Source: Methylomonas methanica MC09 (lineage in GTDB: Bacteria > Pseudomonadota > Gammaproteobacteria > Methylococcales > Methylomonadaceae). From it: a DNA stretch of 64,000 nt. Position numbers and translations under genes: made by a program. Every line of letters begins with the position of its first letter. Positions within the stretch are counted from its first letter, which is position 1. The stretch spans positions 4,960,001 to 5,024,000 of the forward strand of contig NC_015572.1 in the NCBI RefSeq assembly GCF_000214665.1, in the 5' to 3' direction. The notes beneath the pieces are model-generated. The model worked only from the letters and a program-made list of their open reading frames with translations, was not told the origin of the DNA and did not search any database. Below, one piece after another: positions 1 through 64,000 of the stretch.

Positions 1-408
1 GTTCCCAGTATCGTCGTTGCCACTTGTGCCCACTGGGTAAATACCACGTTCGCTTTTCCGTAATCGACTGTCGGAGACAGTTTCGCCCTTTTCGATTTGC
101 CTGGAGAAATGCGACTTGAGCAAACGCCACCGCAATGGATAATCGTCGTCGCCTTCGGGTAAACACCAAATGCTCGGCAACTGCTCCATGCGTTGCTCTA
201 CCTTCTGCATCCATGCAGTCGAATGTAAATGTTCCGGCAACACCACCATGGCTTCAATGATCATGGGATGACACCGTTTGGTATAACGACACGCGTTGCG
301 TAATTCGTCGATATGCCTAACGAGCAAGTCGTTTTGTTTTCGTTGTGCAAGATTGACGGTAAAGAAATATGTGCCACCTTTTACATGACTACGAATGTAA
401 GTGCGCAT
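1..408 (-). pseudogene. REP-associated tyrosine transposase (RAYT) fragment, broken, runs off left edge
   Basis: Reading from an ATG at 408 on the minus strand gives a Y1/IS200-like transposase start: an MRTYIRSHVKGGTYFFTVNL N-terminus, then VVLPEHLH with the HLH metal-binding pair, then RWRLLKSHFSR and ERGI. Two stretches do not fit the family as I know it. About 48 bp (16 codons, near 171-219) separate HLH from IWCLPEGD. A further 17 bp (23-39) separate ERGI from WQRRYWE, and WQRRYWE is readable only in another frame. The second insertion is a frameshift, so the gene is probably inactive. RAYTs act on REP palindromes, and hairpins lie just upstream (426-531). The 3' part is outside the window. 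Confidence 0.7.
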
Positions 409-425
409 TAGCTATTCCGTTATAA

Positions 426-531
426 GCTGGGTTTCATTATCATTCAACCCAGCCTACGGCTGCAAATTATCAATTTGCAGAGCTTGCTTTCTCGGACAGC
501 CTCCTAGCCGATAAAGCCGGCAGGATAGGAG
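426..531. repeat. Cluster of three hairpins (REP-like) beside the RAYT fragment
   Basis: Three inverted repeats follow one another. GCTGGGTT/AACCCAGC is at 426-433 and 446-453. CTGCAAATT/AATTTGCAG with a 3-base loop is at 460-480. CTCCTA-GCCG/CGGC-TAGGAG is at 501-531, with a bulge. RAYT genes are usually flanked by such palindromes, so REP-type repeats are the likeliest reading. None is followed by a T-run that would make a convincing terminator. Apart from these, 409-690 shows no gene. Confidence 0.5.
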
Positions 532-690
532 ATTGATTTACTGTTTTTTTACCAGCTCCCAATATTAATGCACCTGCTTATTCGCTAAAAGACAGAGCCG
601 CAGACCACGTCATTCGGAAGCCAAGGATAATACTTGGCGCATTTGCTATTCCTGGCAAGGCGTTTCGGGACGTCATTTATTAATACGCAC

Positions 691-1164
691 TCATAAATAA
701 ACCCAGTCGCTGAAATAGGCGGCCTGTCCTTGGTACTCACCTTGCCGGCCGTAAAGGTTCCAGATCACCGCGTTATCGATCCGGAAACGGCGGCCGGTTT
801 TGGAGACGCGAATGCCGGTATAATTTTCCACAAAGCCGGTTGCGGTGACTTTGGCCATCAAGCGTTCGCGGGCTTGGTGATTTTCCGGTTCTACCGACAA
901 GCGAGACGGCATGCCGATCAATTCGTCCCAGCTCAATTCGAACAAATCCATGGCTTTTTGATTGGCGTAATTGAATAACGGGTCCGGGTCGGTATTGTGT
1001 GAGAGCAGGGCGAATTCGGCGGTAAAGAGCTTCTGCCCCAGTGTGTCTGCGTCAGTGTTTTCCGTGAAACGCCGCTGCAACAGGTTTTCATAACTGTCGA
1101 CGAGTAGCGCTATATGGTCGCGGTAAAAATCATTGGCCTCGCTAGGCATCGGCATTTTTAGCAT
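691..1164 (-). CDS. MEKHLA domain (PAS-like) protein
   Basis: A 157-residue single-domain protein. The central part (FNYANQKAMDLFELSWDELIGMPSRLS, given here only as a landmark from about residue 62) and the later TGRRFRIDNAVIWNL stretch match the MEKHLA family, a PAS-related sensory fold found alone in bacteria and at the end of some plant transcription factors. No output domain is attached, so it may act through a partner. A GGAGG lies about 10 bases before the first ATG, and a second in-frame ATG three codons on is also possible. It is transcribed alone. Ligand and role are unknown. Confidence 0.8.
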   Translation of the reverse strand: MLKMPMPSEANDFYRDHIALLVDSYENLLQRRFTENTDADTLGQKLFTAEFALLSHNTDPDPLFNYANQKAMDLFELSWDELIGMPSRLSVEPENHQARERLMAKVTATGFVENYTGIRVSKTGRRFRIDNAVIWNLYGRQGEYQGQAAYFSDWVYL

Positions 1165-1337
1165 AGGTTATTCGGCCTCCTTGAATTTTATGATCGTTAT
1201 GGCCACTTTGGGCTGGGTACAGGCTCCGAATATTATCATTAGATTAAAAAAATCCATTCGCGCTGATAAGGACTAAACTTTGCTGACTAGCCACAGTCAA
1301 TTGATGCGGTTGACTCTTTATATAATCGAGGTGATTC

Positions 1338-1604
1338 ATGTCCATACAAAACGAGTTCGAAAATTTGCTCAACAAGCTGAACACCGAGCGCGAAGAGCTG
1401 CAACTGAAACTGCATCTTGCCAGCCTGGAGGCCAAGGATGAATTCGAACAGGCCGAGCAGCACTGGCAGCAAATCAAGCAAAAAGCGACGGAAATAGCTG
1501 ACGATTCCATCGAAACCTCGGACGATTTTATCGCTAAAGCGAAAATCGTCGGCGAGGAGCTTAAGGAAACTTATCAGCGTATCGCCAAACGTTTAGCCGA
1601 ATAA
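1338..1604 (+). CDS. Small coiled-coil protein, unknown function
   Basis: 88 residues, rich in Glu, Lys, Gln and Ala with leucines at heptad-like spacing (NEFENLLNKLNTEREELQ onwards). It looks like a nearly all-helical, soluble coiled coil with no signal peptide or membrane segment. GAGGTG sits just before the ATG at 1338, supporting the start. I do not recognise a named family. Codon use resembles the neighbouring housekeeping genes. Confidence 0.7.
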   Translation: MSIQNEFENLLNKLNTEREELQLKLHLASLEAKDEFEQAEQHWQQIKQKATEIADDSIETSDDFIAKAKIVGEELKETYQRIAKRLAE

Positions 1605-1732
1605 AGCCGCTGAGTGGAACGGATAAATCTCCGGCCTAACTTAGTCTCTCGACGCCGCAATTAATTTACAGGTAATTATCAACCCGCCCGACCCCGATAA
1701 ATCAACCCTGCTTCTGTACAAGGTGTAGCAAG

Positions 1733-2170
1733 ATGATCCTAATTCTGAAAAGAATCAGCCAGTCCACCCTAATTCCCGATATTGAGTCGTTTATCCGGCC
1801 CTCGCTAAAGGGCGGGCTATTTACCAAATCCGGTCAATTGGAAAAGATCAGCATTCAGATGTTGCAGGCGGCCAATTCGGATAATGCCGAGTTTAACGCC
1901 TTGGTACGCATAGAACCCGATGCGGTCGCCAAGCGGGTTATCAAACAGTTAAACAGAAAACCGCTAAACGGCAAACTTATCAATATCGCCGAATATTATT
2001 TGCGACTTCGCGGCAACGACCGGCGCAATACGGCTCATCAGCCAGCGACCGACAGACGCCGGAAAGAACGCAGGCGTTTGGATTTACAGCTCATCGACAT
2101 CACCGCGCAAAGAAAAACCTTGGCCGCCACTCAGACCATCAAGGGCTGGGAAACCGATATTACGCTTTAG
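1733..2170 (+). CDS. Conserved unknown protein, possibly RRM-like
   Basis: 145 residues, started at an ATG preceded by AAGGTG. The first ~90 residues alternate strand-like and helix-like stretches, ending in KPLNGKLINIAEYYLR. This resembles the last part of an RNA-recognition-motif fold (LNGR-x-I-x-V). The next ~30 residues are very basic (RGNDRR, DRRRKERRR), consistent with nucleic-acid binding. The classical aromatic RNP1/RNP2 residues are not obvious, so the fold call is tentative. It converges on the fumarase gene with only 30 bp between stops. Confidence 0.6.
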   Translation: MILILKRISQSTLIPDIESFIRPSLKGGLFTKSGQLEKISIQMLQAANSDNAEFNALVRIEPDAVAKRVIKQLNRKPLNGKLINIAEYYLRLRGNDRRNTAHQPATDRRRKERRRLDLQLIDITAQRKTLAATQTIKGWETDITL

Positions 2171-2200
2171 ACGGCGCTCAATTACAGGTCTCCGGCCGGT

Positions 2201-3721
2201 TTATTCCACTACAACGGGAATTTTGCCGATCTTGGCCTGCCACTTTTTAGGCGCTGTATTGTGAATGGACTCGCCGCGACTATCCACGGCCACGGTGACC
2301 GGCATGTCTTCAACCACGAATTCGTGTATCGCCTCCATACCCAACTCCGGAAAAGCCACGATACGGGCTTGCCGAATGGCTTTGGACACCAAATACGCCG
2401 CACCGCCGACCGCGATCAAATAGACGGACCGATGCTTCTTGATGGCCTCTACCGCCGCCGGCCCGCGCTCGGCCTTGCCTATCATGCCCAATAGCCCGGT
2501 TCTTTCCAGCACCGTGTCGGTAAATTTATCCATGCGGGTGGCGGTCGTCGGCCCGGCAGGCCCCACCACTTCGTCACGCACTGGATCGACCGGACCCACG
2601 TAGTAAATGAATTTGTTGTGAAAATCGACCCCGTTCGGCAACGGCTCGCCCTTGGCCAATAAATCCACGATGCGCTTATGCGCGGCATCGCGGCCGGTCA
2701 ACAGACTGCCGCTGATTAACAGGGTTTCTCCCGGCTGCCATTCGGCAATGTCCTGCTTGGTTAATTGATCGATATTAACCCGGCGGGCATTGCCGCCGGT
2801 CTGGCTGATTTGCGGCCAATCGTCCAGCTTGGGCGGTACCAACAAAGCCGGGCCGGAACCGTCCAGCACGAAATGCGCATGACGGGTGGCGGCGCAATTG
2901 GGAATCATCGCTACCGGTTTATTGGCGGCATGGGTTGGGTAATCCAGGATTTTCACATCCAGTACAGTGGTTAAGCCGCCCAAGCCTTGAGCGCCTATGC
3001 CCAAGGCGTTGACTTTTTCATACAGCTCCAGCCGCAATTCTTCCAGCGCATTGCTCGGCCCTCGGGCGATTAAATCCTGAATGTCTATCGAACCCATGCA
3101 GGCCTGCTTGGCCAAAATCATGGCTTTTTCGGCGGTACCGCCGATGCCGATACCTAAAATACCCGGCGGACACCAGCCTGCCCCCATGGTCGGTACGGTT
3201 TTCATCACCCAGTCGACGATACTGTCGGACGGGTTGAGCATGACGAACTTGGACTTGGCTTCCGAGCCGCCACCCTTGGCGGCCAATTCCACGTCGACTT
3301 TATCGCCCGGCACCACTTCCATGTGTATCACCGCCGGCGTGTTGTCCTTGGTATTAATCCGTTTACCGGCCGGGTCGGACAGAATCGAGGCTCGCAACAC
3401 GTTATCCGGCTGCAGATACGCGCGCCGCACGCCTTCGTTGACCATGTCGCCGACGCCTAATTCGGCGTCCCAGCGCACGTCCATACCGATTTTTAAAAAC
3501 ACCGTGACGATGCCAGTGTCCTGGCAAATCGGCCGCCGGCCTTCCGCGCACATCCGCGAATTGATCAGAATCTGCGCCATGGCGTCCTTAGCCGCCGGAC
3601 TTTGCTCCTTTTGATAAGCAGCATACAGCGCGTCGATAAAATCTTTTGGGTGGTAGTACGAGATGTACTGTAGCGCATCGGCGATGCTTTGAATGAAATC
3701 GTCTTGGCGGATGGTAGTCAT
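2201..3721 (-). CDS. fumA: Class I fumarate hydratase (iron-sulfur)
   Basis: 506 residues. It catalyses reversible hydration of fumarate to malate in the TCA cycle and is oxygen-sensitive through a [4Fe-4S] cluster. Landmarks: RRPICQDTGI (first cluster Cys), MGAGWCPPGILGIGIGGT and MIPNCAATRHAHF (further Cys), then the C-terminal beta domain with FVVEDMPVTVAVDSRG. The likely start is the ATG at 3721 (MTTIRQDDF); the longer frame begins with TTG. It is shorter than E. coli FumA (548). It is the last gene of a same-strand run metH-yqhA-glutaredoxin-fumA, 60 bp after the glutaredoxin stop, so co-transcription is possible. Confidence 0.93.
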   Translation of the reverse strand: MTTIRQDDFIQSIADALQYISYYHPKDFIDALYAAYQKEQSPAAKDAMAQILINSRMCAEGRRPICQDTGIVTVFLKIGMDVRWDAELGVGDMVNEGVRRAYLQPDNVLRASILSDPAGKRINTKDNTPAVIHMEVVPGDKVDVELAAKGGGSEAKSKFVMLNPSDSIVDWVMKTVPTMGAGWCPPGILGIGIGGTAEKAMILAKQACMGSIDIQDLIARGPSNALEELRLELYEKVNALGIGAQGLGGLTTVLDVKILDYPTHAANKPVAMIPNCAATRHAHFVLDGSGPALLVPPKLDDWPQISQTGGNARRVNIDQLTKQDIAEWQPGETLLISGSLLTGRDAAHKRIVDLLAKGEPLPNGVDFHNKFIYYVGPVDPVRDEVVGPAGPTTATRMDKFTDTVLERTGLLGMIGKAERGPAAVEAIKKHRSVYLIAVGGAAYLVSKAIRQARIVAFPELGMEAIHEFVVEDMPVTVAVDSRGESIHNTAPKKWQAKIGKIPVVVE

Positions 3722-3781
3722 GGCTATACCTGTATTAATTCGGAACAATAAACCGCATTACACTGAAAAACCAATAAACCA

Positions 3782-4015
3782 TCAATCAAAATGGCTTACA
3801 AATTGCCGCAATTGCTCAAGGGAAAAAGGCCAACCTAACTCGCGGCCGCTGGCTTGGTTTAGCAATACCGGGATGCGAATGCCATAACGCTGTTGCCAAT
3901 CCTCATCGTCCATGATGTCTCGCTTTTCGACCTTCAACTTGGCCTGAACGACCAAGTCCTCGGCCTCTTCGCACAAGTGGCAGCCCTCGGTGCCGAACAA
4001 TATCAAGCCGGTCAT
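3782..4015 (-). CDS. Glutaredoxin-like (DUF836) protein
   Basis: 77 residues with a thioredoxin-fold start ([20 protein letters not shown]). The CHLC redox pair is near residue 12 and the PVLL cis-proline motif near residue 50. This matches the DUF836 glutaredoxin-like family, whose substrates are mostly unknown. Its ATG overlaps the stop of the upstream YqhA-like gene (ATGA), so the two are translationally coupled. Cytoplasmic, no signal peptide. Confidence 0.88.
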
Positions 4016-4515
4016 CCGTGTTTGGATATTTTATCCAGATAACCCATGATAAAGGCCGAAATCACCAGCGTCAGATGGATCACCACAAACCACAGCATTT
4101 TGTCGTTTTCGGTGTTTTCCACTTCCATAAACACTTTCAACAAACGGATCGAGGAAATGGCCACGATCGATGTCGCCACTTTCAACTTTAGCGAACCGTA
4201 ATCGTGCGTGCCCAGCCATTCCAGCTTTTCGGCCTCGCTACCGATATCCAACCGGGAGACGAAATTTTCGTAACCGCTGAACATCACAATCAACGTCAAA
4301 CTGCCGACCAGAGTCAGGTCGATAAAGGTCAACAGTTTCAAAATGATTTGGCCGTCGTCAACCTCTAAAATATGCGGCACGAAGTGATACAACTCCTGGA
4401 AAAACTTTATGGCCAGCATCAACAAAATCAGACTCATGCCCAGAAATACCGGCGCCATGATCCAGCGGCTGGCGTACATCAACCGCTCCAGAAAGTGTTC
4501 GAGACGTAATTGCAT
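4012..4515 (-). CDS. UPF0114 / YqhA-type integral membrane protein
   Basis: 167 residues from the ATG at 4515 ([18 protein letters not shown]), which matches the usual start and length of the YqhA family. There are about four hydrophobic segments: [44 protein letters not shown]; and the C-terminal [20 protein letters not shown]. The ESIR/ISSIRLL region is typical of the family. Function unknown. It lies 14 bp after metH and overlaps the glutaredoxin start. Confidence 0.85.
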
Positions 4516-4529
4516 GGAGTTTACCGTGG

Positions 4530-7500
4530 TTAATGGTGTAAATGCGCGGCCAGCCAACGCTCGGCGACTTCCAAATTAATGCCTTTACGTTTGGCGTAAT
4601 CCTGCAACTGATCTTGATCGATCTTACCGACGTTGAAATATTGCGATTCGGGGTGCGAGAAATACCAGCCGCTGACGGCTGCGGTCGGGTACATCGCAAA
4701 ATTCTCGGTCAGTTCGATAGTTGTCGATTCGGTTACATTCAACAACTCGAACAACTTGGCTTTTTCGGTATGGTCCGGGCAAGCCGGGTAACCGGGGGCC
4801 GGGCGAATACCCTGATAAGCCTCTTCGATCAAGTCATGGTTGTCGTGGGTTTCTTCCGCGGCGTAACCCCAATACTCTTTTCGCACTTTTTGATGCATGC
4901 ATTCGGCAAACGCTTCCGCCAAGCGGTCTGCCAAGGCTTTCAACATGATGCTGCTGTAATCGTCATGGTCTTTTTCGAATTCGGCCAGTTTGGTTTCGAT
5001 GCCGATACCGGCAGTCACGGCAAAGCCGCCCATATAATCGGCAATACCGCTGCCGACCGGCGCGATAAAGTCGGACAGGCAGTAGTTGGGGCGCCCCGGT
5101 GCCTTGACGTTTTGCTGGCGCAAATGATGCAGCACGTCGCGCTGCTGGGTGCGGCTGTCGTCGGTGTAAAGCACAATGTCGTCATCGATGCTATTGGCCG
5201 GGAAGAAGCCGATCACAGCTTTCGCGGTCAACCATTGCTCATCGACGAGCTGTTTCAGCATCGCCTGAGCATCCGCAAACAGTTTGCTGGCTTCGATGCC
5301 GACCACTTGATCGCTAAGAATGGCAGGGTACCGGCCGGACAGTTCCCAGGTCTGAAAAAACGGTGTCCAGTCGATATACGACACTAAGCTATCGAGGGGA
5401 AAATGATCGATAACCTGGATACCCAGAAATTTGGGTTTTACCGGCCGATACCCTGCAAAATCGAATTTATTGTGCCGGGCTTTTTGCAGATCAAGCTGCG
5501 GATTTTTGGCGTGGCGGCCCTTATGCCGTTCCCGCACCTGCTCGTATTCGGCACGGGTTTTTTCGACGAATTCGGCCTTTTGATCCTCGCTAAGCAAAGC
5601 GCTGACCACGCCAACGCTACGGGATGCGTCGGTTACATAAATGGTCGGATGCTGATAATTCGGCTCGATTTTGACGGCGGTGTGCGCGCGCGAGGTGGTA
5701 GCCCCGCCGATCATCAGCGGTATAGTGAAACCCTGGCGCTGCATTTCCTTGGCTACATGCACCATTTCATCCAGAGACGGGGTAATCAAGCCGCTCAGAC
5801 CGATGACATCGACTTTTTCTTCGCGGGCGGTTTTTAAAATGGTGTCGGCGGGCACCATCACGCCCAGGTCGATGACTTCGTAGTTGTTGCATTGCAGCAC
5901 CACGGCGACGATGTTTTTGCCGATATCGTGCACATCGCCTTTTACCGTGGCCATCAACACTTTACCGTTGGTTTGGCGGACGGAACCGTCCACTTCCGCA
6001 TCCATGAACGGCATTAAATAGGCCACGGCTTTTTTCATGACCCGGGCGGATTTCACCACCTGCGGCAAAAACATCTTGCCTTCGCCAAACAAGTCGCCCA
6101 CCACGTTCATGCCGTCCATCAAAGGGCCTTCGATCACGTGCAAGGGTTTTTCCGCTTCCTGCAGGGCCTGTTCGGTGTCTTCATCGATGTAATCGGCAAT
6201 GCCCTTCACCAACGCATGTTCCAGACGTTTGCTGACCGGCCACTCCCGCCATTCCAGGGTTTCCTGTTTGGCCACCTGCCCAGTGCCGCGATATTTTTCG
6301 GCAATTTCCAGCAGCTTTTCCGTGCCCTCCGGGGTACGATTCAAAATCACATCCTCCACCGTGTCGCGCAGTTCGCTTGGAATATCGGCATAAATCGCCA
6401 GTTGCCCGGCATTGACGATACCCATGTCCATACCCGCCTGAATGGCGTGATACAGGAACACGGCGTGAATGGCTTCCCGCACCGGATTGTTGCCGCGAAA
6501 CGAGAAGGATACGTTGGACACGCCGCCGGAAATCAGGGCATGCGGCAAGGTTTGCTTGATGATACGGGTGGCTTCGATGAAATCCACGCCGTAATTGTTA
6601 TGCTCCTCGATACCGGTGGCTACCGCGAAGATGTTCGGGTCGAAAATAATGTCTTCCGGCGGAAAGCCGATTTGCTCGGTCAAAATCTTGTAGGCGCGAG
6701 TGCAAATCTCGATTTTGCGCTGCATGGTGTCGGCCTGGCCTTGCTCGTCAAACGCCATGACAATCACCGCCGCGCCGTAACGGCGTACCAATTTGGCGTG
6801 TTTGATGAAGGCTTCCTCGCCTTCCTTGATCGATATGGAATTGACAACGCCTTTGCCCTGAATACATTTCAAGCCGGCTTCCAGAATTTCCCATTTTGAG
6901 GAATCCAGCATGATAGGCACTTTGGCAATGTCCGGCTCGGCAGCCAGCAGATTCAAAAAGCGCACCATGGCCGCTTTTGAATCCAGCATGCCTTCATCCA
7001 TGTTGATGTCTATGATTTGCGCGCCGTTTTCCACCTGCTGTTTGGCAACTTCCAAAGCATCCTCGTAGCGCTCTTCGATGATCATTTTCTTGAAAATTGC
7101 CGAGCCGGTAACATTGGTACGTTCACCGACGTTCACAAACAAAGTCTCCGGCCCTATGCTCATGGCTTCCAAGCCGGCAAGGTGGCAGCGCTTTTCCAGT
7201 TCGGGAATTTGCCGGGGCGGATATTTGCCGACCGCCTCGACTATGGCGCGAATGGTATCCGGGGAGGTACCGCAACAGCCGCCAATGATATTCAAATAGC
7301 CGCTGGCCGCCCAGTCGGCCAATTCTGCGGCCATTTGTTCCGGCGTTTCATCGTATTCGCCGAATTCGTTAGGTAAGCCGGCATTGGGGTGAGCGGATAC
7401 ATAGGTATCCGCGATATTGGATAATTCTTCAATGTATTGGCGTAATTCCTGAGCTCCCAAGGCACAGTTAAAACCGATGGAAATGGGTTTGACATGTTTT

Positions 7501-8201
7501 AAAGATGTCCAAAACGCGGCCGCCGTCTGTCCGGATAAGGTCCGTCCTGAGGCATCGGTAATAGTGCCGGAAATCATCACCGGCAACTTATAACCCAGTT
7601 TATCGAAGGTGTTTTCGACGGCAAAAATCGCCGCCTTGGCGTTCAGAGTATCGAATACGGTTTCGATCAGGATAATATCCGCCCCCCCATCGATTAAGCC
7701 TTGGGTGGCTTCGCTATAGGCGTCGACTAAATCGTCGAAAGTTATATTACGGAAGCCCGGATCGTTAACATCCGGCGACATGGAGGAGGTGCGATTGGTG
7801 GGCCCCAGCACACCTGCGACAAAACGCGGTTTGTCCGGCGTCAATGCGGAAATCTCTTCGGCAGCCTGTTTGGCCAAGCGTGCGGAGGCGACATTGATTT
7901 CGTAGGCCAGGTCTTCCATGTGATAGTCGGCCATGGCTATCTTGGTGGCGTTGAAGGTATTGGTTTCTATAATGTCGGAACCGGCCTCCAGATACGCCTT
8001 ATGAATAGCCTTAATTATGTCCGGTTGAGTCAGCGACAACAGGTCGTTGTTACCCTTGAGATCGCTCGTCCAGTCGGCAAAACGCGTGCCGCGATAATCC
8101 TTTTCTCCCAGCTTGTAGCTCTGTATCATGGTGCCCATGGCCCCATCCAGATATAGAATTCGTTGTTTTAATTGCTGGTTTAATCGTTGTATGCTGTTCA
8201 T
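4530..8201 (-). CDS. metH: Cobalamin-dependent methionine synthase
   Basis: 1223 residues, the full length of the family (E. coli 1227). It transfers the methyl group of methyltetrahydrofolate to homocysteine through methylcobalamin. Domains in order: homocysteine-binding barrel with zinc ligands in FNCALGA (~residue 247) and GGCCGTSP (~310); pterin-binding barrel with [12 protein letters not shown] (~360) onwards; helical cap and B12-binding domain with the DVHDIG signature (~755); AdoMet-dependent reactivation domain with [12 protein letters not shown] (~1130-1140). No cobalamin riboswitch is seen in the short upstream gap. First gene of a same-strand run with yqhA, a glutaredoxin and fumA. 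Confidence 0.97.
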
Positions 8202-8281
8202 TGGCGGGAAGAAATCGAAGTTAATTCTGAACGGGCTATAACAGCCGTATTGTTTTTTGAACCTTGGAAATTGAGGAAATC

Positions 8282-8470
8282 ATGTCCAAACCCAATCTAC
8301 TACATGTTGTAAAAAGCGTTCTGGCGGCCGCGATAGGCGTACAAAGCGAAAAAAATCGCGAAGTGGATTTCAAGCATGGCTCGCTGCCCGCTTATATCAT
8401 TGTTGGGTTGATTGGGACAGTGTTATTTATTTTTGCAATCGTAACGGTAGTCTCGCTGGTTACCGGTTGA
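8282..8470 (+). CDS. DUF2970 small membrane protein
   Basis: 62 residues from the ATG at 8282, which has GAGGA 4 bases upstream; the longer frame begins with TTG at 8264. An N-terminal amphipathic part (LLHVVKSVLAAAIGVQSEKNRE) is followed by one membrane segment (YIIVGLIGTVLFIFAIVTVVSLV). This fits the DUF2970 family, whose function is unknown. A strong terminator follows immediately (8488-8517). Confidence 0.85.
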   Translation: MSKPNLLHVVKSVLAAAIGVQSEKNREVDFKHGSLPAYIIVGLIGTVLFIFAIVTVVSLVTG

Positions 8471-8487
8471 CCTCGGTTTTTTTACAA

Positions 8488-8517
8488 AAAAAAGCCCAAG
8501 AAAGCTTGGGCTTTTTT
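8488..8517. terminator. Bidirectional rho-independent terminator
   Basis: The arms AAGCCCAAG and CTTGGGCTT flank a 4-base loop, with an A-run before and a T-run after. It therefore works for the DUF2970 gene (+) and the converging membrane-protein gene at 8533 (-). Confidence 0.9.
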
Positions 8518-8532
8518 CAAGCTGTAAACGGC

Positions 8533-8952
8533 TTAGTTGCCGGATGTTTTAAAGCTGTTTTTAATGCTTTGGAACATTTCTTTAATACCGCTAAACAAAT
8601 TTGCGGGCGTCAATGCCTCTTTCAAAACGAATTGCGTACGAACGACTGCCACCAGCAAAAACGCCAAGATAGACGGCAATAATTCACATACTACCGGCAT
8701 AAATGAACCACCAGCACCTTCACTGGTTTTGCGATCTCTTACATCAACAAGACTCGGGTCATATTCACTGCCGATATCTTTACCACCGAGAGCGTCGATA
8801 ATTTCGATACAAAAAATTTGCGCCATAAATTCGGAGGCAAAAAACAGCGCAGCGCAGCCGGCAACCCACATCAAAACGTTACTTTTCTTTGCTTTCATCA
8901 GTGATTGATAAACCCATATCACTGTTAAAACCATAACAATACCGCCAATCAT
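8533..8952 (-). CDS. Membrane protein, unknown function
   Basis: 139 residues from the ATG at 8952 (MIGGIVMVLTVIWVYQSL), which has GGGGAAAG upstream; a longer frame reaches 9054 but has no better ribosome site. Three hydrophobic stretches are seen: residues ~2-18, ~28-48 (VLMWVAGCAALFFASEFM) and ~90-108 (VCELLPSILAFLLVAVV). A polar, glycine-rich loop (DPSLVDVRDRKTSEGAGGS) separates the last two. No family recognised. It is divergent from the 42-residue gene at 9163, whose membrane segment also starts with MIG-VV; this may be chance. Confidence 0.65.
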   Translation of the reverse strand: MIGGIVMVLTVIWVYQSLMKAKKSNVLMWVAGCAALFFASEFMAQIFCIEIIDALGGKDIGSEYDPSLVDVRDRKTSEGAGGSFMPVVCELLPSILAFLLVAVVRTQFVLKEALTPANLFSGIKEMFQSIKNSFKTSGN

Positions 8953-9069
8953 ATCTTTCCCCTTATGAACTGTTTTTATTCTTGTAAAGTCAGTTTGAAA
9001 CCTCATACTACCATAAACAAACGCGTTGGCAATTTGTGGCGACATCTTTCTCAATTAGCTATCAATTGC

Positions 9070-9098
9070 TTGACTTTAAAGTCAGCTAAAGTAACATA
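9070..9098 (+). promoter_or_regulatory. Candidate sigma-70 promoter with palindrome
   Basis: TTGACT at 9070-9075 is followed at 16-17 bases by TAACAT/AACATA (9092-9098). The perfect 12-base palindrome GACTTTAAAGTC (9072-9083) overlaps the -35 box and could be an operator. It would drive the small gene at 9163. Confidence 0.5.
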
Positions 9099-9162
9099 TT
9101 ACCTTCGAAGGCCGATTGGCTGGCAATTTTTATAACAACTAAACAAAAGGTAGGAGGCACCC

Positions 9163-9291
9163 ATGGGAGCGATCTTAGACTTAACAGAAATGTTAAAAGA
9201 ACCATCAGGTATGATTGGAGCGGTAGTGATTATCGCTGCAGGATACTTCTTCGTAAAATGGGTGTTCCAAGAGCCTAAGGACGAAGAATAA
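9163..9291 (+). CDS. 42-residue single-span membrane protein
   Basis: Reads MGAILDLTEMLKEPSGMIGA, then a membrane segment (VVIIAAGYFFVKWVF) and an acidic tail QEPKDEE. Evidence that it is real: AGGAGG 7 bases before the ATG, a promoter-like pair upstream and a strong terminator right after the stop. It is too short for usual gene finding. No family recognised. The acidic cytoplasmic-looking tail and single span suggest a subunit or regulator of a membrane complex, which is inference only. Confidence 0.7.
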   Translation: MGAILDLTEMLKEPSGMIGAVVIIAAGYFFVKWVFQEPKDEE

Positions 9292-9326
9292 GCTAGCTTG
9301 CTTCTCGGAGCCTAGTTTTTCTGATT

Positions 9327-9360
9327 AAAGGCGGCACGGTTTCCCGGGGCCGCCTTTTTT
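9327..9360 (+). terminator. Rho-independent terminator
   Basis: AAAGGCGGC (9327-9335) pairs with GCCGCCTTT, and a T-run follows. It closes the transcript of the 42-residue gene. Confidence 0.9.
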
Positions 9361-9427
9361 GTGCCCAAGCGTTTTTCGCCAGCCAAAATACCTTATAATT
9401 TGTGTATTTTTGTCTGGTCCAGCATAG

Positions 9428-11335
9428 ATGTATCACCTATTCGCATCCAAAATTAACAGCCTTTTCCCACAACAAGCACCCGCTACTGGCATCGGCCTCT
9501 TCAGGCTACTGTTCGGCCTGATTACCTTACAGGAAATTCTTTTCCTGATTTATTTCAATCACCTGATTTTCGACCCCATTCCCTACATGGACGTCGAGTT
9601 TCCGATGATTACTTTCTTTCTATGGCTTTGGGCCGCCGTTGCCTTTTGCCTGATGATTGGATACCGCTGCCAGACCAGCAGCATTGCCAATTACGTGTTT
9701 TGGCTGGTTTTCGTCAATTTCACGCCCATGCAACGCGATTTTGACGGCGGATTTGATTTATTCATGATCGGCGCCAATTTTTTCCTGATCTTCATGCCCA
9801 TCGATAAAGCGTTTGCCATCGACGGACTCAGAAAAAAACTGGCCACACCTTTTGTGCATTACTCCCAATACCCCGCCGCGCAAGTATCCAGATTAGCCTA
9901 CTACCTGCCCGTGATCGTCTGCCTGGGCTTTTTATATTTCGACTCAGCCATCCACAAAATGTTTGCCGAACACTGGCGGAATGGTCTTGGCGCATGGCTG
10001 CCATCCTCCATGCCCTATTATATTTCCGCACTGGATATGTCATGGCTGTTGAATATCGAGCCTCTACAGAAGCTCATTGGCTACATCATCATCGTATTCC
10101 AATTCAGCTTTTTACCTTTGTTTCATGTCAGACTATTACGGCCGCTGTATTTTTTGATCGGCGTGGGCTTGCATCTGGGTATAACGCTGTCTTTCAACAT
10201 CTATCCTTTCGGCATGGGTATGCTGATTTTCTATACGCTGATGATGCCTTTTTCCTGGTATAAGCGACTAGGTGACTGGCTCAGAAAGCCGCAGCCCGTC
10301 CTGACGGTATTTTTCGACCAACAGTGCCCGCTATGTAATCGCACCGTACTTATACTGAATCATTTCGATATTCTGCACGCCATAGACTTTAAACCGGCCC
10401 AGGGCCATGCCCGCCATTATTCGGCTTTCGATAAACTGGACGACCGCGCCTTATTAACCGATTTATATGCACTCGACCGCGAAGACCGGCTTTATGCGGG
10501 CATCGACACCTATGCGCAAATCTTTATTGCCATGGGCTATACGGCGGTGATTGGCTGGATTATCAAATTACCTTTAATCCATTCTCTGGCCGGCGCCGGT
10601 TACCGGCGCATTGCCGATAATCGCGCTCGCCTGAACTGCGACGTCAGCTGCATAAAAGAGCCTCAGCTTGTTTTCCAACCCACGCTCTACGAACGGATTT
10701 TTGAAACCGGCACGGAGAAACAGCAAAAACGTAACGCTTATAAGATCGGCAAAGTATTATTGATTTTCATTTTGCTGCAGTTGAATTGCAGCTTGCATTA
10801 CGGATTACTGTACCGACTAAAAGTGGACACTCGCCAATCGCCTATCGCCAGTATTCTGGCCGATATGAGCAATGCGGTACTGATGTTCTCACACACCTTC
10901 CTGGGCATTACCCCGCACGCCTTGTATCTGCATGATCATTTTGAAGGCTACAACCATTTGCTGGCGATTACCTATCTGGACGCCAACGGTGTCGAACACT
11001 GGCTACCCTTTGTCAACGAACAAGGCAGGCTGCTGGCCCCCAACTGGGGCAGAGTTCATTCGATGTGGGCTAACATAGCCGTTACTCCCAATATCGACGA
11101 ATTGCGCTTAAAAAAATTCATCATGAAGCTAACCGCATTTTGGGGCAAAAAACTTGATCTTGATTTTGAAAACACCCGCTTTATCATCAAAATGAAAAAA
11201 ACCGAGGCTCCGTTTACCTGGGAGCGGGATCTGAGAAACAAAAATCTATCCGGCGATTGGCAGGCGATAGGCTCTGCTCAATGGCAAGGCAAAGAGTTCA
11301 AAATCAATTTACCCAAGGATATCGACATACTTTGA
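9428..11335 (+). CDS. HTTM membrane protein fused to a DCC thiol-oxidoreductase domain
   Basis: 635 residues. Residues ~1-285 carry many membrane segments of the HTTM type, related to the vitamin-K-dependent gamma-carboxylase membrane domain (GIGLFRLLFGLITLQEILFL; FYTLMMPFSWYKRL). Residues ~295-420 form a DCC/DUF393 domain with FFDQQCPLCNRTV, whose CPLC pair is the putative redox site. Another membrane segment follows (IGKVLLIFILLQL), then a ~200-residue tail of unknown fold. HTTM and DCC are often neighbours or fused. It may modify or fold an exported partner. The three tiny lipoprotein genes lie directly downstream. Confidence 0.82.
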   Translation: MYHLFASKINSLFPQQAPATGIGLFRLLFGLITLQEILFLIYFNHLIFDPIPYMDVEFPMITFFLWLWAAVAFCLMIGYRCQTSSIANYVFWLVFVNFTPMQRDFDGGFDLFMIGANFFLIFMPIDKAFAIDGLRKKLATPFVHYSQYPAAQVSRLAYYLPVIVCLGFLYFDSAIHKMFAEHWRNGLGAWLPSSMPYYISALDMSWLLNIEPLQKLIGYIIIVFQFSFLPLFHVRLLRPLYFLIGVGLHLGITLSFNIYPFGMGMLIFYTLMMPFSWYKRLGDWLRKPQPVLTVFFDQQCPLCNRTVLILNHFDILHAIDFKPAQGHARHYSAFDKLDDRALLTDLYALDREDRLYAGIDTYAQIFIAMGYTAVIGWIIKLPLIHSLAGAGYRRIADNRARLNCDVSCIKEPQLVFQPTLYERIFETGTEKQQKRNAYKIGKVLLIFILLQLNCSLHYGLLYRLKVDTRQSPIASILADMSNAVLMFSHTFLGITPHALYLHDHFEGYNHLLAITYLDANGVEHWLPFVNEQGRLLAPNWGRVHSMWANIAVTPNIDELRLKKFIMKLTAFWGKKLDLDFENTRFIIKMKKTEAPFTWERDLRNKNLSGDWQAIGSAQWQGKEFKINLPKDIDIL

Positions 11336-11446
11336 AAATCACATTTAAATTGGGTCTTGCATGCGGCTTTTTGTCATGCTATAAATTTTATGTGCTTAAC
11401 TTAAGTGCACAAAATTATAAAAACCTTATTTTACTCGGAGGATGTT

Positions 11447-11584
11447 ATGAAAAAAGTATTTTCTGTCTTAGCTATGGCGCTTATGATTGTCAGCTTGAGC
11501 GGTTGCATGGACGACCCTGATCAAGGCAATCCAAAACCAAAAAACTACGGCACACCTAACCAAGTAGGCTCTGGAGTCAACTAA
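11447..11584 (+). CDS. Tiny lipoprotein, copy 1 of 3
   Basis: 45 residues. A lipoprotein signal MKKVFSVLAMALMIVSLSGC has its lipobox LSGC at residues 17-20. The mature part is only 26 residues, starting CMDDPDQGNPKPKNYG. A CGGAGG ribosome site lies 7 bases upstream and a perfect terminator (11622-11643) follows. The mature sequence is identical to copy 2. Asp at +3 rather than +2 after the Cys does not signal inner-membrane retention in the E. coli rule, so outer-membrane sorting is possible. Function unknown. Confidence 0.75.
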   Translation: MKKVFSVLAMALMIVSLSGCMDDPDQGNPKPKNYGTPNQVGSGVN

Positions 11585-11621
11585 GCAATAGCGTTGACAG
11601 GATTTCTCTTAAATCCTTTGT

Positions 11622-11643
11622 AAGGCCCACATCCGTGGGCCTT
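11622..11643 (+). terminator. Terminator of lipoprotein copy 1
   Basis: AAGGCCCAC / GTGGGCCTT with the 4-base loop ATCC, 38 bases after the stop. A second small hairpin (AGGATTT/AAATCCT) lies just before it. Confidence 0.8.
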
Positions 11644-11770
11644 ATGCTTTCTACCCCACCCTCCAAGCCTATATTTATTTTGCAGCAGGGGCTTTCCGTG
11701 TTATAAGCCTTACCGTGCTTAATATATCTAGTACAAACAAAACTATAAAAATACCTATTTGGAGGATGTT

Positions 11771-11908
11771 ATGAAAAAAATATTATCTCTTTTAGCGATG
11801 AGCCTGATGATTGTTAGTTTGAGCGGCTGCATGGACGACCCTGATCAAGGCAATCCAAAACCAAAAAACTACGGCACGCCTAACCAAGTAGGCTCTGGAG
11901 TCAACTAA
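11771..11908 (+). CDS. Tiny lipoprotein, copy 2 of 3
   Basis: 45 residues (MKKILSLLAMSLMIVSLSGC, then the same mature peptide as copy 1). TGGAGG lies 7 bases before the ATG. The signal peptide has drifted from copy 1 while the 26-residue mature part has not changed, which suggests selection on the mature peptide or recent gene conversion. Confidence 0.75.
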   Translation: MKKILSLLAMSLMIVSLSGCMDDPDQGNPKPKNYGTPNQVGSGVN

Positions 11909-11947
11909 GTAATAGCGTGTTGACAGGATTTAGCTTGAATCCTTTGT

Positions 11948-11969
11948 AAGGCCCACATCTGTGGGCCTT
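11948..11969 (+). terminator. Terminator of lipoprotein copy 2
   Basis: AAGGCCCAC / GTGGGCCTT with loop ATCT: the copy 1 hairpin with one loop change. Confidence 0.8.
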
Positions 11970-12095
11970 ATGCGTTTAGGGCCTTTACCTTCAAAATTGC
12001 TTTTTTTAGTACGCGAGCGGTATTCCGTGTTATAAATAACTGTGCTTAATATATTTAGTACAATCAAAAATAAAAACTTAATTTTGGAGGATGTT

Positions 12096-12215
12096 ATGAA
12101 AAAAGTATTATCTCTTTTAGCGATGACCCTGATGATTGTTGGCTTGAGCGGTTGCATGGACGATCCTGATGCGTCAAAACAAAAAGTTTCCAGCTCTACT
12201 TCAGTACAGCTGTAA
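12096..12215 (+). CDS. Tiny lipoprotein, copy 3 of 3 (divergent)
   Basis: 39 residues: signal MKKVLSLLAMTLMIVGLSGC, lipobox LSGC, then MDDPDASKQKVSSSTSVQL. Only the MDDPD start of the mature part is shared with copies 1 and 2. Same TGGAGG ribosome site and spacing. Confidence 0.72.
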   Translation: MKKVLSLLAMTLMIVGLSGCMDDPDASKQKVSSSTSVQL

Positions 12216-12227
12216 TTTTTTGACGTG

Positions 12228-12253
12228 AGGCTCATGCTCACCTAGGTGGGCCT
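12228..12253 (+). terminator. Degenerate terminator of lipoprotein copy 3
   Basis: AGGCTCA pairs with TGGGCCT (one G-U pair) across a longer loop, followed by a T-rich tail. It is recognisably derived from the copy 1/2 hairpin. Confidence 0.6.
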
Positions 12254-12301
12254 TCTTATTTTTAATAACTCCCTTTCACTACATCCCCCCGCACGCCGAT
12301 A

Positions 12302-13063
12302 CTATTTACCGGACTCCGTTGAAATACGCCGCATAGCCTCGGAAATCCAAGCCTCCGCCTCCGCATTGATATCCTTGGTACTTTTATTTAGCGTTGAAAT
12401 CATAGGACCAATCTCGACCTTGATGACCCCCGGGTATTTCACAAAACTGTTCCGCGGCCAAAACTCACCGGCATTATGAGCTAAAGGAATTACCGGAAAA
12501 CCCGATTTATTGGCCAACATGGCACCACCGGCATTAAACTTTTTATACGCGCCCGGCGCTACCCGCGTACCTTCGGGGAAAATCAGTACAAACAACCCTT
12601 CCTGCAAACGTTCAACGCCTTGATCCAGCAACATTTTCAAAGCCTCTTTCTGATTGCTGCGATCAATAGCTATGGGCTTCAAGGTTGCCAATGCCCAGCC
12701 GCCGAAAGGAATTTGTAATAACGATTTTTTAAGGACCGCTGTTTGCGGCGAAATAATTTGCCGCAAGGCAATCGTCTCCCAAGCCGACTGATGCTTGCTT
12801 AGAATGACGGCTGCCTGATTTTTCGGGACATTTTCCAGCCCTTCGACTTGGTAACTTAAGCCGCAACATAATTTCAGCATGTACAACAGACAATCGATCC
12901 AGATGTCCGCAAATTTATATCTCACCGTAAAAGGCAGGAAAAAACCGCCCAAGATCGCCACACCTACGATCGGCGTGGAAAATAAGACGTAAATAAAAAA
13001 TAGAGTCGAGCCAAAATAGACTTTGAAATCAGCTTTTGGCGACGATGAAGTGTGCTGCGTCAT
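12302..13063 (-). CDS. plsC: 1-acyl-sn-glycerol-3-phosphate acyltransferase
   Basis: 253 residues from the ATG at 13063; the longer frame starts with TTG. It acylates lysophosphatidate to phosphatidate in phospholipid synthesis at the inner membrane. An N-terminal membrane segment (FIYVLFSTPIVGVAILGGFF) is followed by the acyltransferase motif KHQSAWE near residue 90 (H-x4-D/E) and FPEGTRVAPG near 170. The start lies inside the 3' end of gmhB (35 bp overlap), indicating coupled expression at the end of the glyQ-glyS-gmhB run. Confidence 0.92.
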   Translation of the reverse strand: MTQHTSSSPKADFKVYFGSTLFFIYVLFSTPIVGVAILGGFFLPFTVRYKFADIWIDCLLYMLKLCCGLSYQVEGLENVPKNQAAVILSKHQSAWETIALRQIISPQTAVLKKSLLQIPFGGWALATLKPIAIDRSNQKEALKMLLDQGVERLQEGLFVLIFPEGTRVAPGAYKKFNAGGAMLANKSGFPVIPLAHNAGEFWPRNSFVKYPGVIKVEIGPMISTLNKSTKDINAEAEAWISEAMRRISTESGK

Positions 13064-13571
13064 AAAGGTTGTCAAATATGGGTAAATTGAGCTGAGGATG
13101 GTTCTGCAGGGTTTTGAGTCCTTTGCCGGTCTTGACCAGCAAAGGACAAGCGCCCGCGGCCTGAGCGGCCTCTATATCACGATACGAGTCGCCCACAGCG
13201 TAAACCGTCTGTAAATCAACCTGCTTGTCTCGGGCAAAAGCCTTAAACAGTCCGGCCTTGGGTTTTCGGCAAGCGCATTGATCTTTCGGTCCGTGGGGGC
13301 AAAAATAAATGGCTTCAATTCGTCCGCCCAGCTCCGCCGCCATACGCTGCATTTTATCGTGCATTGCCGACAACTCAGCCAAATCGAACAAACCTCTCGC
13401 CACCCCGGATTGGTTGGTGATGACAACCACTTTGAAGCCATGTTGATTGAGCTCCGCTATCGCTTCCAGGCTGCCGGGTAACGGCAGCCATTCTTCGGGC
13501 GATTTAACAAACTCATCGGAATCGACATTGATCGTGCCGTCCCGGTCCAGTATGACCCAACGCTCCGTCAC
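13029..13571 (-). CDS. gmhB: D-glycero-beta-D-manno-heptose 1,7-bisphosphate 7-phosphatase
   Basis: 180 residues, HAD superfamily. It removes the 7-phosphate in ADP-heptose synthesis for the LPS inner core. ILDRDGTINVD (nucleophile Asp), VVITNQSGVARG and GDSYRDIEAA are the HAD motifs. The zinc loop CPHGPKDQCACRKP is diagnostic of GmhB. It starts with GTG, whose bases overlap the glyS stop (GTGA). A DiaA/GmhA-type isomerase is encoded separately at 32467. Confidence 0.93.
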   Translation of the reverse strand: MTERWVILDRDGTINVDSDEFVKSPEEWLPLPGSLEAIAELNQHGFKVVVITNQSGVARGLFDLAELSAMHDKMQRMAAELGGRIEAIYFCPHGPKDQCACRKPKAGLFKAFARDKQVDLQTVYAVGDSYRDIEAAQAAGACPLLVKTGKGLKTLQNHPQLNLPIFDNLYDAAHFIVAKS

Positions 13572-15628
13572 GATTGCAGTTTGGAAATATCGGCAATTTG
13601 TAAAAATTGATTGGACAACATTGCCAACAGGGCCAACCGGCTGTTACGTAGCGCCACGTCATCGGTATTCACCATCACGTGGTCGAAAAACGCATCTACG
13701 CTATCGCGTAGTTGCGCCAAGCGATTCAACGCCAACTGATAATTTTGCTCGGCCAATAACGGCTGAATATCCGCCGCCGATGATTCGGCTTCTATCAACA
13801 GGTTTTTCTCTTCAGCTTCGACCAATGCGCCGACCGAGCCGGAAACCGTCTGTTCCGACTTTTTCAGAATATTGATGATGCGCTTGTTAGCGGCCGCCAG
13901 GCTTTCCGCTTCCGGCAACTGTCTAAATGCCTGCACCGCGCGAATTCTCTGCCAAAAATCGAACGGCTGAGTGGGATTCGCGGCCAATACGGCTTCGAAC
14001 TCGTCGTTGCTGTAACCGTGATCCAGGCAATACCCCTTCAAACGATCGAAGATAAAACCGATCACCTTTTGCCGCGTTTCGGCCTTGTTGAAACTGTGGC
14101 TGAATTGCTCAAACGCCACGTCCAACAATTCAACCACATCCAACCGCAAACCGTTTTCAATGATGATCCGCAAAATACCCAAGGTAGCGCGGCGCAGGGC
14201 GTAAGGATCCTTGTCGCCGGTCGGGATCAATCCGGCACTGAATATACCGGCCAAGGTATCGATTTTCTCCGCCAACGCCAGCACCATGCTAATTTGAGCC
14301 TGGGGAACCGCGCCGCCGGATTGCTTGGGAAAGTACTGCTCTTCCAGCGCCCGCGCTACCGCCATGTCCTCGCCATCCGCTTTAGCATAATAGAAGCCCA
14401 TGGTACCTTGCAGATTGGCAAATTCGCCGACCATATTGGTCATCAGATCGGTCTTGGCCAGCAGCGCCGCGCGTTTGGCCGACGCAACATCGGCGTCCAG
14501 TTTTTCGGCTATCAATGCCGCCAGACCGGCCACCCGTTCGGTCTTATCGAACAAAGTACCCAGATCTTTCTGGAACACAATGGTTTTTAAACTGTCGACG
14601 CGATCAGCCAATGTCTGCTTTCTATCCTGTTTCCAGAAAAACTCCGCATCCGATAAACGCGGCAACACCACCCGCTCGTTACCTTGCTGAATCGAAACCG
14701 GATTAGAACTTTCGATATTGGCGAAGGTAATGAAATGCGGTAACAAGCCGCCCTCGGCGTTTTTGACCGGAAAATACTTTTGGTTGGATTGCATAGTGGT
14801 AATCAACACTTCCTTCGGTAAATCCAGGAAGCGGGCATCGAAGTTACCGACCACCGGTACCGGCCATTCGTTTAACGCCGCAATCTCTTCCAGTAAGTCC
14901 GCTTCGATATGCGCTTCGCCGCCTACCTCGGCCGCCGCGCGATTCGCTGCCGACTCGATGATATGCATCCGTTCCGCAAAATCGGCAATGACTTTACCCT
15001 GCTGCAAGATGTCCAGATAGTCATGCGAACCGGCGATGGGCAAATCGTGCGGCGCGTGAAAACGGTGGCCACGACTGGTTCGGCCGGTTTTGACTCCGAG
15101 CATTTCGGTCTCGATCACCGTATCACCGAACAGCAAAACAGCCCAATGCACCGGTCTGGCAAACTCGGCATCGAAATTACCCCAGCGCATACGCTTGGCG
15201 ATCGGCAGATTGCTCAGGCTTTTACGAATAATATCCGGCACCAAGTCTGCCGTAAGCTGGCCTTTTACTGCCTGCCTGAACACCAGCCATTCGCCCTTAT
15301 CGGTTTCCACGCGCTCCAATTGATCAACCGTGGTACCGCAACTGGAGGCAAAACCCTGTGCCGCTTTGCTGGGAGAACCATCCGGGCCAAACGCCGCCAT
15401 GACTGCCGGGCCGCGTTTCTCCAAGGTTTTATCGGCCTGAAAAGCAGCTAAATCGTCAATGAGAACAGCCAGACGACGTGGCGTGGCATAGGCGCGGCCC
15501 TGGTTGAAACTTAAATCGGCCTCCTGCAGCCCGGCCAAAATATTATCCAATAGAGCCTGGCTAAGCTTTTTCAGTGATTTCGGCGGTAATTCTTCGCAGC
15601 CCAGTTCAAACAGTAAGTGTTGTGTCAT
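13568..15628 (-). CDS. glyS: Glycyl-tRNA synthetase beta subunit
   Basis: 686 residues from the ATG at 15628 (MTQHLLFELGCEELPPKSL), close to E. coli GlyS (689). It forms the alpha2-beta2 enzyme with GlyQ. Landmarks: GRAYATPRRLAVLI, RGPAVMAAFGPDG, RMRWG, and the C-terminal anticodon-binding helical part. glyQ normally lies directly upstream, but here two unrelated genes (15658-17224) sit between them. The ribosome site is weak. The stop overlaps the gmhB GTG start. Confidence 0.96.
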   Translation of the reverse strand: MTQHLLFELGCEELPPKSLKKLSQALLDNILAGLQEADLSFNQGRAYATPRRLAVLIDDLAAFQADKTLEKRGPAVMAAFGPDGSPSKAAQGFASSCGTTVDQLERVETDKGEWLVFRQAVKGQLTADLVPDIIRKSLSNLPIAKRMRWGNFDAEFARPVHWAVLLFGDTVIETEMLGVKTGRTSRGHRFHAPHDLPIAGSHDYLDILQQGKVIADFAERMHIIESAANRAAAEVGGEAHIEADLLEEIAALNEWPVPVVGNFDARFLDLPKEVLITTMQSNQKYFPVKNAEGGLLPHFITFANIESSNPVSIQQGNERVVLPRLSDAEFFWKQDRKQTLADRVDSLKTIVFQKDLGTLFDKTERVAGLAALIAEKLDADVASAKRAALLAKTDLMTNMVGEFANLQGTMGFYYAKADGEDMAVARALEEQYFPKQSGGAVPQAQISMVLALAEKIDTLAGIFSAGLIPTGDKDPYALRRATLGILRIIIENGLRLDVVELLDVAFEQFSHSFNKAETRQKVIGFIFDRLKGYCLDHGYSNDEFEAVLAANPTQPFDFWQRIRAVQAFRQLPEAESLAAANKRIINILKKSEQTVSGSVGALVEAEEKNLLIEAESSAADIQPLLAEQNYQLALNRLAQLRDSVDAFFDHVMVNTDDVALRNSRLALLAMLSNQFLQIADISKLQS

Positions 15629-15657
15629 AGTCACAGCGTCTGCCCATATTGCAAGGT

Positions 15658-16176
15658 TTATAAATGTTGTAAATGTTCGATACAGGCATCGTAAGGATGC
15701 CGTTTTAAATAACTTAGCCAATTCGATAAACGATTAAAGTTATCGCCGGCTTTTAAATCACGAAATAATTTTTTAAAGCGTGGATCGTGTTTGCTGGTAG
15801 CTGTTTTGGTTTGTTTTTGTAATGCGCTACGCTCGACGGGTAATTGGTAGTTACTCAAGTCGATATTGGCCGCATTCGCTTCATCCAATAGCCATTGCTC
15901 AATCGGCGGATGCAGAATCAGATAATGGTGTTTATCCGGATGTTTGTATAGTTTCAAACCCGACTTTTCTGAAATTAAATTCAATTCGTTTAAATAAGGC
16001 GTTTGTTTCTTATCATCATCTAACACGCCTACCGCAAAGCTGTCGGCAAAGCGTTCGCGCATGACTTTGGTTACCGTGCTGCAACCGGATTGATGATTGG
16101 ATTTTTTAATGTCGTGCACTAATGCCTCGGTCAACATAGTGTCGATAAAACACTCCGGCAAAATATGATTATCCAT
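15658..16176 (-). CDS. TOPRIM-like partner of an AAA ATPase (putative defence nuclease)
   Basis: 172 residues from the ATG at 16176 (MDNHILPECFIDTMLTEAL), overlapping the stop of the upstream ATPase by 8 bp. The spacing of an early Glu (LPECFID), then FAVGVLDDDKK near residue 55-62, then HPPIEQWLLDE resembles TOPRIM-like proteins of the DUF4276/DUF3226/RloB kind, which pair with ATPases in OLD- or PARIS-like anti-phage modules. The C-terminal third is basic. The DNA is more AT-rich than the flanking glyS and glyQ. The TOPRIM call is from motif reading and is tentative. Confidence 0.6.
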   Translation of the reverse strand: MDNHILPECFIDTMLTEALVHDIKKSNHQSGCSTVTKVMRERFADSFAVGVLDDDKKQTPYLNELNLISEKSGLKLYKHPDKHHYLILHPPIEQWLLDEANAANIDLSNYQLPVERSALQKQTKTATSKHDPRFKKLFRDLKAGDNFNRLSNWLSYLKRHPYDACIEHLQHL

Positions 16177-17224
16177 GTTGCGTGAATCGCTCGTAGTTAA
16201 AAAATACGTCAATACCGTAATCGTAGACTTCGTTTAATTCGGCATCGGTTAAACGGTTTATAATGGTCTGGCCATCACGATAATCGACAATAAATATGGC
16301 TAATTCCTCGCGGCTTTGCTCCAAAAACGCATTCAGCACATAAGGGCTATGGGTGGCGATAAAAAATTGATTGGTATTAGCCGCAATCACCTCCTGGGTA
16401 ATGTGAGCGATATACGGCGGAAAACAATGCGCTTCGGGCTCTTCGAACAGCAGGATCGAATCGATATTCGATGCGATTGCGGCTTTGAAAAACACGATGC
16501 GCTGCAGAGTGTCGGCCATTGAATTGAATGGCAGCGACACAAGGGAGTTATCGTCTAGCTCTTTAACAATTCGCAGTGTGTAGTTGGTTTTGTCGAATAG
16601 CAGTTTTAGACGATAATCTTGAAATAATTTAGATAGCTCTTGTTTTAATGGCGCTTTTTGCGCCACTTGAAACAAATTATTTCCGCTTGGAGGTGTTAAC
16701 TCTGACAATGAGTTTTTGTCAAAATAAAAAACCTCAGGGAATTTGTAATATCTAAACTTGGACTTGCCATTTGGTGCTTTTGGGTACAGCAAGCTTAAAT
16801 CATTGCTTACTATTATTTCCTGTGTGGTATTGTGCGGTATGTCTGGATAAAAATCTTCAGACTCTAATGGTATATAGCTTTGATCAATTTCTATTATTTT
16901 TATGTTGATTTGCTCTTTTTGGCCTTTGTCATTAAAATTGATCGATATAGAATCATTGCTATCGGTACTGATATCAATAGTATTTTCAGTATTGCCATCA
17001 AAAAACATTTCCATTAGGCTTTCCAGTTTTACAAACTGCGTAACTTTATCGCTTTGACTATATCGTATATAAGGCAACGAAAATAACCCAATCGCCTCCA
17101 ATATATTCGATTTACCGACATTGGGTTTTCCAATCAGCACATTAATTCGCTTACAATTCGGCAATGTCACGTCTTTCAGCGACTTGAAATTACGAATCCG
17201 TACTGAGTTGAAAAACACGCTCAC
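16169..17224 (-). CDS. AAA family (SMC/OLD-like) ATPase
   Basis: 351 residues. The N-terminus VFFNSVRIRNFKSLKDVTL and Walker A GKPNVGKSN (~residue 33) are followed by a long variable middle. Later come an ABC-signature-like FNSMADTLQRI, Walker B ILLFEEPEAHCFPPYI (~260) and the H-loop FIATHSPYVLNAF. This is the AAA_15/AAA_21 class seen in RloA, AriA, PtuA and OLD-type proteins. It lies 12 bp after glyQ and overlaps the TOPRIM-like gene, so it is probably transcribed with the synthetase genes. AT-rich codons suggest acquisition by transfer. Confidence 0.85.
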   Translation of the reverse strand: MSVFFNSVRIRNFKSLKDVTLPNCKRINVLIGKPNVGKSNILEAIGLFSLPYIRYSQSDKVTQFVKLESLMEMFFDGNTENTIDISTDSNDSISINFNDKGQKEQINIKIIEIDQSYIPLESEDFYPDIPHNTTQEIIVSNDLSLLYPKAPNGKSKFRYYKFPEVFYFDKNSLSELTPPSGNNLFQVAQKAPLKQELSKLFQDYRLKLLFDKTNYTLRIVKELDDNSLVSLPFNSMADTLQRIVFFKAAIASNIDSILLFEEPEAHCFPPYIAHITQEVIAANTNQFFIATHSPYVLNAFLEQSREELAIFIVDYRDGQTIINRLTDAELNEVYDYGIDVFFNYERFTQHG

Positions 17225-17236
17225 GCTAAGTTCCGC

Positions 17237-18142
17237 TTAATTGGCGCACATCGGAAAACCCAAGCTCTCCCGCCGAGCATAATAAGCCTCGGCTACCGAC
17301 TTGGCCATATTGCGCACTCTCAAAATGAAACGTTGGCGCTCGGTGACGGAAATCGCATGCCGCGCATCCAGCAAGTTAAACGAGTGCGAAGCTTTTAAGA
17401 CCATTTCATAAGCCGGCAACGGCAGGTTTTTGTCCAGCAACATCAGACACTCGCGTTCGTAGGTATCGAAACACTGAAACAGAAAATCCACATTCGCCAA
17501 GTCAAAGTTAAATTCGGACATTTCCACTTCGTTTTGGTGAAATACATCGCCGTAAGTCACCACACCTTGCGGACCGCGCGTCCAGACCAAGTCGAACACG
17601 GATTCCACGCCCTGCAGATACATGGCGATACGTTCCAGGCCGTAGGTAATCTCGCCGGTAACCGGCTTGCATTCCAAGCCGCCCACTTGTTGGAAGTAGG
17701 TAAACTGCGTCACTTCCATACCGTTCAGCCACACTTCCCAGCCCAAGCCCCAGGCGCCCAGTGTTGGCGATTCCCAGTTATCCTCGACGAAACGAATGTC
17801 GTGTTCCAACAAATCCAGGCCCAAATGCCGCAACGATCCCAGGTACAGCTCCTGAATATCTGCCGGCGACGGTTTCATCACCACCTGAAATTGATAGTAA
17901 TGCTGCAAGCGGTTGGGATTTTCGCCATAACGGCCGTCGGTAGGGCGACGCGAAGGTTGTACGTAAGCGGAATTCCAGGGTTCCGGGCCGATGGCGCGCA
18001 GAAAAGTGGCGGGGTGAAAGGTACCGGCACCCACTTCCTGATCCAAAGGTTGCAGCAACACACACCCCTGATTCGACCAGTATTCCTGCAAGGTCAAAAT
18101 CAGGCCCTGAAAAGTAGAGACATCGTTTTTGCTAGTCGACAC
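17237..18142 (-). CDS. glyQ: Glycyl-tRNA synthetase alpha subunit
   Basis: 301 residues from a GTG at 18142 ([15 protein letters not shown]), matching E. coli GlyQ (303). The open frame continues to 18403 but that extension has no family resemblance. It is the catalytic subunit of the heterotetramer. Landmarks: [63 protein letters not shown] start with no clear ribosome site is a weak point; another GTG lies four codons upstream. Confidence 0.95.
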
Positions 18143-18260
18143 GCTGAGAGCCACTTGAATGATAAAAATGCTCGAATTATACCTGAAAAAGCGTGGCCAA
18201 GCAGGCCGTACAAGGTCTATGCCGGAGCGAATCGCCCAGCCTAACCCCTGCAAAAATCTC

Positions 18261-19256
18261 CTAGGCCGGCAAAGAGTTCCGAAAAAATAACGGGATCCTC
18301 CGCTCCAACCAATAATCAGCTTTGCAGCGGTTTCGACTCGCCACAAAACCGACATGACCGCCGCCACTGCACACTTCCAGTTGCACCTGCGGCGCCAGTT
18401 CATCAGCAGCCGGTAGAACTGCCGGTGTCATGAAAGGATCGTCCTCCGCTTGAATCACCAAGGTTGGCACTCGAATCTTAGAAAGAAACTGGCGGGAACT
18501 GGAGCGGCGGTAGTAATCATGCACATCCTTAAAACCGTGTAATTTGGCCACCACCCGGTCATCGTATTGCCAAAACGAATCAATATCCGCCAAGTTGCCT
18601 AACCGAGCTAACTTATCAGCTTCCGTTTTAAGACCGTTTTCTTGCAAAAACCGCTGTTTTAAGCGCATGTAGCGCTTTAATTCGTCCAATAAATGCTTGC
18701 GGTAAACTCTGGAAAAACCGTTATCCAATTTAGTGGCGCATTCGTTTAACAATAATGGCACCGACACCGCCACGACTGCGGATAACCCGGCTTTGTCGCC
18801 TTGCTCTCCCAACCATTTCAACAAAACATTGCCGCCCAGGGAAAATCCGACCGCGGCAAAAATCGCCTTCGGATAGCGTTGGATGAGCGTTCGATAGACA
18901 AAATCGATATCCTCGGTCTCACCTGAATGATAACAACGGGCCAGTCGATTCGGCTCGCCGCTGCATCCGCGAAAATTCATTGCTACGCTGGCAATACCGC
19001 TTTGCATCAGGGCTTTTTGCAATCCGACGATGTACCCAGAGTCCGAGCTCCCGGACAAGCCGTGTAACAGTATCGCGATGACTTCGTGGTTTTCCCCATA
19101 CCAATCCAGGTCGATAAAATCGCCATCCGGCGTTGGTAAGCGCTCCCGCTTTCGCGTTAGTGGCGGCGGTTTGCGCAACAGGGCCGGATACAAGGTTTGC
19201 AAGTGAGGGTTGTTCAACCACCAAGCGGGTCGAAAGCAGTCTTGAATAATGGACAC
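18261..19256 (-). CDS. YheT-family alpha/beta hydrolase
   Basis: 331 residues. [18 protein letters not shown] at the start, [14 protein letters not shown] (oxyanion region) and [16 protein letters not shown] (nucleophile elbow, Ser in GFSLGG) identify the YheT/ABHD1-3 family. The late Asp (EDDPFM) and His (GGHVGFV) complete the triad. In other organisms these act on lipid or ester substrates; the true substrate is unknown. It lies 118 bp upstream of glyQ on the same strand. Confidence 0.9.
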
Positions 19257-19366
19257 GGCTTATTTTCCAGGCAACAAATTAACACATGATGTTGTATGCT
19301 ATTTTTCATGCGAATGGCATTATCCACTCAGAGTACCTGACGTCACGGCAATCACAAGGGGGATCA

Positions 19367-20320
19367 TTGCAATACAAGGATTATTATCAAATTTTGGGCG
19401 TTAAAAAAGATGCCGCGCTGGCTGATATTAAAAAGGCCTTCCGCAAACTCGCCCGCAAATATCATCCCGACGTGTCCAAGGAGCCGAATGCCGAAGCACA
19501 GATGAAGGAGATCAACGAGGCTTATACGGTGCTCTCCGACGTGGAAAAACGCGCCGCTTACGATCAGCTGGGTCGCGGCTATCAGCCGGGGCAGGAGTTT
19601 AAACCGCCGCCTAACTGGGATGCCGGTTTTGAATTCTCCGGTCGTGGTTTTAATGCCGGCGAAGCGGCCGAATTTAGCGATTTTTTTGCCGAACTGTTCG
19701 GCAAGATGCGCGGCGGCGCGGGCAAACAAAGCGGATTTGGCCATGGAAACTTTAGCGCCCGCGGAGAAGATCATCACGCCAAAGTCATGCTGGATCTGGA
19801 GGACAGTTTTAGAGGTACATCCAGACAAATCGGCCTGCGGGTACCGCGCATGGACCAGCAGGGTCATGTATTACTGGAAAACCGGTTGCTCAATATCAAA
19901 ATTCCCCAAGGCGTTTACGAAGGCCAGATCATTCGCTTGGCCGGCCAGGGCGCTCCCGGACTCGGCGACGGTAAAGCCGGCGATTTATTATTGGAAGTCT
20001 GTTTCAACCCGCACCCCAGATTCCGGGTCGACGGCCGTAACCTGCATCTTAATTTGCCGGTGGCACCTTGGGAAGCCGCGCTGGGCGCGATGGTGAATGT
20101 CAATCTGATCGATAGCCAACTGAAAGTGCGCGTGCCGGAAGGCACTCAAAGCGGCCGGCAGCTGCGTCTGAGCGGCAAGGGCGTTCCCAGCCGGCCGCCG
20201 GGGGATCTGTTACTGGGTATTCAAGTGGTATTGCCGCCGGCCAACACTGAAAAAGCCCGGCAACTTTACCGAAACATGGCGCAGGAACTGGCTTTCGACC
20301 CGCGTGCAGCACGGAGTTAA
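19367..20320 (+). CDS. cbpA: Curved-DNA-binding DnaJ-like co-chaperone
   Basis: 317 residues from a TTG at 19367 with a strong AAGGGGG 4 bases upstream; a longer frame begins at 19286 but adds no family sequence. It has a J domain ([10 protein letters not shown] to the HPD in KYHPDV), a Gly/Phe-rich linker ([10 protein letters not shown] to [13 protein letters not shown]), then the two C-terminal beta domains of DnaJ without the zinc finger. This is the CbpA layout (E. coli 306). It stimulates DnaK and binds DNA. cbpM follows after 3 bp. Confidence 0.93.
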
Positions 20321-20323
20321 ATC

Positions 20324-20653
20324 ATGCCACATACCGAAATTACCTTAACCGCGGTGATAGAAGACACTTATTTGTCAGTGGAGCAATTGGCGGCACTGTG
20401 CTCGGTTGAACCCGAGTGGGTGATGCGGCGCATCGAGGAGGGTTTGTTATCCGCAAGTAAGTGCGAAGCGGATCAATGGTGTTTTACCGCCATGGAACTG
20501 ACCAGGGCCAAACGTATGCTAAGCATAGAACGCAATTTCGAAGCTCAGCCCGAGCTGGCCGCCTTGGTCGCGGATATGCAAGAAGAACTCGATCACTTAA
20601 GGCGCCAGTTGTTGCGGGCCGGTCAATCAGACGACTGTTTCCCGCAACGCTAG
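20324..20653 (+). CDS. cbpM: Chaperone modulator CbpM
   Basis: 109 residues, MerR-like helical N-terminus (YLSVEQLAALCSVEPEWVMRRIEEGLL) and a C-terminal helix ending in DMQEELDHLRRQLL. It inhibits CbpA by binding its J domain. Directly after cbpA, as in E. coli. Confidence 0.9.
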   Translation: MPHTEITLTAVIEDTYLSVEQLAALCSVEPEWVMRRIEEGLLSASKCEADQWCFTAMELTRAKRMLSIERNFEAQPELAALVADMQEELDHLRRQLLRAGQSDDCFPQR

Positions 20654-20661
20654 ACAATGGG

Positions 20662-20690
20662 TATTGGCCGCAAAATCGCTGCGGCCAATA
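20662..20690. terminator. Hairpin between converging cbpM and phoU
   Basis: TATTGGCCGC / GCGGCCAATA is a perfect 10-bp stem around a 9-base loop, starting 9 bases after the cbpM stop. There is no strong T-run on either side, so it may be a weak bidirectional terminator or a REP-type palindrome. Confidence 0.6.
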
Positions 20691-20710
20691 CGTTTGGCAG
20701 ACTATTCCGC

Positions 20711-21430
20711 TTAGCGGGTTTCGTTGACGGTCTTTTCCAATTCTTCGTGAGTAAGATGCCGCACATCCTTGCCTTTGACCATATAGATCACATGCTCGCA
20801 GACGTTACAGGAATGATCGCCGATCCGTTCCAGGGCGCGGGCGGTCCATAGCATATCCAAGGCCCGGGTAATATTGCGCGGGTCTTCCATCATCTGGGTA
20901 ATCAACTGCCGGGTAATGCTGGTGTATTCGCGGTCTACCTTATGGTCTTGCGCGGTAATCGCAATCACTTCCTCGGTATCGGTACGGGCATAGGCATCCA
21001 GCGCACCGTTAAGCATTTCCTTGACCATCTCCAATAAATGCTCGATTTCGTAGTATTTGTCCTGATAATAATCGGCCGCCTCGATACGCATGGTCATTTT
21101 GGCGATGCGGGCCGCTTCGTCCCCAATGCGCTCCAAATCGGTAATGATCTTGATGGTGGCGATCAACATACGTAAATCGAACGCGGCCGGCTGGCGTTTG
21201 GCCATGATTTCGGTGCATTCATGGTCGATATCTTTTTCCAACGCGTTGATCAACTGATCCTGCTGAATCACTTTTTCCGCGCTTTCCATGTCGTAACTCA
21301 TGAAAGCATTAGTCGCCAAATCGACCTGCTGTTCGACCAAACCGCCCATAGTCAACACCTTGTTACGGATGTCTTCCATTTCCTTGTTGAACTGGCGGGA
21401 AATGTGTTGATTGATGATGCTGTTATCCAT
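20711..21430 (-). CDS. phoU: Phosphate-signalling protein PhoU
   Basis: 239 residues, two three-helix repeats with the family motifs LERIGDEAARIAKM (~residue 100) and ALERIGDHSCNVCEHVIY (~205). It links the Pst transporter to PhoR and shuts off the Pho regulon when phosphate is plentiful. Last gene of the pst operon, 11 bp after pstB. Confidence 0.96.
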   Translation of the reverse strand: MDNSIINQHISRQFNKEMEDIRNKVLTMGGLVEQQVDLATNAFMSYDMESAEKVIQQDQLINALEKDIDHECTEIMAKRQPAAFDLRMLIATIKIITDLERIGDEAARIAKMTMRIEAADYYQDKYYEIEHLLEMVKEMLNGALDAYARTDTEEVIAITAQDHKVDREYTSITRQLITQMMEDPRNITRALDMLWTARALERIGDHSCNVCEHVIYMVKGKDVRHLTHEELEKTVNETR

Positions 21431-21441
21431 GAATGATGCTC

Positions 21442-22275
21442 CTAACCGTAACGCCCGGTAATGTAATCTTCGGTTTGTTTTTTTGCCGGATTGGTAAACA
21501 GTTCGCTGGTTTCACCAAACTCGATCAGTTCGCCCATATACATGAATGCCGTGTAATCGGAGACCCGGGCCGCCTGTTGCATATTGTGGGTAACAATAAC
21601 GATAGTATATTTTTCCTTGAGCTCGTCTATCAATTCTTCGATTTTCAAGGTGGAAATCGGGTCCAATGCAGACGCCGGTTCGTCGAGCAGGATCACCTCG
21701 GGCTCGATGGCTATGGCGCGGGCAATAACCAGCCGTTGCTGCTGACCGCCGGACATGCCCAAGGCGTTGTCGTTCAGCCGATCTTTGGCTTCATCCCACA
21801 GCGCCGCGCCGCGTAGCGACTTTTCGACTATTTCATCCAATATCCGTCTGTCGTTTATACCTTGTATGCGCAAGCCGTAGGCGACGTTTTCGTAAATGCT
21901 TTTCGGAAACGGATTCGGCTTTTGAAATACCATACCCACCCGGCGCCGCAAGGCCGCCACGTTGACATTCTTATCGTAGATATCTTCGCCATCCAACAAT
22001 AATTTGCCTTGAATGGTAACGCCGTCGACCAAATCGTTCATACGATTGATGCAGCGCAATAACGTCGACTTTCCGCAACCGCTGGGACCGATGTAAGCGG
22101 TAACCTTTTTACGCGGCATTTCCATGCTGACATTGTGTAACGCTTGCTTGCTGCCGTAAAACAAATTCAGATCCTGTACCGAAATACAGGTGTCAAACTT
22201 GTCGCGGCCGGGCTTGTCCGCGCGATTCAGCGCATTGATATCAATGGCATGGGTTTTTCTTGCTTCTGTTGTCAT
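21442..22275 (-). CDS. pstB: Phosphate ABC transporter ATPase PstB
   Basis: 277 residues. Walker [11 protein letters not shown]-loop VFQKPNPFP, signature [11 protein letters not shown], Walker [14 protein letters not shown] and the H-loop [10 protein letters not shown] are all present. It powers phosphate import with PstC and PstA. It has a short extra N-terminus ([18 protein letters not shown]) before the conserved fold. Confidence 0.97.
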
Positions 22276-22312
22276 TGTGTTTAATCCAAACCTGTCGTGT
22301 TGATGAGCAACG

Positions 22313-23968
22313 TTAATTTTCCAGTGCGCGGTATTTTTCTCTTAAATTGTTGCGGATGGCGATGGCGAACATATTCAAGCCAATGATCACCATCACCAAC
22401 AGCAAGGACGTAGCGTATACCAAGGGCCTTGCCGCTTCCACGTTGGGGCTTTGGAACCCCACATCGTAAATATGAAAGCCCAAGTGCATGAATTTTCTGT
22501 CCAGATGCAAATAGGGAAAATTGCCGTCCAAAGGTAAGGTCGGAGCCAGCTTAACCACGCCCACCAACATCAAAGGCGCCACTTCACCTGCTGCGCGCGC
22601 CACCGCAAGGATCAGACCGGTCATGATGGCAGGGCTGGCCATAGGCAAAACGGTACGCCACAAGGTTTCGGCTTTGGTTGCACCCAAGGCCAAACTGCCT
22701 TCCCGAATCGATTTGGGTATGCGGGACAAGCCTTCCTCGGTGGCGACAATCACCACCGGCAAAGTCAACAATGCCAGCGTCAAGGAAGCCCATAACAAAC
22801 CCGGCGTGCCGAATACCGGGGCGGGAGCCGCTTCCGGAAAAAATACCTTATCGATACTGCCGCCGATGATATAGACAAAAAAGCCCAAGCCGAACACGCC
22901 GTAAACAATGGACGGCACCCCGGCCAGATTATTGACGGCGATGCGGATGATGCGGGTGATAAATCCCTGTTTGGCGTATTCGCGCAAATAAACCGCCGCA
23001 ATCACGCCAAACGGCGTCACCACCACAGCCATTAACATCACCATTAACACCGTACCGAAGATAGCCGGGAAAATACCGCCTTCGGTATTGGCTTCGCGCG
23101 GATCCTCGGTGATAAACGATTTAAAGTTTTTTACGTACTCGACGGATTTATCCAGTACGCTCATGGCATTGGGGCGGGTCAGCTTCACCACTCTGTTTAG
23201 CGGAATATCGATTTCCCGACCACCCGCTTCGGAGACCATTATGCTGTAAGTCTTGATTTCCCGATTCAGTTTGCCCAGTTGTACCTGGATAAGCTTATAT
23301 TGCTCTTCATAAGCTTGTTTTTGCGCGGCAAACTCCTGGACTTTAGTATCGTTCCATTGATTTTTCAATTCCAGGGCACGCTGCTTTAAGCGCAAGCGCT
23401 CCAGATTGTAATTGATCGCCCCTACATCTTTATCCTGCAGGCTGTCGATCTCATCAAACAATGCCAAGGCTTTAGCCAGTTTTTCCTGAGCCACGGGCCA
23501 AGCTTGCTCGCCTTCCGCGATAACTTTGCCATTTTCTTTTACCGCCAGCAATCGGCCGTAAAAATTACCCCACTCCCGGCGTTCGACGGCAATCAAGTCT
23601 TCCGGCTCGGATCTTTCGCGGATGTATTGATCCTGTATCCAGCGGAAATCGCTGCCTAAAATATCGCGATTACCGGTTTTCACCAGATACTGATGCAGAT
23701 ATTCGGCGCCGTTCAACACCTCGAAACCCGCCGCTCTGGCTTGCGCTTCGTGCAGCAAGGATTCGTCGACTTCTTCGCCGATAATGATCGAGCTCTGGCC
23801 TTGTTGATTCAGATATTGATATTCCACAATATTGGCCGGCCAGAAATGCCCTAATCCGCGAATTGCGATCAGCAACAATAAACCCACCACCAACAGCAAG
23901 TTGATGCTGACCGCGCCCGCGGTCATCCATATCCACGGCGACCCGCTCTTAAACCATGCTTTAATCAT
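22313..23968 (-). CDS. pstA: Phosphate ABC transporter permease PstA (large form)
   Basis: 551 residues, much longer than E. coli PstA (296). A first membrane segment ([15 protein letters not shown]) is followed by a ~270-residue extracytoplasmic region with coiled-coil character, like the DUF3333 extension of Pseudomonas PstA. The usual permease core follows, with the EAA-like loop [26 protein letters not shown]. The ATG overlaps the pstC stop (ATGA). Confidence 0.93.
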
Positions 23969-26244
23969 AACGAACTGTATTTTTGTCTCAGATTCTGACG
24001 CACCAATTCAGCCAGTGAATTGACGATGAATGTGAACATGAACAACACCAAGGCTGCTAAAAACAGTACCCGGTAATGGGTACTGTTCACTTCGGCCTCC
24101 GGCATTTCCACGGCAATATTGGCCGACAAAGTACGCAAACCCTGAAAAATACTGAAATCCATCACCGGCGTATTGCCGGTCGCCATCAGCACGATCATGG
24201 TTTCACCCACGGCACGACCCAAGCCTATCATCACGGCGGAAAAGATACCGGGGCTGGCGGTCAGAATCACGACTTTGGCCAAGGTCTGCCACGGCGTCGC
24301 GCCTAAGGCCAGAGAACCGGTTGTCAAATGTTTGGGTACGCTAAAGATGGCGTCTTCGGCAATTGAAAACACCATGGGAATCACTGCGAATCCCATGGCC
24401 AGACCTACTACCAGAGTATTACGCTGATCATAGCCGATACCGAATTCGGTGCGCATCCAGGTGCGCAAATCGCCTCCAAAGCAAAGCTCTTCCATAAAAG
24501 GACTTAGCTCGAACGCCAACCAACCGCTAAAAATGATCACCGGTACCAAGACAATGGCATCCCAACCTTCAGGAATCTTATTACGGACTACTTTAGGTGC
24601 ATGCTGCCAAAAATAAGCAAAGACCATCACACCCAACGGTACGAACATTAACAACGCAAAAATGCCGAGCAAATGCTTTTCCATGAAGGGCGCCAGCCAT
24701 AACCCGGCCAGGAAGCCCAGAATCACGGTAGGCAACGCCCCCATGATTTCAATACCGGGTTTTACATACTGGCGCATGCCCGGCGCCATGAAATAACCGG
24801 TATAAATCGCACCAAACAATGCCAAGGGAATGGCGACTATCATGGCGTAAAACGCGGCTTTTACCGTACCGAACACTAGCGGCGTCAAACTCATTTTCGG
24901 CTCGAAATCGTTGCTGGCTGCCGAGGACTGCCACACATATTCAGGTTCGGGATAACTTTCGTACCAGACTTTTTGCCATAACGAAGACCAGGACACCTCC
25001 GGATGCTCATTTTCCACTTTCCAGTGATGGATTTTACCGTCTGTGGTTTGCATCAAAAAAGCATTGGCGCGCGGCGACAAGGTCACGGCAACCGGCTTGG
25101 CATCCGCCACTTTTTCCTTGATTAACTCCCGCTCGGCCGTGGTGTTGTAAATCCCCATTTCGCCATTGGCGTCGACTGCCAGCAAACCTTTGCGACGCTG
25201 CTCGGGATTGATGGTGATGATGGGCGCGTCGGATACCTTGAACGAACGCAACTTCTGCACACTGTAATGATTTTGTTTGTCCCGCACGATAGTCCATTGC
25301 GCCAAGTCGCCGTGGTCGTCGCCTATCAGCACGGAAATATCGCCGTTCAGAAACTCCATACTGGTGATTTCGCCACCCTGTTTCATGACATTGATTTTGT
25401 GCTTGATGACCGGTTCGCTTTTATCGGTAACATCCACCACGGCCAAATCGCCACCTCGGCCGGCCAGATAAAGATTACGAAACTCTTTGTCCAACAACAT
25501 GAAATCCACATCACCGGCCATCATATCCAATACGGCATCGGTGCGATCCCAGGTCACCTCGTCGTCAAACATGGATTCTTTTTTGCCCAAGGTCACAAAT
25601 AGCAGGCGGCTATCCGCTGTTTTAGCTAAAAAGCTGGTGTTTTTATCGCCGACTTTAACGGTTATTTTGGTTAATGCCTGTCCATTATTATCGATAACCG
25701 TGGGTTCGGCTCCGAGCGGATAGGAAATAACCGGCGTGATTAAACGCTTGCCTTCGGGATAGGATAATTTGTATTCGTGCCTGACAACTAAAGCCCTGCC
25801 ATCGGACAAACCGTAGACAATGATGCCTTTATCGACGCTGCCATGGGCATAGCTGGTTATCTGAACGCCTTCCGGAATCGGCAAATCAATCACCCGGTTT
25901 AGCTTTCCATCCGCCACGGCAAAAAAGATCGCTTTCCCAGTATCGGTAAAACGAACGCCAATCTCGTTTTGTTCTTCCATGGACAAAAACACGGTGCTGC
26001 CCATTGCGGCTTCCGGCGCATCGTAACTGCTTACCGATTCCGCATGCGACGAGAGCAACAACGGAAATACCACGTAGAGCAAATAAAAAAAGATCAACAC
26101 TATTGCCAAAATAATACTCAAACCGCCAATAACAACGGCTTGAGCCACGATTTTATCTTTCAATAGCCGCCATCGTTGATAAGCATCACTTGAGGACAGC
26201 TGCAACAACGTCGATTTTGCCGTGGAAGATTGAGTTTCAGACAT
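23965..26244 (-). CDS. pstC: Phosphate ABC transporter permease PstC (large form)
   Basis: 759 residues, more than twice E. coli PstC (319). After a first membrane segment (VIGGLSIILAIVLIFFYLLYVVFPLLL) comes a ~350-residue periplasmic region with repeated strand patterns, possibly a beta-propeller. The permease core follows, with the loop [26 protein letters not shown] and GRAVGETMIVLM. The large periplasmic domain may contact PstS. It is separated from pstS by a terminator-like hairpin. Confidence 0.93.
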   Translation of the reverse strand: MSETQSSTAKSTLLQLSSSDAYQRWRLLKDKIVAQAVVIGGLSIILAIVLIFFYLLYVVFPLLLSSHAESVSSYDAPEAAMGSTVFLSMEEQNEIGVRFTDTGKAIFFAVADGKLNRVIDLPIPEGVQITSYAHGSVDKGIIVYGLSDGRALVVRHEYKLSYPEGKRLITPVISYPLGAEPTVIDNNGQALTKITVKVGDKNTSFLAKTADSRLLFVTLGKKESMFDDEVTWDRTDAVLDMMAGDVDFMLLDKEFRNLYLAGRGGDLAVVDVTDKSEPVIKHKINVMKQGGEITSMEFLNGDISVLIGDDHGDLAQWTIVRDKQNHYSVQKLRSFKVSDAPIITINPEQRRKGLLAVDANGEMGIYNTTAERELIKEKVADAKPVAVTLSPRANAFLMQTTDGKIHHWKVENEHPEVSWSSLWQKVWYESYPEPEYVWQSSAASNDFEPKMSLTPLVFGTVKAAFYAMIVAIPLALFGAIYTGYFMAPGMRQYVKPGIEIMGALPTVILGFLAGLWLAPFMEKHLLGIFALLMFVPLGVMVFAYFWQHAPKVVRNKIPEGWDAIVLVPVIIFSGWLAFELSPFMEELCFGGDLRTWMRTEFGIGYDQRNTLVVGLAMGFAVIPMVFSIAEDAIFSVPKHLTTGSLALGATPWQTLAKVVILTASPGIFSAVMIGLGRAVGETMIVLMATGNTPVMDFSIFQGLRTLSANIAVEMPEAEVNSTHYRVLFLAALVLFMFTFIVNSLAELVRQNLRQKYSSL

Positions 26245-26307
26245 AACAAAACATAAGTAGTAATACGTGGCGTCCTTGTATCACACTACAAGGATTTTAA
26301 GTATAAA

Positions 26308-26343
26308 AAAGCCGACAAATCACCCGGGTAATTTATCGGCTTT
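26308..26343 (-). terminator. Intercistronic terminator between pstS and pstC
   Basis: On the minus strand AAAGCCGATAAAT pairs with ATTTGTCGGCTTT (one G-U pair), followed by a T-run. It would stop most transcripts after pstS, giving more binding protein than permease. Confidence 0.8.
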
Positions 26344-26449
26344 ACAAAGGGGCGTAAAATCAACCGTTATCTCTAATCTATTGATCTTACTTTATTCCTT
26401 AGCGCATCCTTGCTATTAATTCCCTGTATCATTCGTCCTTAAATGATAA

Positions 26450-27439
26450 TTATTGAATCAGCGTTAAGGCTTTCTCTACCGCTTTAGCAGGTAATGGAAT
26501 ATAGCCGTCTTTAACCACAACTTGTTGTCCGGTTTTGGACAATACCATTTTGATGAATTCTTTTTCTAATGGCGCCAATGGCTCGTTTGGTTTTTTGTTG
26601 ACATAGACATACAGGAAACGAGACAGCGGATAGGCACCGGATGTGGCGTTTTCAGGAGTAGGCTCGACAAAAGGCGCGCCTTCTTTGGCAGCCAAAGGAA
26701 TCGCTCTTACGCCGGAAGTGGTGTAACCGATACCTGAATAGCCAATGCCGTTATTGGATGTTGTAACAGCTTGAACCACGGAAGCTGAACCAGGCTGTTC
26801 GTTAACGTTGCTTTTGTAATCGCCTTTGCACAGCGCTTCATCTTTGAAGAAGCCATAAGTACCGGAAACAGAGTTACGGCCATATAGTTGAATAGGTTTG
26901 CCTGCCCAACCGCCGGTCAGACCCGCTTCGCCCCAGGTCGTAATATCGGTAGCATAACCGCATTTACGGGTGGAAGACATGATCGCATCCACTTGTGGAA
27001 TGCTCAAACCTTTAACGGGGTTGTCTTTGTTTACGAATACAGCCAAGGCATCAATAGCAACGGGAATTGCTGTCGGTTTGTAGCCGTATTTGCTTTCAAA
27101 CTCGTCGATTTCGTTGTCTTTCATTTTACGGCTCATAGGACCCAGGTTTGAAGTACCTTCGGTCAGAGCGGGCGGCGCGGTCGAAGAACCGGCTGCCTGA
27201 ATTTGAATATTGACATTGGGATATACTTTGCCGAACTCTTCCGCCCACAATGTCATTAAATTAGCCAAGGTGTCGGAACCCACACTGGAGATGTTGCCTG
27301 ACACACCGCTGGCTGGCGCATATTCCGGCAAGGATGGGTCAACAGAAGCTGGTGCTGCAGCCACGCCACTTGCCATAAATGCGCTGGAAGCAAAACCAAA
27401 TCCCAGGATGAGTGACTTCAGCTGAAATGTTTTTTTCAT
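26450..27439 (-). CDS. pstS: Phosphate-binding protein PstS
   Basis: 329 residues with a signal peptide ([22 protein letters not shown]). Phosphate-contacting segments are seen: [21 protein letters not shown], and [18 protein letters not shown]. It is the periplasmic receptor of the Pst transporter. First gene of the operon, controlled by the tandem Pho boxes upstream. Confidence 0.95.
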
Positions 27440-27470
27440 ATTTATTTCTCAATCAATGTTTAAAACCAGT

Positions 27471-27530
27471 ATCTATACTGCCCTTTGAGCATGACAATAG
27501 TATGAAGCAAATATGACAGTTTTGTGACAA
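27471..27530 (-). promoter_or_regulatory. Tandem Pho boxes and -10 of pstS
   Basis: Four 7-base PhoB half-sites recur at exact 11-base steps. On the plus strand they start at 27491 (ATGACAA), 27502 (ATGAAGC), 27513 (ATGACAG) and 27524 (GTGACAA). On the minus strand the best pair reads TTGTCAC-4-CTGTCAT. A -10 box TATAGAT (27477-27471) lies 13 bases downstream of the proximal site, as expected for PhoB-activated promoters. Confidence 0.88.
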
Positions 27531-27580
27531 AACGTAATTGTAAGCCGTCACAGGGCTTTTTGCCATGGCTAAAGCCGGCT

Positions 27581-28063
27581 TCAACGCGCTAACTTCAGAA
27601 AACTATACGAAAAATCCACGGCCGGATCATCGGTCACCTCGACCCGCTCCAAGGTCCGCCAAGCCGAATAGTCTATCTCCGGAAAGTAGGTATCGCCGGC
27701 AAATTCCCGATGAATCAGGGTTAAATAAACAAAATCCGCTTGCGGCAGCAATGCTTCATAAAGCGTGGCACCGCCGATTACAAAGACTTCCGGACATACC
27801 TGAGCATACTCTAACGCGCCATCAATATCGGCGAAAATCCGGCAGCCCGGCTGTCGGTAATCCGGATTACGGCTGATGATGAGATTTTCCCGGCCCGGCA
27901 GCGGCCTGCCTATGGCATCAAAAGTTTTACGTCCCATCATAATGGGCGAGCCCAAGGTAATTTGTTTGAAGCGCTTTAAATCCGCGGACAAATGCCAAGG
28001 CATCATTCCGTTCAAACCAATGACCCGGTTACTGGCCATGGCGACGATCAGTGAAATTTTCAT
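27581..28063 (-). CDS. folA: Dihydrofolate reductase
   Basis: 160 residues (E. coli 159). SLIVAMASNRVIGLNGMMPWHLSADLKRFK holds the catalytic acid Asp after HLSA and the Trp of PWHL; IMMGRKTFDAIGRPLPGR and VIGGATLYEALL bind NADPH. It makes tetrahydrofolate. It is divergent from the asparaginase gene. Confidence 0.96.
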   Translation of the reverse strand: MKISLIVAMASNRVIGLNGMMPWHLSADLKRFKQITLGSPIMMGRKTFDAIGRPLPGRENLIISRNPDYRQPGCRIFADIDGALEYAQVCPEVFVIGGATLYEALLPQADFVYLTLIHREFAGDTYFPEIDYSAWRTLERVEVTDDPAVDFSYSFLKLAR

Positions 28064-28110
28064 GGTTTGTGATTACTATGCGCAACTTAACTTTCGGCTG
28101 CACATTTTAT

Positions 28111-29121
28111 ATGAAACATATCCTTTTAGTCTTTACGGGCGGCACAATCGGCTCTCAAGTCGAGCATGGCGCTATCGATACCCATGCCGGCGCCGGCTTT
28201 AGATTGCTTAACCTGTTCGAACAGCATTATCGCGATCACGGCCGAATCAAATTCACCCGCCTGCAGCCGGTGCAAATTCTCAGCGAAAATTTACAGCCGG
28301 GCGATTGGCGGCAGATCATTCAGGCCGTGGAAAGCCAGGATTTATCCCGGTTCGACGGCATCATCGTCACCCACGGCACAGATACGCTGGCTTTTAGCGC
28401 GGCGACTTTAGGCGTCTATTTCAACAACTTAAAAATTCCATTGCTGCTGGTATCCAGCAATTATCCTTTGGACAATCCGCAAGCAAACGGCTTGAACAAT
28501 TTTATCTGCGCGGTGGAGTACATCCGCCAAGAAAACCGAGGCGGGGTTTTTGTGCCTTACCAAAACCCTGGACAGCCCATGCATGTGCATATCGGCACAC
28601 GTTTAAACAGCTGTCTGCCGCTCAGCGGGGATTTTATCAGCGTGCGATCCCAACCCTATATGACTTTTGAAAGTGGCGGCTTCACACCCTTGCATGACTT
28701 GCCGCCCAGACTCAATCCGGTAATCGGCCTGCAAAATCAATTTGCGCGTATTCTGCTGATCAAGCCGTATCCGGGTCTTAATTACGATTGTTTCACACTG
28801 GAAAATGTCGATGCCGTATTGCACGACTTATATCATTCCGGCACCGCTTGCGCTTCGGAACAATGGGGCCAAACCGGCAGCCTGCCGGCTTTCTGCGACC
28901 GCTGCCAAAAAAACGGTATTCCGATTTATATGGCACCGTCCGTCAAATCCGCCGAAGCTTATAGCTCCACTCAACAAATACTGGCCCGTGGCGGTAAGAT
29001 GATCTGGAATACATCTCTTGAATCGGCCTATGCCAAACTTGGCTTGGCTTATGCCAGTTTTTCCGACATAAAGGTGATCGATGATTTTCTTGACAGGAAT
29101 GCGGCTTGGGAACAGCTTTAG
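28111..29121 (+). CDS. Asparaginase family protein
   Basis: 336 residues from the ATG at 28111 (MKHILLVFTGGTIGSQ); earlier ATGs would add residues that do not fit. TGGTIGS carries the first catalytic Thr and VTHGTDTLAFSAATLG the second Thr-Asp pair. No signal peptide, so it should be the cytoplasmic (type I-like) enzyme. The C-terminal half is more divergent than E. coli AnsA, so the amide substrate is not certain. Confidence 0.85.
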   Translation: MKHILLVFTGGTIGSQVEHGAIDTHAGAGFRLLNLFEQHYRDHGRIKFTRLQPVQILSENLQPGDWRQIIQAVESQDLSRFDGIIVTHGTDTLAFSAATLGVYFNNLKIPLLLVSSNYPLDNPQANGLNNFICAVEYIRQENRGGVFVPYQNPGQPMHVHIGTRLNSCLPLSGDFISVRSQPYMTFESGGFTPLHDLPPRLNPVIGLQNQFARILLIKPYPGLNYDCFTLENVDAVLHDLYHSGTACASEQWGQTGSLPAFCDRCQKNGIPIYMAPSVKSAEAYSSTQQILARGGKMIWNTSLESAYAKLGLAYASFSDIKVIDDFLDRNAAWEQL

Positions 29122-29150
29122 TTTTATTTTGTAAAACGTCGCCGAATTAT

Positions 29151-29639
29151 TTAGATTGGAAATAACTCGGATACCCGCATTTTATCTAAGGTGGCTACCG
29201 CCTGGGGGTTGCCGATATCCGGCGTAATAGTCAATTCAATAGTGGTTACGCCGGGCATATCGACAACATGCATTTCGGATTCCATAGTCGCCCCGGTGGG
29301 ACTGAAATTCCATTGCTGCCGAACCATATCCCTGAATGACGCGCCGTTATCCTGGGACATCCGCAGTACATATTCTTGAGTTCTGGCGAGAGCGGACTCG
29401 GAAAACTCAAGTTGCACGCAACGGATATTTTGCGCCTGAGCAAATAGCAAACGAATGATTTGCTCGCCCGGGCCGCCGGCTTGCCAACCCTGATTAAAAC
29501 CCGGCATTAATGCAGCCTCTATAGGGCGATCCGGGTTTTCAGAACTGATTTCAACACTCGCGAGAGCATCCAAATCAAGCCAAGTTTCTTCTTTACCGGG
29601 TATAAGCGTTTCAATATCGCCGATGACACGTTTTTTCAT
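29151..29639 (-). CDS. Unknown protein, possible galactose-binding-like fold
   Basis: 162 residues, soluble, no signal peptide. The spacing of strand-like segments (IRCVQLEFSESALARTQEYVLRMS written as a landmark only in part: CVQLEFSES, YVLRMSQDNG, TTIELTITPD) resembles F5/8-type beta-sandwich modules. I do not recognise a specific family. It converges on the asparaginase gene. Confidence 0.6.
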   Translation of the reverse strand: MKKRVIGDIETLIPGKEETWLDLDALASVEISSENPDRPIEAALMPGFNQGWQAGGPGEQIIRLLFAQAQNIRCVQLEFSESALARTQEYVLRMSQDNGASFRDMVRQQWNFSPTGATMESEMHVVDMPGVTTIELTITPDIGNPQAVATLDKMRVSELFPI

Positions 29640-29884
29640 TAATACCCGCCAAATAATCTTCGGAAATAGTATCTCTATTTACCGAGGACTAACATTATTT
29701 TAATAAACCCGACAAATGATTGGGGCAATTATGTTTGATAAAAACACCTATCTTATCTCCGAGCACAACATAAATAACATAAGAAAAATAAAATACAGTT
29801 AGGATATAAATAATTGTAGACATAGTTATAATTTCACTGAAAAAATCGATACTAACCTGGATAAAAACCATCCCGTTAAAGAAT

Positions 29885-29901
29885 GGGCACATCCTGTGCC
29901 C
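29885..29901 (-). terminator. Hairpin after the transketolase gene
   Basis: GGGCACA / TGTGCCC with a 3-base loop, followed on the minus strand by ATTCTTT. It is 17 bases after the transketolase stop. The rest of 29640-29917 shows no convincing gene. Confidence 0.6.
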
Positions 29902-29917
29902 TAAATTAAGGAGGGTG

Positions 29918-31810
29918 TTAATCTTTTAAGAAGCTAGCCATGATGCCGGCGGGGTCGATACCTTGATGGGGGAATTGCTCCCACAATCCGCCGCAGCCTT
30001 CTTTATGCGTACCCAGATGCGCGTATTTAGGTGTATAGCCGCGTTCCAGCAACCAAGTCCCCATGCGGCTACCCAAGCCGGTCTTGCGGTTAAAGGCTTC
30101 AACCACCATCACTTTGGGCGATTTGCCGATCTTGGCCAGCATGTCTTCGTCTATGACGTTAAGCGTCGGTTTATTGATCAAGCCGACATCGACACCTTGT
30201 TGTTTCAAGCGCTCCACGGCATCCAGCGAACGGTATAGGGCTTCGCCGAAGCTGACGATATAACCCGCGCTACCTTCGCGAATCACTTCGTCCTTGCCGG
30301 AAACGAATTTGTAGTCGCCACCGAAGAACTCGTTGCCGTTGCTATCCAAAATAGTTGGCACCTTGGAGCGGGTTGAGAACACGAAGCGCAGGCCTGGATT
30401 AAAGAAAATGGTTTCCAGACAAGCTTTCATCTGCAGCGGATCGGCCGGGAAGTACAGATTGGTAGCGTAACCGTCGCTCAACCCGTTATCGGCGAACATA
30501 TTGTTCAAACCGAAGTGGCAGGTATTGTCCGCCATATCGTCGATACCGGAATGCGAGAAATGGCTCAACACGTTGGAATTGTTCAGGCGCGCCATGGTGA
30601 TCTCGGAAATACACATTTCCAAAAACGCACTGAACGTGCCGAAAATACCTTGTTTGCCCGCTTCCATACCGAAACCGGCGGCGGCGGCGAAATTACCCCG
30701 CTCCATGATACCGGAGGAAATAAACACTTCCGGGAAGGCTTTGTGGATTTTGATCAGGCCGCAAGAACCTTCCAAATCGCTATCCACCACCCGCACTTTT
30801 TCCACTCTTTCGGCATCGCTCATGCGGCCGAGGATTTCCACGCAGGCATCGCCGAACACGTTACGGTTGGCATCCCATTTGTCGCTGGAACCCAAAAATA
30901 CCGCGTCGTTTTTAGGCGCTTGTACGGTTCTCAAGTGGTCGGCCGCTGCTTGCCGGCCATGCGATTCCAGGTATTCCAGTGCGACTTTCACCGACACCAC
31001 GTCGTGGCCGTGCGTGGAACCTTCCAGACCGACGATACCGGGACACATCGGTCTATGGTTGATGACCGCCACCGGGCCCGGCGTACTGATAGCCGTGCAA
31101 ATGCGTTTATACAAATCGTCCAAGTCTTCGCCATCGCCTTCCAGAACGGTGACGCCCTGACCGGCCAAAGTCTTGGCCGTACTACAGCCTTTTAAATAGT
31201 CGGACGGATGACCGGCGATGGTGACATTGTTATCGTCGATAATCAGTTTTACATTCAGCCCTTGCGCCACCGCCAGTCGGGCGGCTTCCGCATCGTTACC
31301 TTCCTGCTGGGAACCGTCGGAACCCAGGCAGAACAGAACTTTATCGGGATTGGCAATGGCCACGCCATTCACATACGGCCACATGTGGCCTAAACGGCCG
31401 GAACTGAATTTTACGCCAGGTGTAAAACCCAATTCAGGATGACCGGGCAAATGAGAATGTGCGGCACGGTATTCCATCAGGCGTTCGGCCGGCAAATCGC
31501 CGTTCAGGGTAGACATCAAATATTGAGTCGCCACCCGGTGGCCGGCTTCGTCGAAAAATATCGGCACGAAGGCATCGGAACCGCGAAATAAAGCATCCAT
31601 GATCATGACTTCGGGTACCGTATCGTAAGGCCCTCCGGTATGTCCGCCCACCCCGCGGGCAGCACCCGTGGCGGTGAAAAATACGATAGCGTCGCGACAA
31701 AGCTGGATATTGGCTTTGAGGCTGGCTCTTTGCTCGTCTGTTAAGGTTGGGTTGTTTGGGTTTAAAGCGATGCGCTGATAAGCGCCGAGATCAATTGGAA
31801 ATTGGGACAT
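29918..31810 (-). CDS. Transketolase (single-chain, divergent type)
   Basis: 630 residues from the ATG at 31810 (MSQFPIDLGAYQRIAL). It transfers two-carbon ketol units between sugar phosphates with thiamine diphosphate. The cofactor region reads LGSDGSQQEGNDAEA ... IIDDNN, the G-x-DG ... NN pattern. ARGVGGHTGGPYDTVPEV and SSGIMERGNFAAAAGFG are the active-site and Pyr-domain landmarks. It differs clearly from E. coli TktA in the N-terminal part. In methylotrophs such enzymes serve the ribulose monophosphate or pentose phosphate rearrangements; which applies here is inference. Confidence 0.88.
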   Translation of the reverse strand: MSQFPIDLGAYQRIALNPNNPTLTDEQRASLKANIQLCRDAIVFFTATGAARGVGGHTGGPYDTVPEVMIMDALFRGSDAFVPIFFDEAGHRVATQYLMSTLNGDLPAERLMEYRAAHSHLPGHPELGFTPGVKFSSGRLGHMWPYVNGVAIANPDKVLFCLGSDGSQQEGNDAEAARLAVAQGLNVKLIIDDNNVTIAGHPSDYLKGCSTAKTLAGQGVTVLEGDGEDLDDLYKRICTAISTPGPVAVINHRPMCPGIVGLEGSTHGHDVVSVKVALEYLESHGRQAAADHLRTVQAPKNDAVFLGSSDKWDANRNVFGDACVEILGRMSDAERVEKVRVVDSDLEGSCGLIKIHKAFPEVFISSGIMERGNFAAAAGFGMEAGKQGIFGTFSAFLEMCISEITMARLNNSNVLSHFSHSGIDDMADNTCHFGLNNMFADNGLSDGYATNLYFPADPLQMKACLETIFFNPGLRFVFSTRSKVPTILDSNGNEFFGGDYKFVSGKDEVIREGSAGYIVSFGEALYRSLDAVERLKQQGVDVGLINKPTLNVIDEDMLAKIGKSPKVMVVEAFNRKTGLGSRMGTWLLERGYTPKYAHLGTHKEGCGGLWEQFPHQGIDPAGIMASFLKD

Positions 31811-31846
31811 AGTCAAACTCTTGGTATATATATTATTGTTATAGAC

Positions 31847-31863
31847 GCACAATCGGATTGTGC
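31847..31863. promoter_or_regulatory. Perfect hairpin/operator in the transketolase leader
   Basis: GCACAAT-CGG-ATTGTGC, 37 bases before the transketolase ATG. It could be a regulator site or an RNA stem. The remaining ~600 bp up to diaA (31864-32466) is AT-rich and holds no gene I can support. A small hairpin AAGCCG/CGGCTT lies near 32328-32348, and the 13-mer AATTAAAACTTAT appears twice. Confidence 0.45.
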
Positions 31864-32466
31864 AATCATTTTACCCCTGTATAAAACTACAACGGCCATT
31901 AAAACCTGGAAAAAATAATTTGCCCTTTAGCAACACTATTGATGTTTTTTTACAAAAGACGTTGTTTATAAGTCGCTAATTTAAATTAAATTTTCCACGC
32001 CGTTGGACTCAACCTTACACCCATTAAATCGCGCTTTGCAAGCTTTTTTAAAGGCCTTTATTTTTGTACCGAAATAAGCATTAGCGGAGGAAGTTTAACT
32101 ACGAAGCACCAAAGCCGGTATTCGAAAAAAGCAATAATTGTTAGCATTGCTGATTTATAATTAAAACTTATCAGGCCGATGCCAATTTAAACTAAAAACA
32201 TACCTCAATACAATCAATTAAAACTTATACCTTGATATTAGGCGAACATACTATAACCCGTATTATAAATACAGAGGAATAAGCGCAACCAATTGAATTT
32301 AATAGACTAATCTCTACCAAACCGCATCAAGCCGTCGTTTAAGCGGCTTACCGGAGCAGTAATAGTTCGCACTTTGCGAATATATTGTCATTACCGGATA
32401 AAATTAAACTGCACCAGCATAATTCACGCATAAAAATGCTTGCCCATCCCATTCCGGATAACCTGC

Positions 32467-33426
<960 letters not shown>

Positions 33427-33427
<1 letters not shown>

Positions 33428-35253
33428 TATTCGGCGTATCCGGAAGCCACCGGCACTCCCCCCTTGAATTGGGCGCAAACCAATTTACGGGTGACGCGAT
33501 TTTCCCTATCGAGCGACAATTGCCCAGTAGCGCCCACATAGCTGGTCACCGGCAATTGCTCCAAATGTCCCAGCAAATTGTAAGCATCAACGCCCAATGC
33601 CACCAAACGGCTTAAACTGTCCGGCATGCCTTGTAGGCTGTTTTGCAAGGCGGACTGGCTCAACGGCCCGCTAAAATAACCATCGAACAGCCAAGGCATA
33701 TCGCAAAACTCGAACGAACCTAATTCGGCGTCTTGCACCGGGTTGGGCGATCCGGAATAGATAGTCGGCATGGCGTACACCGCCAAATCGCTGCTTTGAT
33801 GGTATTTCAATTGCGGCGCCAGTTCGCGTGCCGCATCGGCATTGGCGCTCAGCAGCAGGGCACGAGCCGGCTGCTGGCCGCTAGGGTAACTTGAAGAACT
33901 AATCAATTGATTCAATACAGCCCCGATATCATGCTGCCTCGGGTCGTAAGATTGTATGCCCGCCACCGTACCGCCATGGTTCTGCCATGCCGACGCCAAG
34001 TAATTGCCAATCCGCTCGCCTTGCGCGGTATTGGGCACCAACACCAGCGCACTTTGCCGGCCGTCGTGCAGAGCTTTTAAGGCTAACGCGTCCGCTTCAT
34101 CGATCGGACTCAAACCGAACTGGTACAACCGGTCTTGGCTAAGATTATCGACGTGATTCAAAGCCAGCACTGGCACACTGAGATTGGCATTATACGCCAG
34201 CGCTTGAATCTGCTCTTTAACCAGCGGCCCTATCACCTGCTTGGCCCCTTCGGCCACCGCCTGTTGATACAAGCTGTCGACATCGTCCTGAGCACTGTCG
34301 TAAAACTTTAACGGCAGCTGCGGCGAGGCACTGGCGGCCAGCCGATAAGCCGCCTGCAAGCCCACTTTAATCGCCTTACCGGCAGGCGCGTAAGCGCCGG
34401 ATGTCGGCAACAATACCGCTATCATGCCCGCCTCGGACTGTTCGGCCTGCACTTCTTGCTCTGAAACAGTTTCCTGAGCCGAAGCAGTAGCAGGCGTGGC
34501 CAGATACGCCTGTAAAAATCCGGCGTTGGCGACATGACCCGGATAATCTTGCTGCCACTGCTGAATTTGGCTATTTACGTCGAAGCCCGGCTGATTGCGC
34601 TGTTTAAGGATCTTGGCAAGCGACATCCAACCGCTCAACTCATTGGCCATTTGCGGCCGGGTTTGCAGGGCTTCTTCCGGCAATACGCTAAGCATGTCGA
34701 TAATGGCGGAAATATTGGCTTGCTGCTGTTGCGGGTCTCGCAACAAATTGCCCAGCCTGATACGAGCGCTAACCCCTTGCAGCACATCGCCCATCAATAA
34801 ATTGGCAAAGGCCAGCGACTGGTAATAATTGATCTTATCCTGGGCCGACAACAATGCGGGCCGGACCATTTTCAGTTTTTGCATGGCATGTTCCGCATCG
34901 CCCATGCTCAAGGCAATTTGCCCATCCAGTAAATTGAATTTGCCGCGTTGTTCCGACGACAGCTCCGCTTCGTTAATCAAATCCATCTCTTGGCGGGCCG
35001 CCTGCATATCGCCGTCTTGCAGAAAGGTATCGGCACTCAATAAATGCCTGTCGGCCTGACCATCCGCCAAGCCGTAACTTTTAACCGCGGGTGCAACCGG
35101 CCGGCGAGCCTGAGGCCGGGGCTGGGTTCTTACTTCCAAATGGGTCCGGTTTCTCACGGGTTCTGGCGTACAAGCCGTTAACATAACGCCGGCAAAAATA
35201 CAGCAGGCCAAATAGCGACGGGGCATAATGAAATAAAATTTTGAATCAGACAT
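33427..35253 (-). CDS. lpoA: Penicillin-binding-protein activator LpoA
   Basis: 608 residues from the ATG at 35253; a second ATG at 35226 (MPRRYLACCIFAGVMLTAC) gives a more compact lipoprotein signal and may be the true start. The lipobox is LTAC. A TPR-like helical N-terminal half is followed by a periplasmic-binding-protein-like half (MIAVLLPTSGAYAPAGKAIKVG ... landmarks GPLVKEQI, ALNHVD). In E. coli LpoA activates PBP1A from the outer membrane. Divergent from rsmI, as in E. coli. Confidence 0.92.
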
Positions 35254-35275
35254 AGCAGCGGAGGGCTTAAAACAC

Positions 35276-36127
35276 ATGTCCGGAAAATTATACGTGGTTG
35301 CCACGCCAATAGGTAATCTGGCGGATTTCAGCTTCCGAGCGGTGGAAGTATTGAAGCAGGTGGACTTGATCGCCGCCGAAGATACCCGCCACGCCAAAAT
35401 GCTGCTAAACCACTACGGCATCAGCAAACCTCAAGTGTCGCTGCACCAACACAACGAAGAGCATGCCTCGCAAGGACTGGTAGACAAACTAAAGGCCGGC
35501 TTATCCATTGCGCTGGTTTCCGATGCCGGCACCCCGCTGCTCAGCGACCCAGGCATGCCGCTAGTGAAACTGGCGAAACAGCAAGGCCTGGATGTCATAC
35601 CCATTCCCGGTGCCTGCGCGCTGATCGCCGCCTTGTCGGCCTCCGGCCTGCCTATCACCCGCTTTACCTTTGAAGGCTTTTTGCCGCGCACCGCTTCGGC
35701 CCGCAAAAGCTTTTTTCTGGAAAAACTGGCCGACACCACCACCTGGGCTTTTTACGAGTCCAGCCACCGTATCCAGGCCGCCCTGGAAGACATGGCGGAC
35801 ATTTTCCCCGCCGATCACGAAATCGTCATCGCCCGCGAAATCACCAAATTGCATGAAACCATTTTGAAAGCGCCGCTGGCAGAGGCTCTGTCAGCGGTGC
35901 AAAGCAACGAAAACATGCGCAAGGGCGAATTCGTGGTCATCGTTGCCGGGCGCAAAATCGAAACCGATAACCGGCAACTCAGCGACGAACACTTGAAAAT
36001 TCTGCGCCTGTTGTTGAAAGAATGCTCGATCAAAACCGCCGTGGCCCTGGCCACGGAAATTACCGGACAGCGCAAAAAACTGCTTTATCAAACGGCGCTG
36101 GAAATGCAGGAAAGCCGCGAGGATTGA
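35276..36127 (+). CDS. rsmI: 16S rRNA C1402 2'-O-methyltransferase
   Basis: 283 residues. LYVVATPIGNLADFSFRAVE, AAEDTRHAKMLL, SDAGTPLLSDPG and GFLPRTASARKSF are hallmark segments of RsmI. It methylates the ribose of C1402 in the ribosomal P site. Gene order with lpoA-yraN-diaA is the conserved one. Confidence 0.96.
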   Translation: MSGKLYVVATPIGNLADFSFRAVEVLKQVDLIAAEDTRHAKMLLNHYGISKPQVSLHQHNEEHASQGLVDKLKAGLSIALVSDAGTPLLSDPGMPLVKLAKQQGLDVIPIPGACALIAALSASGLPITRFTFEGFLPRTASARKSFFLEKLADTTTWAFYESSHRIQAALEDMADIFPADHEIVIAREITKLHETILKAPLAEALSAVQSNENMRKGEFVVIVAGRKIETDNRQLSDEHLKILRLLLKECSIKTAVALATEITGQRKKLLYQTALEMQESRED

Positions 36128-36162
36128 CCACTGATGTGACGTATATGTAGACAACCCGCCAG

Positions 36163-36188
36163 CCTCGGTTAAAGAAGCGTAACCGAGG
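36163..36188. terminator. Hairpin after rsmI
   Basis: CCTCGGTTA / TAACCGAGG, a perfect 9-bp stem 36 bases after the rsmI stop, without a T-run. The rest of 36189-36646 contains only a doubtful 67-codon frame and AT-rich sequence. Confidence 0.5.
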
Positions 36189-36646
36189 AGAAAAGCGCTC
36201 ATCGCCAAGAAAAACTTAACATACCCATGATCACGCTAACAATAATCGTCGCTACGTAGGCTTGAGGCGGCTCAACATAATGCGAGCCGCAATTCAGCCC
36301 GCTAACGGTTAAAACGCTTGCACCGATACAATTTAATGGTTGCAAAATGCAGGACATGCCCCTAGCGTATATAGCAGAGTCTGGCGTTAATGCTAAGATC
36401 ATCTTTAGCTGGGCAATGGATTTCTCTGATTCGTTCGCTACCTTAACGGCTGAGCTTCTAATTCAAATCATTAGTATTAAAAACAAACGCAGATAAAAAG
36501 CTCGATTTATTATTGATTGCAGAAAAACTTTGGGTTGTTAGTGTTTTAAAGTAGCCCTATCGCCTGAATTGCCGTTTGGATTTACCGTGTAAGTCCATCT
36601 TATTCGCGCTATAGCAGTGCATATATTAAACAAGTGGAATCGGCAA

Positions 36647-37159
36647 ATGAGTAATAATATTCAACAAGCTCCCATTTTACTAAATCGTGATAATTTTTTC
36701 CGTCAAATGCTTCGTCATCTTTCAGGAACATTGCAAGACGTTATCGGCTTACACGAAGCAGAAGGTTTTATCGCCCTCGTAGGTCAGAAAATCGGTGATG
36801 AAATCAACCAAGAATATCTGCAAGCATTGCAACTTGATCGTCTGAATAAAACGCAAGTGGCGGAAGTGCTTGTCGATTTAAAGAAACGTATCCAAGGGGA
36901 TTTTTACGTCATCGAAGAGACCGATCATAAAATTGTGCTTGGTAATCGCCAGTGTCCGTTCGGAGATAAGGTAATTGGCCGAGAAGCGCTATGCATGATG
37001 ACTTCAAATGTCTTTGGAGTTATTGCCGCGGAAAATTTAAGTTACGTTAAAGTTAATATTGATGAGTCCATCGCGCGGGGGCACTCTGGCTGTAAGGTCA
37101 CGTTATATTTTGATCCGGACTCTTCGGTTGAAGGAATTGAATACTATGGGCCCGAATAA
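36647..37159 (+). CDS. Methanogen-output-domain-1-like sensor protein
   Basis: 170 residues from the ATG at 36647. RQCPFGDKVIGREALCMMTSN, with two conserved Cys, and the later SGCKVTLYFDPD match what I recall of the methanogen output domain 1 (MetOD1) family, a presumed sensory or output module. The Cys pair could bind a metal or respond to redox. Its 3' end overlaps the start of the diguanylate cyclase gene by 14 bp, so the two should work together. More AT-rich than the core genes to the left. Confidence 0.7.
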   Translation: MSNNIQQAPILLNRDNFFRQMLRHLSGTLQDVIGLHEAEGFIALVGQKIGDEINQEYLQALQLDRLNKTQVAEVLVDLKKRIQGDFYVIEETDHKIVLGNRQCPFGDKVIGREALCMMTSNVFGVIAAENLSYVKVNIDESIARGHSGCKVTLYFDPDSSVEGIEYYGPE

Positions 37160-38108
37160 TGAGATATCGGATGAAACGGCAAATTTTTTGGACGCTTATT
37201 CATTACCGTCCGGGGTAATGAATGCGGAAGGGTATTGGCTCTTTAAGAATTTAGCCCTCAAGGAATATCTGGCCCCTCTCGATGAAGAATGTTTTTTTGC
37301 TCTTCTGAAAGATAGGATGCAAGAAAGCGCTGTAAAAAAACTGATCATGCGAAACAAGCGTGTTCAGCTAGTCGAGGCTAAGTTAGTAGCAAATATCACA
37401 AATATGATCGCTTGCTGCACACGTATTGATCTCGCTAATTTTAGTCATCCTATTTACCTCATTGAGCTCCATACACGCGCACAGCGTTTACATGCTTTTT
37501 CATCGTTAAATCGCTTGCACCTGGAACAAAACAAGCATGAAAAGAAAGTCTTAACGACCAACCTAAAATTGCAGCGTGCTGTATCGGACTCGCATATCGA
37601 TCCACTCACTAAAATCGCCAACCGTAGAGTTTTAGAAGAAGAGTTACCACCACTTTGGGAACAAGCGTTTCATTCGCGTTCGTCATTTTCATTTCTGATA
37701 TTGGACTTAGATTTTTTTAAGAAAATTAACGATACATATGGGCATTCTCAAGGTGATAAGGCTCTTATTCTGGTGGCGGAAACGCTAATGAATAATGTTA
37801 AACGAACCGGTGACATTGTGACCAGATTTGGAGGAGAGGAATTTGCCATACTTCTTCCCAATACCGATATCATCGGCGCGAAGTGGGTATCCGATAAGAT
37901 ACTTGTTGCAGTCAGGCAACTGAATATCCCCAATGAAGGCTCGGATGTTGCTAATTACCTGACTGTTTCAGTTGGGTGCTATACAGCGACACCGTCTCAC
38001 CTGGAAGCTGACATAACCAACATTATCCGCTTAGCCGATCTCTGTTTATATCAAGCTAAAAACAAGGGTAGGAACTGCGCTGTACATTATGAGGTTTCCC
38101 GGGATTAA
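37146..38108 (+). CDS. Diguanylate cyclase (GGDEF)
   Basis: 320 residues from the ATG at 37146, with AAGGA 10 bases upstream and inside the preceding gene. The N-terminal ~140 residues are PAS-like (YSLPSGVMNAEGYWLFKN...), then a coiled coil leads to the GGDEF domain: DPLTKIANRR, DLDFFKKINDTYGHSQGD, RFGGEEFAILL. The active site is GGEEF, and an inhibitory RxxD (RTGD) lies exactly five residues before it. It should make cyclic di-GMP. The partner is the upstream MetOD1-like sensor. Confidence 0.92.
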   Translation: MGPNNEISDETANFLDAYSLPSGVMNAEGYWLFKNLALKEYLAPLDEECFFALLKDRMQESAVKKLIMRNKRVQLVEAKLVANITNMIACCTRIDLANFSHPIYLIELHTRAQRLHAFSSLNRLHLEQNKHEKKVLTTNLKLQRAVSDSHIDPLTKIANRRVLEEELPPLWEQAFHSRSSFSFLILDLDFFKKINDTYGHSQGDKALILVAETLMNNVKRTGDIVTRFGGEEFAILLPNTDIIGAKWVSDKILVAVRQLNIPNEGSDVANYLTVSVGCYTATPSHLEADITNIIRLADLCLYQAKNKGRNCAVHYEVSRD

Positions 38109-38173
38109 CAGAACTCATAAAATCCAACTAATCACACAGTTAATTGGGTGGATTTAGTTTAAAGCTGCCGGCT

Positions 38174-38482
38174 TTAGCCACTCCCGTTTGAATGACGGGT
38201 TAGCCATTTGAGCAACCCGAAAGCAACAGCCCACCAAATTAAGAAGAAAACGCCGCCGAGAATAATTAGATGAGAGCGCAATGGCGGAATAAAGGCGGCA
38301 AGAATTGGGGCGGCGATGAACTCGCCGTGGCCTGAAACTATGATGAAGCCAAGGCCCAGTGCGGAACAAATCGCCCTCAGATGCAACCTTATTTGAGCGG
38401 ACGAGATCACTCCGGTAATACCCCAAGCGCATGCAAACAACAGTGCGCCATAAACAAAAAGATGAATTTGCTCGATGCGCAT
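38174..38482 (-). CDS. Cassette gene: small multi-span membrane protein
   Basis: 102 residues with three hydrophobic stretches (VYGALLFACAWGITGVI; ICSALGLGFIIVSG; HLIILGGVFFLIWWAVAFGLL). No family recognised. Last (leftmost) gene of the cassette run. Its upstream side carries attC-like site B; on its downstream side I see only an imperfect palindrome (AATCCA...TGGATT, 38121-38155) and no clear attC. Confidence 0.65.
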   Translation of the reverse strand: MRIEQIHLFVYGALLFACAWGITGVISSAQIRLHLRAICSALGLGFIIVSGHGEFIAAPILAAFIPPLRSHLIILGGVFFLIWWAVAFGLLKWLTRHSNGSG

Positions 38483-38501
38483 ATCAGTTAGTACCGGATA
38501 T

Positions 38502-38545
38502 GGCTAACGCAAAGCCAAGCCGACCGCCGAAGCAGCGGGTTAGGC
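38502..38545 (-). repeat. attC-like site B
   Basis: On the minus strand it begins GCCTAAC and ends GTTAGCC, with a GC-rich inner part (CCGC...GCGG; CGGCTTGGC). At 44 bp it is short for attC, so the call is moderate. It lies between the stop at 38549 and the start at 38482. Confidence 0.5.
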
Positions 38546-38548
38546 GAT

Positions 38549-38881
38549 TTAATCACCATTGCCAATACCTAAATCCCAGAGTACATCGCATTTGCTACAG
38601 TATGCGCTCCAATTGTCTGGAGTTTCCTTTCTTGAGCTCTTGGTTTTTGTTTTGCCATGACAGGTTGGGCATGGAACATGGTATAGCTTATAAAAGGACA
38701 TGGCGAAAACTAGGCAGCCATATCCAAGAATGAAAATTACTATGTACCCAATAAGATAGCTATTGCGCGTTAAAAACTCATTAGCCATATAGGCACCTGC
38801 CTGACTGGCGATTAGTAGCAACCCAAGAAAAATAAAGTGTTTTTTGGGGATGGCAAAATTTTCATGTTTTTTAACACGCAT
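38549..38881 (-). CDS. Cassette gene: membrane protein with zinc-ribbon tail
   Basis: 110 residues. Two membrane segments (HFIFLGLLLIASQAGAYM; YLIGYIVIFILGYGCLVFAM) are followed by a cytoplasmic tail with CPTCHG ... CSKC, four Cys in zinc-ribbon spacing. No named family. Low-GC codon use relative to core genes. Confidence 0.65.
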   Translation of the reverse strand: MRVKKHENFAIPKKHFIFLGLLLIASQAGAYMANEFLTRNSYLIGYIVIFILGYGCLVFAMSFYKLYHVPCPTCHGKTKTKSSRKETPDNWSAYCSKCDVLWDLGIGNGD

Positions 38882-38900
38882 AGCGAAAATTTTATGTTCC

Positions 38901-38976
38901 GTCTAACGCTGTAAATAACCTGACGCGAAAAGCGCACAGCAGTTTTTGCGGTCCGAGTTAATTTGCCTTGTTATGA
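38901..38976 (-). repeat. attC-like site C
   Basis: 76 bp. On the minus strand it runs from TCATAAC to GTTAGAC, the latter a perfect GTTRRRY core. Imperfect inner arms include GACCGCAAAAA opposite GACGCGAAAA on the other strand. The TAA stop of the GNAT gene is inside the first core, as is typical of integron cassettes. Confidence 0.75.
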
Positions 38977-39408
38977 GTTCCATTCCAATTTGTAAAACGC
39001 CTTATCTTCATCAAACTGTTTAAAACCCAATTTAATGTAAAAGTGCTTGACTGGATTAGCTTTTATAACACTAAGTTTTAAAGGCAACGACTTCTTTCTG
39101 GCTGTATCTTGAAGGTATTCGATTATTCTTCTTCCTATGCCTTGCTGCTGGTACTCTGGTTTGATAATGATAATTTCCAACCAAAAGTGGTCGTCATTTT
39201 GATTTAAGACGAACCCGCCAAATTCCTTACGCCCTGCACTGATTATTATCCACTTCGTTGGGCTTAAGTTCTCGCAAAACCCTTTTCTTTGAAATGACTC
39301 ATCCCAGCCCCAAGTAGCCTCAATACATGGCTTCATTGTTTTACAGTAAAGATCATAAAGCCATTCCTGATCTCTCTGTTCACCATTCCTAATCTGGTAA
39401 CCTTTCAT
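38971..39408 (-). CDS. Cassette gene: GNAT N-acetyltransferase
   Basis: 145 residues from the ATG at 39408; another ATG at 39423 lies on the attC core itself. IIIIKPEYQQQGIGRRIIEY is the acetyl-CoA-binding Q/R-x2-G-x-G/A motif, and NPVKHFYIKLGFKQF is the C-terminal GNAT signature. Substrate unknown; GNAT genes are common integron cargo. Confidence 0.85.
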   Translation of the reverse strand: MKGYQIRNGEQRDQEWLYDLYCKTMKPCIEATWGWDESFQRKGFCENLSPTKWIIISAGRKEFGGFVLNQNDDHFWLEIIIIKPEYQQQGIGRRIIEYLQDTARKKSLPLKLSVIKANPVKHFYIKLGFKQFDEDKAFYKLEWNS

Positions 39409-39419
39409 GGTTTCACGAC

Positions 39420-39536
39420 TCATAACGCCCCAATCACCGGACCGGCGAAGTGGAGCAATTTTTGTGGTACAAGAGCGGAGCGATACCACAAAAATTGTGG
39501 AGCGTAGCTGGCTCCGCGTGCATTGGCTTGTTATGC
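39420..39536 (-). repeat. attC-like site D (long, VCR-type)
   Basis: 117 bp. On the minus strand it goes from GCATAAC to GTTATGA. Inner arms include CCACAATTTTTGTGG against CCACAAAAATTG. The length and TAAC/GTTATG ends resemble Vibrio-type repeats. Confidence 0.8.
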
Positions 39537-39571
39537 GCATGTTGCACTTGTAAGTTGATTTTAGGCTCTGT

Positions 39572-39907
39572 CTATTCTGAAAAATATTGATATTTCGATA
39601 CAATGTTTCCCTCTTTAGAAAACCCGAAACCATATGCATGCAGGAAAAAATTGTATCTTATCCAATCAACACATTCGCCTTTATTATCACCCAACAAATG
39701 TCCATCATCACCCCACCAAAGCCATTTTCCACATTGCTCGCTACCATCAGGTTTACCTAGCACTGCGATAATCGATTTTTTACTGTCCCCCATTTTTGCC
39801 GATTTGAAAACTCTATCAACTTTGTTCTCACTATAAAAACACAGAGAAGGATAGATGCCTAAAATAGCAAGTGTTAGTAGCACAACAATTATTTTATTTT
39901 TTTTCAT
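39572..39907 (-). CDS. Cassette gene: small exported BamE-like protein
   Basis: 111 residues with a hydrophobic signal (KIIVVLLTLAILGIYPSLCF), then VFKSAKMGDSKKSIIAVLGKPD. This resembles the start of the SmpA/BamE-like fold common in small cassette-borne lipoproteins. No clear lipobox, so it may be periplasmic or anchored. Function unknown. Confidence 0.65.
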   Translation of the reverse strand: MKKNKIIVVLLTLAILGIYPSLCFYSENKVDRVFKSAKMGDSKKSIIAVLGKPDGSEQCGKWLWWGDDGHLLGDNKGECVDWIRYNFFLHAYGFGFSKEGNIVSKYQYFSE

Positions 39908-39945
39908 CCGCTAAATCTTTTGAACACTTCGATTAACGTTCGGCC

Positions 39946-40033
39946 GCATAACGATGAATATAACTGGCGGCTAAAAGTATTGCGTCGATAGGAGCAATGC
40001 TTTTAGCCGTCCGCGTTAATATTTTTGTTAAAT
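39946..40033 (-). repeat. attC-like site E
   Basis: 88 bp. On the minus strand it runs from ATTTAAC (perfect RYYYAAC) to GTTATGC. Long arms GACGGCTAAAAGCATTGC and GCAATACTTTTAGCCGCC pair with a single mismatch and small offsets. Confidence 0.8.
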
Positions 40034-40044
40034 TGTTTCAAATA

Positions 40045-40356
40045 TTAAAGAAAATTCCTATAAAATTTAATAGCGAATAAAATAGCAAAAATACCGCCGA
40101 CAGCAGAAAAAGATATTTGTACTATTGCATTAAATTCAGTTGATTTTTCAGCTAAGTAATCTCTATAAACTCTTAAACCAACAGATAGCATTAAATTTGT
40201 GGCGAAAATAACCCATGCTAAAAGTGCAACATTCATTTCTTCAATAGTTAATTTTTCCCCCGTTTCTTTTGTACTTACAATAAACATAAGAATTGAAGCT
40301 CCTGAAACCCAAAGAATATCAACTGCCCATTGTATTACCCTAAATTTATTTATCAT
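40045..40356 (-). CDS. Cassette gene: three-span membrane protein
   Basis: 103 residues from the ATG at 40356; an upstream ATG at 40374 would add six residues. Hydrophobic segments: AVDILWVSGASILMFIV, MNVALLAWVIFATNLMLSVGL, and ISFSAVGGIFAILFAIKF. No family recognised. AT-rich. Confidence 0.6.
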   Translation of the reverse strand: MINKFRVIQWAVDILWVSGASILMFIVSTKETGEKLTIEEMNVALLAWVIFATNLMLSVGLRVYRDYLAEKSTEFNAIVQISFSAVGGIFAILFAIKFYRNFL

Positions 40357-40381
40357 ACATGGAAATTTAACCATTGATTAT

Positions 40382-40468
40382 CAGGCAAACATGCCTGCAT
40401 ATTCGGAAAATCGGGTATATTTGCCTTGATAACTTGATATTAGCCGGTAAATCAGGCAAATTTGCCTG
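40382..40468. repeat. Short palindromic repeats
   Basis: CAGGCAAACATGCCTG (40382-40397) and the perfect palindrome CAGGCAAATTTGCCTG (40453-40468) share flanks (TC before, C-G/A-TATT after), with a partial third copy between. The rest of 40469-40744 holds nothing I can name. Confidence 0.5.
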
Positions 40469-40744
40469 CGTATTAATGCTTAGCGACTGACTATAGACGA
40501 TAATGCGCCTCCGTCAAGCGCATCCAGTCGGCAACAAAAAAATACAGCCGATTTTTTGCAGTTCTTATTCTGACAACCCGGCTCAATCCCTTACGAACTC
40601 GGCGATCTTCTGCCGGTAGAACTCGTAGATCCGATTAGCGGTAGCGTAATCGGAGGAATGAAAGTCGTCACATTCGTACGATTACGCAAAGCTAAACGTC
40701 GCTAGGTAGGCTGTTTACACCGATGCGGACATTGTGGTTAGTGG

Positions 40745-41728
40745 TTAGCGGTTTACGTCCACGACCACGCGTCCTCGAACTTCACCGTTGAGGAGCCGCG
40801 CAGCGAGGGGCATCACTTCGCTCAGGCCGATTTCGTTGCTGATCGCGGCCAGTTTCGAGATATCGAGATCGCTCCCCAATCGTCGCCATGCTTCCAGTCG
40901 CTCACGCCGGGGGCACATCACGCTGTCAATGCCTGCCAGCGTCACGCCACGCAGGATGAACGGCGCGACGGTGGCCGGGAAATCCATGCCACCCGCCAGC
41001 CCACAAGCTGCGACGACGCCTCGATATTTGGTAGACGCGCAGACATTCGCAAGCGTATGGCTGCCCACGACATCCACCGCGCCGGCCCATCGCTCCTTGC
41101 CAAGGGGTTTGCCAGGTGTTTCGAATAGCGCGCGGTCCAACACCTCCACCGCGCCCAAGCTCGTGAGGTAATCAGCTTCCGCCGGCCTGCCGCTCACTGC
41201 GACGACTCTGAAGCCAAGCCGGGACAGAATCGCCGTGGCCACGCTGCCCACGCCGCCTGCGGCGCCAGTCACGAGAATCTCTCCATCGGAGGGCGTGACG
41301 CCGTGCCGCTCCAGCGTCAGCACGCAAAGCATCGCGGTGTAACCCGCGGTACCGATGGCCATCGCTTGTTGCGGCGTAAACTGTTCCGGCAGCGGCACCA
41401 ACCAGTCGCCGTTTATGCGCGCCTTTTGAGCAAGGCCGCCCCAGTGGGTTTCGCCGACTCCCCAGCCATTCAGGATCACCGAATCGCCGGTTTTGTAGTC
41501 GGGATGCGTCGAGTGCCCTACCGTCCCGGCCAGATCAATGCCGGGCACCATCGGAAACTTGCGCACCACCGGCCCCTTGCCCGTGATGGCCAGCGCGTCC
41601 TTGTAGTTGAGCGTCGAATGGCTCACCCGCACCGTCACATCGCCTTCGGGCAATCCTGCTTCGTCGAGGTCGGTTAGTGACGCGCGGTAACCTGCTTCGT
41701 CTTTCTCAATCAAAATGCCTTTGAACAT
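40745..41728 (-). CDS. acuI: MDR-family acrylyl-CoA reductase-like oxidoreductase
   Basis: 327 residues. The start [53 protein letters not shown] (landmarks) and the NADPH-binding [12 protein letters not shown] match the YhdH/AcuI family, which reduces acrylyl-CoA or quinone-like substrates. No catalytic zinc ligands. GC content and codon use are clearly higher than in the neighbouring AT-rich cassette genes, suggesting a separate origin. It lies between attC-like sites E and G, with no clear attC on its downstream side. Confidence 0.9.
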
Positions 41729-41786
41729 GGGTTTGTGTTTCTCCGTTTAGCTTAGATCAACCGCGGGTTAGCGATGCCAACGTTAG

Positions 41787-41837
41787 CCATAACCGGCGCG
41801 TTGACCAAGATCGTCCGTGATGATGGCGTGGTTAGGG
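41787..41837 (-). repeat. Weak attC-like site G
   Basis: On the minus strand it goes from CCCTAAC to GTTATGG, 51 bp, with poor inner pairing. Another core-like CGTTAG overlaps its end. Its position between two minus-strand genes fits, but the structure is weak. Confidence 0.35.
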
Positions 41838-41846
41838 ATCATTACT

Positions 41847-42461
41847 TTAATCAAAGCGAGCCCACTTGCTATTAGTAATGTTCTCACCTTCACCCACTGT
41901 GAAACTACACTCGTCTGAATTTAACCAGCGGCCAAAGGATTCGAAGTCTTGCACACGATGAAGCTCGGGCAGCGGGCTTCTTTGTGGTTCTGAGAAGTCG
42001 AAGAATACAAGCTCGTATGGGCATGCCCAAAAACATCCTTCGACGGCGAGAGTTCGCCCATCTGGTGACGGGTGGACAGCCGCCCAGCAAAAACCGTGAC
42101 CTTTGAATGCTTCCGCGGGAAAGGTAACGATGTTAGTACCAAGCGCCGGCTCGATAACGTTGTAGCCTTGGTAGTCTTCACCACAAAGAAGAAACTCCCT
42201 TCCAGTCTGTTGTACCACCCAGGTAAACCAGAACATGCCGTAATTTCGTATGATATCGGTGATTACCTGTCCGGTTGCAACGTACCGAAGTATACCTCGG
42301 CTGTAGTTCCATGAGTCTTTCCAACCGCTATAGGTCGAGATTTCTAGCGAAAAAACACCGGACGGCGAGACATGAACTTCAGTTGAGGTCTTATCCAGAA
42401 ACATTTTTGCAAAATGTTCCAAGATTTCTTCTCGCCACTCTGTGTAGCTACTGATGGTCAT
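41847..42461 (-). CDS. Cassette gene: unknown soluble protein
   Basis: 204 residues from the ATG at 42461 (MTISSYTEWREEILEHF); the longer frame starts with TTG inside attC site H. Aromatic-rich (WKDSWNYSRG, YGMFWFTWVVQQTG), with HPSPDGRTLAVEGCFWACPYELVFFDFS in the last third. That pattern looks like a beta-rich domain of the kind seen in immunity-type proteins. No family assigned. Confidence 0.65.
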   Translation of the reverse strand: MTISSYTEWREEILEHFAKMFLDKTSTEVHVSPSGVFSLEISTYSGWKDSWNYSRGILRYVATGQVITDIIRNYGMFWFTWVVQQTGREFLLCGEDYQGYNVIEPALGTNIVTFPAEAFKGHGFCWAAVHPSPDGRTLAVEGCFWACPYELVFFDFSEPQRSPLPELHRVQDFESFGRWLNSDECSFTVGEGENITNSKWARFD

Positions 42462-42470
42462 GTTGATGAG

Positions 42471-42539
42471 CTCTAACGCCAAACTCAGCGGACTAATTGA
42501 GCGCAGCGAAATTTGATCCGCTGCAGTTTCTTGTTATGA
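42471..42539 (-). repeat. attC-like site H (best example)
   Basis: 69 bp. On the minus strand it goes from TCATAAC to GTTAGAG. The arms AAACTGCAGCGGA and TCCGCTGAGTTT pair perfectly except for one unpaired base, the extrahelical base expected of attC. The TAA stop of the neighbouring gene is inside the first core. Confidence 0.85.
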
Positions 42540-43054
42540 GCCGATACCAATTTCAGGCAACTCGGACAATAGCTCACTTAGCTCCACTTCTGGATTGAGG
42601 TTCTTGGCAATTTCTTCGCTAAATTCGCCATCAAAAACTCTCTCAACCAATGAAAGATCAATTTCTCTTTCATAGTATTCTGTTGCCCAAGCCTGGTAGT
42701 CATTGGGCATCCAGTTAGCTACGACCTCAAGACCGGCCAACCCTCTTACAGGGCCGCCATACTTTACCCAATCAGCCCCCTCCAAATACCAAATGCAGGA
42801 GGCTTTATCCATTGAGAAGGCAGGCTCAGTAACAAACTCACTGTAACCGGACGGTGCTCTAGATTTCGCCTCATCAAGATCGTGCATTTGACCGTCTTCT
42901 GGGCTAAAGCACTTATATGCGGCAAATCCTCCCGACATCCAAAGGAACCACTCTCCTCCACAGCCATCACGGAGAGACGCCATCTCTTCGTTATCGGACC
43001 ATTTAGAATTGTACGAGAAATAACGGTATTGCCACTCTTGCTCGATAATAGCAT

Positions 43055-44134
43055 CTAGTGTAACGTCCTCAACATTTCTTTAGCTTTGGCGACTTTGGTT
43101 AAGATGGCATCTGGAGTCGCCGTCCATTGATAAGGTTTTGGGTGAAGATTGCGATGATCAAGGTACTGCATGATAGCCTGCTTCAGCTCGTCGACGCTAC
43201 GTAACACCCCACGCCGGATGCGTTCTTCGGTGATGTCCCGAAAGAATCGCTCAACCAAATTCACCCAGGATGCCGACGTCGGGGTAAAGTGCATCTGGAA
43301 GCGCGGATGCTTGTCCAGCCAGGCTTTCACGTTGGGATGCTTGTGAGTGGCGTAGTTGTCGACGATCAGGTGGACGGCTAAGTTTTTGTCGGTCCGACGG
43401 TCGAGTAGTTTCAGGAATTTCAAGAATTCATCGTTACGGTGTTTGGGTAAACATTCGCCGATCACCGTTCCTTCATGGACATTAAGGGCGGCAAACAAGG
43501 TGGTGGTACCGTGGCGTTTGTAATCATGTGTCATCGTGCCGTTCTTGCCGGGTTTTATGGGTAAACCCGGTTGCGTGCGATCCAGTGCCTGGATCTGGCT
43601 TTTCTCATCCACGGAAAACACGATGGCTTTCTCCGGCGGGTCCAAATACAGTCCCACCACGTCCCGTAACTTCTCTTCAAACTGCGGGTCGTTCGAGACC
43701 TTGAAGCCCTTGACCCGATGCGGCTTTAGCTGGTGCTCCCGCCAAATGCGATGAACAGCCATACGTGAAATACCGACCTGCTCCGCCATTGTCCGGCAAC
43801 TCCAGTGGGTGGCATGGGTCGGCTTGCCGGTCAGCGTCAACGTCAACACTTCCTGCACCTTCTCCACCGGCAATGGCGGCACTCGCGAGGGCCGCGTCTT
43901 ACCTTTTTTCAACCCATCGATACCGCACTCCACAAAACGCCGGCGCCATAAATTCAGCGTCGGCGCGCTGATCTTCAGGGTGTCCATGATCTCCTGCGAA
44001 GCTATTCGGTCCGCTGTCATCAATACAATCCGCGCCCGCAACGTCTGCTTCTCGTCTATCGCTCGGCTTTTTACCCACCGATTCAACGTAGAACGGTCTT
44101 GTTCATTCAAATCAAGTTTCATTGGTGTTCTCAT
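43055..44134 (-). CDS. IS630-family transposase
   Basis: 359 residues from the ATG at 44134. Helix-turn-helix region (QEIMDTLKISAPTLNLWRRRF), a second HTH (MAEQVGISRMAVHRIWRE), then the DDE catalytic core: FSVDEKSQIQ (D), LIVDNYATHKH (D) and SWVNLVERFF (E). The stop codon TAG is outside the element: its bases come from the TA target copy and the next host base. Appears intact. Confidence 0.93.
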   Translation of the reverse strand: MRTPMKLDLNEQDRSTLNRWVKSRAIDEKQTLRARIVLMTADRIASQEIMDTLKISAPTLNLWRRRFVECGIDGLKKGKTRPSRVPPLPVEKVQEVLTLTLTGKPTHATHWSCRTMAEQVGISRMAVHRIWREHQLKPHRVKGFKVSNDPQFEEKLRDVVGLYLDPPEKAIVFSVDEKSQIQALDRTQPGLPIKPGKNGTMTHDYKRHGTTTLFAALNVHEGTVIGECLPKHRNDEFLKFLKLLDRRTDKNLAVHLIVDNYATHKHPNVKAWLDKHPRFQMHFTPTSASWVNLVERFFRDITEERIRRGVLRSVDELKQAIMQYLDHRNLHPKPYQWTATPDAILTKVAKAKEMLRTLH

Positions 44135-44180
44135 GGGGACCAATTCTACTATTAATAATGCTTTGTCGGGGACGTTACAC
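43058..44180 (-). mobile_element. IS630-family insertion sequence
   Basis: 1123 bp. Ends read GTGTAACGTCCTCAACATTT (left, inward) and GTGTAACGTCCCCGACAAAG (right, inward), matching over the first 11 bases. TA is duplicated on both sides (43056-43057, 44181-44182) within CTAG. It sits inside a cassette gene. Confidence 0.93.
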
Positions 44181-44232
44181 TAGAAGAGCCAGTGATTTTA
44201 ATTTATTGCGCAATCGTTCGATCATGACTCAC

Positions 44233-44340
44233 TCATAACGCTAAGCTAAATTGCAGTTTTGGGGGAGCCTTTTTGTGATAGTGTTTTTTACCACAAAAAG
44301 AAGCGACGGAAAAACTGTCAATTTGAGCGTATTGTTAGTT
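44233..44340 (-). repeat. attC-like site I (long, VCR-type)
   Basis: 108 bp. On the minus strand it goes from AACTAAC to GTTATGA. Paired arms include CAAATTG/CAATTTAG-type, CAGTTTT/AAAACTG and TTTTTGTG/CACAAAAA. The stop codon at 44335 is inside the first core. Confidence 0.82.
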
Positions 44341-45102
44341 TCTTTTGTATATAGATGGGTTGCGCCAATTCCAGTGGACTTGCTTATAAGCTTCGTTTTC
44401 ACTTGCCACAAAGGAATTTATGTAGTCTTGCTCAATTAAGTTTTTGTTTTTCTCCAACTCCTCAATGTCCATAGGCGTTAACGTAAACTCATATTCATTA
44501 TCAACTAGATTAAAAGACTCTGGAGATTCAAGTTGAAAAGCAACATTATATTTCCCTGATTTCCAAGTAAAAGCATGCTTAATGTAGTTGTGAACATCAA
44601 TAGCTTCTTGACATTTTAAAAATTTCAGAGGGTCGTAACCCTCTTGCTCTCTATCGTAAGAAAGTCGCTTTATTGCCTTGTCTTCGATGTCTTTCTTTCC
44701 CGCAACGAAAGAAATTTCTTGGCATTGAATTATTCGTTCTTCAACTTCTCGCTGGCTCAATTTAATAGCAAGCACAGAGTTTTCCTTCTCATAGGGTATG
44801 GGACCATCGTTGGTATGCATTTTCATTACTTGCTGTCTTAGGCCCTGCCACTCATAGGTTTTTTCTTCCCCACTCTCGTGAGTAACATTTATTCTAAAAT
44901 TTGAGATCACTACATCACGGTTTTTTACTGAAAATGCGATACGCATATTGAATATCGGGCCATATGTGGTGAATCCGATTTCAGCAATTTTTTGTGTGAT
45001 TATCCTTACTTCGGGCTTGGTAAAGTATGCCTTAATTAAGGAGATCAAATGAGGAGTCCATGCTAAGGCCCCTAATATTGCTACCCAGTCAATAATCTTC
45101 AA
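44335..45102 (-). CDS. Cassette gene: unknown protein with N-terminal hydrophobic segment
   Basis: 255 residues from a TTG at 45102 with AGGAGG 5 bases upstream; no ATG is available. The start IIDWVAILGALAWTPHLISLI may be a membrane anchor. The rest is soluble and beta-rich at first, then helical (LEKNKNLIEQDYINSF). First (rightmost) gene of the cassette run. No family recognised. Confidence 0.7.
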   Translation of the reverse strand: MKIIDWVAILGALAWTPHLISLIKAYFTKPEVRIITQKIAEIGFTTYGPIFNMRIAFSVKNRDVVISNFRINVTHESGEEKTYEWQGLRQQVMKMHTNDGPIPYEKENSVLAIKLSQREVEERIIQCQEISFVAGKKDIEDKAIKRLSYDREQEGYDPLKFLKCQEAIDVHNYIKHAFTWKSGKYNVAFQLESPESFNLVDNEYEFTLTPMDIEELEKNKNLIEQDYINSFVASENEAYKQVHWNWRNPSIYKRN

Positions 45103-45582
45103 TTCAACCTCCTATGCTTGGTACTCTGTGAAACTAACTAGTTATTAGATAGTTTCTGTATATATACAAGAAAAGTTCCTATTCAAGGTAATCTATTGAT
45201 CTGCATATGATTTTCCATTCTGTATATCATTTTATGATCAAAAATAATGGCGGGTGATATTCTTATCGATGCCATTGAATCACTTCGACCGATAGACTGC
45301 AACGAACCCGTTTCACCCTGCCCGTTCCGAAAGAGTGATTTCGGCCGACTTTCATCCGTCGGACTGATAGGTTTTCAAAGCCGATTCCGGCAGTTGATCA
45401 CCCGCAAGGGCTACCATTCAGACATCGGCGTTCCCAACAGCGCTTAATTGTTGTAAACGCGACATACCAGGGCAGTATTTTTATATAAAAAATCAATTGC
45501 TTAAAAATTGGCGCAAATTGTGAATCACCTGAGTATGCGGAAATCAACGCGGTGTTCGCTTGCTTATCATTTTACGGTGCTT
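45103..45582. other. Non-coding edge of the cassette array
   Basis: A possible promoter for the array (minus TTGAAT at 45186-45181, then TATATATAC) lies here, along with the palindrome TAACTAGTTA (45137-45146). An inverted repeat GCGGGTGAT (45250-45258) / ATCACCCGC (45397-45405) encloses a frame that does not look like a protein. No integrase gene or convincing attI is seen. Confidence 0.4.
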
Positions 45583-45900
45583 ATGTCTGAAATCATCCAG
45601 TTTCCCGTTTCCAACAAACAACAGAAGTCGGATCTCGATGCGTTTATCGACGACGCACTAAAAACCATACCGCGCCAAGACAGAGAAAAACTCAGATTCG
45701 AGCTGATCAAAACGATAGACAGCTACGATAGCTTTTTTAGCGAATGGTCCTTGAGTCTGCCCGCGGACAGTAGCGAAACACTTAGAAAACAAATCTACGA
45801 TATCGCCCATCAGAAACACAATCGGAAAATACGTATGCTGAAAGACATTATGCGATTAACCATTAAAGTGCTGGTTGCGGAATACCGGTTGCGAAAGTAA
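45583..45900 (+). CDS. Small unknown protein
   Basis: 105 residues from the ATG at 45583 (MSEIIQFPVSNKQQ); the frame is open from 45508. Helical and charged (DREKLRFELIKTIDSYDSFF, RMLKDIMRLTIKVLVAEYRLRK). No family recognised. It precedes the NifX-like gene by 96 bp on the same strand. Confidence 0.6.
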   Translation: MSEIIQFPVSNKQQKSDLDAFIDDALKTIPRQDREKLRFELIKTIDSYDSFFSEWSLSLPADSSETLRKQIYDIAHQKHNRKIRMLKDIMRLTIKVLVAEYRLRK

Positions 45901-45996
45901 CTCGCGATCCGTGGGGTACAGACTAACAATGCCAACGCGATTGCTGAACTTTGTTTTAGCGGTTGTTTGGCCCGACTATTCAAAGAGGAGCGTCAT

Positions 45997-46473
45997 ATGA
46001 ATCAACTTGCGGATGTAAATTGTGTTGAAGAGCTTGAAGTCGATGTAAACAAGCTGATTGTGGCTTTTGCCAGTTCGGATGGGGAAATTGTCAATCAGCA
46101 TTTCGGCTCATCCTCGGGATTTCATGTCTACGCCATCGACGGCAGTAGCGCAACGCCATTGGCGGTTAAAACGTTCGGTAAAGAACGGCGCGACGGCAAT
46201 GACGACAAGTTAAAACCCAAGCTGGCCTGGTTGACGGGCTGCGATATGGTTTATTGCGGTTCTGTCGGCGGTACTGCCACCAATGAGTTGCTCAAATTGG
46301 GCGCTCATCCGGTCATCGTTAAAGGCGGCCCCGACATTGAAGAAATCGTTACCGAGTTGCAACAGGAAATTACCGGCACTTTGTCGCCGTTGCTGGAGCG
46401 CATTTTTAAACAAAAAGCAGGTAAGGATAGCAGCCGTTTTGCGGAGATGGCCGAAGAAGAATGGGATGAGTGA
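45997..46473 (+). CDS. NifX/NafY-type dinitrogenase cofactor-binding protein
   Basis: 158 residues from the ATG at 45997 with AGAGGAG upstream, the same length as Azotobacter NifX as I recall it. KLIVAFASSDGEIVNQHFGSS, GNDDKLKPKLAWLTGCDMVYC and LGAHPVIVKGGPDIEEIV match the family, which carries iron-molybdenum cofactor precursors. No other nif gene is in the window, so whether it acts in nitrogen fixation here is inference. Confidence 0.82.
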   Translation: MNQLADVNCVEELEVDVNKLIVAFASSDGEIVNQHFGSSSGFHVYAIDGSSATPLAVKTFGKERRDGNDDKLKPKLAWLTGCDMVYCGSVGGTATNELLKLGAHPVIVKGGPDIEEIVTELQQEITGTLSPLLERIFKQKAGKDSSRFAEMAEEEWDE

Positions 46474-46546
46474 CAATGCCCGCCCGGGTTACCTGATGCA
46501 ATCCTAGCGCCCATGGGACGCTTTTGAGCGCATCAGACCCGAACGC

Positions 46547-46852
46547 TTATTCGATATCGCCCGACAAAGCCGTATCCACGGCTCGCAGAATATAGTCGTT
46601 GTCGCGAATATTCTGCGCGAGATCCAGGATCTCGTCGTACGCATAATTGTGCAAATTGAAACTCATGCTGTCGATTTGTTTGTCGTCAATAAAAATATCC
46701 AGTAGCAACAGTACGGCGCTGTCCTGCTGCTGTGCCTGATCCGGCACCTTAACGCTGGAGACGATTCTCATATGTTTATCGATGGCATTGATGTATCGCA
46801 ACGACGATAAATGCTCGATTTCCGCGGACGTTAAACGGTTTTTTGGGGTCAT
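46547..46852 (-). CDS. Small unknown protein
   Basis: 101 residues, soluble, alpha/beta pattern (SAVLLLLDIFIDDKQIDSMSFNLHNYAYDEILDLA, landmarks within). No family recognised. Convergent with the NifX-like gene. Confidence 0.6.
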   Translation of the reverse strand: MTPKNRLTSAEIEHLSSLRYINAIDKHMRIVSSVKVPDQAQQQDSAVLLLLDIFIDDKQIDSMSFNLHNYAYDEILDLAQNIRDNDYILRAVDTALSGDIE

Positions 46853-47312
46853 CGTGATTCCGAATTAAAGACTCTGGTTATGTACTTGAGATGATTCGTT
46901 CCCGGTAAGAACAGGTTGCTCAGGCGTTATATGAAACGCGGGACTCCAGATAACCGCTAACCGCTCTTCCGGTGTTTTAGCTGTAACCCATTTCAAAACA
47001 CGTTTTATGCCAGATTTAGTTTCAACACCGGGAATACGCTGAAATTTTGCCGTTACGCGGCACCTACCTTCAGAAATGCCCGCTTAAAGCCAGCTCGCTT
47101 GCCATAGCCCGTCCTGCCAATGGCCTGGAGAGAATGGAACCCGGCCCCGGCGGACGGTTTTATTGGTGTGCAATTTGCTTTATCAAAAATAATCCATCTT
47201 AAACGGGCTATTTTTGTAGTGTTTACCTCAATGCATCCCACAATTGTTGCAAACTCTTGGACGATATCGCACGGGCAGGGTCGTTGTGGCGGCGATAACC
47301 TGGAGGCGACCC
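46853..47312. other. Intergenic stretch without supported gene
   Basis: About 460 bp. A 62-codon minus frame (47053-47241) contains basic, low-complexity-looking sequence and has no ribosome site; I do not consider it a gene. Confidence 0.5.
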
Positions 47313-47843
47313 ATGAATGACCAATCTTTGCATGAAGAAGAATGGGTGATCTGGAACGGCGCGCTGGGCTTGGTCACCACCGTGACGGTTGCGCGGGTCG
47401 AAGTCGATACGCTCGGTAGCAAAGCCTGGCTGGATGAGCCTTTCGACATGGTGGGCCCCTTCAGCCTTGACGAGCTGCAAACTCAAGGCCGCATCGCCTT
47501 CGCCGCCTGTATCGTTATGTCGCGCCAGCGCTGGCAAGACGACCAAGTGGAATTGCGGCGGGAATCACTGAATATCCGCCGTGCCGAAGCGCAACGGATA
47601 AACGAGCAGTTTGAGCGCCTTCACGGCGGCCGAAATCGGCATCAAGTCAGCCGCAAGCCTGTCGACGAGCGGCAACATCGTCAGGCGCTCAATCTGCCAA
47701 TCGAGGGCATGCTTCAGTCATCCGAAATCAAAGCCGCGTTTCGGCGGCTTGCGCAAAAGGCCCATCCGGATGCCGGCGGCAGCAACGAACAATTCATTCG
47801 CATTACGGAAGCACGCAACGCCCTGCTGGCCTGCCTTTCCTGA
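47313..47843 (+). CDS. Protein with C-terminal J domain
   Basis: 176 residues from the ATG at 47313 with TGGAGG 8 bases upstream. The last ~55 residues form a truncated J domain: SSEIKAAFRRLAQKAHPDAGGSNEQF with the HPD tripeptide. The N-terminal ~100 residues (EEEWVIWNGALGLVTTVTVARVEVD... landmark EEEWVIWNG) are of unknown fold with a charged helix. It probably recruits DnaK to an unknown client. A J domain at the C-terminus is less usual than at the N-terminus. Confidence 0.8.
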   Translation: MNDQSLHEEEWVIWNGALGLVTTVTVARVEVDTLGSKAWLDEPFDMVGPFSLDELQTQGRIAFAACIVMSRQRWQDDQVELRRESLNIRRAEAQRINEQFERLHGGRNRHQVSRKPVDERQHRQALNLPIEGMLQSSEIKAAFRRLAQKAHPDAGGSNEQFIRITEARNALLACLS

Positions 47844-48069
47844 ACGCCGCGGTAGAACCGGCGTTTTTACGGTTTGGGATTGTTGAATCGGAAATTTCTG
47901 CTGTCAGCGTCTGTTGAACGCTGAGCGACGGCCGTAAAATGCTTAATTAATTTGCAGCTTGCCCTTTAAGTTCAAACCGGAAGCGTTGTTTTTTGTAACA
48001 AAGCCGCCGTCTTTCCCGCTTCATCTTGATAAAATCTCGGTATTAAACACCGACACCGGAAAAAATACC

Positions 48070-48618
48070 ATGATGCGGGAACTGACGACACGCGAACTCT
48101 ACCAAGCCTTGGAATATGCCAAATCCATCGACGAAACCGGCGGCGGAAAAATCCTGGCGCGATTTCAGCTTGATCAACCCGCTTTGGCGCAAACCATTTT
48201 TGGGGTTTTTCCCCAGGTAATTGCCGAACAGAACCAAGACATGGCTCATTTGTTTATGGATCTTTGCTTCGACGTGATTTGCGTGTTTGAAAAGGCGTTT
48301 GGCCCGTTGCCTTCACAAAAAACGCTGGGTTTAGACTGGTTGGAGCAAAGCGCGTCCATGCTGGATGCGGAGGTGCAAGCTTTAATCGCCGGCAAGCCCC
48401 AGGCGCAAAAAATCGGCGAAAAGCAGCAAGACCGTTTTACCGAGCGCGTGTTCGACAGTAACTTGCAAACCGGCTTGGTCAATTTCATGCATACCGCTAT
48501 CGACGAGTATGCGTCGGAGAACCCGGTTCGCGTCAAGGCCGCCCGCGTTACGCAAACCTTGATTTTTACGGTGATTCAGTTGTTCGGTATTATGTACGAC
48601 CGGGCAGCAGCACATTAA
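48070..48618 (+). CDS. Unknown protein
   Basis: 182 residues from the ATG at 48070; the frame is open upstream to 47959 but without support. Helical, with conserved-looking GGGKILARFQLDQPALAQTIF and a C-terminal hydrophobic end (VTQTLIFTVIQLFGIMYD). No family recognised. Confidence 0.6.
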   Translation: MMRELTTRELYQALEYAKSIDETGGGKILARFQLDQPALAQTIFGVFPQVIAEQNQDMAHLFMDLCFDVICVFEKAFGPLPSQKTLGLDWLEQSASMLDAEVQALIAGKPQAQKIGEKQQDRFTERVFDSNLQTGLVNFMHTAIDEYASENPVRVKAARVTQTLIFTVIQLFGIMYDRAAAH

Positions 48619-48927
48619 GCCTATCCCTGCTTCGGGCATTTATTCGGTTTAAGACCGGCATTAAATGCCTTTCTTTCAGTCGAATAGCACCGCAAGTACA
48701 TCCTGCCCGGCCGGAATATCTCAGCCCAAAGTCTGCGGTCTTTAGCTAAAGGCAAACAGATTTTCATCCGGCGGCAACCGGTTTCCAAACAGCTTTGAAT
48801 TGTTTTGCTAGACTTTCAGCCTGTATGGCATTGGGGTAAAACCAAGCTTTTGCGCCCCGGCTGTTTTCCGAAAGCTTAATAGAGCCCCCCAATTTACTCA
48901 GGAACGCTAAACGGTAAAGGAATGTTG
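48619..48927. other. Intergenic stretch upstream of the RND operon
   Basis: About 310 bp with no supported gene. A 61-codon minus frame (48764-48949) runs into the RND adaptor start and lacks a ribosome site. The promoter of the efflux genes should lie here, but I see no clear -35/-10. Confidence 0.4.
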
Positions 48928-50001
48928 ATGAATAAGTTGTTACTGGCATTGGCGGTCATGTTTCTGATCGGCTGCGAACAGGCCCCGCCCGCATCGCCCC
49001 AACCTCGACCTGCCCTGGTTGTAACCGTGGGCGACCGTTTTGCCGCATCGCCCACCATTCTGATCGGCGAAATCAAACCCCGGTACGAAAGCGGGCAGGG
49101 TTTTCGCATCAACGGCAAAATTGTGCAACGCTATGTGGAGATCGGCACCAACGTCAGCAAGGGGCAGCTATTAGCCAGACTGGATAATCGGGATACCGGT
49201 TTATCGGCCAAGGCATCCCAGGCACGGGTACAGGCAGCCAAAGCGGATCTGGCATTGGCGCAAGCCGAACTGGATAGGCTGAACAAGCTTTACCAACGTA
49301 AATTCATTTCCCGTCAGGCGGTCGATATCCAAGAAGCGAAATACCAATCCGCGGCCGCCTTAGTGAGACAAACACAGGCGGAAGCCGCGGTATCTACTAA
49401 TCAGTCGGCTTATACCGACTTAAAAGCGGAACGGGACGGCGTGGTTACCGACATCCATGCCGAGCCCGGCCAAGTGGTGGCCGCCGGTGAAATCATCGCC
49501 AGGATTGCGGTACCGGAAAGTATGGAAGTCGAAGTTTCGGTCCCCGAGTCGCGCATGGGGCCTATCGAACCCAATTTAGCGGCGGAAGTAAGGTTATGGG
49601 CCGATCCAACCCGGATATATCAAGGCAAAATCAGAGAAATAGCACCCGCGGCGGATAGCGTAACCCGAACGTTTCAAATTCGCATCGCTTTGTCGACTCC
49701 GCCTCCCGATCAAATGCGCCTGGGGATGACGGCGGCTGTCATTTTTAATAATCACGACCGTCGCGATTTTTTGCTGCCTTTACCGGCCGTTAGTCAATAC
49801 GACGGCAACACAGTGGCGTGGGTAGTCGATCCGGACAGCGGCCAAGTGTTCCCAAGGCCTGTACAGACGGGTATCTTCAGAGAAGACGGGGTTGTGATAA
49901 CTGCAGGTTTACAGATTGGCGACCAAGTGGTGGTGGCCGGAGTCCATACCTTGTTATCCGGCCAGAAAGTACGTCCGCAATTAGTTCAACAAAATCCATG
50001 A
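48928..50001 (+). CDS. RND efflux periplasmic adaptor (lipoprotein)
   Basis: 357 residues from the ATG at 48928, with AAAGGA at the proper distance; an earlier ATG at 48922 is too close. The lipoprotein signal LLLALAVMFLIGC is followed by the lipoyl/coiled-coil hairpin (GQLLARLDNRDTGL; AKADLALAQAELDRLNKLYQ) and beta-barrel domains. It links the inner-membrane pump to an outer-membrane channel. It overlaps the pump gene (ATGA). No outer-membrane channel gene is nearby. Confidence 0.93.
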   Translation: MNKLLLALAVMFLIGCEQAPPASPQPRPALVVTVGDRFAASPTILIGEIKPRYESGQGFRINGKIVQRYVEIGTNVSKGQLLARLDNRDTGLSAKASQARVQAAKADLALAQAELDRLNKLYQRKFISRQAVDIQEAKYQSAAALVRQTQAEAAVSTNQSAYTDLKAERDGVVTDIHAEPGQVVAAGEIIARIAVPESMEVEVSVPESRMGPIEPNLAAEVRLWADPTRIYQGKIREIAPAADSVTRTFQIRIALSTPPPDQMRLGMTAAVIFNNHDRRDFLLPLPAVSQYDGNTVAWVVDPDSGQVFPRPVQTGIFREDGVVITAGLQIGDQVVVAGVHTLLSGQKVRPQLVQQNP

Positions 50002-53000
50002 AACGGTTCAATCTATCGGAATGGGCGCTGGATCACCCATCGTTGGTGCTGTACATAGTATTGATGCTGACAATGGTGGGCAGCTTTTCATACTTCCAAT
50101 TGGGGCAGTCGGAAGATCCACCGTTCTCGTTCAGAATCATGATCGTACGCACCGGATGGCCCGGCGCCAGCGCCCGGAAAGTGGAAGAGCAGGTTACGGA
50201 TAAGCTGGAAAAAAAACTACAGGAATTACCTTGGCTGGATAATTTGCGCAGTTATTCCCGGCCCGGCGAATCGCTGATTTTTATATTGGCCAAAGACTCC
50301 ACGCCCGCCAAAGAAATTCCGAATGTCTGGTATCAAGCCCGTAAAAAGATCGGCGACATCCAACACACGCTGCCGGACGGTGTAGAGGGGCCTACATTTA
50401 ACGACGAATTCGGTGACGTATACGGCAACCTGTACGCTTTGACCGGCGACGGTTACGATCCGGCGGAATTAAAGCGCCGGGCCGAGGTGGTGCGTGCGGA
50501 ATTGTTAAAAGTAAAAGATGTGGCCAAGGTCGACTTTTTCGGCGAACAAAAACAGCGCATTTACATCAATTTATCCAACGCCAAGTTGGCGACCTTGGGT
50601 ATTGATGTTCCCGAGCTACTAAGCACTCTGCAGCTGCAAAACCTAGTCACCAGCAGCGGCAATTTCGATTCTGTGCAAGAACGGATTCGAATCGCCGTTA
50701 CCGGACGCTACGATCATGTACAGGAAATACGCGATATGCGCTTGCGGGCGCATGACCGGGAGTTTCGCCTGGGCGATATCGCCACAATCACGCGAGGTTA
50801 CGAAGATCCGCCAACCGATAAGGTTCGCTTTCAAGGAAAGGCGGCACTGTTGATCGGCGTCTCCATGCAGCAAGGCGGAGACATCATCGAGCTGGGCGCC
50901 AATCTGGATAACACCGTAAAGCGGGTGCAGTCGCAATTGCCGGTAGGCCTGGATTTAGAGCAGGTGTCGTCTCAGCCCAGAGCGGTGCAAAATTCGATTA
51001 ACGAATTTGTCCGGTCTTTGACTGAAGCGGTGATTATCGTACTGGGCGTCAGCTTGTTATCTTTGGGTTTTCGCACCGGCATTGTGGTGGCAATCACTAT
51101 TCCGGTGGTGTTGGCCATTACCTTTTGGCTGATGCATTTGTTAAACGTCGGACTGCACAAAATATCCCTGGGCGCATTGATTTTGGCCCTGGGGCTTTTG
51201 GTGGACGATGCCATTATTGCCGTTGAGATGATGGCATCCAAAATGGAACAGGGCTTCGAGCGTAAACGCGCCGCCGCGTTTGCTTACACCTCTACCGCCA
51301 TGCCGATGTTAAGCGGCACCCTGGTAACGGCGGCGGGCTTTTTACCTATCGCTACCGCGGCATCGTCTACCGGCGAATACACGCGCTCGCTGTTTCAAGT
51401 CGTGGTGATAGCGTTGCTGGTATCGTGGTTGGCCGCAGTCATATTGGTGCCGTATCTGGGTTACCGTTTGTTGCCGGATTTTAAAAAACACCAGACAAAC
51501 CCGCTAAAACAATGGACGCAGAAGTTCACGGGCAACAATAGGGATTCTGTCGCGCACGATAACTATGACAGTTCGTTTTACCGGTATTTCCGCCGCATAG
51601 TGTTTTTATGCGTCAAATGGCGTTGGTGGGTTGTCGGATTTACCTTGCTGCTGTTTGTATTGGCGATGCTGGGATTTTCCAAAGTTCAGCAGCAATTTTT
51701 TCCGGATTCGACTAGGCCGGAATTGATAGTCGACTTACGCTTGGCGGAAGGCGTTTCGTACTACGCCACCGAAACCGAGGTGAAAAAGTTGGAGGCGTGG
51801 CTGGATAAACAGACCGGCATTGAAAATTACGTGGCCTATGTAGGTAATGGCAGCCCGCGCTTTTATTTGCCTTTGGATCAACAACTGCCGCAACGCAACT
51901 TTGCCCAGTTGGTGATATTGACCGAAGGCCCCGAGCACCGGGAACGCTTGCGGAAACAACTGATCGAGTTGTTCGAACAGGACTTCACCAGCTTGCGGGC
52001 CAGTGTATTGCGCCTGGAAAACGGACCGCCGGTCGGTTTTCCGGTGCAGTTCCGGGTTTCCGGGCCCGATATTGCCACCTTGAAACATCTGAGCCATGAC
52101 GTTGCGGACGTCATGCGCGCTAACCCGCATCTTTCCAATGTGCAGTTGGACTGGGAAGAATTGGTGAAGGTGGTCAATGTGCAAGTCGATCAGTCCAAAA
52201 CACGCCTGCTGGGGATCAGCTCCAATGAGATTGCCAATTTGGTGAATGGCGCGCTACAGGGCTTATATGTCACCGAATATAGAGAAGGCATCGAGCGTAT
52301 CGCAGTGATGGTGCGCGGAACTGAAGCCGAGCGCAAGCATTTATCCCGGCTGTCCAATTTAATGATTCCGACCGCCAGCGGTAAAAGTGTACCGTTGTCG
52401 CAACTTGCTTATTTGGATTACAGTTTCGAGGAAGGGCTGATCTGGCGGCGTAACAGGCTACCGACAATCACGGTGCGCGGACATTTATACGGCAGTATTC
52501 AAGCGCCGACCGTATCGGCTCAGATAGAAGCCAATCTGGCCGATTTTAAGAGCAAACTGCCGATTGGCTATACTCTGGAAACGGGCGGAGCCGTGGAAGA
52601 ATCGGCCAAAGGCAGCGATTCGGTAGCCGCCGGAATTCCGCTTTTTTTCTGCACCGTATTAACGGTGCTGATGATACAACTGCAAAGCTTTTCGCGGGTG
52701 GCTTTGGTCGTCCTCACCGCACCGCTGGGAATGATAGGCGTTACGCTGTTTTTGCTGATGTTTAACCAACCGTTCGGTTTCGTAGCCATGCTGGGTACCA
52801 TTGCTTTGTCCGGCATGATCATGCGCAATTCGGTTATCCTGGTCGATCAGATCGACCAGGATAAACACGCCGGACTTTCCGATGTCGATGCTATCGTTGA
52901 ATCGACCGTACGGCGTTTTCGGCCTATCGCTTTGACTGCGGCCGCGTCTATATTGGCCATGATCCCACTCACGCAAAGCGCTTTTTTCGGTCCTATGGCT

Positions 53001-53096
53001 GTGGCGATTATGGGCGGTTTAACAGTCGCAACCTTGTTAACCTTGCTGTTCTTACCGGCATTGTATGCGGCTTGGTTCAGAGTACATCCCGCTTGA
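49998..53096 (+). CDS. RND efflux pump permease
   Basis: 1032 residues from the ATG at 49998. Twelve membrane segments in the usual two halves are expected; TM4 carries the proton-relay Asp pair in LGLLVDDAIIAVEMM, and TM10-TM12 are in the last 150 residues (GMIGVTLFLLMFNQPFGFVAML). Porter domains lie between. Closer to the HAE-1-like than the metal subclass by the DD motif. Substrate unknown. Confidence 0.94.
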   Translation: MKRFNLSEWALDHPSLVLYIVLMLTMVGSFSYFQLGQSEDPPFSFRIMIVRTGWPGASARKVEEQVTDKLEKKLQELPWLDNLRSYSRPGESLIFILAKDSTPAKEIPNVWYQARKKIGDIQHTLPDGVEGPTFNDEFGDVYGNLYALTGDGYDPAELKRRAEVVRAELLKVKDVAKVDFFGEQKQRIYINLSNAKLATLGIDVPELLSTLQLQNLVTSSGNFDSVQERIRIAVTGRYDHVQEIRDMRLRAHDREFRLGDIATITRGYEDPPTDKVRFQGKAALLIGVSMQQGGDIIELGANLDNTVKRVQSQLPVGLDLEQVSSQPRAVQNSINEFVRSLTEAVIIVLGVSLLSLGFRTGIVVAITIPVVLAITFWLMHLLNVGLHKISLGALILALGLLVDDAIIAVEMMASKMEQGFERKRAAAFAYTSTAMPMLSGTLVTAAGFLPIATAASSTGEYTRSLFQVVVIALLVSWLAAVILVPYLGYRLLPDFKKHQTNPLKQWTQKFTGNNRDSVAHDNYDSSFYRYFRRIVFLCVKWRWWVVGFTLLLFVLAMLGFSKVQQQFFPDSTRPELIVDLRLAEGVSYYATETEVKKLEAWLDKQTGIENYVAYVGNGSPRFYLPLDQQLPQRNFAQLVILTEGPEHRERLRKQLIELFEQDFTSLRASVLRLENGPPVGFPVQFRVSGPDIATLKHLSHDVADVMRANPHLSNVQLDWEELVKVVNVQVDQSKTRLLGISSNEIANLVNGALQGLYVTEYREGIERIAVMVRGTEAERKHLSRLSNLMIPTASGKSVPLSQLAYLDYSFEEGLIWRRNRLPTITVRGHLYGSIQAPTVSAQIEANLADFKSKLPIGYTLETGGAVEESAKGSDSVAAGIPLFFCTVLTVLMIQLQSFSRVALVVLTAPLGMIGVTLFLLMFNQPFGFVAMLGTIALSGMIMRNSVILVDQIDQDKHAGLSDVDAIVESTVRRFRPIALTAAASILAMIPLTQSAFFGPMAVAIMGGLTVATLLTLLFLPALYAAWFRVHPA

Positions 53097-53221
53097 GTGA
53101 CGGAGGTTTAAGGCGACTTATATCTAATAATTGCATGCATATATGTTTTTTTATCATGAAAGTTAACAGAGTTTGATTGCTATAGTATTGTTAACTTAAC
53201 GAATTTGAAGGAACGATAGGC

Positions 53222-54031
53222 ATGAATTTACTGTATTCGGCGTCCGGCTTTGCGGTCGGCTTACTGGTAGGTATTACCGGTGTCGGCGGCGGTTCGTTGA
53301 TGACGCCCTTGTTGGTGTTTTTATTCGGTTTCAAACCGGCAATAGCCGTGGGCACCGATTTGCTGTATGCCGCCATTACCAAATCCGCGGGCGTATTCGT
53401 ACATCACGGTAAACATAAGTCGGTCGATTGGAAGATCGTCTGTTTCTTGTCCATGGGCAGTTTGCCGTTTGCCGGCATGACGCTGTATGCCTTGAAACAT
53501 CTGATGGCGGTGGACAAAGACATTTCCGGCATGATCACCTTTACTTTAGGTATTGCCTTGTTGTTAACCGCGTCGGCGCTAATGGTTCGTAGTGTGCTGT
53601 TACACAGAGCCGCAAAGCTGCAATTGGACGATACAGTCAGCGACGCCGACAATAGCGGTCGCTTTTCTCCGCGTTGGGAGAAAATTGCCACAGTGTTGAC
53701 CGGCGCCGTATTAGGCATATTGGTGACGCTGTCATCCGTCGGAGCCGGCGCGCTGGGAACGGTGGCCTTGCTGGTTTTATACCCGCGCATGAGTACCTTG
53801 AAAGTGGTCGGCACGGACTTGGCGCATGCGATTCCATTAACCGCGGTAGCGGGCTTGGGACATTTAAGTTTGGGTAACTTCGATCTGGAATTGCTGGGCA
53901 GCTTGCTGTTGGGTTCCGTGCCCGGAATCTGGATAGGCAGTCATTTCAGCGCCAAAATTCCCGAGTATTTTCTGCGCCCGGCCTTGGCGACTTTACTGCT
54001 GGTGATCGGCGTTAAGTTCGTGATGGTTTAA
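53222..54031 (+). CDS. TSUP (TauE/SafE) family permease
   Basis: 269 residues, about eight membrane segments. The two family repeats start GLLVGITGVGGGSLMTPLLV (~residue 14) and GILVTLSSVGAGALGTVALL (~160). These carry small anions such as sulfite or organosulfonates; the substrate is unknown. Preceded by AAGGAACG before the ATG. Confidence 0.9.
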   Translation: MNLLYSASGFAVGLLVGITGVGGGSLMTPLLVFLFGFKPAIAVGTDLLYAAITKSAGVFVHHGKHKSVDWKIVCFLSMGSLPFAGMTLYALKHLMAVDKDISGMITFTLGIALLLTASALMVRSVLLHRAAKLQLDDTVSDADNSGRFSPRWEKIATVLTGAVLGILVTLSSVGAGALGTVALLVLYPRMSTLKVVGTDLAHAIPLTAVAGLGHLSLGNFDLELLGSLLLGSVPGIWIGSHFSAKIPEYFLRPALATLLLVIGVKFVMV

Positions 54032-54146
54032 GCTTAAACCCCTAGCTACTGTAGTGTGATCATGCGTGTAAAACGGCCCGGGGGTTTCGAGTGTCGATAG
54101 CCCCATTCCAAACATAGACTGGATTTAAATAACATTGAGGTAATAA

Positions 54147-55919
54147 ATGGATTGGCAGGGTTGGCTTACGATTTTTGTAATCGCGGGTGTTCTTTTGACG
54201 TTGATTTTCTCCCGCTTTACCCCGGACATGATACTGATGCTTGCACTGACGCTATTGAGTGCGGCGGGGGTACTGGATTCCAAACAGGCGCTTGCCGGAT
54301 TCAGCAATGAGGGCTTGGTTACTGTCGCGGCCATGTTTATTATCGCGGCCGGCATCAGCTCTACCGGCGGCGTGGAGTTTGTCATCAATACCCTGTTGGG
54401 CAATCCGAAAAGCGTACGAGGGGCGCTCTTTAGACTTATTTTGCCGCTGATACCGTTAAGCGCATTTCTTAACAATACACCGGTAGTGGCCACGATGATT
54501 CCGGCTGTCACTCGCTGGTCTAAACGTATAGGCATCGCACCTTCCAAACTGATGATTCCGCTGAGTTATGCAGCCATTCTGGGCGGTACTTTGACCCTGA
54601 TCGGTACCAGCACTAATCTGGTGATTAACGGCCAATATCAAGCATTGACCCATAACAAAGGCTTTGCGTTATTTGATATCACCTGGGTCAGTTTGCCTGT
54701 TGTACTCACAGGCATCTTGTTCATGATTATATTTATGCCGTTGATACTACCGAATCGGCAGAGTGCCGCCGAGCAATTTGCCGATCGTAAGAAATTTACC
54801 TTCGAAGTTGCGGTAGCCCAAAACGGCCCCTTGGAGGGGGTGACCATTGTCGCCGCGGGATTAAGAAACTTACAACGCATTTATCTCGCGGAGATCGAAC
54901 GTCACGGAAGCATCGTCACGGCCGTATCCTCGGAGGAGAAATTGCAAGGCGGGGACAGACTGGTCTTTGTTGGGGAAACCAGCGCTATTTTCGATATTTT
55001 ACGCATCAACGGCTTGGTACCGTCCGAGAACCAGACGCCGGTCATAGAAAAATTTGCCCCTGAACGCTGCTTGGTTGAAGTGGTTGTTTCGCAAAGCTGC
55101 GACAGTCTTGGCAAGGCTATCCGGGACAGCCATTTCCGAGATCGCTACGGCGCGGTGGTGCTGGCGGTTGCCAGAGACGGGGAAGCCATTCAGGGAAATT
55201 TGGGATCGATCGAGTTACAACCGGGAGACGTCTTATTATTGGAGGCCAGACCGGCATTTGTGACGCGCCAAAGAGTCCAAAAGGATTTTTTGTTGATTAA
55301 TGATTTGCAAGAAACCCGCCCGAACCATCAACGGGCCAAATTGGCTTGGATTTTATTGCTTGGCGTTATCGTAACCGCCACATCGGGCGTTACCAGCATG
55401 CTGAATGCGGCCTTGGTGGGTGCGGGCCTTATGGTGGTAACCGGTTGCTGCAGCGTCGCCGAGGCGAGGCGCAGCCTCGATTTAACCGTGTTAATCAGCA
55501 TTGCGGCCAGTTTCGCTTTGGGTAATGCCTTGCAAAGCAGCGGCGCGGCCGGTTTTATTGCTCAGCAAATTTTGGCGTTAGCCGACGGCAACCCCTGGGT
55601 TTTGCTGGCGTTAAGTTACCTTACCGTTTCACTCTTGACGGAAGTGATTACCAATAACGCGGCCGCCTTGCTAATGCTGCCTATCGTATTGGCGATTACC
55701 GGTAGTGAAAATTTAAATCCCGAGCCGTTTGTGTTTGCAACCATGATAGCGGCGTCGGCCAGCTTTGCCACGCCGTTGGGTTATCAAACCAATTTGATGG
55801 TTTACGGTCCTGGCGGATATCACTTTAAAGACTTTATGCGGGCAGGGGTGCCGATGAATATTCTGGTCGGCATCACCACGATTAGCCTGATTCCCTTCAT
55901 TTGGCCGTTGCAAAATTAG
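54147..55919 (+). CDS. SLC13/DASS family permease with RCK_C domains
   Basis: 590 residues. Membrane part one (residues ~1-200) ends in the SLC13-type GTSTNLVING. Two cytoplasmic TrkA-C (RCK_C) repeats follow at ~210-390 (NGPLEGVTIVAAGL; SCDSLGKAIRDSHFRDRYGAVVLAV), then membrane part two with SFATPLGYQTNLMVYGPGGY. This layout is typical of bacterial sulfate or dicarboxylate transporters of the family; the ion is unknown. The TSUP neighbour hints at sulfur compounds. Confidence 0.9.
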   Translation: MDWQGWLTIFVIAGVLLTLIFSRFTPDMILMLALTLLSAAGVLDSKQALAGFSNEGLVTVAAMFIIAAGISSTGGVEFVINTLLGNPKSVRGALFRLILPLIPLSAFLNNTPVVATMIPAVTRWSKRIGIAPSKLMIPLSYAAILGGTLTLIGTSTNLVINGQYQALTHNKGFALFDITWVSLPVVLTGILFMIIFMPLILPNRQSAAEQFADRKKFTFEVAVAQNGPLEGVTIVAAGLRNLQRIYLAEIERHGSIVTAVSSEEKLQGGDRLVFVGETSAIFDILRINGLVPSENQTPVIEKFAPERCLVEVVVSQSCDSLGKAIRDSHFRDRYGAVVLAVARDGEAIQGNLGSIELQPGDVLLLEARPAFVTRQRVQKDFLLINDLQETRPNHQRAKLAWILLLGVIVTATSGVTSMLNAALVGAGLMVVTGCCSVAEARRSLDLTVLISIAASFALGNALQSSGAAGFIAQQILALADGNPWVLLALSYLTVSLLTEVITNNAAALLMLPIVLAITGSENLNPEPFVFATMIAASASFATPLGYQTNLMVYGPGGYHFKDFMRAGVPMNILVGITTISLIPFIWPLQN

Positions 55920-55930
55920 CAGAGCGTAAA

Positions 55931-55963
55931 AAAACCGTAGTCTCATTGCTGCGACTACGGTTT
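55931..55963. terminator. Bidirectional terminator between SLC13 gene and typA
   Basis: AAACCGTAGTC / GACTACGGTTT around a 10-base loop, A-run before and T-run after, 12 bases past the stop of the permease. Confidence 0.85.
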
Positions 55964-56012
55964 ACTTGGCTTTATAAGGAAAACACTTGAACGAATTGCG
56001 AATATATTCGAA

Positions 56013-57821
56013 CTATCTGGAAGCGCGTTTTCTTTCGTTTTCAGTCAATAAAATCTTACGCAGACGAATCGATTTGGGTGTGACTTCGACTAATTCGTCG
56101 TCACTAATAAACTCTAAAGCTTGCTCTAACGTCATTTTTTGAATTTTGGCGCAGGTCAAGCTATCGTCGGTACCGGAAGCGCGCACGTTGGTTAATGGTT
56201 TGGGTTTGGTTGGGTTGACCACCAAATCATTATTACGCGAATGAATTCCGACTAATTGACCTTCATAGATTTCATCGCCATTTACCACTAATAACTCGCC
56301 TCGGGCTTGTAGTGGATATAAAGAGTAATCTACCGCTTTACCTTTGGACATGGAGATCAAAACCCCACGCACTCGGTTACCCACAGCCCCTTCTTTTACC
56401 GGGCCGTAATGATCGAATACGTGATAGAACAAACCCGACCCGGAAGTGGCTGTCAGGAATTCTGTCTGAAAACCCAATAAGCCGCGGGAAGGCACAATAT
56501 ATTCCAAACGGATGCGTCCTTTACCATCCGGCACCATATCTTTTAAATCACCTTTACGGTCACCCAGTTTTTCCATGATGGTGCCTTGATGCTGTTCCTC
56601 AACTTCGATCGTGACATTTTCGTAAGGCTCTGATTTAACGCCATCGATTTCCTTGATGATAACTTGCGGGCGTGACACACCCAGTTCGAAACCCTCGCGG
56701 CGCATATTTTCGATCAAAACCGATAAATGTAATTCGCCACGCCCCGAAACTTTAAATTTATCCGGGTCATCGGTGGTTTCAACACGCAGGGCGACATTGT
56801 GTTGCAATTCTTTTTGTAAGCGATCGTAAATTTGACGGGTGGTAATGAATTTACCTTCTCTGCCTGCAAACGGTGAATTATTGACTTGGAACGTCATGCT
56901 TACCGTCGGCTCGTCGACCGATAGCGGGGGTAAGGCGACTACATTGTTAGGGTCGCACAAGGTTTCCGAAATTTTTAAATTTTCGACACCGCAGAACGCG
57001 ATAATATCGCCCGCCTGCGCGGTTTCCACTTCAATACGCTCCAAACCGTGGAAACCGTATAATTTCAACATCCGACCGTTACGGGTTTTGCCTTCATTAT
57101 CCACGATGGTGAGCGGCATATTGCGCGTTACCTTGCCATGCTGAATACGGCCGATGCCGATAACCCCTACGTAAGAGTTGTAATCCAGACTGATAACCTG
57201 CATTTGAAAAGGCGCGTCAATCTCGACGGGTGGCGGGGCCACTTTATCGACAATCGTTTGAAACAGCGGTGTCATGTCGCCGCCGGATACATCGGCTTCC
57301 AATCCGGCAAAGCCGTTTAAGGCCGAGGCATAGACAATCGGAAAATCCAGTTGCTCGTCGGTTGCGCCCAGGTTATCGAATAAGTCGAAGGTTTGATCGA
57401 CAACCCAATCAGGGCGGGCACCGGGACGGTCCACTTTATTGATAACCACAATGGGTTTCAAACCCAAGGCAAACGCCTTTTTGGTAACGAACCGGGTTTG
57501 CGGCATCGGGCCGTCAACGGCATCAACCAACAATAAAACCGAATCCACCATGGACAACACCCGTTCAACCTCGCCGCCGAAGTCGGCGTGGCCCGGTGTG
57601 TCAACGATATTGATATGATAGCCGTTCCAGTCTATCGCGGTATTTTTGGCCAGAATGGTAATGCCCCGTTCTTTTTCCAGGGCATTTGAGTCCATGACGC
57701 GTTCGTCGACTTTGGTGTGGGCGTCGAAGGTGCCTGATTGTTGCAGGAGTTGGTCGACTAACGTGGTTTTGCCGTGGTCAACGTGTGCGATGATCGCGAT
57801 ATTTCTAAGTTTTTCTATCAC
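56013..57821 (-). CDS. typA: Translational GTPase TypA/BipA
   Basis: 602 residues from a GTG at 57821 ([21 protein letters not shown]), equivalent to the E. coli start; the open frame runs to 57887. G1 AHVDHGKT, G2 ERGITI, G3 DTPGHADFG and G4 NKVD are present, followed by EF-G-like domains and the TypA C-terminal domain. It acts on the ribosome in stress and cold adaptation and 50S assembly. Confidence 0.96.
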
Positions 57822-57901
57822 AGGATTTACTTGGGATTTTTTAAGGAAAAGGGGTGGGCCGGGTATCGGTATTAAACCACCCGGCAAAAATTAAACTATG
57901 A

Positions 57902-58294
57902 TCAGCTTTGTTGCCAAGGCAGGCCGTGGTAGCGCCAACCGCCGACAGTGCCTCGGTGTTTGTTCTCATCCAGCGGGCCTTCAAAACCCTCCAGTATATT
58001 AATCAGATGCTGGTAACCGTCTGCTTCCAGGGCTTTGGCGGCATCCACCGAACGCACGCCGCTGCGGCACAGCAATAAAACCGGAGCGGCTTTATCGGGT
58101 GCGTGTTGCCGCACCTGTTCGACGAAACCGGTGTTTAACTGCATACCGGGAAATTCTTTCCAGGCTACATGAATCGCGTGCGGCGGATGGCCGACAAAAC
58201 CATGTTCAATAGCGGTCCTTACATCTATCAGCACGGCGGCGGGGTTTTCCCGCAGCACTGCCCAGGCTTGTTTGGGGTCGAGATTTTCTATCAT
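57902..58294 (-). CDS. Rhodanese-like sulfurtransferase
   Basis: 130 residues from the ATG at 58294. The active-site loop is LLLCRSGVRS, with Cys near residue 75. FEGPLDENKHRGTVGGWRYHGLPW is a C-terminal extension common in single-domain rhodaneses. The ATG overlaps the methyltransferase stop (ATGA). Confidence 0.9.
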   Translation of the reverse strand: MIENLDPKQAWAVLRENPAAVLIDVRTAIEHGFVGHPPHAIHVAWKEFPGMQLNTGFVEQVRQHAPDKAAPVLLLCRSGVRSVDAAKALEADGYQHLINILEGFEGPLDENKHRGTVGGWRYHGLPWQQS

Positions 58295-58878
58295 ATGGGT
58301 ACCGGTTTGAGTTTTTGTCCGATGAAGCAAGCTTCGTTTCTATTGCCGCGCCGCAAGTCGCCGATACGGGCATATTCTTGATAAAAAACCAGGTTTAAAG
58401 GAGAGAACAAGTGGAGCAGTTCGTTGCAATCCAGCAAATAAGCCGGGTTGCCGGGACCTTGTCGATCAAGTTTGTTGCGGGTAAATGTTTGATAAAACAG
58501 CAAGCCTTCGGTTTTTAAAGCCGCCATTATCGCATTACACAGGGAACGGTCAAGAAAACGACTGATGACAATTACATCATAATAGTTCCGCGGCAGCTTA
58601 CCTGGGTTAACAAATACTTGGCGGAGTGCTATCTGTAACTGTCTTTGTTCGGCTTGTATTTGCAAACGGGACAGTGCAACCGCCGAAATATCCCATGCGT
58701 CTACCGATAGTCCGTGCTCGGCCAGCAGTAGGGCATTGCCACCTAAACCGCAGGCTAAATCCAGTGCCTTGCCTTGCTCGGGTAACAGGTGGTTATGGGT
58801 TGACAGCACTTCCGAAACATTGGGCGTTTGGTTACAGTCCGCATAAATGCTGTCCCACTTGTCTTGCGGATCGATCAC
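58291..58878 (-). CDS. Class I SAM-dependent methyltransferase
   Basis: 195 residues from a GTG at 58878 that overlaps the LysR stop (GTGA). Motif I is ALDLACGLGGNALLLAE (~residue 38) and the acidic VDAWDIS is motif II. It resembles TehB-like enzymes of tellurite or thiopurine type. Substrate unknown. Coupled on both sides to its neighbours. Confidence 0.85.
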   Translation of the reverse strand: MIDPQDKWDSIYADCNQTPNVSEVLSTHNHLLPEQGKALDLACGLGGNALLLAEHGLSVDAWDISAVALSRLQIQAEQRQLQIALRQVFVNPGKLPRNYYDVIVISRFLDRSLCNAIMAALKTEGLLFYQTFTRNKLDRQGPGNPAYLLDCNELLHLFSPLNLVFYQEYARIGDLRRGNRNEACFIGQKLKPVPI

Positions 58879-59780
58879 GGCGGGTCCATGCCGATTCGAT
58901 GCGGCAGCCAGCCCTGGATGAAATCCAGAAACGAGCGTACTTTGGCGGACAAGTATTTACGGTGCGGATACACTGCGTAAATTGCCAGCGGACTGATGGC
59001 ATATTGCTCCATCACCACCTGCAAACGGCCTAATTCGATATCGCGGCCGACTATATAGCGCGGCAACATAATCAGCCCCAAACCGTTAACCGCCGCATTA
59101 CGAATAGGGTCGGCCATATTGGCCTGCATGCGGCCGGTCACCGTCACGGTTCTATCTCCCAAAATACCTTTGAATCGCCATTTATTGCGAGGCGGAATCG
59201 CCCAATTGATCAAACAGCTATGATCTTCCAGATCTTCAGGATCTTGCGGGGCGCCATGTGCCTTAAGGTAATCCGGCGACGCGCATACAACCAGCGATGA
59301 ACTGGCCAGTTTGCGCGCCACTAAACTGGTGTCGTTAAGTTGGCCCAGGTAGATGGCGATGTCGACCCCTTCGTCGATCAAATCCACTTGACCGCCTTTC
59401 AAAACCATTTCCACCGATAAATCGGGGAAACTTTTTAAATATTCGGTAAGTCCGGGAGCAATGTGCGTAGCGCCAATGACCGGAGGGGCGCAGATTTTCA
59501 GCACCCCGCGCGGTTCTGTTTGCAGCTTGGTTACTGCAGACTCCATTTCCTCCACGTCCAACAATACTTGCTGACAGCGTTCCAGATACTCTTCGCCCGC
59601 TTCAGTCAAGCTTAAGCTGCGGGTCGTACGATTGAACAATCGCGTGTTAAGTTCGCTTTCCAGCTGCATGATGTGTTTTGTAGCCATGGCTCTGGAGATA
59701 TCCAGGTCTTTAGCGGCGCCAGCAAAACTGCCTGCTTTGGCGACCCGGACGAACACATTCATACTTGTTAATTTATCCAT
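58875..59780 (-). CDS. LysR family transcriptional regulator
   Basis: 301 residues. N-terminal winged helix (MNVFVRVAKAGSFAGAAKDLDISRAMATKHI) and a substrate-binding half (LKICAPPVIGATHIAPGL, AVNGLGLIMLPRYIVG), CrgA/DsdC-like. It is co-directional and overlapping with the methyltransferase and rhodanese genes rather than divergent from its targets, so it may autoregulate this set. Confidence 0.93.
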   Translation of the reverse strand: MDKLTSMNVFVRVAKAGSFAGAAKDLDISRAMATKHIMQLESELNTRLFNRTTRSLSLTEAGEEYLERCQQVLLDVEEMESAVTKLQTEPRGVLKICAPPVIGATHIAPGLTEYLKSFPDLSVEMVLKGGQVDLIDEGVDIAIYLGQLNDTSLVARKLASSSLVVCASPDYLKAHGAPQDPEDLEDHSCLINWAIPPRNKWRFKGILGDRTVTVTGRMQANMADPIRNAAVNGLGLIMLPRYIVGRDIELGRLQVVMEQYAISPLAIYAVYPHRKYLSAKVRSFLDFIQGWLPHRIGMDPP

Positions 59781-59816
59781 AAGCGGCTCATTGTCTGTGG
59801 AATTGGCAAAAAATGT

Positions 59817-59897
59817 TTGACATTCTTATTGTTTCTTATATGTATACAATTTATTTTATAAACACCCAATTGTAAACATTTTTTTATACTGTATAGT
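59817..59897 (+). promoter_or_regulatory. Candidate promoters of the 50-residue gene
   Basis: TTGACA (59817-59822) has only poorly spaced -10 candidates (TATATG 14 bases on, TATACA 20 bases on). TTGTAA (59870-59875) with TATAGT (59892-59897) at 16-base spacing is a better pair, ~75 bases before the ATG. Confidence 0.45.
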
Positions 59898-59971
59898 AGC
59901 CAGCAACTGAAGAGCAAAGCAAGCCGGCTTTGTCAAGATGCACTTAATTTTATAAGAGGAATTAACACCAA

Positions 59972-60124
59972 ATGAATAACTTAAGCAAAGACCTACTGAT
60001 CGGTTCTCTGTTTATTTCGGGTCTTTTGAGCTTTTTCTCCGGTTTATTTGTTATATCGACCGTATTTTTCGCAGCCAGCGCTATATTTAGCACGATGGCC
60101 AATAAAGCACATATTAACGGTTAA
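59972..60124 (+). CDS. 50-residue hydrophobic membrane protein
   Basis: MNNLSKDLLIG, then nearly continuous hydrophobic sequence (SLFISGLLSFFSGLFVISTVFFAASAIF spans it), ending STMANKAHING. AGAGGA lies 11 bases before the ATG. It has its own promoter-like region and a terminator, which supports a real gene. Probably two short membrane helices. No family recognised. Confidence 0.65.
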   Translation: MNNLSKDLLIGSLFISGLLSFFSGLFVISTVFFAASAIFSTMANKAHING

Positions 60125-60201
60125 TCTCTACAGAATTTGTAACTACCTCCTGGTGTTGTAATTCAAGCGGAACCTCCTCATAGCACTCTGCTTGGTTTTT
60201 T

Positions 60202-60236
60202 ACCTCTCTTTGCGCAAGCAATGAGAGGTTTTTTTT
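60202..60236 (+). terminator. Rho-independent terminator
   Basis: ACCTCTC / GAGAGGT across a 14-base loop, followed by eight or more Ts; ends the transcript of the 50-residue gene. Confidence 0.85.
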
Positions 60237-60305
60237 TGCCTGTCATTCAGGGTTGCAACGCAACGTGCTATGATTTTTAAACTATAAATTTAATCGTGAC
60301 AATTT

Positions 60306-60623
60306 ATGAATGATGTTTTACAGCAGTTGGCCGAAGTGTTGGAACAACGTAAGCAACAGTCAGCGGATCAGTCCTATGTGGCCAGTTTGTACGCCAAGGG
60401 CTTGGACCATATCCTGAAAAAAATCGGCGAAGAAGCCACGGAGACAGTGATTGCGGCAAAAGACGGCGATAAGGACAAAATAATTTATGAAACCGCCGAC
60501 TTATGGTTTCACTGTATGGTCATGCTGGCGGACCAAGGTTTGGGACCCGAACAGGTCATCAATGAATTGCAGCGGCGTTTTGGCTTATCCGGCTTAGAGG
60601 AAAAAGCGCAACGTGGTTCCTGA
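60306..60623 (+). CDS. hisE: Phosphoribosyl-ATP pyrophosphatase
   Basis: 105 residues, MazG-like helical fold. [17 protein letters not shown] and [15 protein letters not shown] hold the acidic magnesium sites (EEA-x-E, E-x2-D). Second step of histidine synthesis. Stand-alone, not fused to HisI, and followed by tatABC as in many gammaproteobacteria. Confidence 0.95.
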
Positions 60624-60662
60624 TAATTTAACAATAACTATTTAAAGCTAGGGGGGTAGGAT

Positions 60663-60884
60663 ATGGGTATTAGCATGACTCAATTGTTAATCATACTGGT
60701 CATCGTCATATTAGTATTTGGAACCAAGCGCCTGAAAAACGTTGGCGGCGATTTGGGGGATGCCATTAAGGGTTTCCGTAGTGCCATGAAAGACGGCGGA
60801 GAAAACAAGACTTTGGCGGAAAAAGATGACGAACCGCTGGAAGGCGAAGTCACCGAAAAAAAATCCGAAAAAGATCAGGTATAA
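60663..60884 (+). CDS. tatA: Twin-arginine translocase subunit TatA
   Basis: 73 residues. One N-terminal membrane segment ([19 protein letters not shown]), FG hinge, amphipathic helix [18 protein letters not shown] and an acidic tail. A strong GGGGGG-rich ribosome site precedes the ATG. Forms the protein-conducting pore for folded proteins. Confidence 0.95.
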
Positions 60885-60890
60885 ACCGTC

Positions 60891-61208
60891 ATGTTTGATG
60901 TCGGTTTTTCGGAATTAGTCATGGTCGGCTTGATCGCCCTGTTGGTGATTGGCCCGGAGCGCTTACCAAAAGCGGCGCGCATCGCGGGTTACTGGCTGGG
61001 CAAGACTCGCAGCGCTATCGCCAATGTCAAAGCGGAAATTAAACAGGAACTGCATGCCGAGGAAATGCGCCAGCTCCTGAACCAGCAGGAATCCATTGCC
61101 AGTGAATTACAGCAAATCGCCAGCGAGACGGAAACAGTAGTGGACGATATCAATAACAGTATAAAAATCGGCGACAAAACCAGTCAAAACCATGACCCAT
61201 CAGCCTGA
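60891..61208 (+). CDS. tatB: Twin-arginine translocase subunit TatB
   Basis: 105 residues. [26 protein letters not shown] is the TatB-type start with the conserved Glu in SEL and the GPERLP hinge, followed by a long charged helix. Six bp after tatA; overlaps tatC by 17 bp. Confidence 0.95.
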
Positions 61209-61935
61209 CCATCTGGGCGAGCAGCCTTTCATCAGCCATTTGATCGAACTGCGCGACCGGTTGTTGCGCGTAGTGTTATGTGTGTTATTGGTCTTTGTCG
61301 GCACGGCTTTGTATGCCAATGAGATTTACCAATATCTGGCGGAGCCTTTGCTGCAGCATATGCCGAAAAATAGCACCATGATAGCGATTGATGTGGCCTC
61401 GCCGTTTTTCACGCCGATCAAACTGGCTTTCGTGGTCGCGGTGTTTGCCAGCGTGCCGTATATTTTGTTTCAATTCTGGGGCTTTATCGCGCCGGGTTTA
61501 TATCGCCACGAACGATTAATGGTGTTGCCGTTATTGTTGGCCAGTACGCTGCTGTTTTATGCGGGTGCCGCCTTCGCCTATTTTGTGGTGTTCCCGCTGG
61601 TGTTTGGCTATTTAACCTCCGCAGCTCCGGCCGGGGTGGCGGTGATGACGGATATCGCTACCTATCTGGATTTTATTTTGGCGTTATTTTTCGCCTTCGG
61701 CGTGTCATTTGAAATACCGATTTTCACGATTGTGTTGGTTTGGGCCGGCATCACCACACCGGAAAGCTTGGCGGAAAAACGTCCCTATGTAATCGTGGGC
61801 GTGTTTGTGGTCGCCATGTTTTTAACCCCCCCGGATGCGTTGTCGCAAACACTGCTGGCTGTGCCGATGTGGTTGCTGTTTGAATCCGGCTTGCTGTTTT
61901 CCCGTTTTTTTGTCGGCAAACGGCGGGAACGGTAA
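61192..61935 (+). CDS. tatC: Twin-arginine translocase subunit TatC
   Basis: 247 residues, six membrane segments. [15 protein letters not shown] is the conserved N-terminal motif that contacts twin-arginine signals, with [11 protein letters not shown] after the second segment and PDALSQ near the end. With TatB it is the signal receptor. Confidence 0.97.
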
Positions 61936-61938
61936 TTC

Positions 61939-62622
61939 ATGCAAAACTTCGCGGAGCGTTTTCAGCAGGTATGCAGCCAGATTCGGCACGCTACCGGCAT
62001 AGCCGGGCGCCCGCGCGGCTGCGTGCAATTGCTGGCGGTAAGCAAAACCAAGCCCGCCTCGGATATTGCAATCTTATACCGGTTGGGGCAACGGCATTTT
62101 GCGGAAAACTATCTACAGGAAGCCTTGCAGAAGCAGTTGCAATTGGCGGCCTTTAATATCACCTGGCATTTCATCGGGCCCATTCAATCCAACAAAACCA
62201 AATCGATAGCCTGCCATTTTGATTGGGTACACAGCGTGGATAGGTTAAAAGTTGCCCAGCGCCTTAGCGAGCAAAGGCCCGAACATCTGCCGCCGTTGAA
62301 TATTTGTCTGCAAGTCAATATCAGCGAAGAAACCAGCAAATCGGGCGTTAGTCTTACCGAGCTTCCGCAATTGGTCGAAGCTGTGAATGGTTTGCCGCGT
62401 ATCCGCTTGCGTGGCGTGATGGCGATACCGGAACCTGAAACCAGTTACCCCAAGCAGCGTCAGCCTTACCGGCGACTGTATCAAGCCGTGCAACAGCTTA
62501 ACAGACCGGAACTGGATAGCTTTTCCTTTGGTATGAGCGGCGATTTAAAAGCCGCCATCATGGAAGGAGCCACCATGGTCAGGGTAGGTACGGCCTTGTT
62601 CGGAGAAAGGCATTACATATAG
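61939..62622 (+). CDS. YggS-family PLP homeostasis protein
   Basis: 227 residues. LLAVSKTKPASDI holds the PLP-lysine; GENYLQEALQK-like FAENYLQEALQK, WHFIGPIQSNK and SFGMSGDLKAAIMEGATMVRVGTALFG complete the family pattern (PLPBP/PROSC). It has no known catalysis and buffers pyridoxal phosphate and amino-acid pools. It follows tatC by 3 bp. Confidence 0.94.
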   Translation: MQNFAERFQQVCSQIRHATGIAGRPRGCVQLLAVSKTKPASDIAILYRLGQRHFAENYLQEALQKQLQLAAFNITWHFIGPIQSNKTKSIACHFDWVHSVDRLKVAQRLSEQRPEHLPPLNICLQVNISEETSKSGVSLTELPQLVEAVNGLPRIRLRGVMAIPEPETSYPKQRQPYRRLYQAVQQLNRPELDSFSFGMSGDLKAAIMEGATMVRVGTALFGERHYI

Positions 62623-62713
62623 GCTCGGCTTGACCCCCGCCGGGTCTGGTAGCTATTAAGGGGCTTTTGATAGATAATAAAGAGCATTTTTTATCCACTT
62701 TTTTATCCCGATA

Positions 62714-64000
62714 ATGAAACATAAGCTCGAATACCTCTTGCAACAAGCTGTGTCAGCCCTAAAAACGCAAGGTGTTCTTGATCCGGAACTGGTCGCGCAG
62801 ATCAATTTGGAACGCGCCCGCGATAGTCAGCACGGCGACTTTGCCACCAATCTGGCCATGCTGCTGGCCAAGCCGGCTAAAACCAATCCTCGCCAATTGG
62901 CGGAAAAAATCGTCGCTGAAATTCCCGGGGATGCGCTGATCAGCAAAATCGAAATTGCCGGCCCCGGTTTCATCAACTTTTTTATCAATCCCGATAGCCA
63001 GTTTCAAATTGTCCAACAAATTCACGATGCCGGACCGGAATTCGGTTTGAGCACTGTCGGCGCCGGTAAAAAGGTGCAAGTGGAGTTTGTCTCCGCCAAC
63101 CCGACCGGACCGCTACATGTCGGACATGGCCGCGGCGCGGCCTACGGATCGGCCGTGGCCGACCTGCTGCAAGCAGCGGGTTTCGAGGTGGAACGCGAGT
63201 ATTATGTCAACGACGCCGGCCGGCAGATGGATATCCTGGCCACCAGTGTCTGGCTGCGTTATCTGGAAGAATGCGGCGAAGTCCTGCCTTTTCCCAGCAA
63301 TGGCTATCGCGGTGAATATGTGCGGGAAATTGCCTTTAACCTGCATAAAAAATCCGGAAACGATTTCCGCCGGCCGGCCGAACTGCTGCTGGAAGATATA
63401 CCCGCCGATGAACACCAAGGCGGCGATAAGGAAAAACATATCGATGCCTTGATCGAACGAGCCAAAACCTTGTTGGGCCCGGCGCAGTATCAAGAAGTAT
63501 TTCAGGCCGGCCTGGACGATATTCTGGCCGACATCAAGGACGACTTGCAGGAATTCGGCGTAAGTTATCAACGGTGGTTCTCCGAACGTTTGTTAATGGA
63601 CGACGGCTCCATACAACAAGCATTGCACCGTCTGGACGCGGCGGGATATTTATATAAGCAGGACGGCGCCACTTGGTTCGCCTCAAGCCGACTGGGCGAC
63701 GAAAAAGATAGGGTAGTGATTCGGGATAACGGTCAAAGCACTTATTTTGCCTCCGATATCGCTTACCACATGAATAAACTGGACCGCGGTTTCGATCAAA
63801 TCGTCAATATCTGGGGCGCGGATCATCACGGCTATATTCCGCGCGTTAAAGCGGCCATGCAGGCTCTGGGTGCCGACGAATCCAAATTGAAAGTGCTATT
63901 GGTGCAATTCGCCGTGTTGTATCGCGGCACCGAAAAAGTACAAATGTCCACCCGCTCAGGCGAATTCGTCACCTTGCGCCAATTGCGCGGCGAAGTCGGC
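62714..64000 (+). CDS. argS: Arginyl-tRNA synthetase, N-terminal part (runs off right edge)
   Basis: 429 codons visible from the ATG at 62714 ([17 protein letters not shown]). The Add-1 tRNA D-loop domain is followed by the catalytic fold with [19 protein letters not shown] (HIGH motif as HVGH), [15 protein letters not shown] and the KMSKS equivalent [11 protein letters not shown]. The family is ~560-590 residues, so about a quarter is missing to the right. Confidence 0.96.

What the first reader, a model, noticed from the sequence alone, without database searches (positions are those of the whole stretch)
38174..45102. Integron-like cassette array without a visible integrase (CALIN)
At least five separators between short minus-strand genes (sites B, C, D, E, H, I; 44-117 bp) begin with RYYYAAC-like and end with GTTRRRY-like cores and fold on themselves. 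In sites C, H and I the stop codon of the upstream cassette lies inside the core. Site H has a 12-13 bp arm with a single unpaired base. The genes are mostly unknown or membrane proteins plus one GNAT, the usual cassette cargo. No integrase or clear attI is within the window.
Basis: partly seen in the sequence, partly recalled or inferred. Interest (0 to 1): 0.85.

Follow-up and report, generated by a model that had tools for sequence, protein, structure and literature searches.

The report
Two integrase-less integrons with attI heads
The stretch holds two tandem integron gene-cassette arrays that have no integrase gene beside them but each begin with a recombination platform (attI); similar platforms are scattered through related genomes and their cassettes have been swapped, so they look like outlying docking sites rather than simple integron wreckage.

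Summary
The cassette array is real. A covariance model trained only on attC sites outside the window finds sites H, D, C and B. In 6 of 8 testable cassettes the start core is the exact reverse complement of that cassette's own R'' (4 of 40320 permutations do as well). Beta is the attI region of complete integrons in relatives; alpha lies beside a long IntI in one relative. This genome has one intact and one broken IntI far away. Alpha occurs in 29 of 37 genomes of the genus; IntI was found at 1 of 61 alpha loci inspected. At ten orthologous integrase-less alpha loci, flank and leader match up to the G|TT core, cassettes then differ, and the downstream flank resumes. One cassette is 472/474 identical at two integrase-less platforms of one genome. 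Best reading: dispersed attI platforms served in trans. This is a new variant of a known kind; the enzyme is inferred and how platforms spread is unknown.

The parts
45132..45304 (-). Head of array 2: attI-alpha leader; core GTTAGTT at 45132-45138
   Evidence: Genus-wide conserved leader ending at the core; core is reverse complement of R'' of site I
44335..45102 (-). Array 2 cassette 1: 255-aa protein of unknown function, TTG start
   Evidence: relatives of 75-82% named for Vibrio, Shewanella, Enterovibrio, Microbulbifer
44233..44340 (-). attC I
   Evidence: Fold z -4.5; R'' AACTAAC complements the attI-alpha core; not found by R1
42534..44225 (-). Array 2 cassette 2: gene of unknown function, interrupted by the IS element
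   Evidence: Sequence on both sides of the IS; ORF remnant 42534-42983
43055..44143 (-). IS630-type transposase gene inside cassette 2
   Evidence: DDE_3 and HTH Pfam matches; six copies at 99-100% in the genome, this one included
42471..42539 (-). attC H
   Evidence: R1 53.5 bits, E 2.6e-12; R'' TCATAAC complements R' of site I
41847..42482 (-). Array 2 cassette 3: 211-aa protein of unknown function
41775..41837 (-). Degenerate attC G
   Evidence: R'' CCCTAAC differs by one base from expected; place corresponds to an attC before acuI in G005; no fold signal
40745..41728 (-). Array 2 cassette 4: acuI/yhdH-like zinc-type dehydrogenase; its own attC is missing
   Evidence: Pfam ADH_zinc_N and ADH_N; 89% copy as second cassette of an alpha-headed array in G005
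40365..40515 (-). Head of array 1: attI-beta region; core GTTAAAT at 40365-40371
   Evidence: Same sequence beside IntI in relatives; core complements R'' of site E
40045..40356 (-). Array 1 cassette 1: 103-aa protein, hydrophobic by eye (start taken as second Met)
   Evidence: no Pfam match
39946..40033 (-). attC E
   Evidence: Fold z -4.3; R'' complements attI-beta core; R1 only 10.8 bits
39572..39907 (-). Array 1 cassette 2: 111-aa protein of unknown function
39420..39536 (-). attC D
   Evidence: R1 36.0 bits; fold z -4.4; core logic exact
38971..39408 (-). Array 1 cassette 3: GNAT acetyltransferase
   Evidence: Pfam Acetyltransf_7 and others
38901..38976 (-). attC C
   Evidence: R1 28.8 bits; core logic exact; no fold signal
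38549..38881 (-). Array 1 cassette 4: 110-aa protein
   Evidence: 84% DNA match 38543-38882 in G020; no attC seen beside that copy
38502..38545 (-). attC B (short)
   Evidence: R1 22.8 bits; R'' one base off; no fold signal
38174..38482 (-). Array 1 cassette 5: 102-aa protein
38197..38205 (-). Start of truncated attC A (R'' GGCTAAC at 38199-38205)
   Evidence: R'' complements R' of site B; right half of the attC is absent

Best explanation
Two tandem integrons that lack an integrase gene but keep their attI platforms: array 2 (attI-alpha, four cassettes, one broken by an IS630-type element, last attC lost) and array 1 (attI-beta, five cassettes, last attC cut). Cassettes were placed there by integron-type recombination at G|TT of attI (supported by sequence: exact core/R'' logic, leader conservation that ends at the core). 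They belong to a set of dispersed attI platforms in this genus and family, mostly without intI nearby, whose cassettes have been exchanged at fixed chromosomal loci (seen by comparing species). The exchange was most likely done in trans by an IntI encoded elsewhere or since lost (inferred). In this genome the long IntI that goes with alpha in G007 is broken and no beta-type IntI was found, so these two arrays are probably idle now unless the intact third IntI can use them (untested).
For: Independent covariance model; core/R'' logic 6 of 8 in the window, 21 of 35 at alpha loci against a permuted mean of 2.5, 8 of 10 at beta loci; alpha beside a long IntI in G007 and beta within 200 bases of IntI or its pieces in nine genomes (read directly in three); IntI at 1 of 61 alpha loci; ten orthologous integrase-less loci with swapped cassettes and the upstream breakpoint at +2..+7 of the core; one cassette 472 of 474 identical at two platforms of G007.
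Against: Trans action is not observed directly; 16 of the 29 alpha-bearing genomes have no IntI over the cut-off, so the acting enzyme there is unknown. In 6 of the 10 orthologous pairs no attC core is recognisable at the downstream resumption. 14 of 35 alpha core/R'' tests fail. The link of alpha to an IntI rests on one genome. No sigma-70-like promoter was found in the alpha head. 4 of the 61 alpha loci lie within about 160 bases of a contig end on the intI side, so absence there is not shown.
Confidence: 0.82

Rival explanations
1. Plain decay: each array is a former complete integron whose intI was deleted; the cassettes are frozen, and species differ only because exchange happened before intI was lost at each locus.
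For: Some beta loci keep an N-terminal stub of IntI, for example L247 and L243; this genome's long IntI is broken; CALINs are usually seen as degraded integrons (passages of PMC9024848).
Against: Integrase-less alpha copies share one module in place of intI, which points to spread of an already integrase-less platform; up to 16 alpha matches per genome; a cassette 472 of 474 identical at two integrase-less platforms of one genome.
Confidence: 0.3
2. Cassettes inserted by chance into non-classical genomic sites (attG) by an IntI elsewhere; the conserved heads are only preferred attG sites.
For: Off-target insertion is one of the three proposed CALIN origins (passages of PMC8618304).
Against: The same beta sequence is the attI region of complete integrons and alpha lies beside IntI in G007; the heads are 150-175 bp conserved units, not short sites.
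Confidence: 0.05
3. Unrelated palindromic repeats between short genes; no integron origin.
For: Sites C, B and G do not fold better than shuffles on their own; the genus is rich in other dispersed repeats.
Against: Independent covariance model, covariation, core/R'' logic and cross-species exchange.
Confidence: 0.01

Closest known systems
CALIN (cluster of attC sites lacking an integron integrase)
   Same: Cassettes with attC, no integrase nearby; a trans-acting IntI has been proposed for them (passage of PMC12444791).
   Different: Each array here keeps an attI head; the heads recur many times per genome, and cassette content was exchanged at the head.
Sedentary chromosomal integron
   Same: attI, cassettes in one orientation, attC sites; the genome also has an intact IntI with its own array.
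   Different: No integrase in cis; several small arrays instead of one large array.
CALINs at conserved loci in Xanthomonas (PMC12444791, passages)
   Same: Integrase-less arrays at fixed chromosomal places in related species.
   Different: The passages I saw describe no attI head at those CALINs; here the head and exchange at its core are seen.
attG insertion of cassettes into genomes (mentioned in passages of PMC12444791; otherwise recalled)
   Same: Cassettes outside the main array, placed in trans.
   Different: The targets here are conserved attI platforms, not scattered short sites.

Membership tests
Integron gene-cassette array | attC sites with R''/L''/L'/R' structure | tested here: met
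   H, D, C, B by an independent model; I and E by fold and core logic only
Integron gene-cassette array | Start core of a cassette complements its own R'' | tested here: met
   6 of 8 exact, 2 with one mismatch
Integron gene-cassette array | Cassette promoter Pc in or beside attI | tested here: inconclusive
   Alpha: no sigma-70-like site. Beta stretch: 2 sites found against 1.1 in shuffles, one of them 10 of 12 at 40517-40490
CALIN | Two or more attC sites and no integron integrase nearby | tested here: met
   Window searched with IntI proteins and Phage_integrase / TIGR02249 over the genome
attI site | Adjacent to intI in a complete integron of a relative | tested here: met
   Beta: within 200 bases of IntI or its pieces in nine genomes (three read). 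Alpha: one genome, G007
attI site | Cassettes inserted at G|TT of its core | tested here: met
   Leader conservation ends at the core; core/R'' tests 21 of 35 alpha, 8 of 10 beta
attI site | Binding and recombination by the cognate IntI | not testable with these tools
   Needs a recombination assay
Complete integron | Functional intI in cis | tested here: not met
   None in the window; genome hits over the cut-off lie only at 1.708 and 2.725 Mb

The most novel reading that the evidence does not exclude
A distributed integron: in this family of bacteria the integron is not one array beside its integrase but many small, integrase-free attI platforms spread over the chromosome, each with one to a few cassettes, loaded and exchanged in trans by one (sometimes only transient) IntI. 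The alpha platform may itself be mobile: a 771-bp block (leader, attI, cassette, ending in the R' box of its attC) is 99% identical in two species with unrelated flanks on both sides.
Probability: 0.45. Interest if true: 0.88.

Novelty: new variant of a known kind. Interest (0 to 1): 0.72.

Why it matters
CALINs were nearly half of the elements counted by IntegronFinder 2 (2961 CALIN, 2760 complete, 356 In0; passages of PMC9024848) and are mostly read as degraded integrons; that program does not look for attI outside class 1. If many CALINs keep a usable attI, they are docking sites that let several loci, not one, hold a first-position cassette, open to an integrase arriving by any route. That makes the question whether CALINs are dead or alive directly testable: compare close isolates at integrase-less attI loci, and assay attC x alpha/beta with the cognate IntI.

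Tried and rejected
A home-made palindrome scan and a fold-based pattern scan were not selective enough; the covariance model replaced them. No Rfam family reaches its threshold in the window. An empty site on the nif side: of seven congeners compared (G006, G009, G011, G013, G017, G022, G024) only G013 has a leader there and the spacer differs, so there is no clean empty site. Left end of the alpha unit: the 771-bp block of G049 and G046 starts at CGACCC in both, but neighbours' flanks already carry CGACC(C) or CG at the junction, so neither a target duplication nor an integron-type left end could be shown. Module 1 as the IntI N-terminus: not supported, the G007 IntI starts differently. Module 1 as a conserved small protein: many frames stop after about 14 codons, the others run into unlike sequence. 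Alpha found nothing in the plasmid collection and one exact pattern found nothing in viral contigs; other collections were not searched for it. The G045 beta loci L250/L251 share a duplication that reaches beyond the arrays, so they were not used as evidence of unit mobility. Dropped rows: 22 pairs passed the upstream filter and the 12 without long downstream resumption were not counted, beta loci without a model match (L236, L239, L240, L242) were left out; the window counts as a miss because R1 does not see site I. In L202/L213 some cassette pieces are shared in another order.
Full report
OBSERVATION. The window is C1:4960001-5024000 of an unnamed 5.05-Mb genome in one contig. I built a covariance model from 13 attC sites taken only from elsewhere in the genome, 8 of them from the arrays beside the two IntI genes (A2, R1). 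It finds H (53.5 bits), C (28.8) and B (22.8) with filters off and D (36.0) in the whole-genome search. E is at noise level (10.8) and I is missed; both have long loops, fold far better than shuffles (z -4.3 and -4.5) and pass the core test below. Against: C (z +0.2), B (-0.5) and G (+0.15) show no folding signal of their own. On 108 model matches from 70 fetched sequences the structure pairs 82.9% of cells against 68.0% in shuffles, covariation score 0.339 against 0.121; that alignment was fitted to the model, so it leans towards the structure.

CASSETTE LOGIC. In an integron array the core GTTRRRY at which a cassette starts is the reverse complement of the R'' of that cassette's own attC (established knowledge). 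In the window this holds exactly for the cassettes ending in I, H, E, D, C and A, and with one mismatch for G and B: 6 of 8; 4 of 40320 permutations reach 6. The chain starts twice, at GTTAGTT (45132-45138) and GTTAAAT (40365-40371), so there are two arrays, one behind the other on the minus strand. Array 2 has four cassettes: a 255-aa unknown, a gene broken by an IS630-type element (six copies at 99-100% in the genome), a 211-aa unknown and an acuI/yhdH-like dehydrogenase. Array 1 has five: a 103-aa protein, a 111-aa unknown, a GNAT, a 110-aa and a 102-aa protein. The first cassette's protein has relatives of 75-82% identity named for Vibrio, Shewanella, Enterovibrio and Microbulbifer, as expected of a travelling cassette. 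Eight cassette products gave no PADLOC match.

THE REST OF THE GENOME. One intact IntI (TIGR02249, 496 bits) lies at 1.708 Mb and one with a TAG and a frame break at 2.725 Mb. R1 gives 27 matches at E <= 0.01, by my count in 13 separate places. By my assignment 11 of the 13 show one of the three head types described below, two of them beside IntI; the places at 1.14 and 4.75 Mb show none.

THE HEADS ARE attI. Before the first cassette of array 2 lies a sequence, alpha, that recurs in the genus: about 170 bp whose conservation ends at ...CTATCTAATTACTA|GTTA(G) and is followed by unlike cassettes (18 copies aligned). A 177-base query from G007 matches in 29 of 37 genomes of the genus, own included, with 1 to 16 matches each, and in 55 of 251 genomes sampled from the order, in 14 of 48 genera, the matching genomes all in the same family (three candidates scored per genome). 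It matches nothing among 72,556 plasmid records. In this genome 5 of 6 alpha matches lie within about 1.5 kb of an R1 match; the one at 4.925 Mb does not. I fetched 60 stretches of 3-9 kb around alpha copies. Of 63 leader matches with the right end present, 56 have GTT at the core, 35 have an R1 attC downstream on the same strand, and in 21 of these 35 the core is the exact reverse complement of that attC's R'' (permuted mean 2.5, maximum 9 in 10000 permutations). In G007 alpha lies beside a divergent IntI with an N-terminal extension, which makes it that integrase's attI by position; this link rests on one genome. The head of array 1, beta, matches in 18 of 37 genomes and lies within 200 bases of IntI in G005, G008, G009, G011, G012, G013, G041 and G045 and of IntI pieces in G015 (G005, G013 and G041 read directly). 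Its core complements the first attC in 8 of 10 loci tested, the window included. A third type, gamma, is the attI region of this genome's intact IntI and recurs at two further cassette loci here.

MOST PLATFORMS SEEN HAVE NO INTEGRASE. tblastn of two IntI proteins hits 1 of 61 alpha loci, G007's own integron, and not the window. In 4 of the 61 the contig ends within about 160 bases on the intI side, so absence is not shown there. 16 of the 29 alpha-bearing genomes have no IntI over the family cut-off; some are incomplete drafts, and G015 and G044 keep fragments. Some beta loci keep only an N-terminal stub of IntI, for example L247 and L243. Integrase-less alpha copies share a module of about 75 bases where intI would begin.

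THEY EXCHANGED CASSETTES. Comparing the oriented alpha loci with one another gave 22 pairs with homology beyond the leader upstream. Ten of them (L181/L191, L182/L205, L184/L185, L186/L187, L189/L224, L199/L208, L202/L213, L207/L215, L211/L226, L124/L225) are orthologous loci of different species: flank and leader match up to +2..+7 of the core, then largely different cassettes of different total length follow, then the downstream flank resumes at 84-99% identity over 1.1-4.8 kb. At the resumption three pairs (L181/L191, L199/L208, L124/L225) show an attC core or attC shared there, L189/L224 in one partner only, and six show none that I recognise. None of these twenty loci gave an IntI hit. 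Homologous recombination would leave breakpoints anywhere in the leader; all ten fall at the core. In G007, platforms at 3.777 and 1.723 Mb carry one cassette with 472 of 474 identical bases, from the T of G|TT to the R' box of its attC; G007 has its long IntI at 3.58 Mb. Cassettes are also shared by alpha platforms of different species (L183/L205, L190/L206, L202/L204).

DO PLATFORMS MOVE? A 771-bp block (module 1, attI-alpha, cassette, ending in the R' box of its attC) is 99% identical in G049 and G046 with unlike flanks on both sides. The right end fits the integron cleavage point to within five bases; the left end (CGACCC) does not look like one, and neighbours' flanks already carry similar bases there. 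How platforms spread is not settled.

MECHANISM. Supported here: true cassettes, attI heads by position and sequence, no integrase in cis, exchange at the core in other species. Inferred: an IntI elsewhere did it in trans. For this window the long IntI is broken and no beta-type IntI was found in the genome, so the arrays are probably idle; whether the intact gamma-type IntI can use them is unknown. Promoters: none found by consensus in the alpha head; the beta stretch has 2 against 1.1 in shuffles.

LITERATURE. Searches of open-licence PMC text for CALIN, attG, 'orphan attI', integrase-less or multiple attI and methanotroph integrons listed no paper whose title or abstract start describes CALINs headed by a repeated attI. 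I saw listings, and passages of five papers, so this is not proof of absence. Known from those passages: CALINs can be mobilised in trans and sit at conserved loci in Xanthomonas (PMC12444791); three proposed origins (PMC8618304); [quoted passage not shown] Hence 'new variant of a known kind'. That the organism is a methanotroph of the Methylomonas group is a guess from recall and from a close IntI relative in a Methylococcaceae MAG (86%); it was not tested.

Noticed in passing
window 43055-44143: IS630-type element inside a cassette gene; six copies at 99-100% in the genome, one of them close beside another attC place at 4.749 Mb.
   Followed up: partly
L219 about 1055-2530 minus; L026 9690-11140 plus: An integron integrase with an N-terminal extension of well over 100 residues (493-codon open frame in G007; broken in this genome). 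The extension was not analysed.
   Followed up: no
window 45231-45304; L030 9607-9641: Module 1, about 75 bp in place of intI upstream of alpha in integrase-less copies; it also occurs without the rest of alpha in some matches. Its nature is unknown.
   Followed up: partly
window 40616-40712: Another dispersed repeat, with matches in this and many related genomes, lying between acuI and attI-beta.
   Followed up: no
L026 about 4060-6130: A tyrosine recombinase in pieces and a 370-aa frame that looks like an IS91-type transposase (by eye) inside the array beside the broken IntI.
   Followed up: no
L030 9342-9641: Two heads in a row: a degenerate alpha followed by a gamma-type attI.
   Followed up: partly
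L250 and L251 (G045, 3.77 and 2.24 Mb): A beta-headed array lies in a duplication of more than 2 kb, 99.8% identical, at two places of one chromosome.
   Followed up: partly
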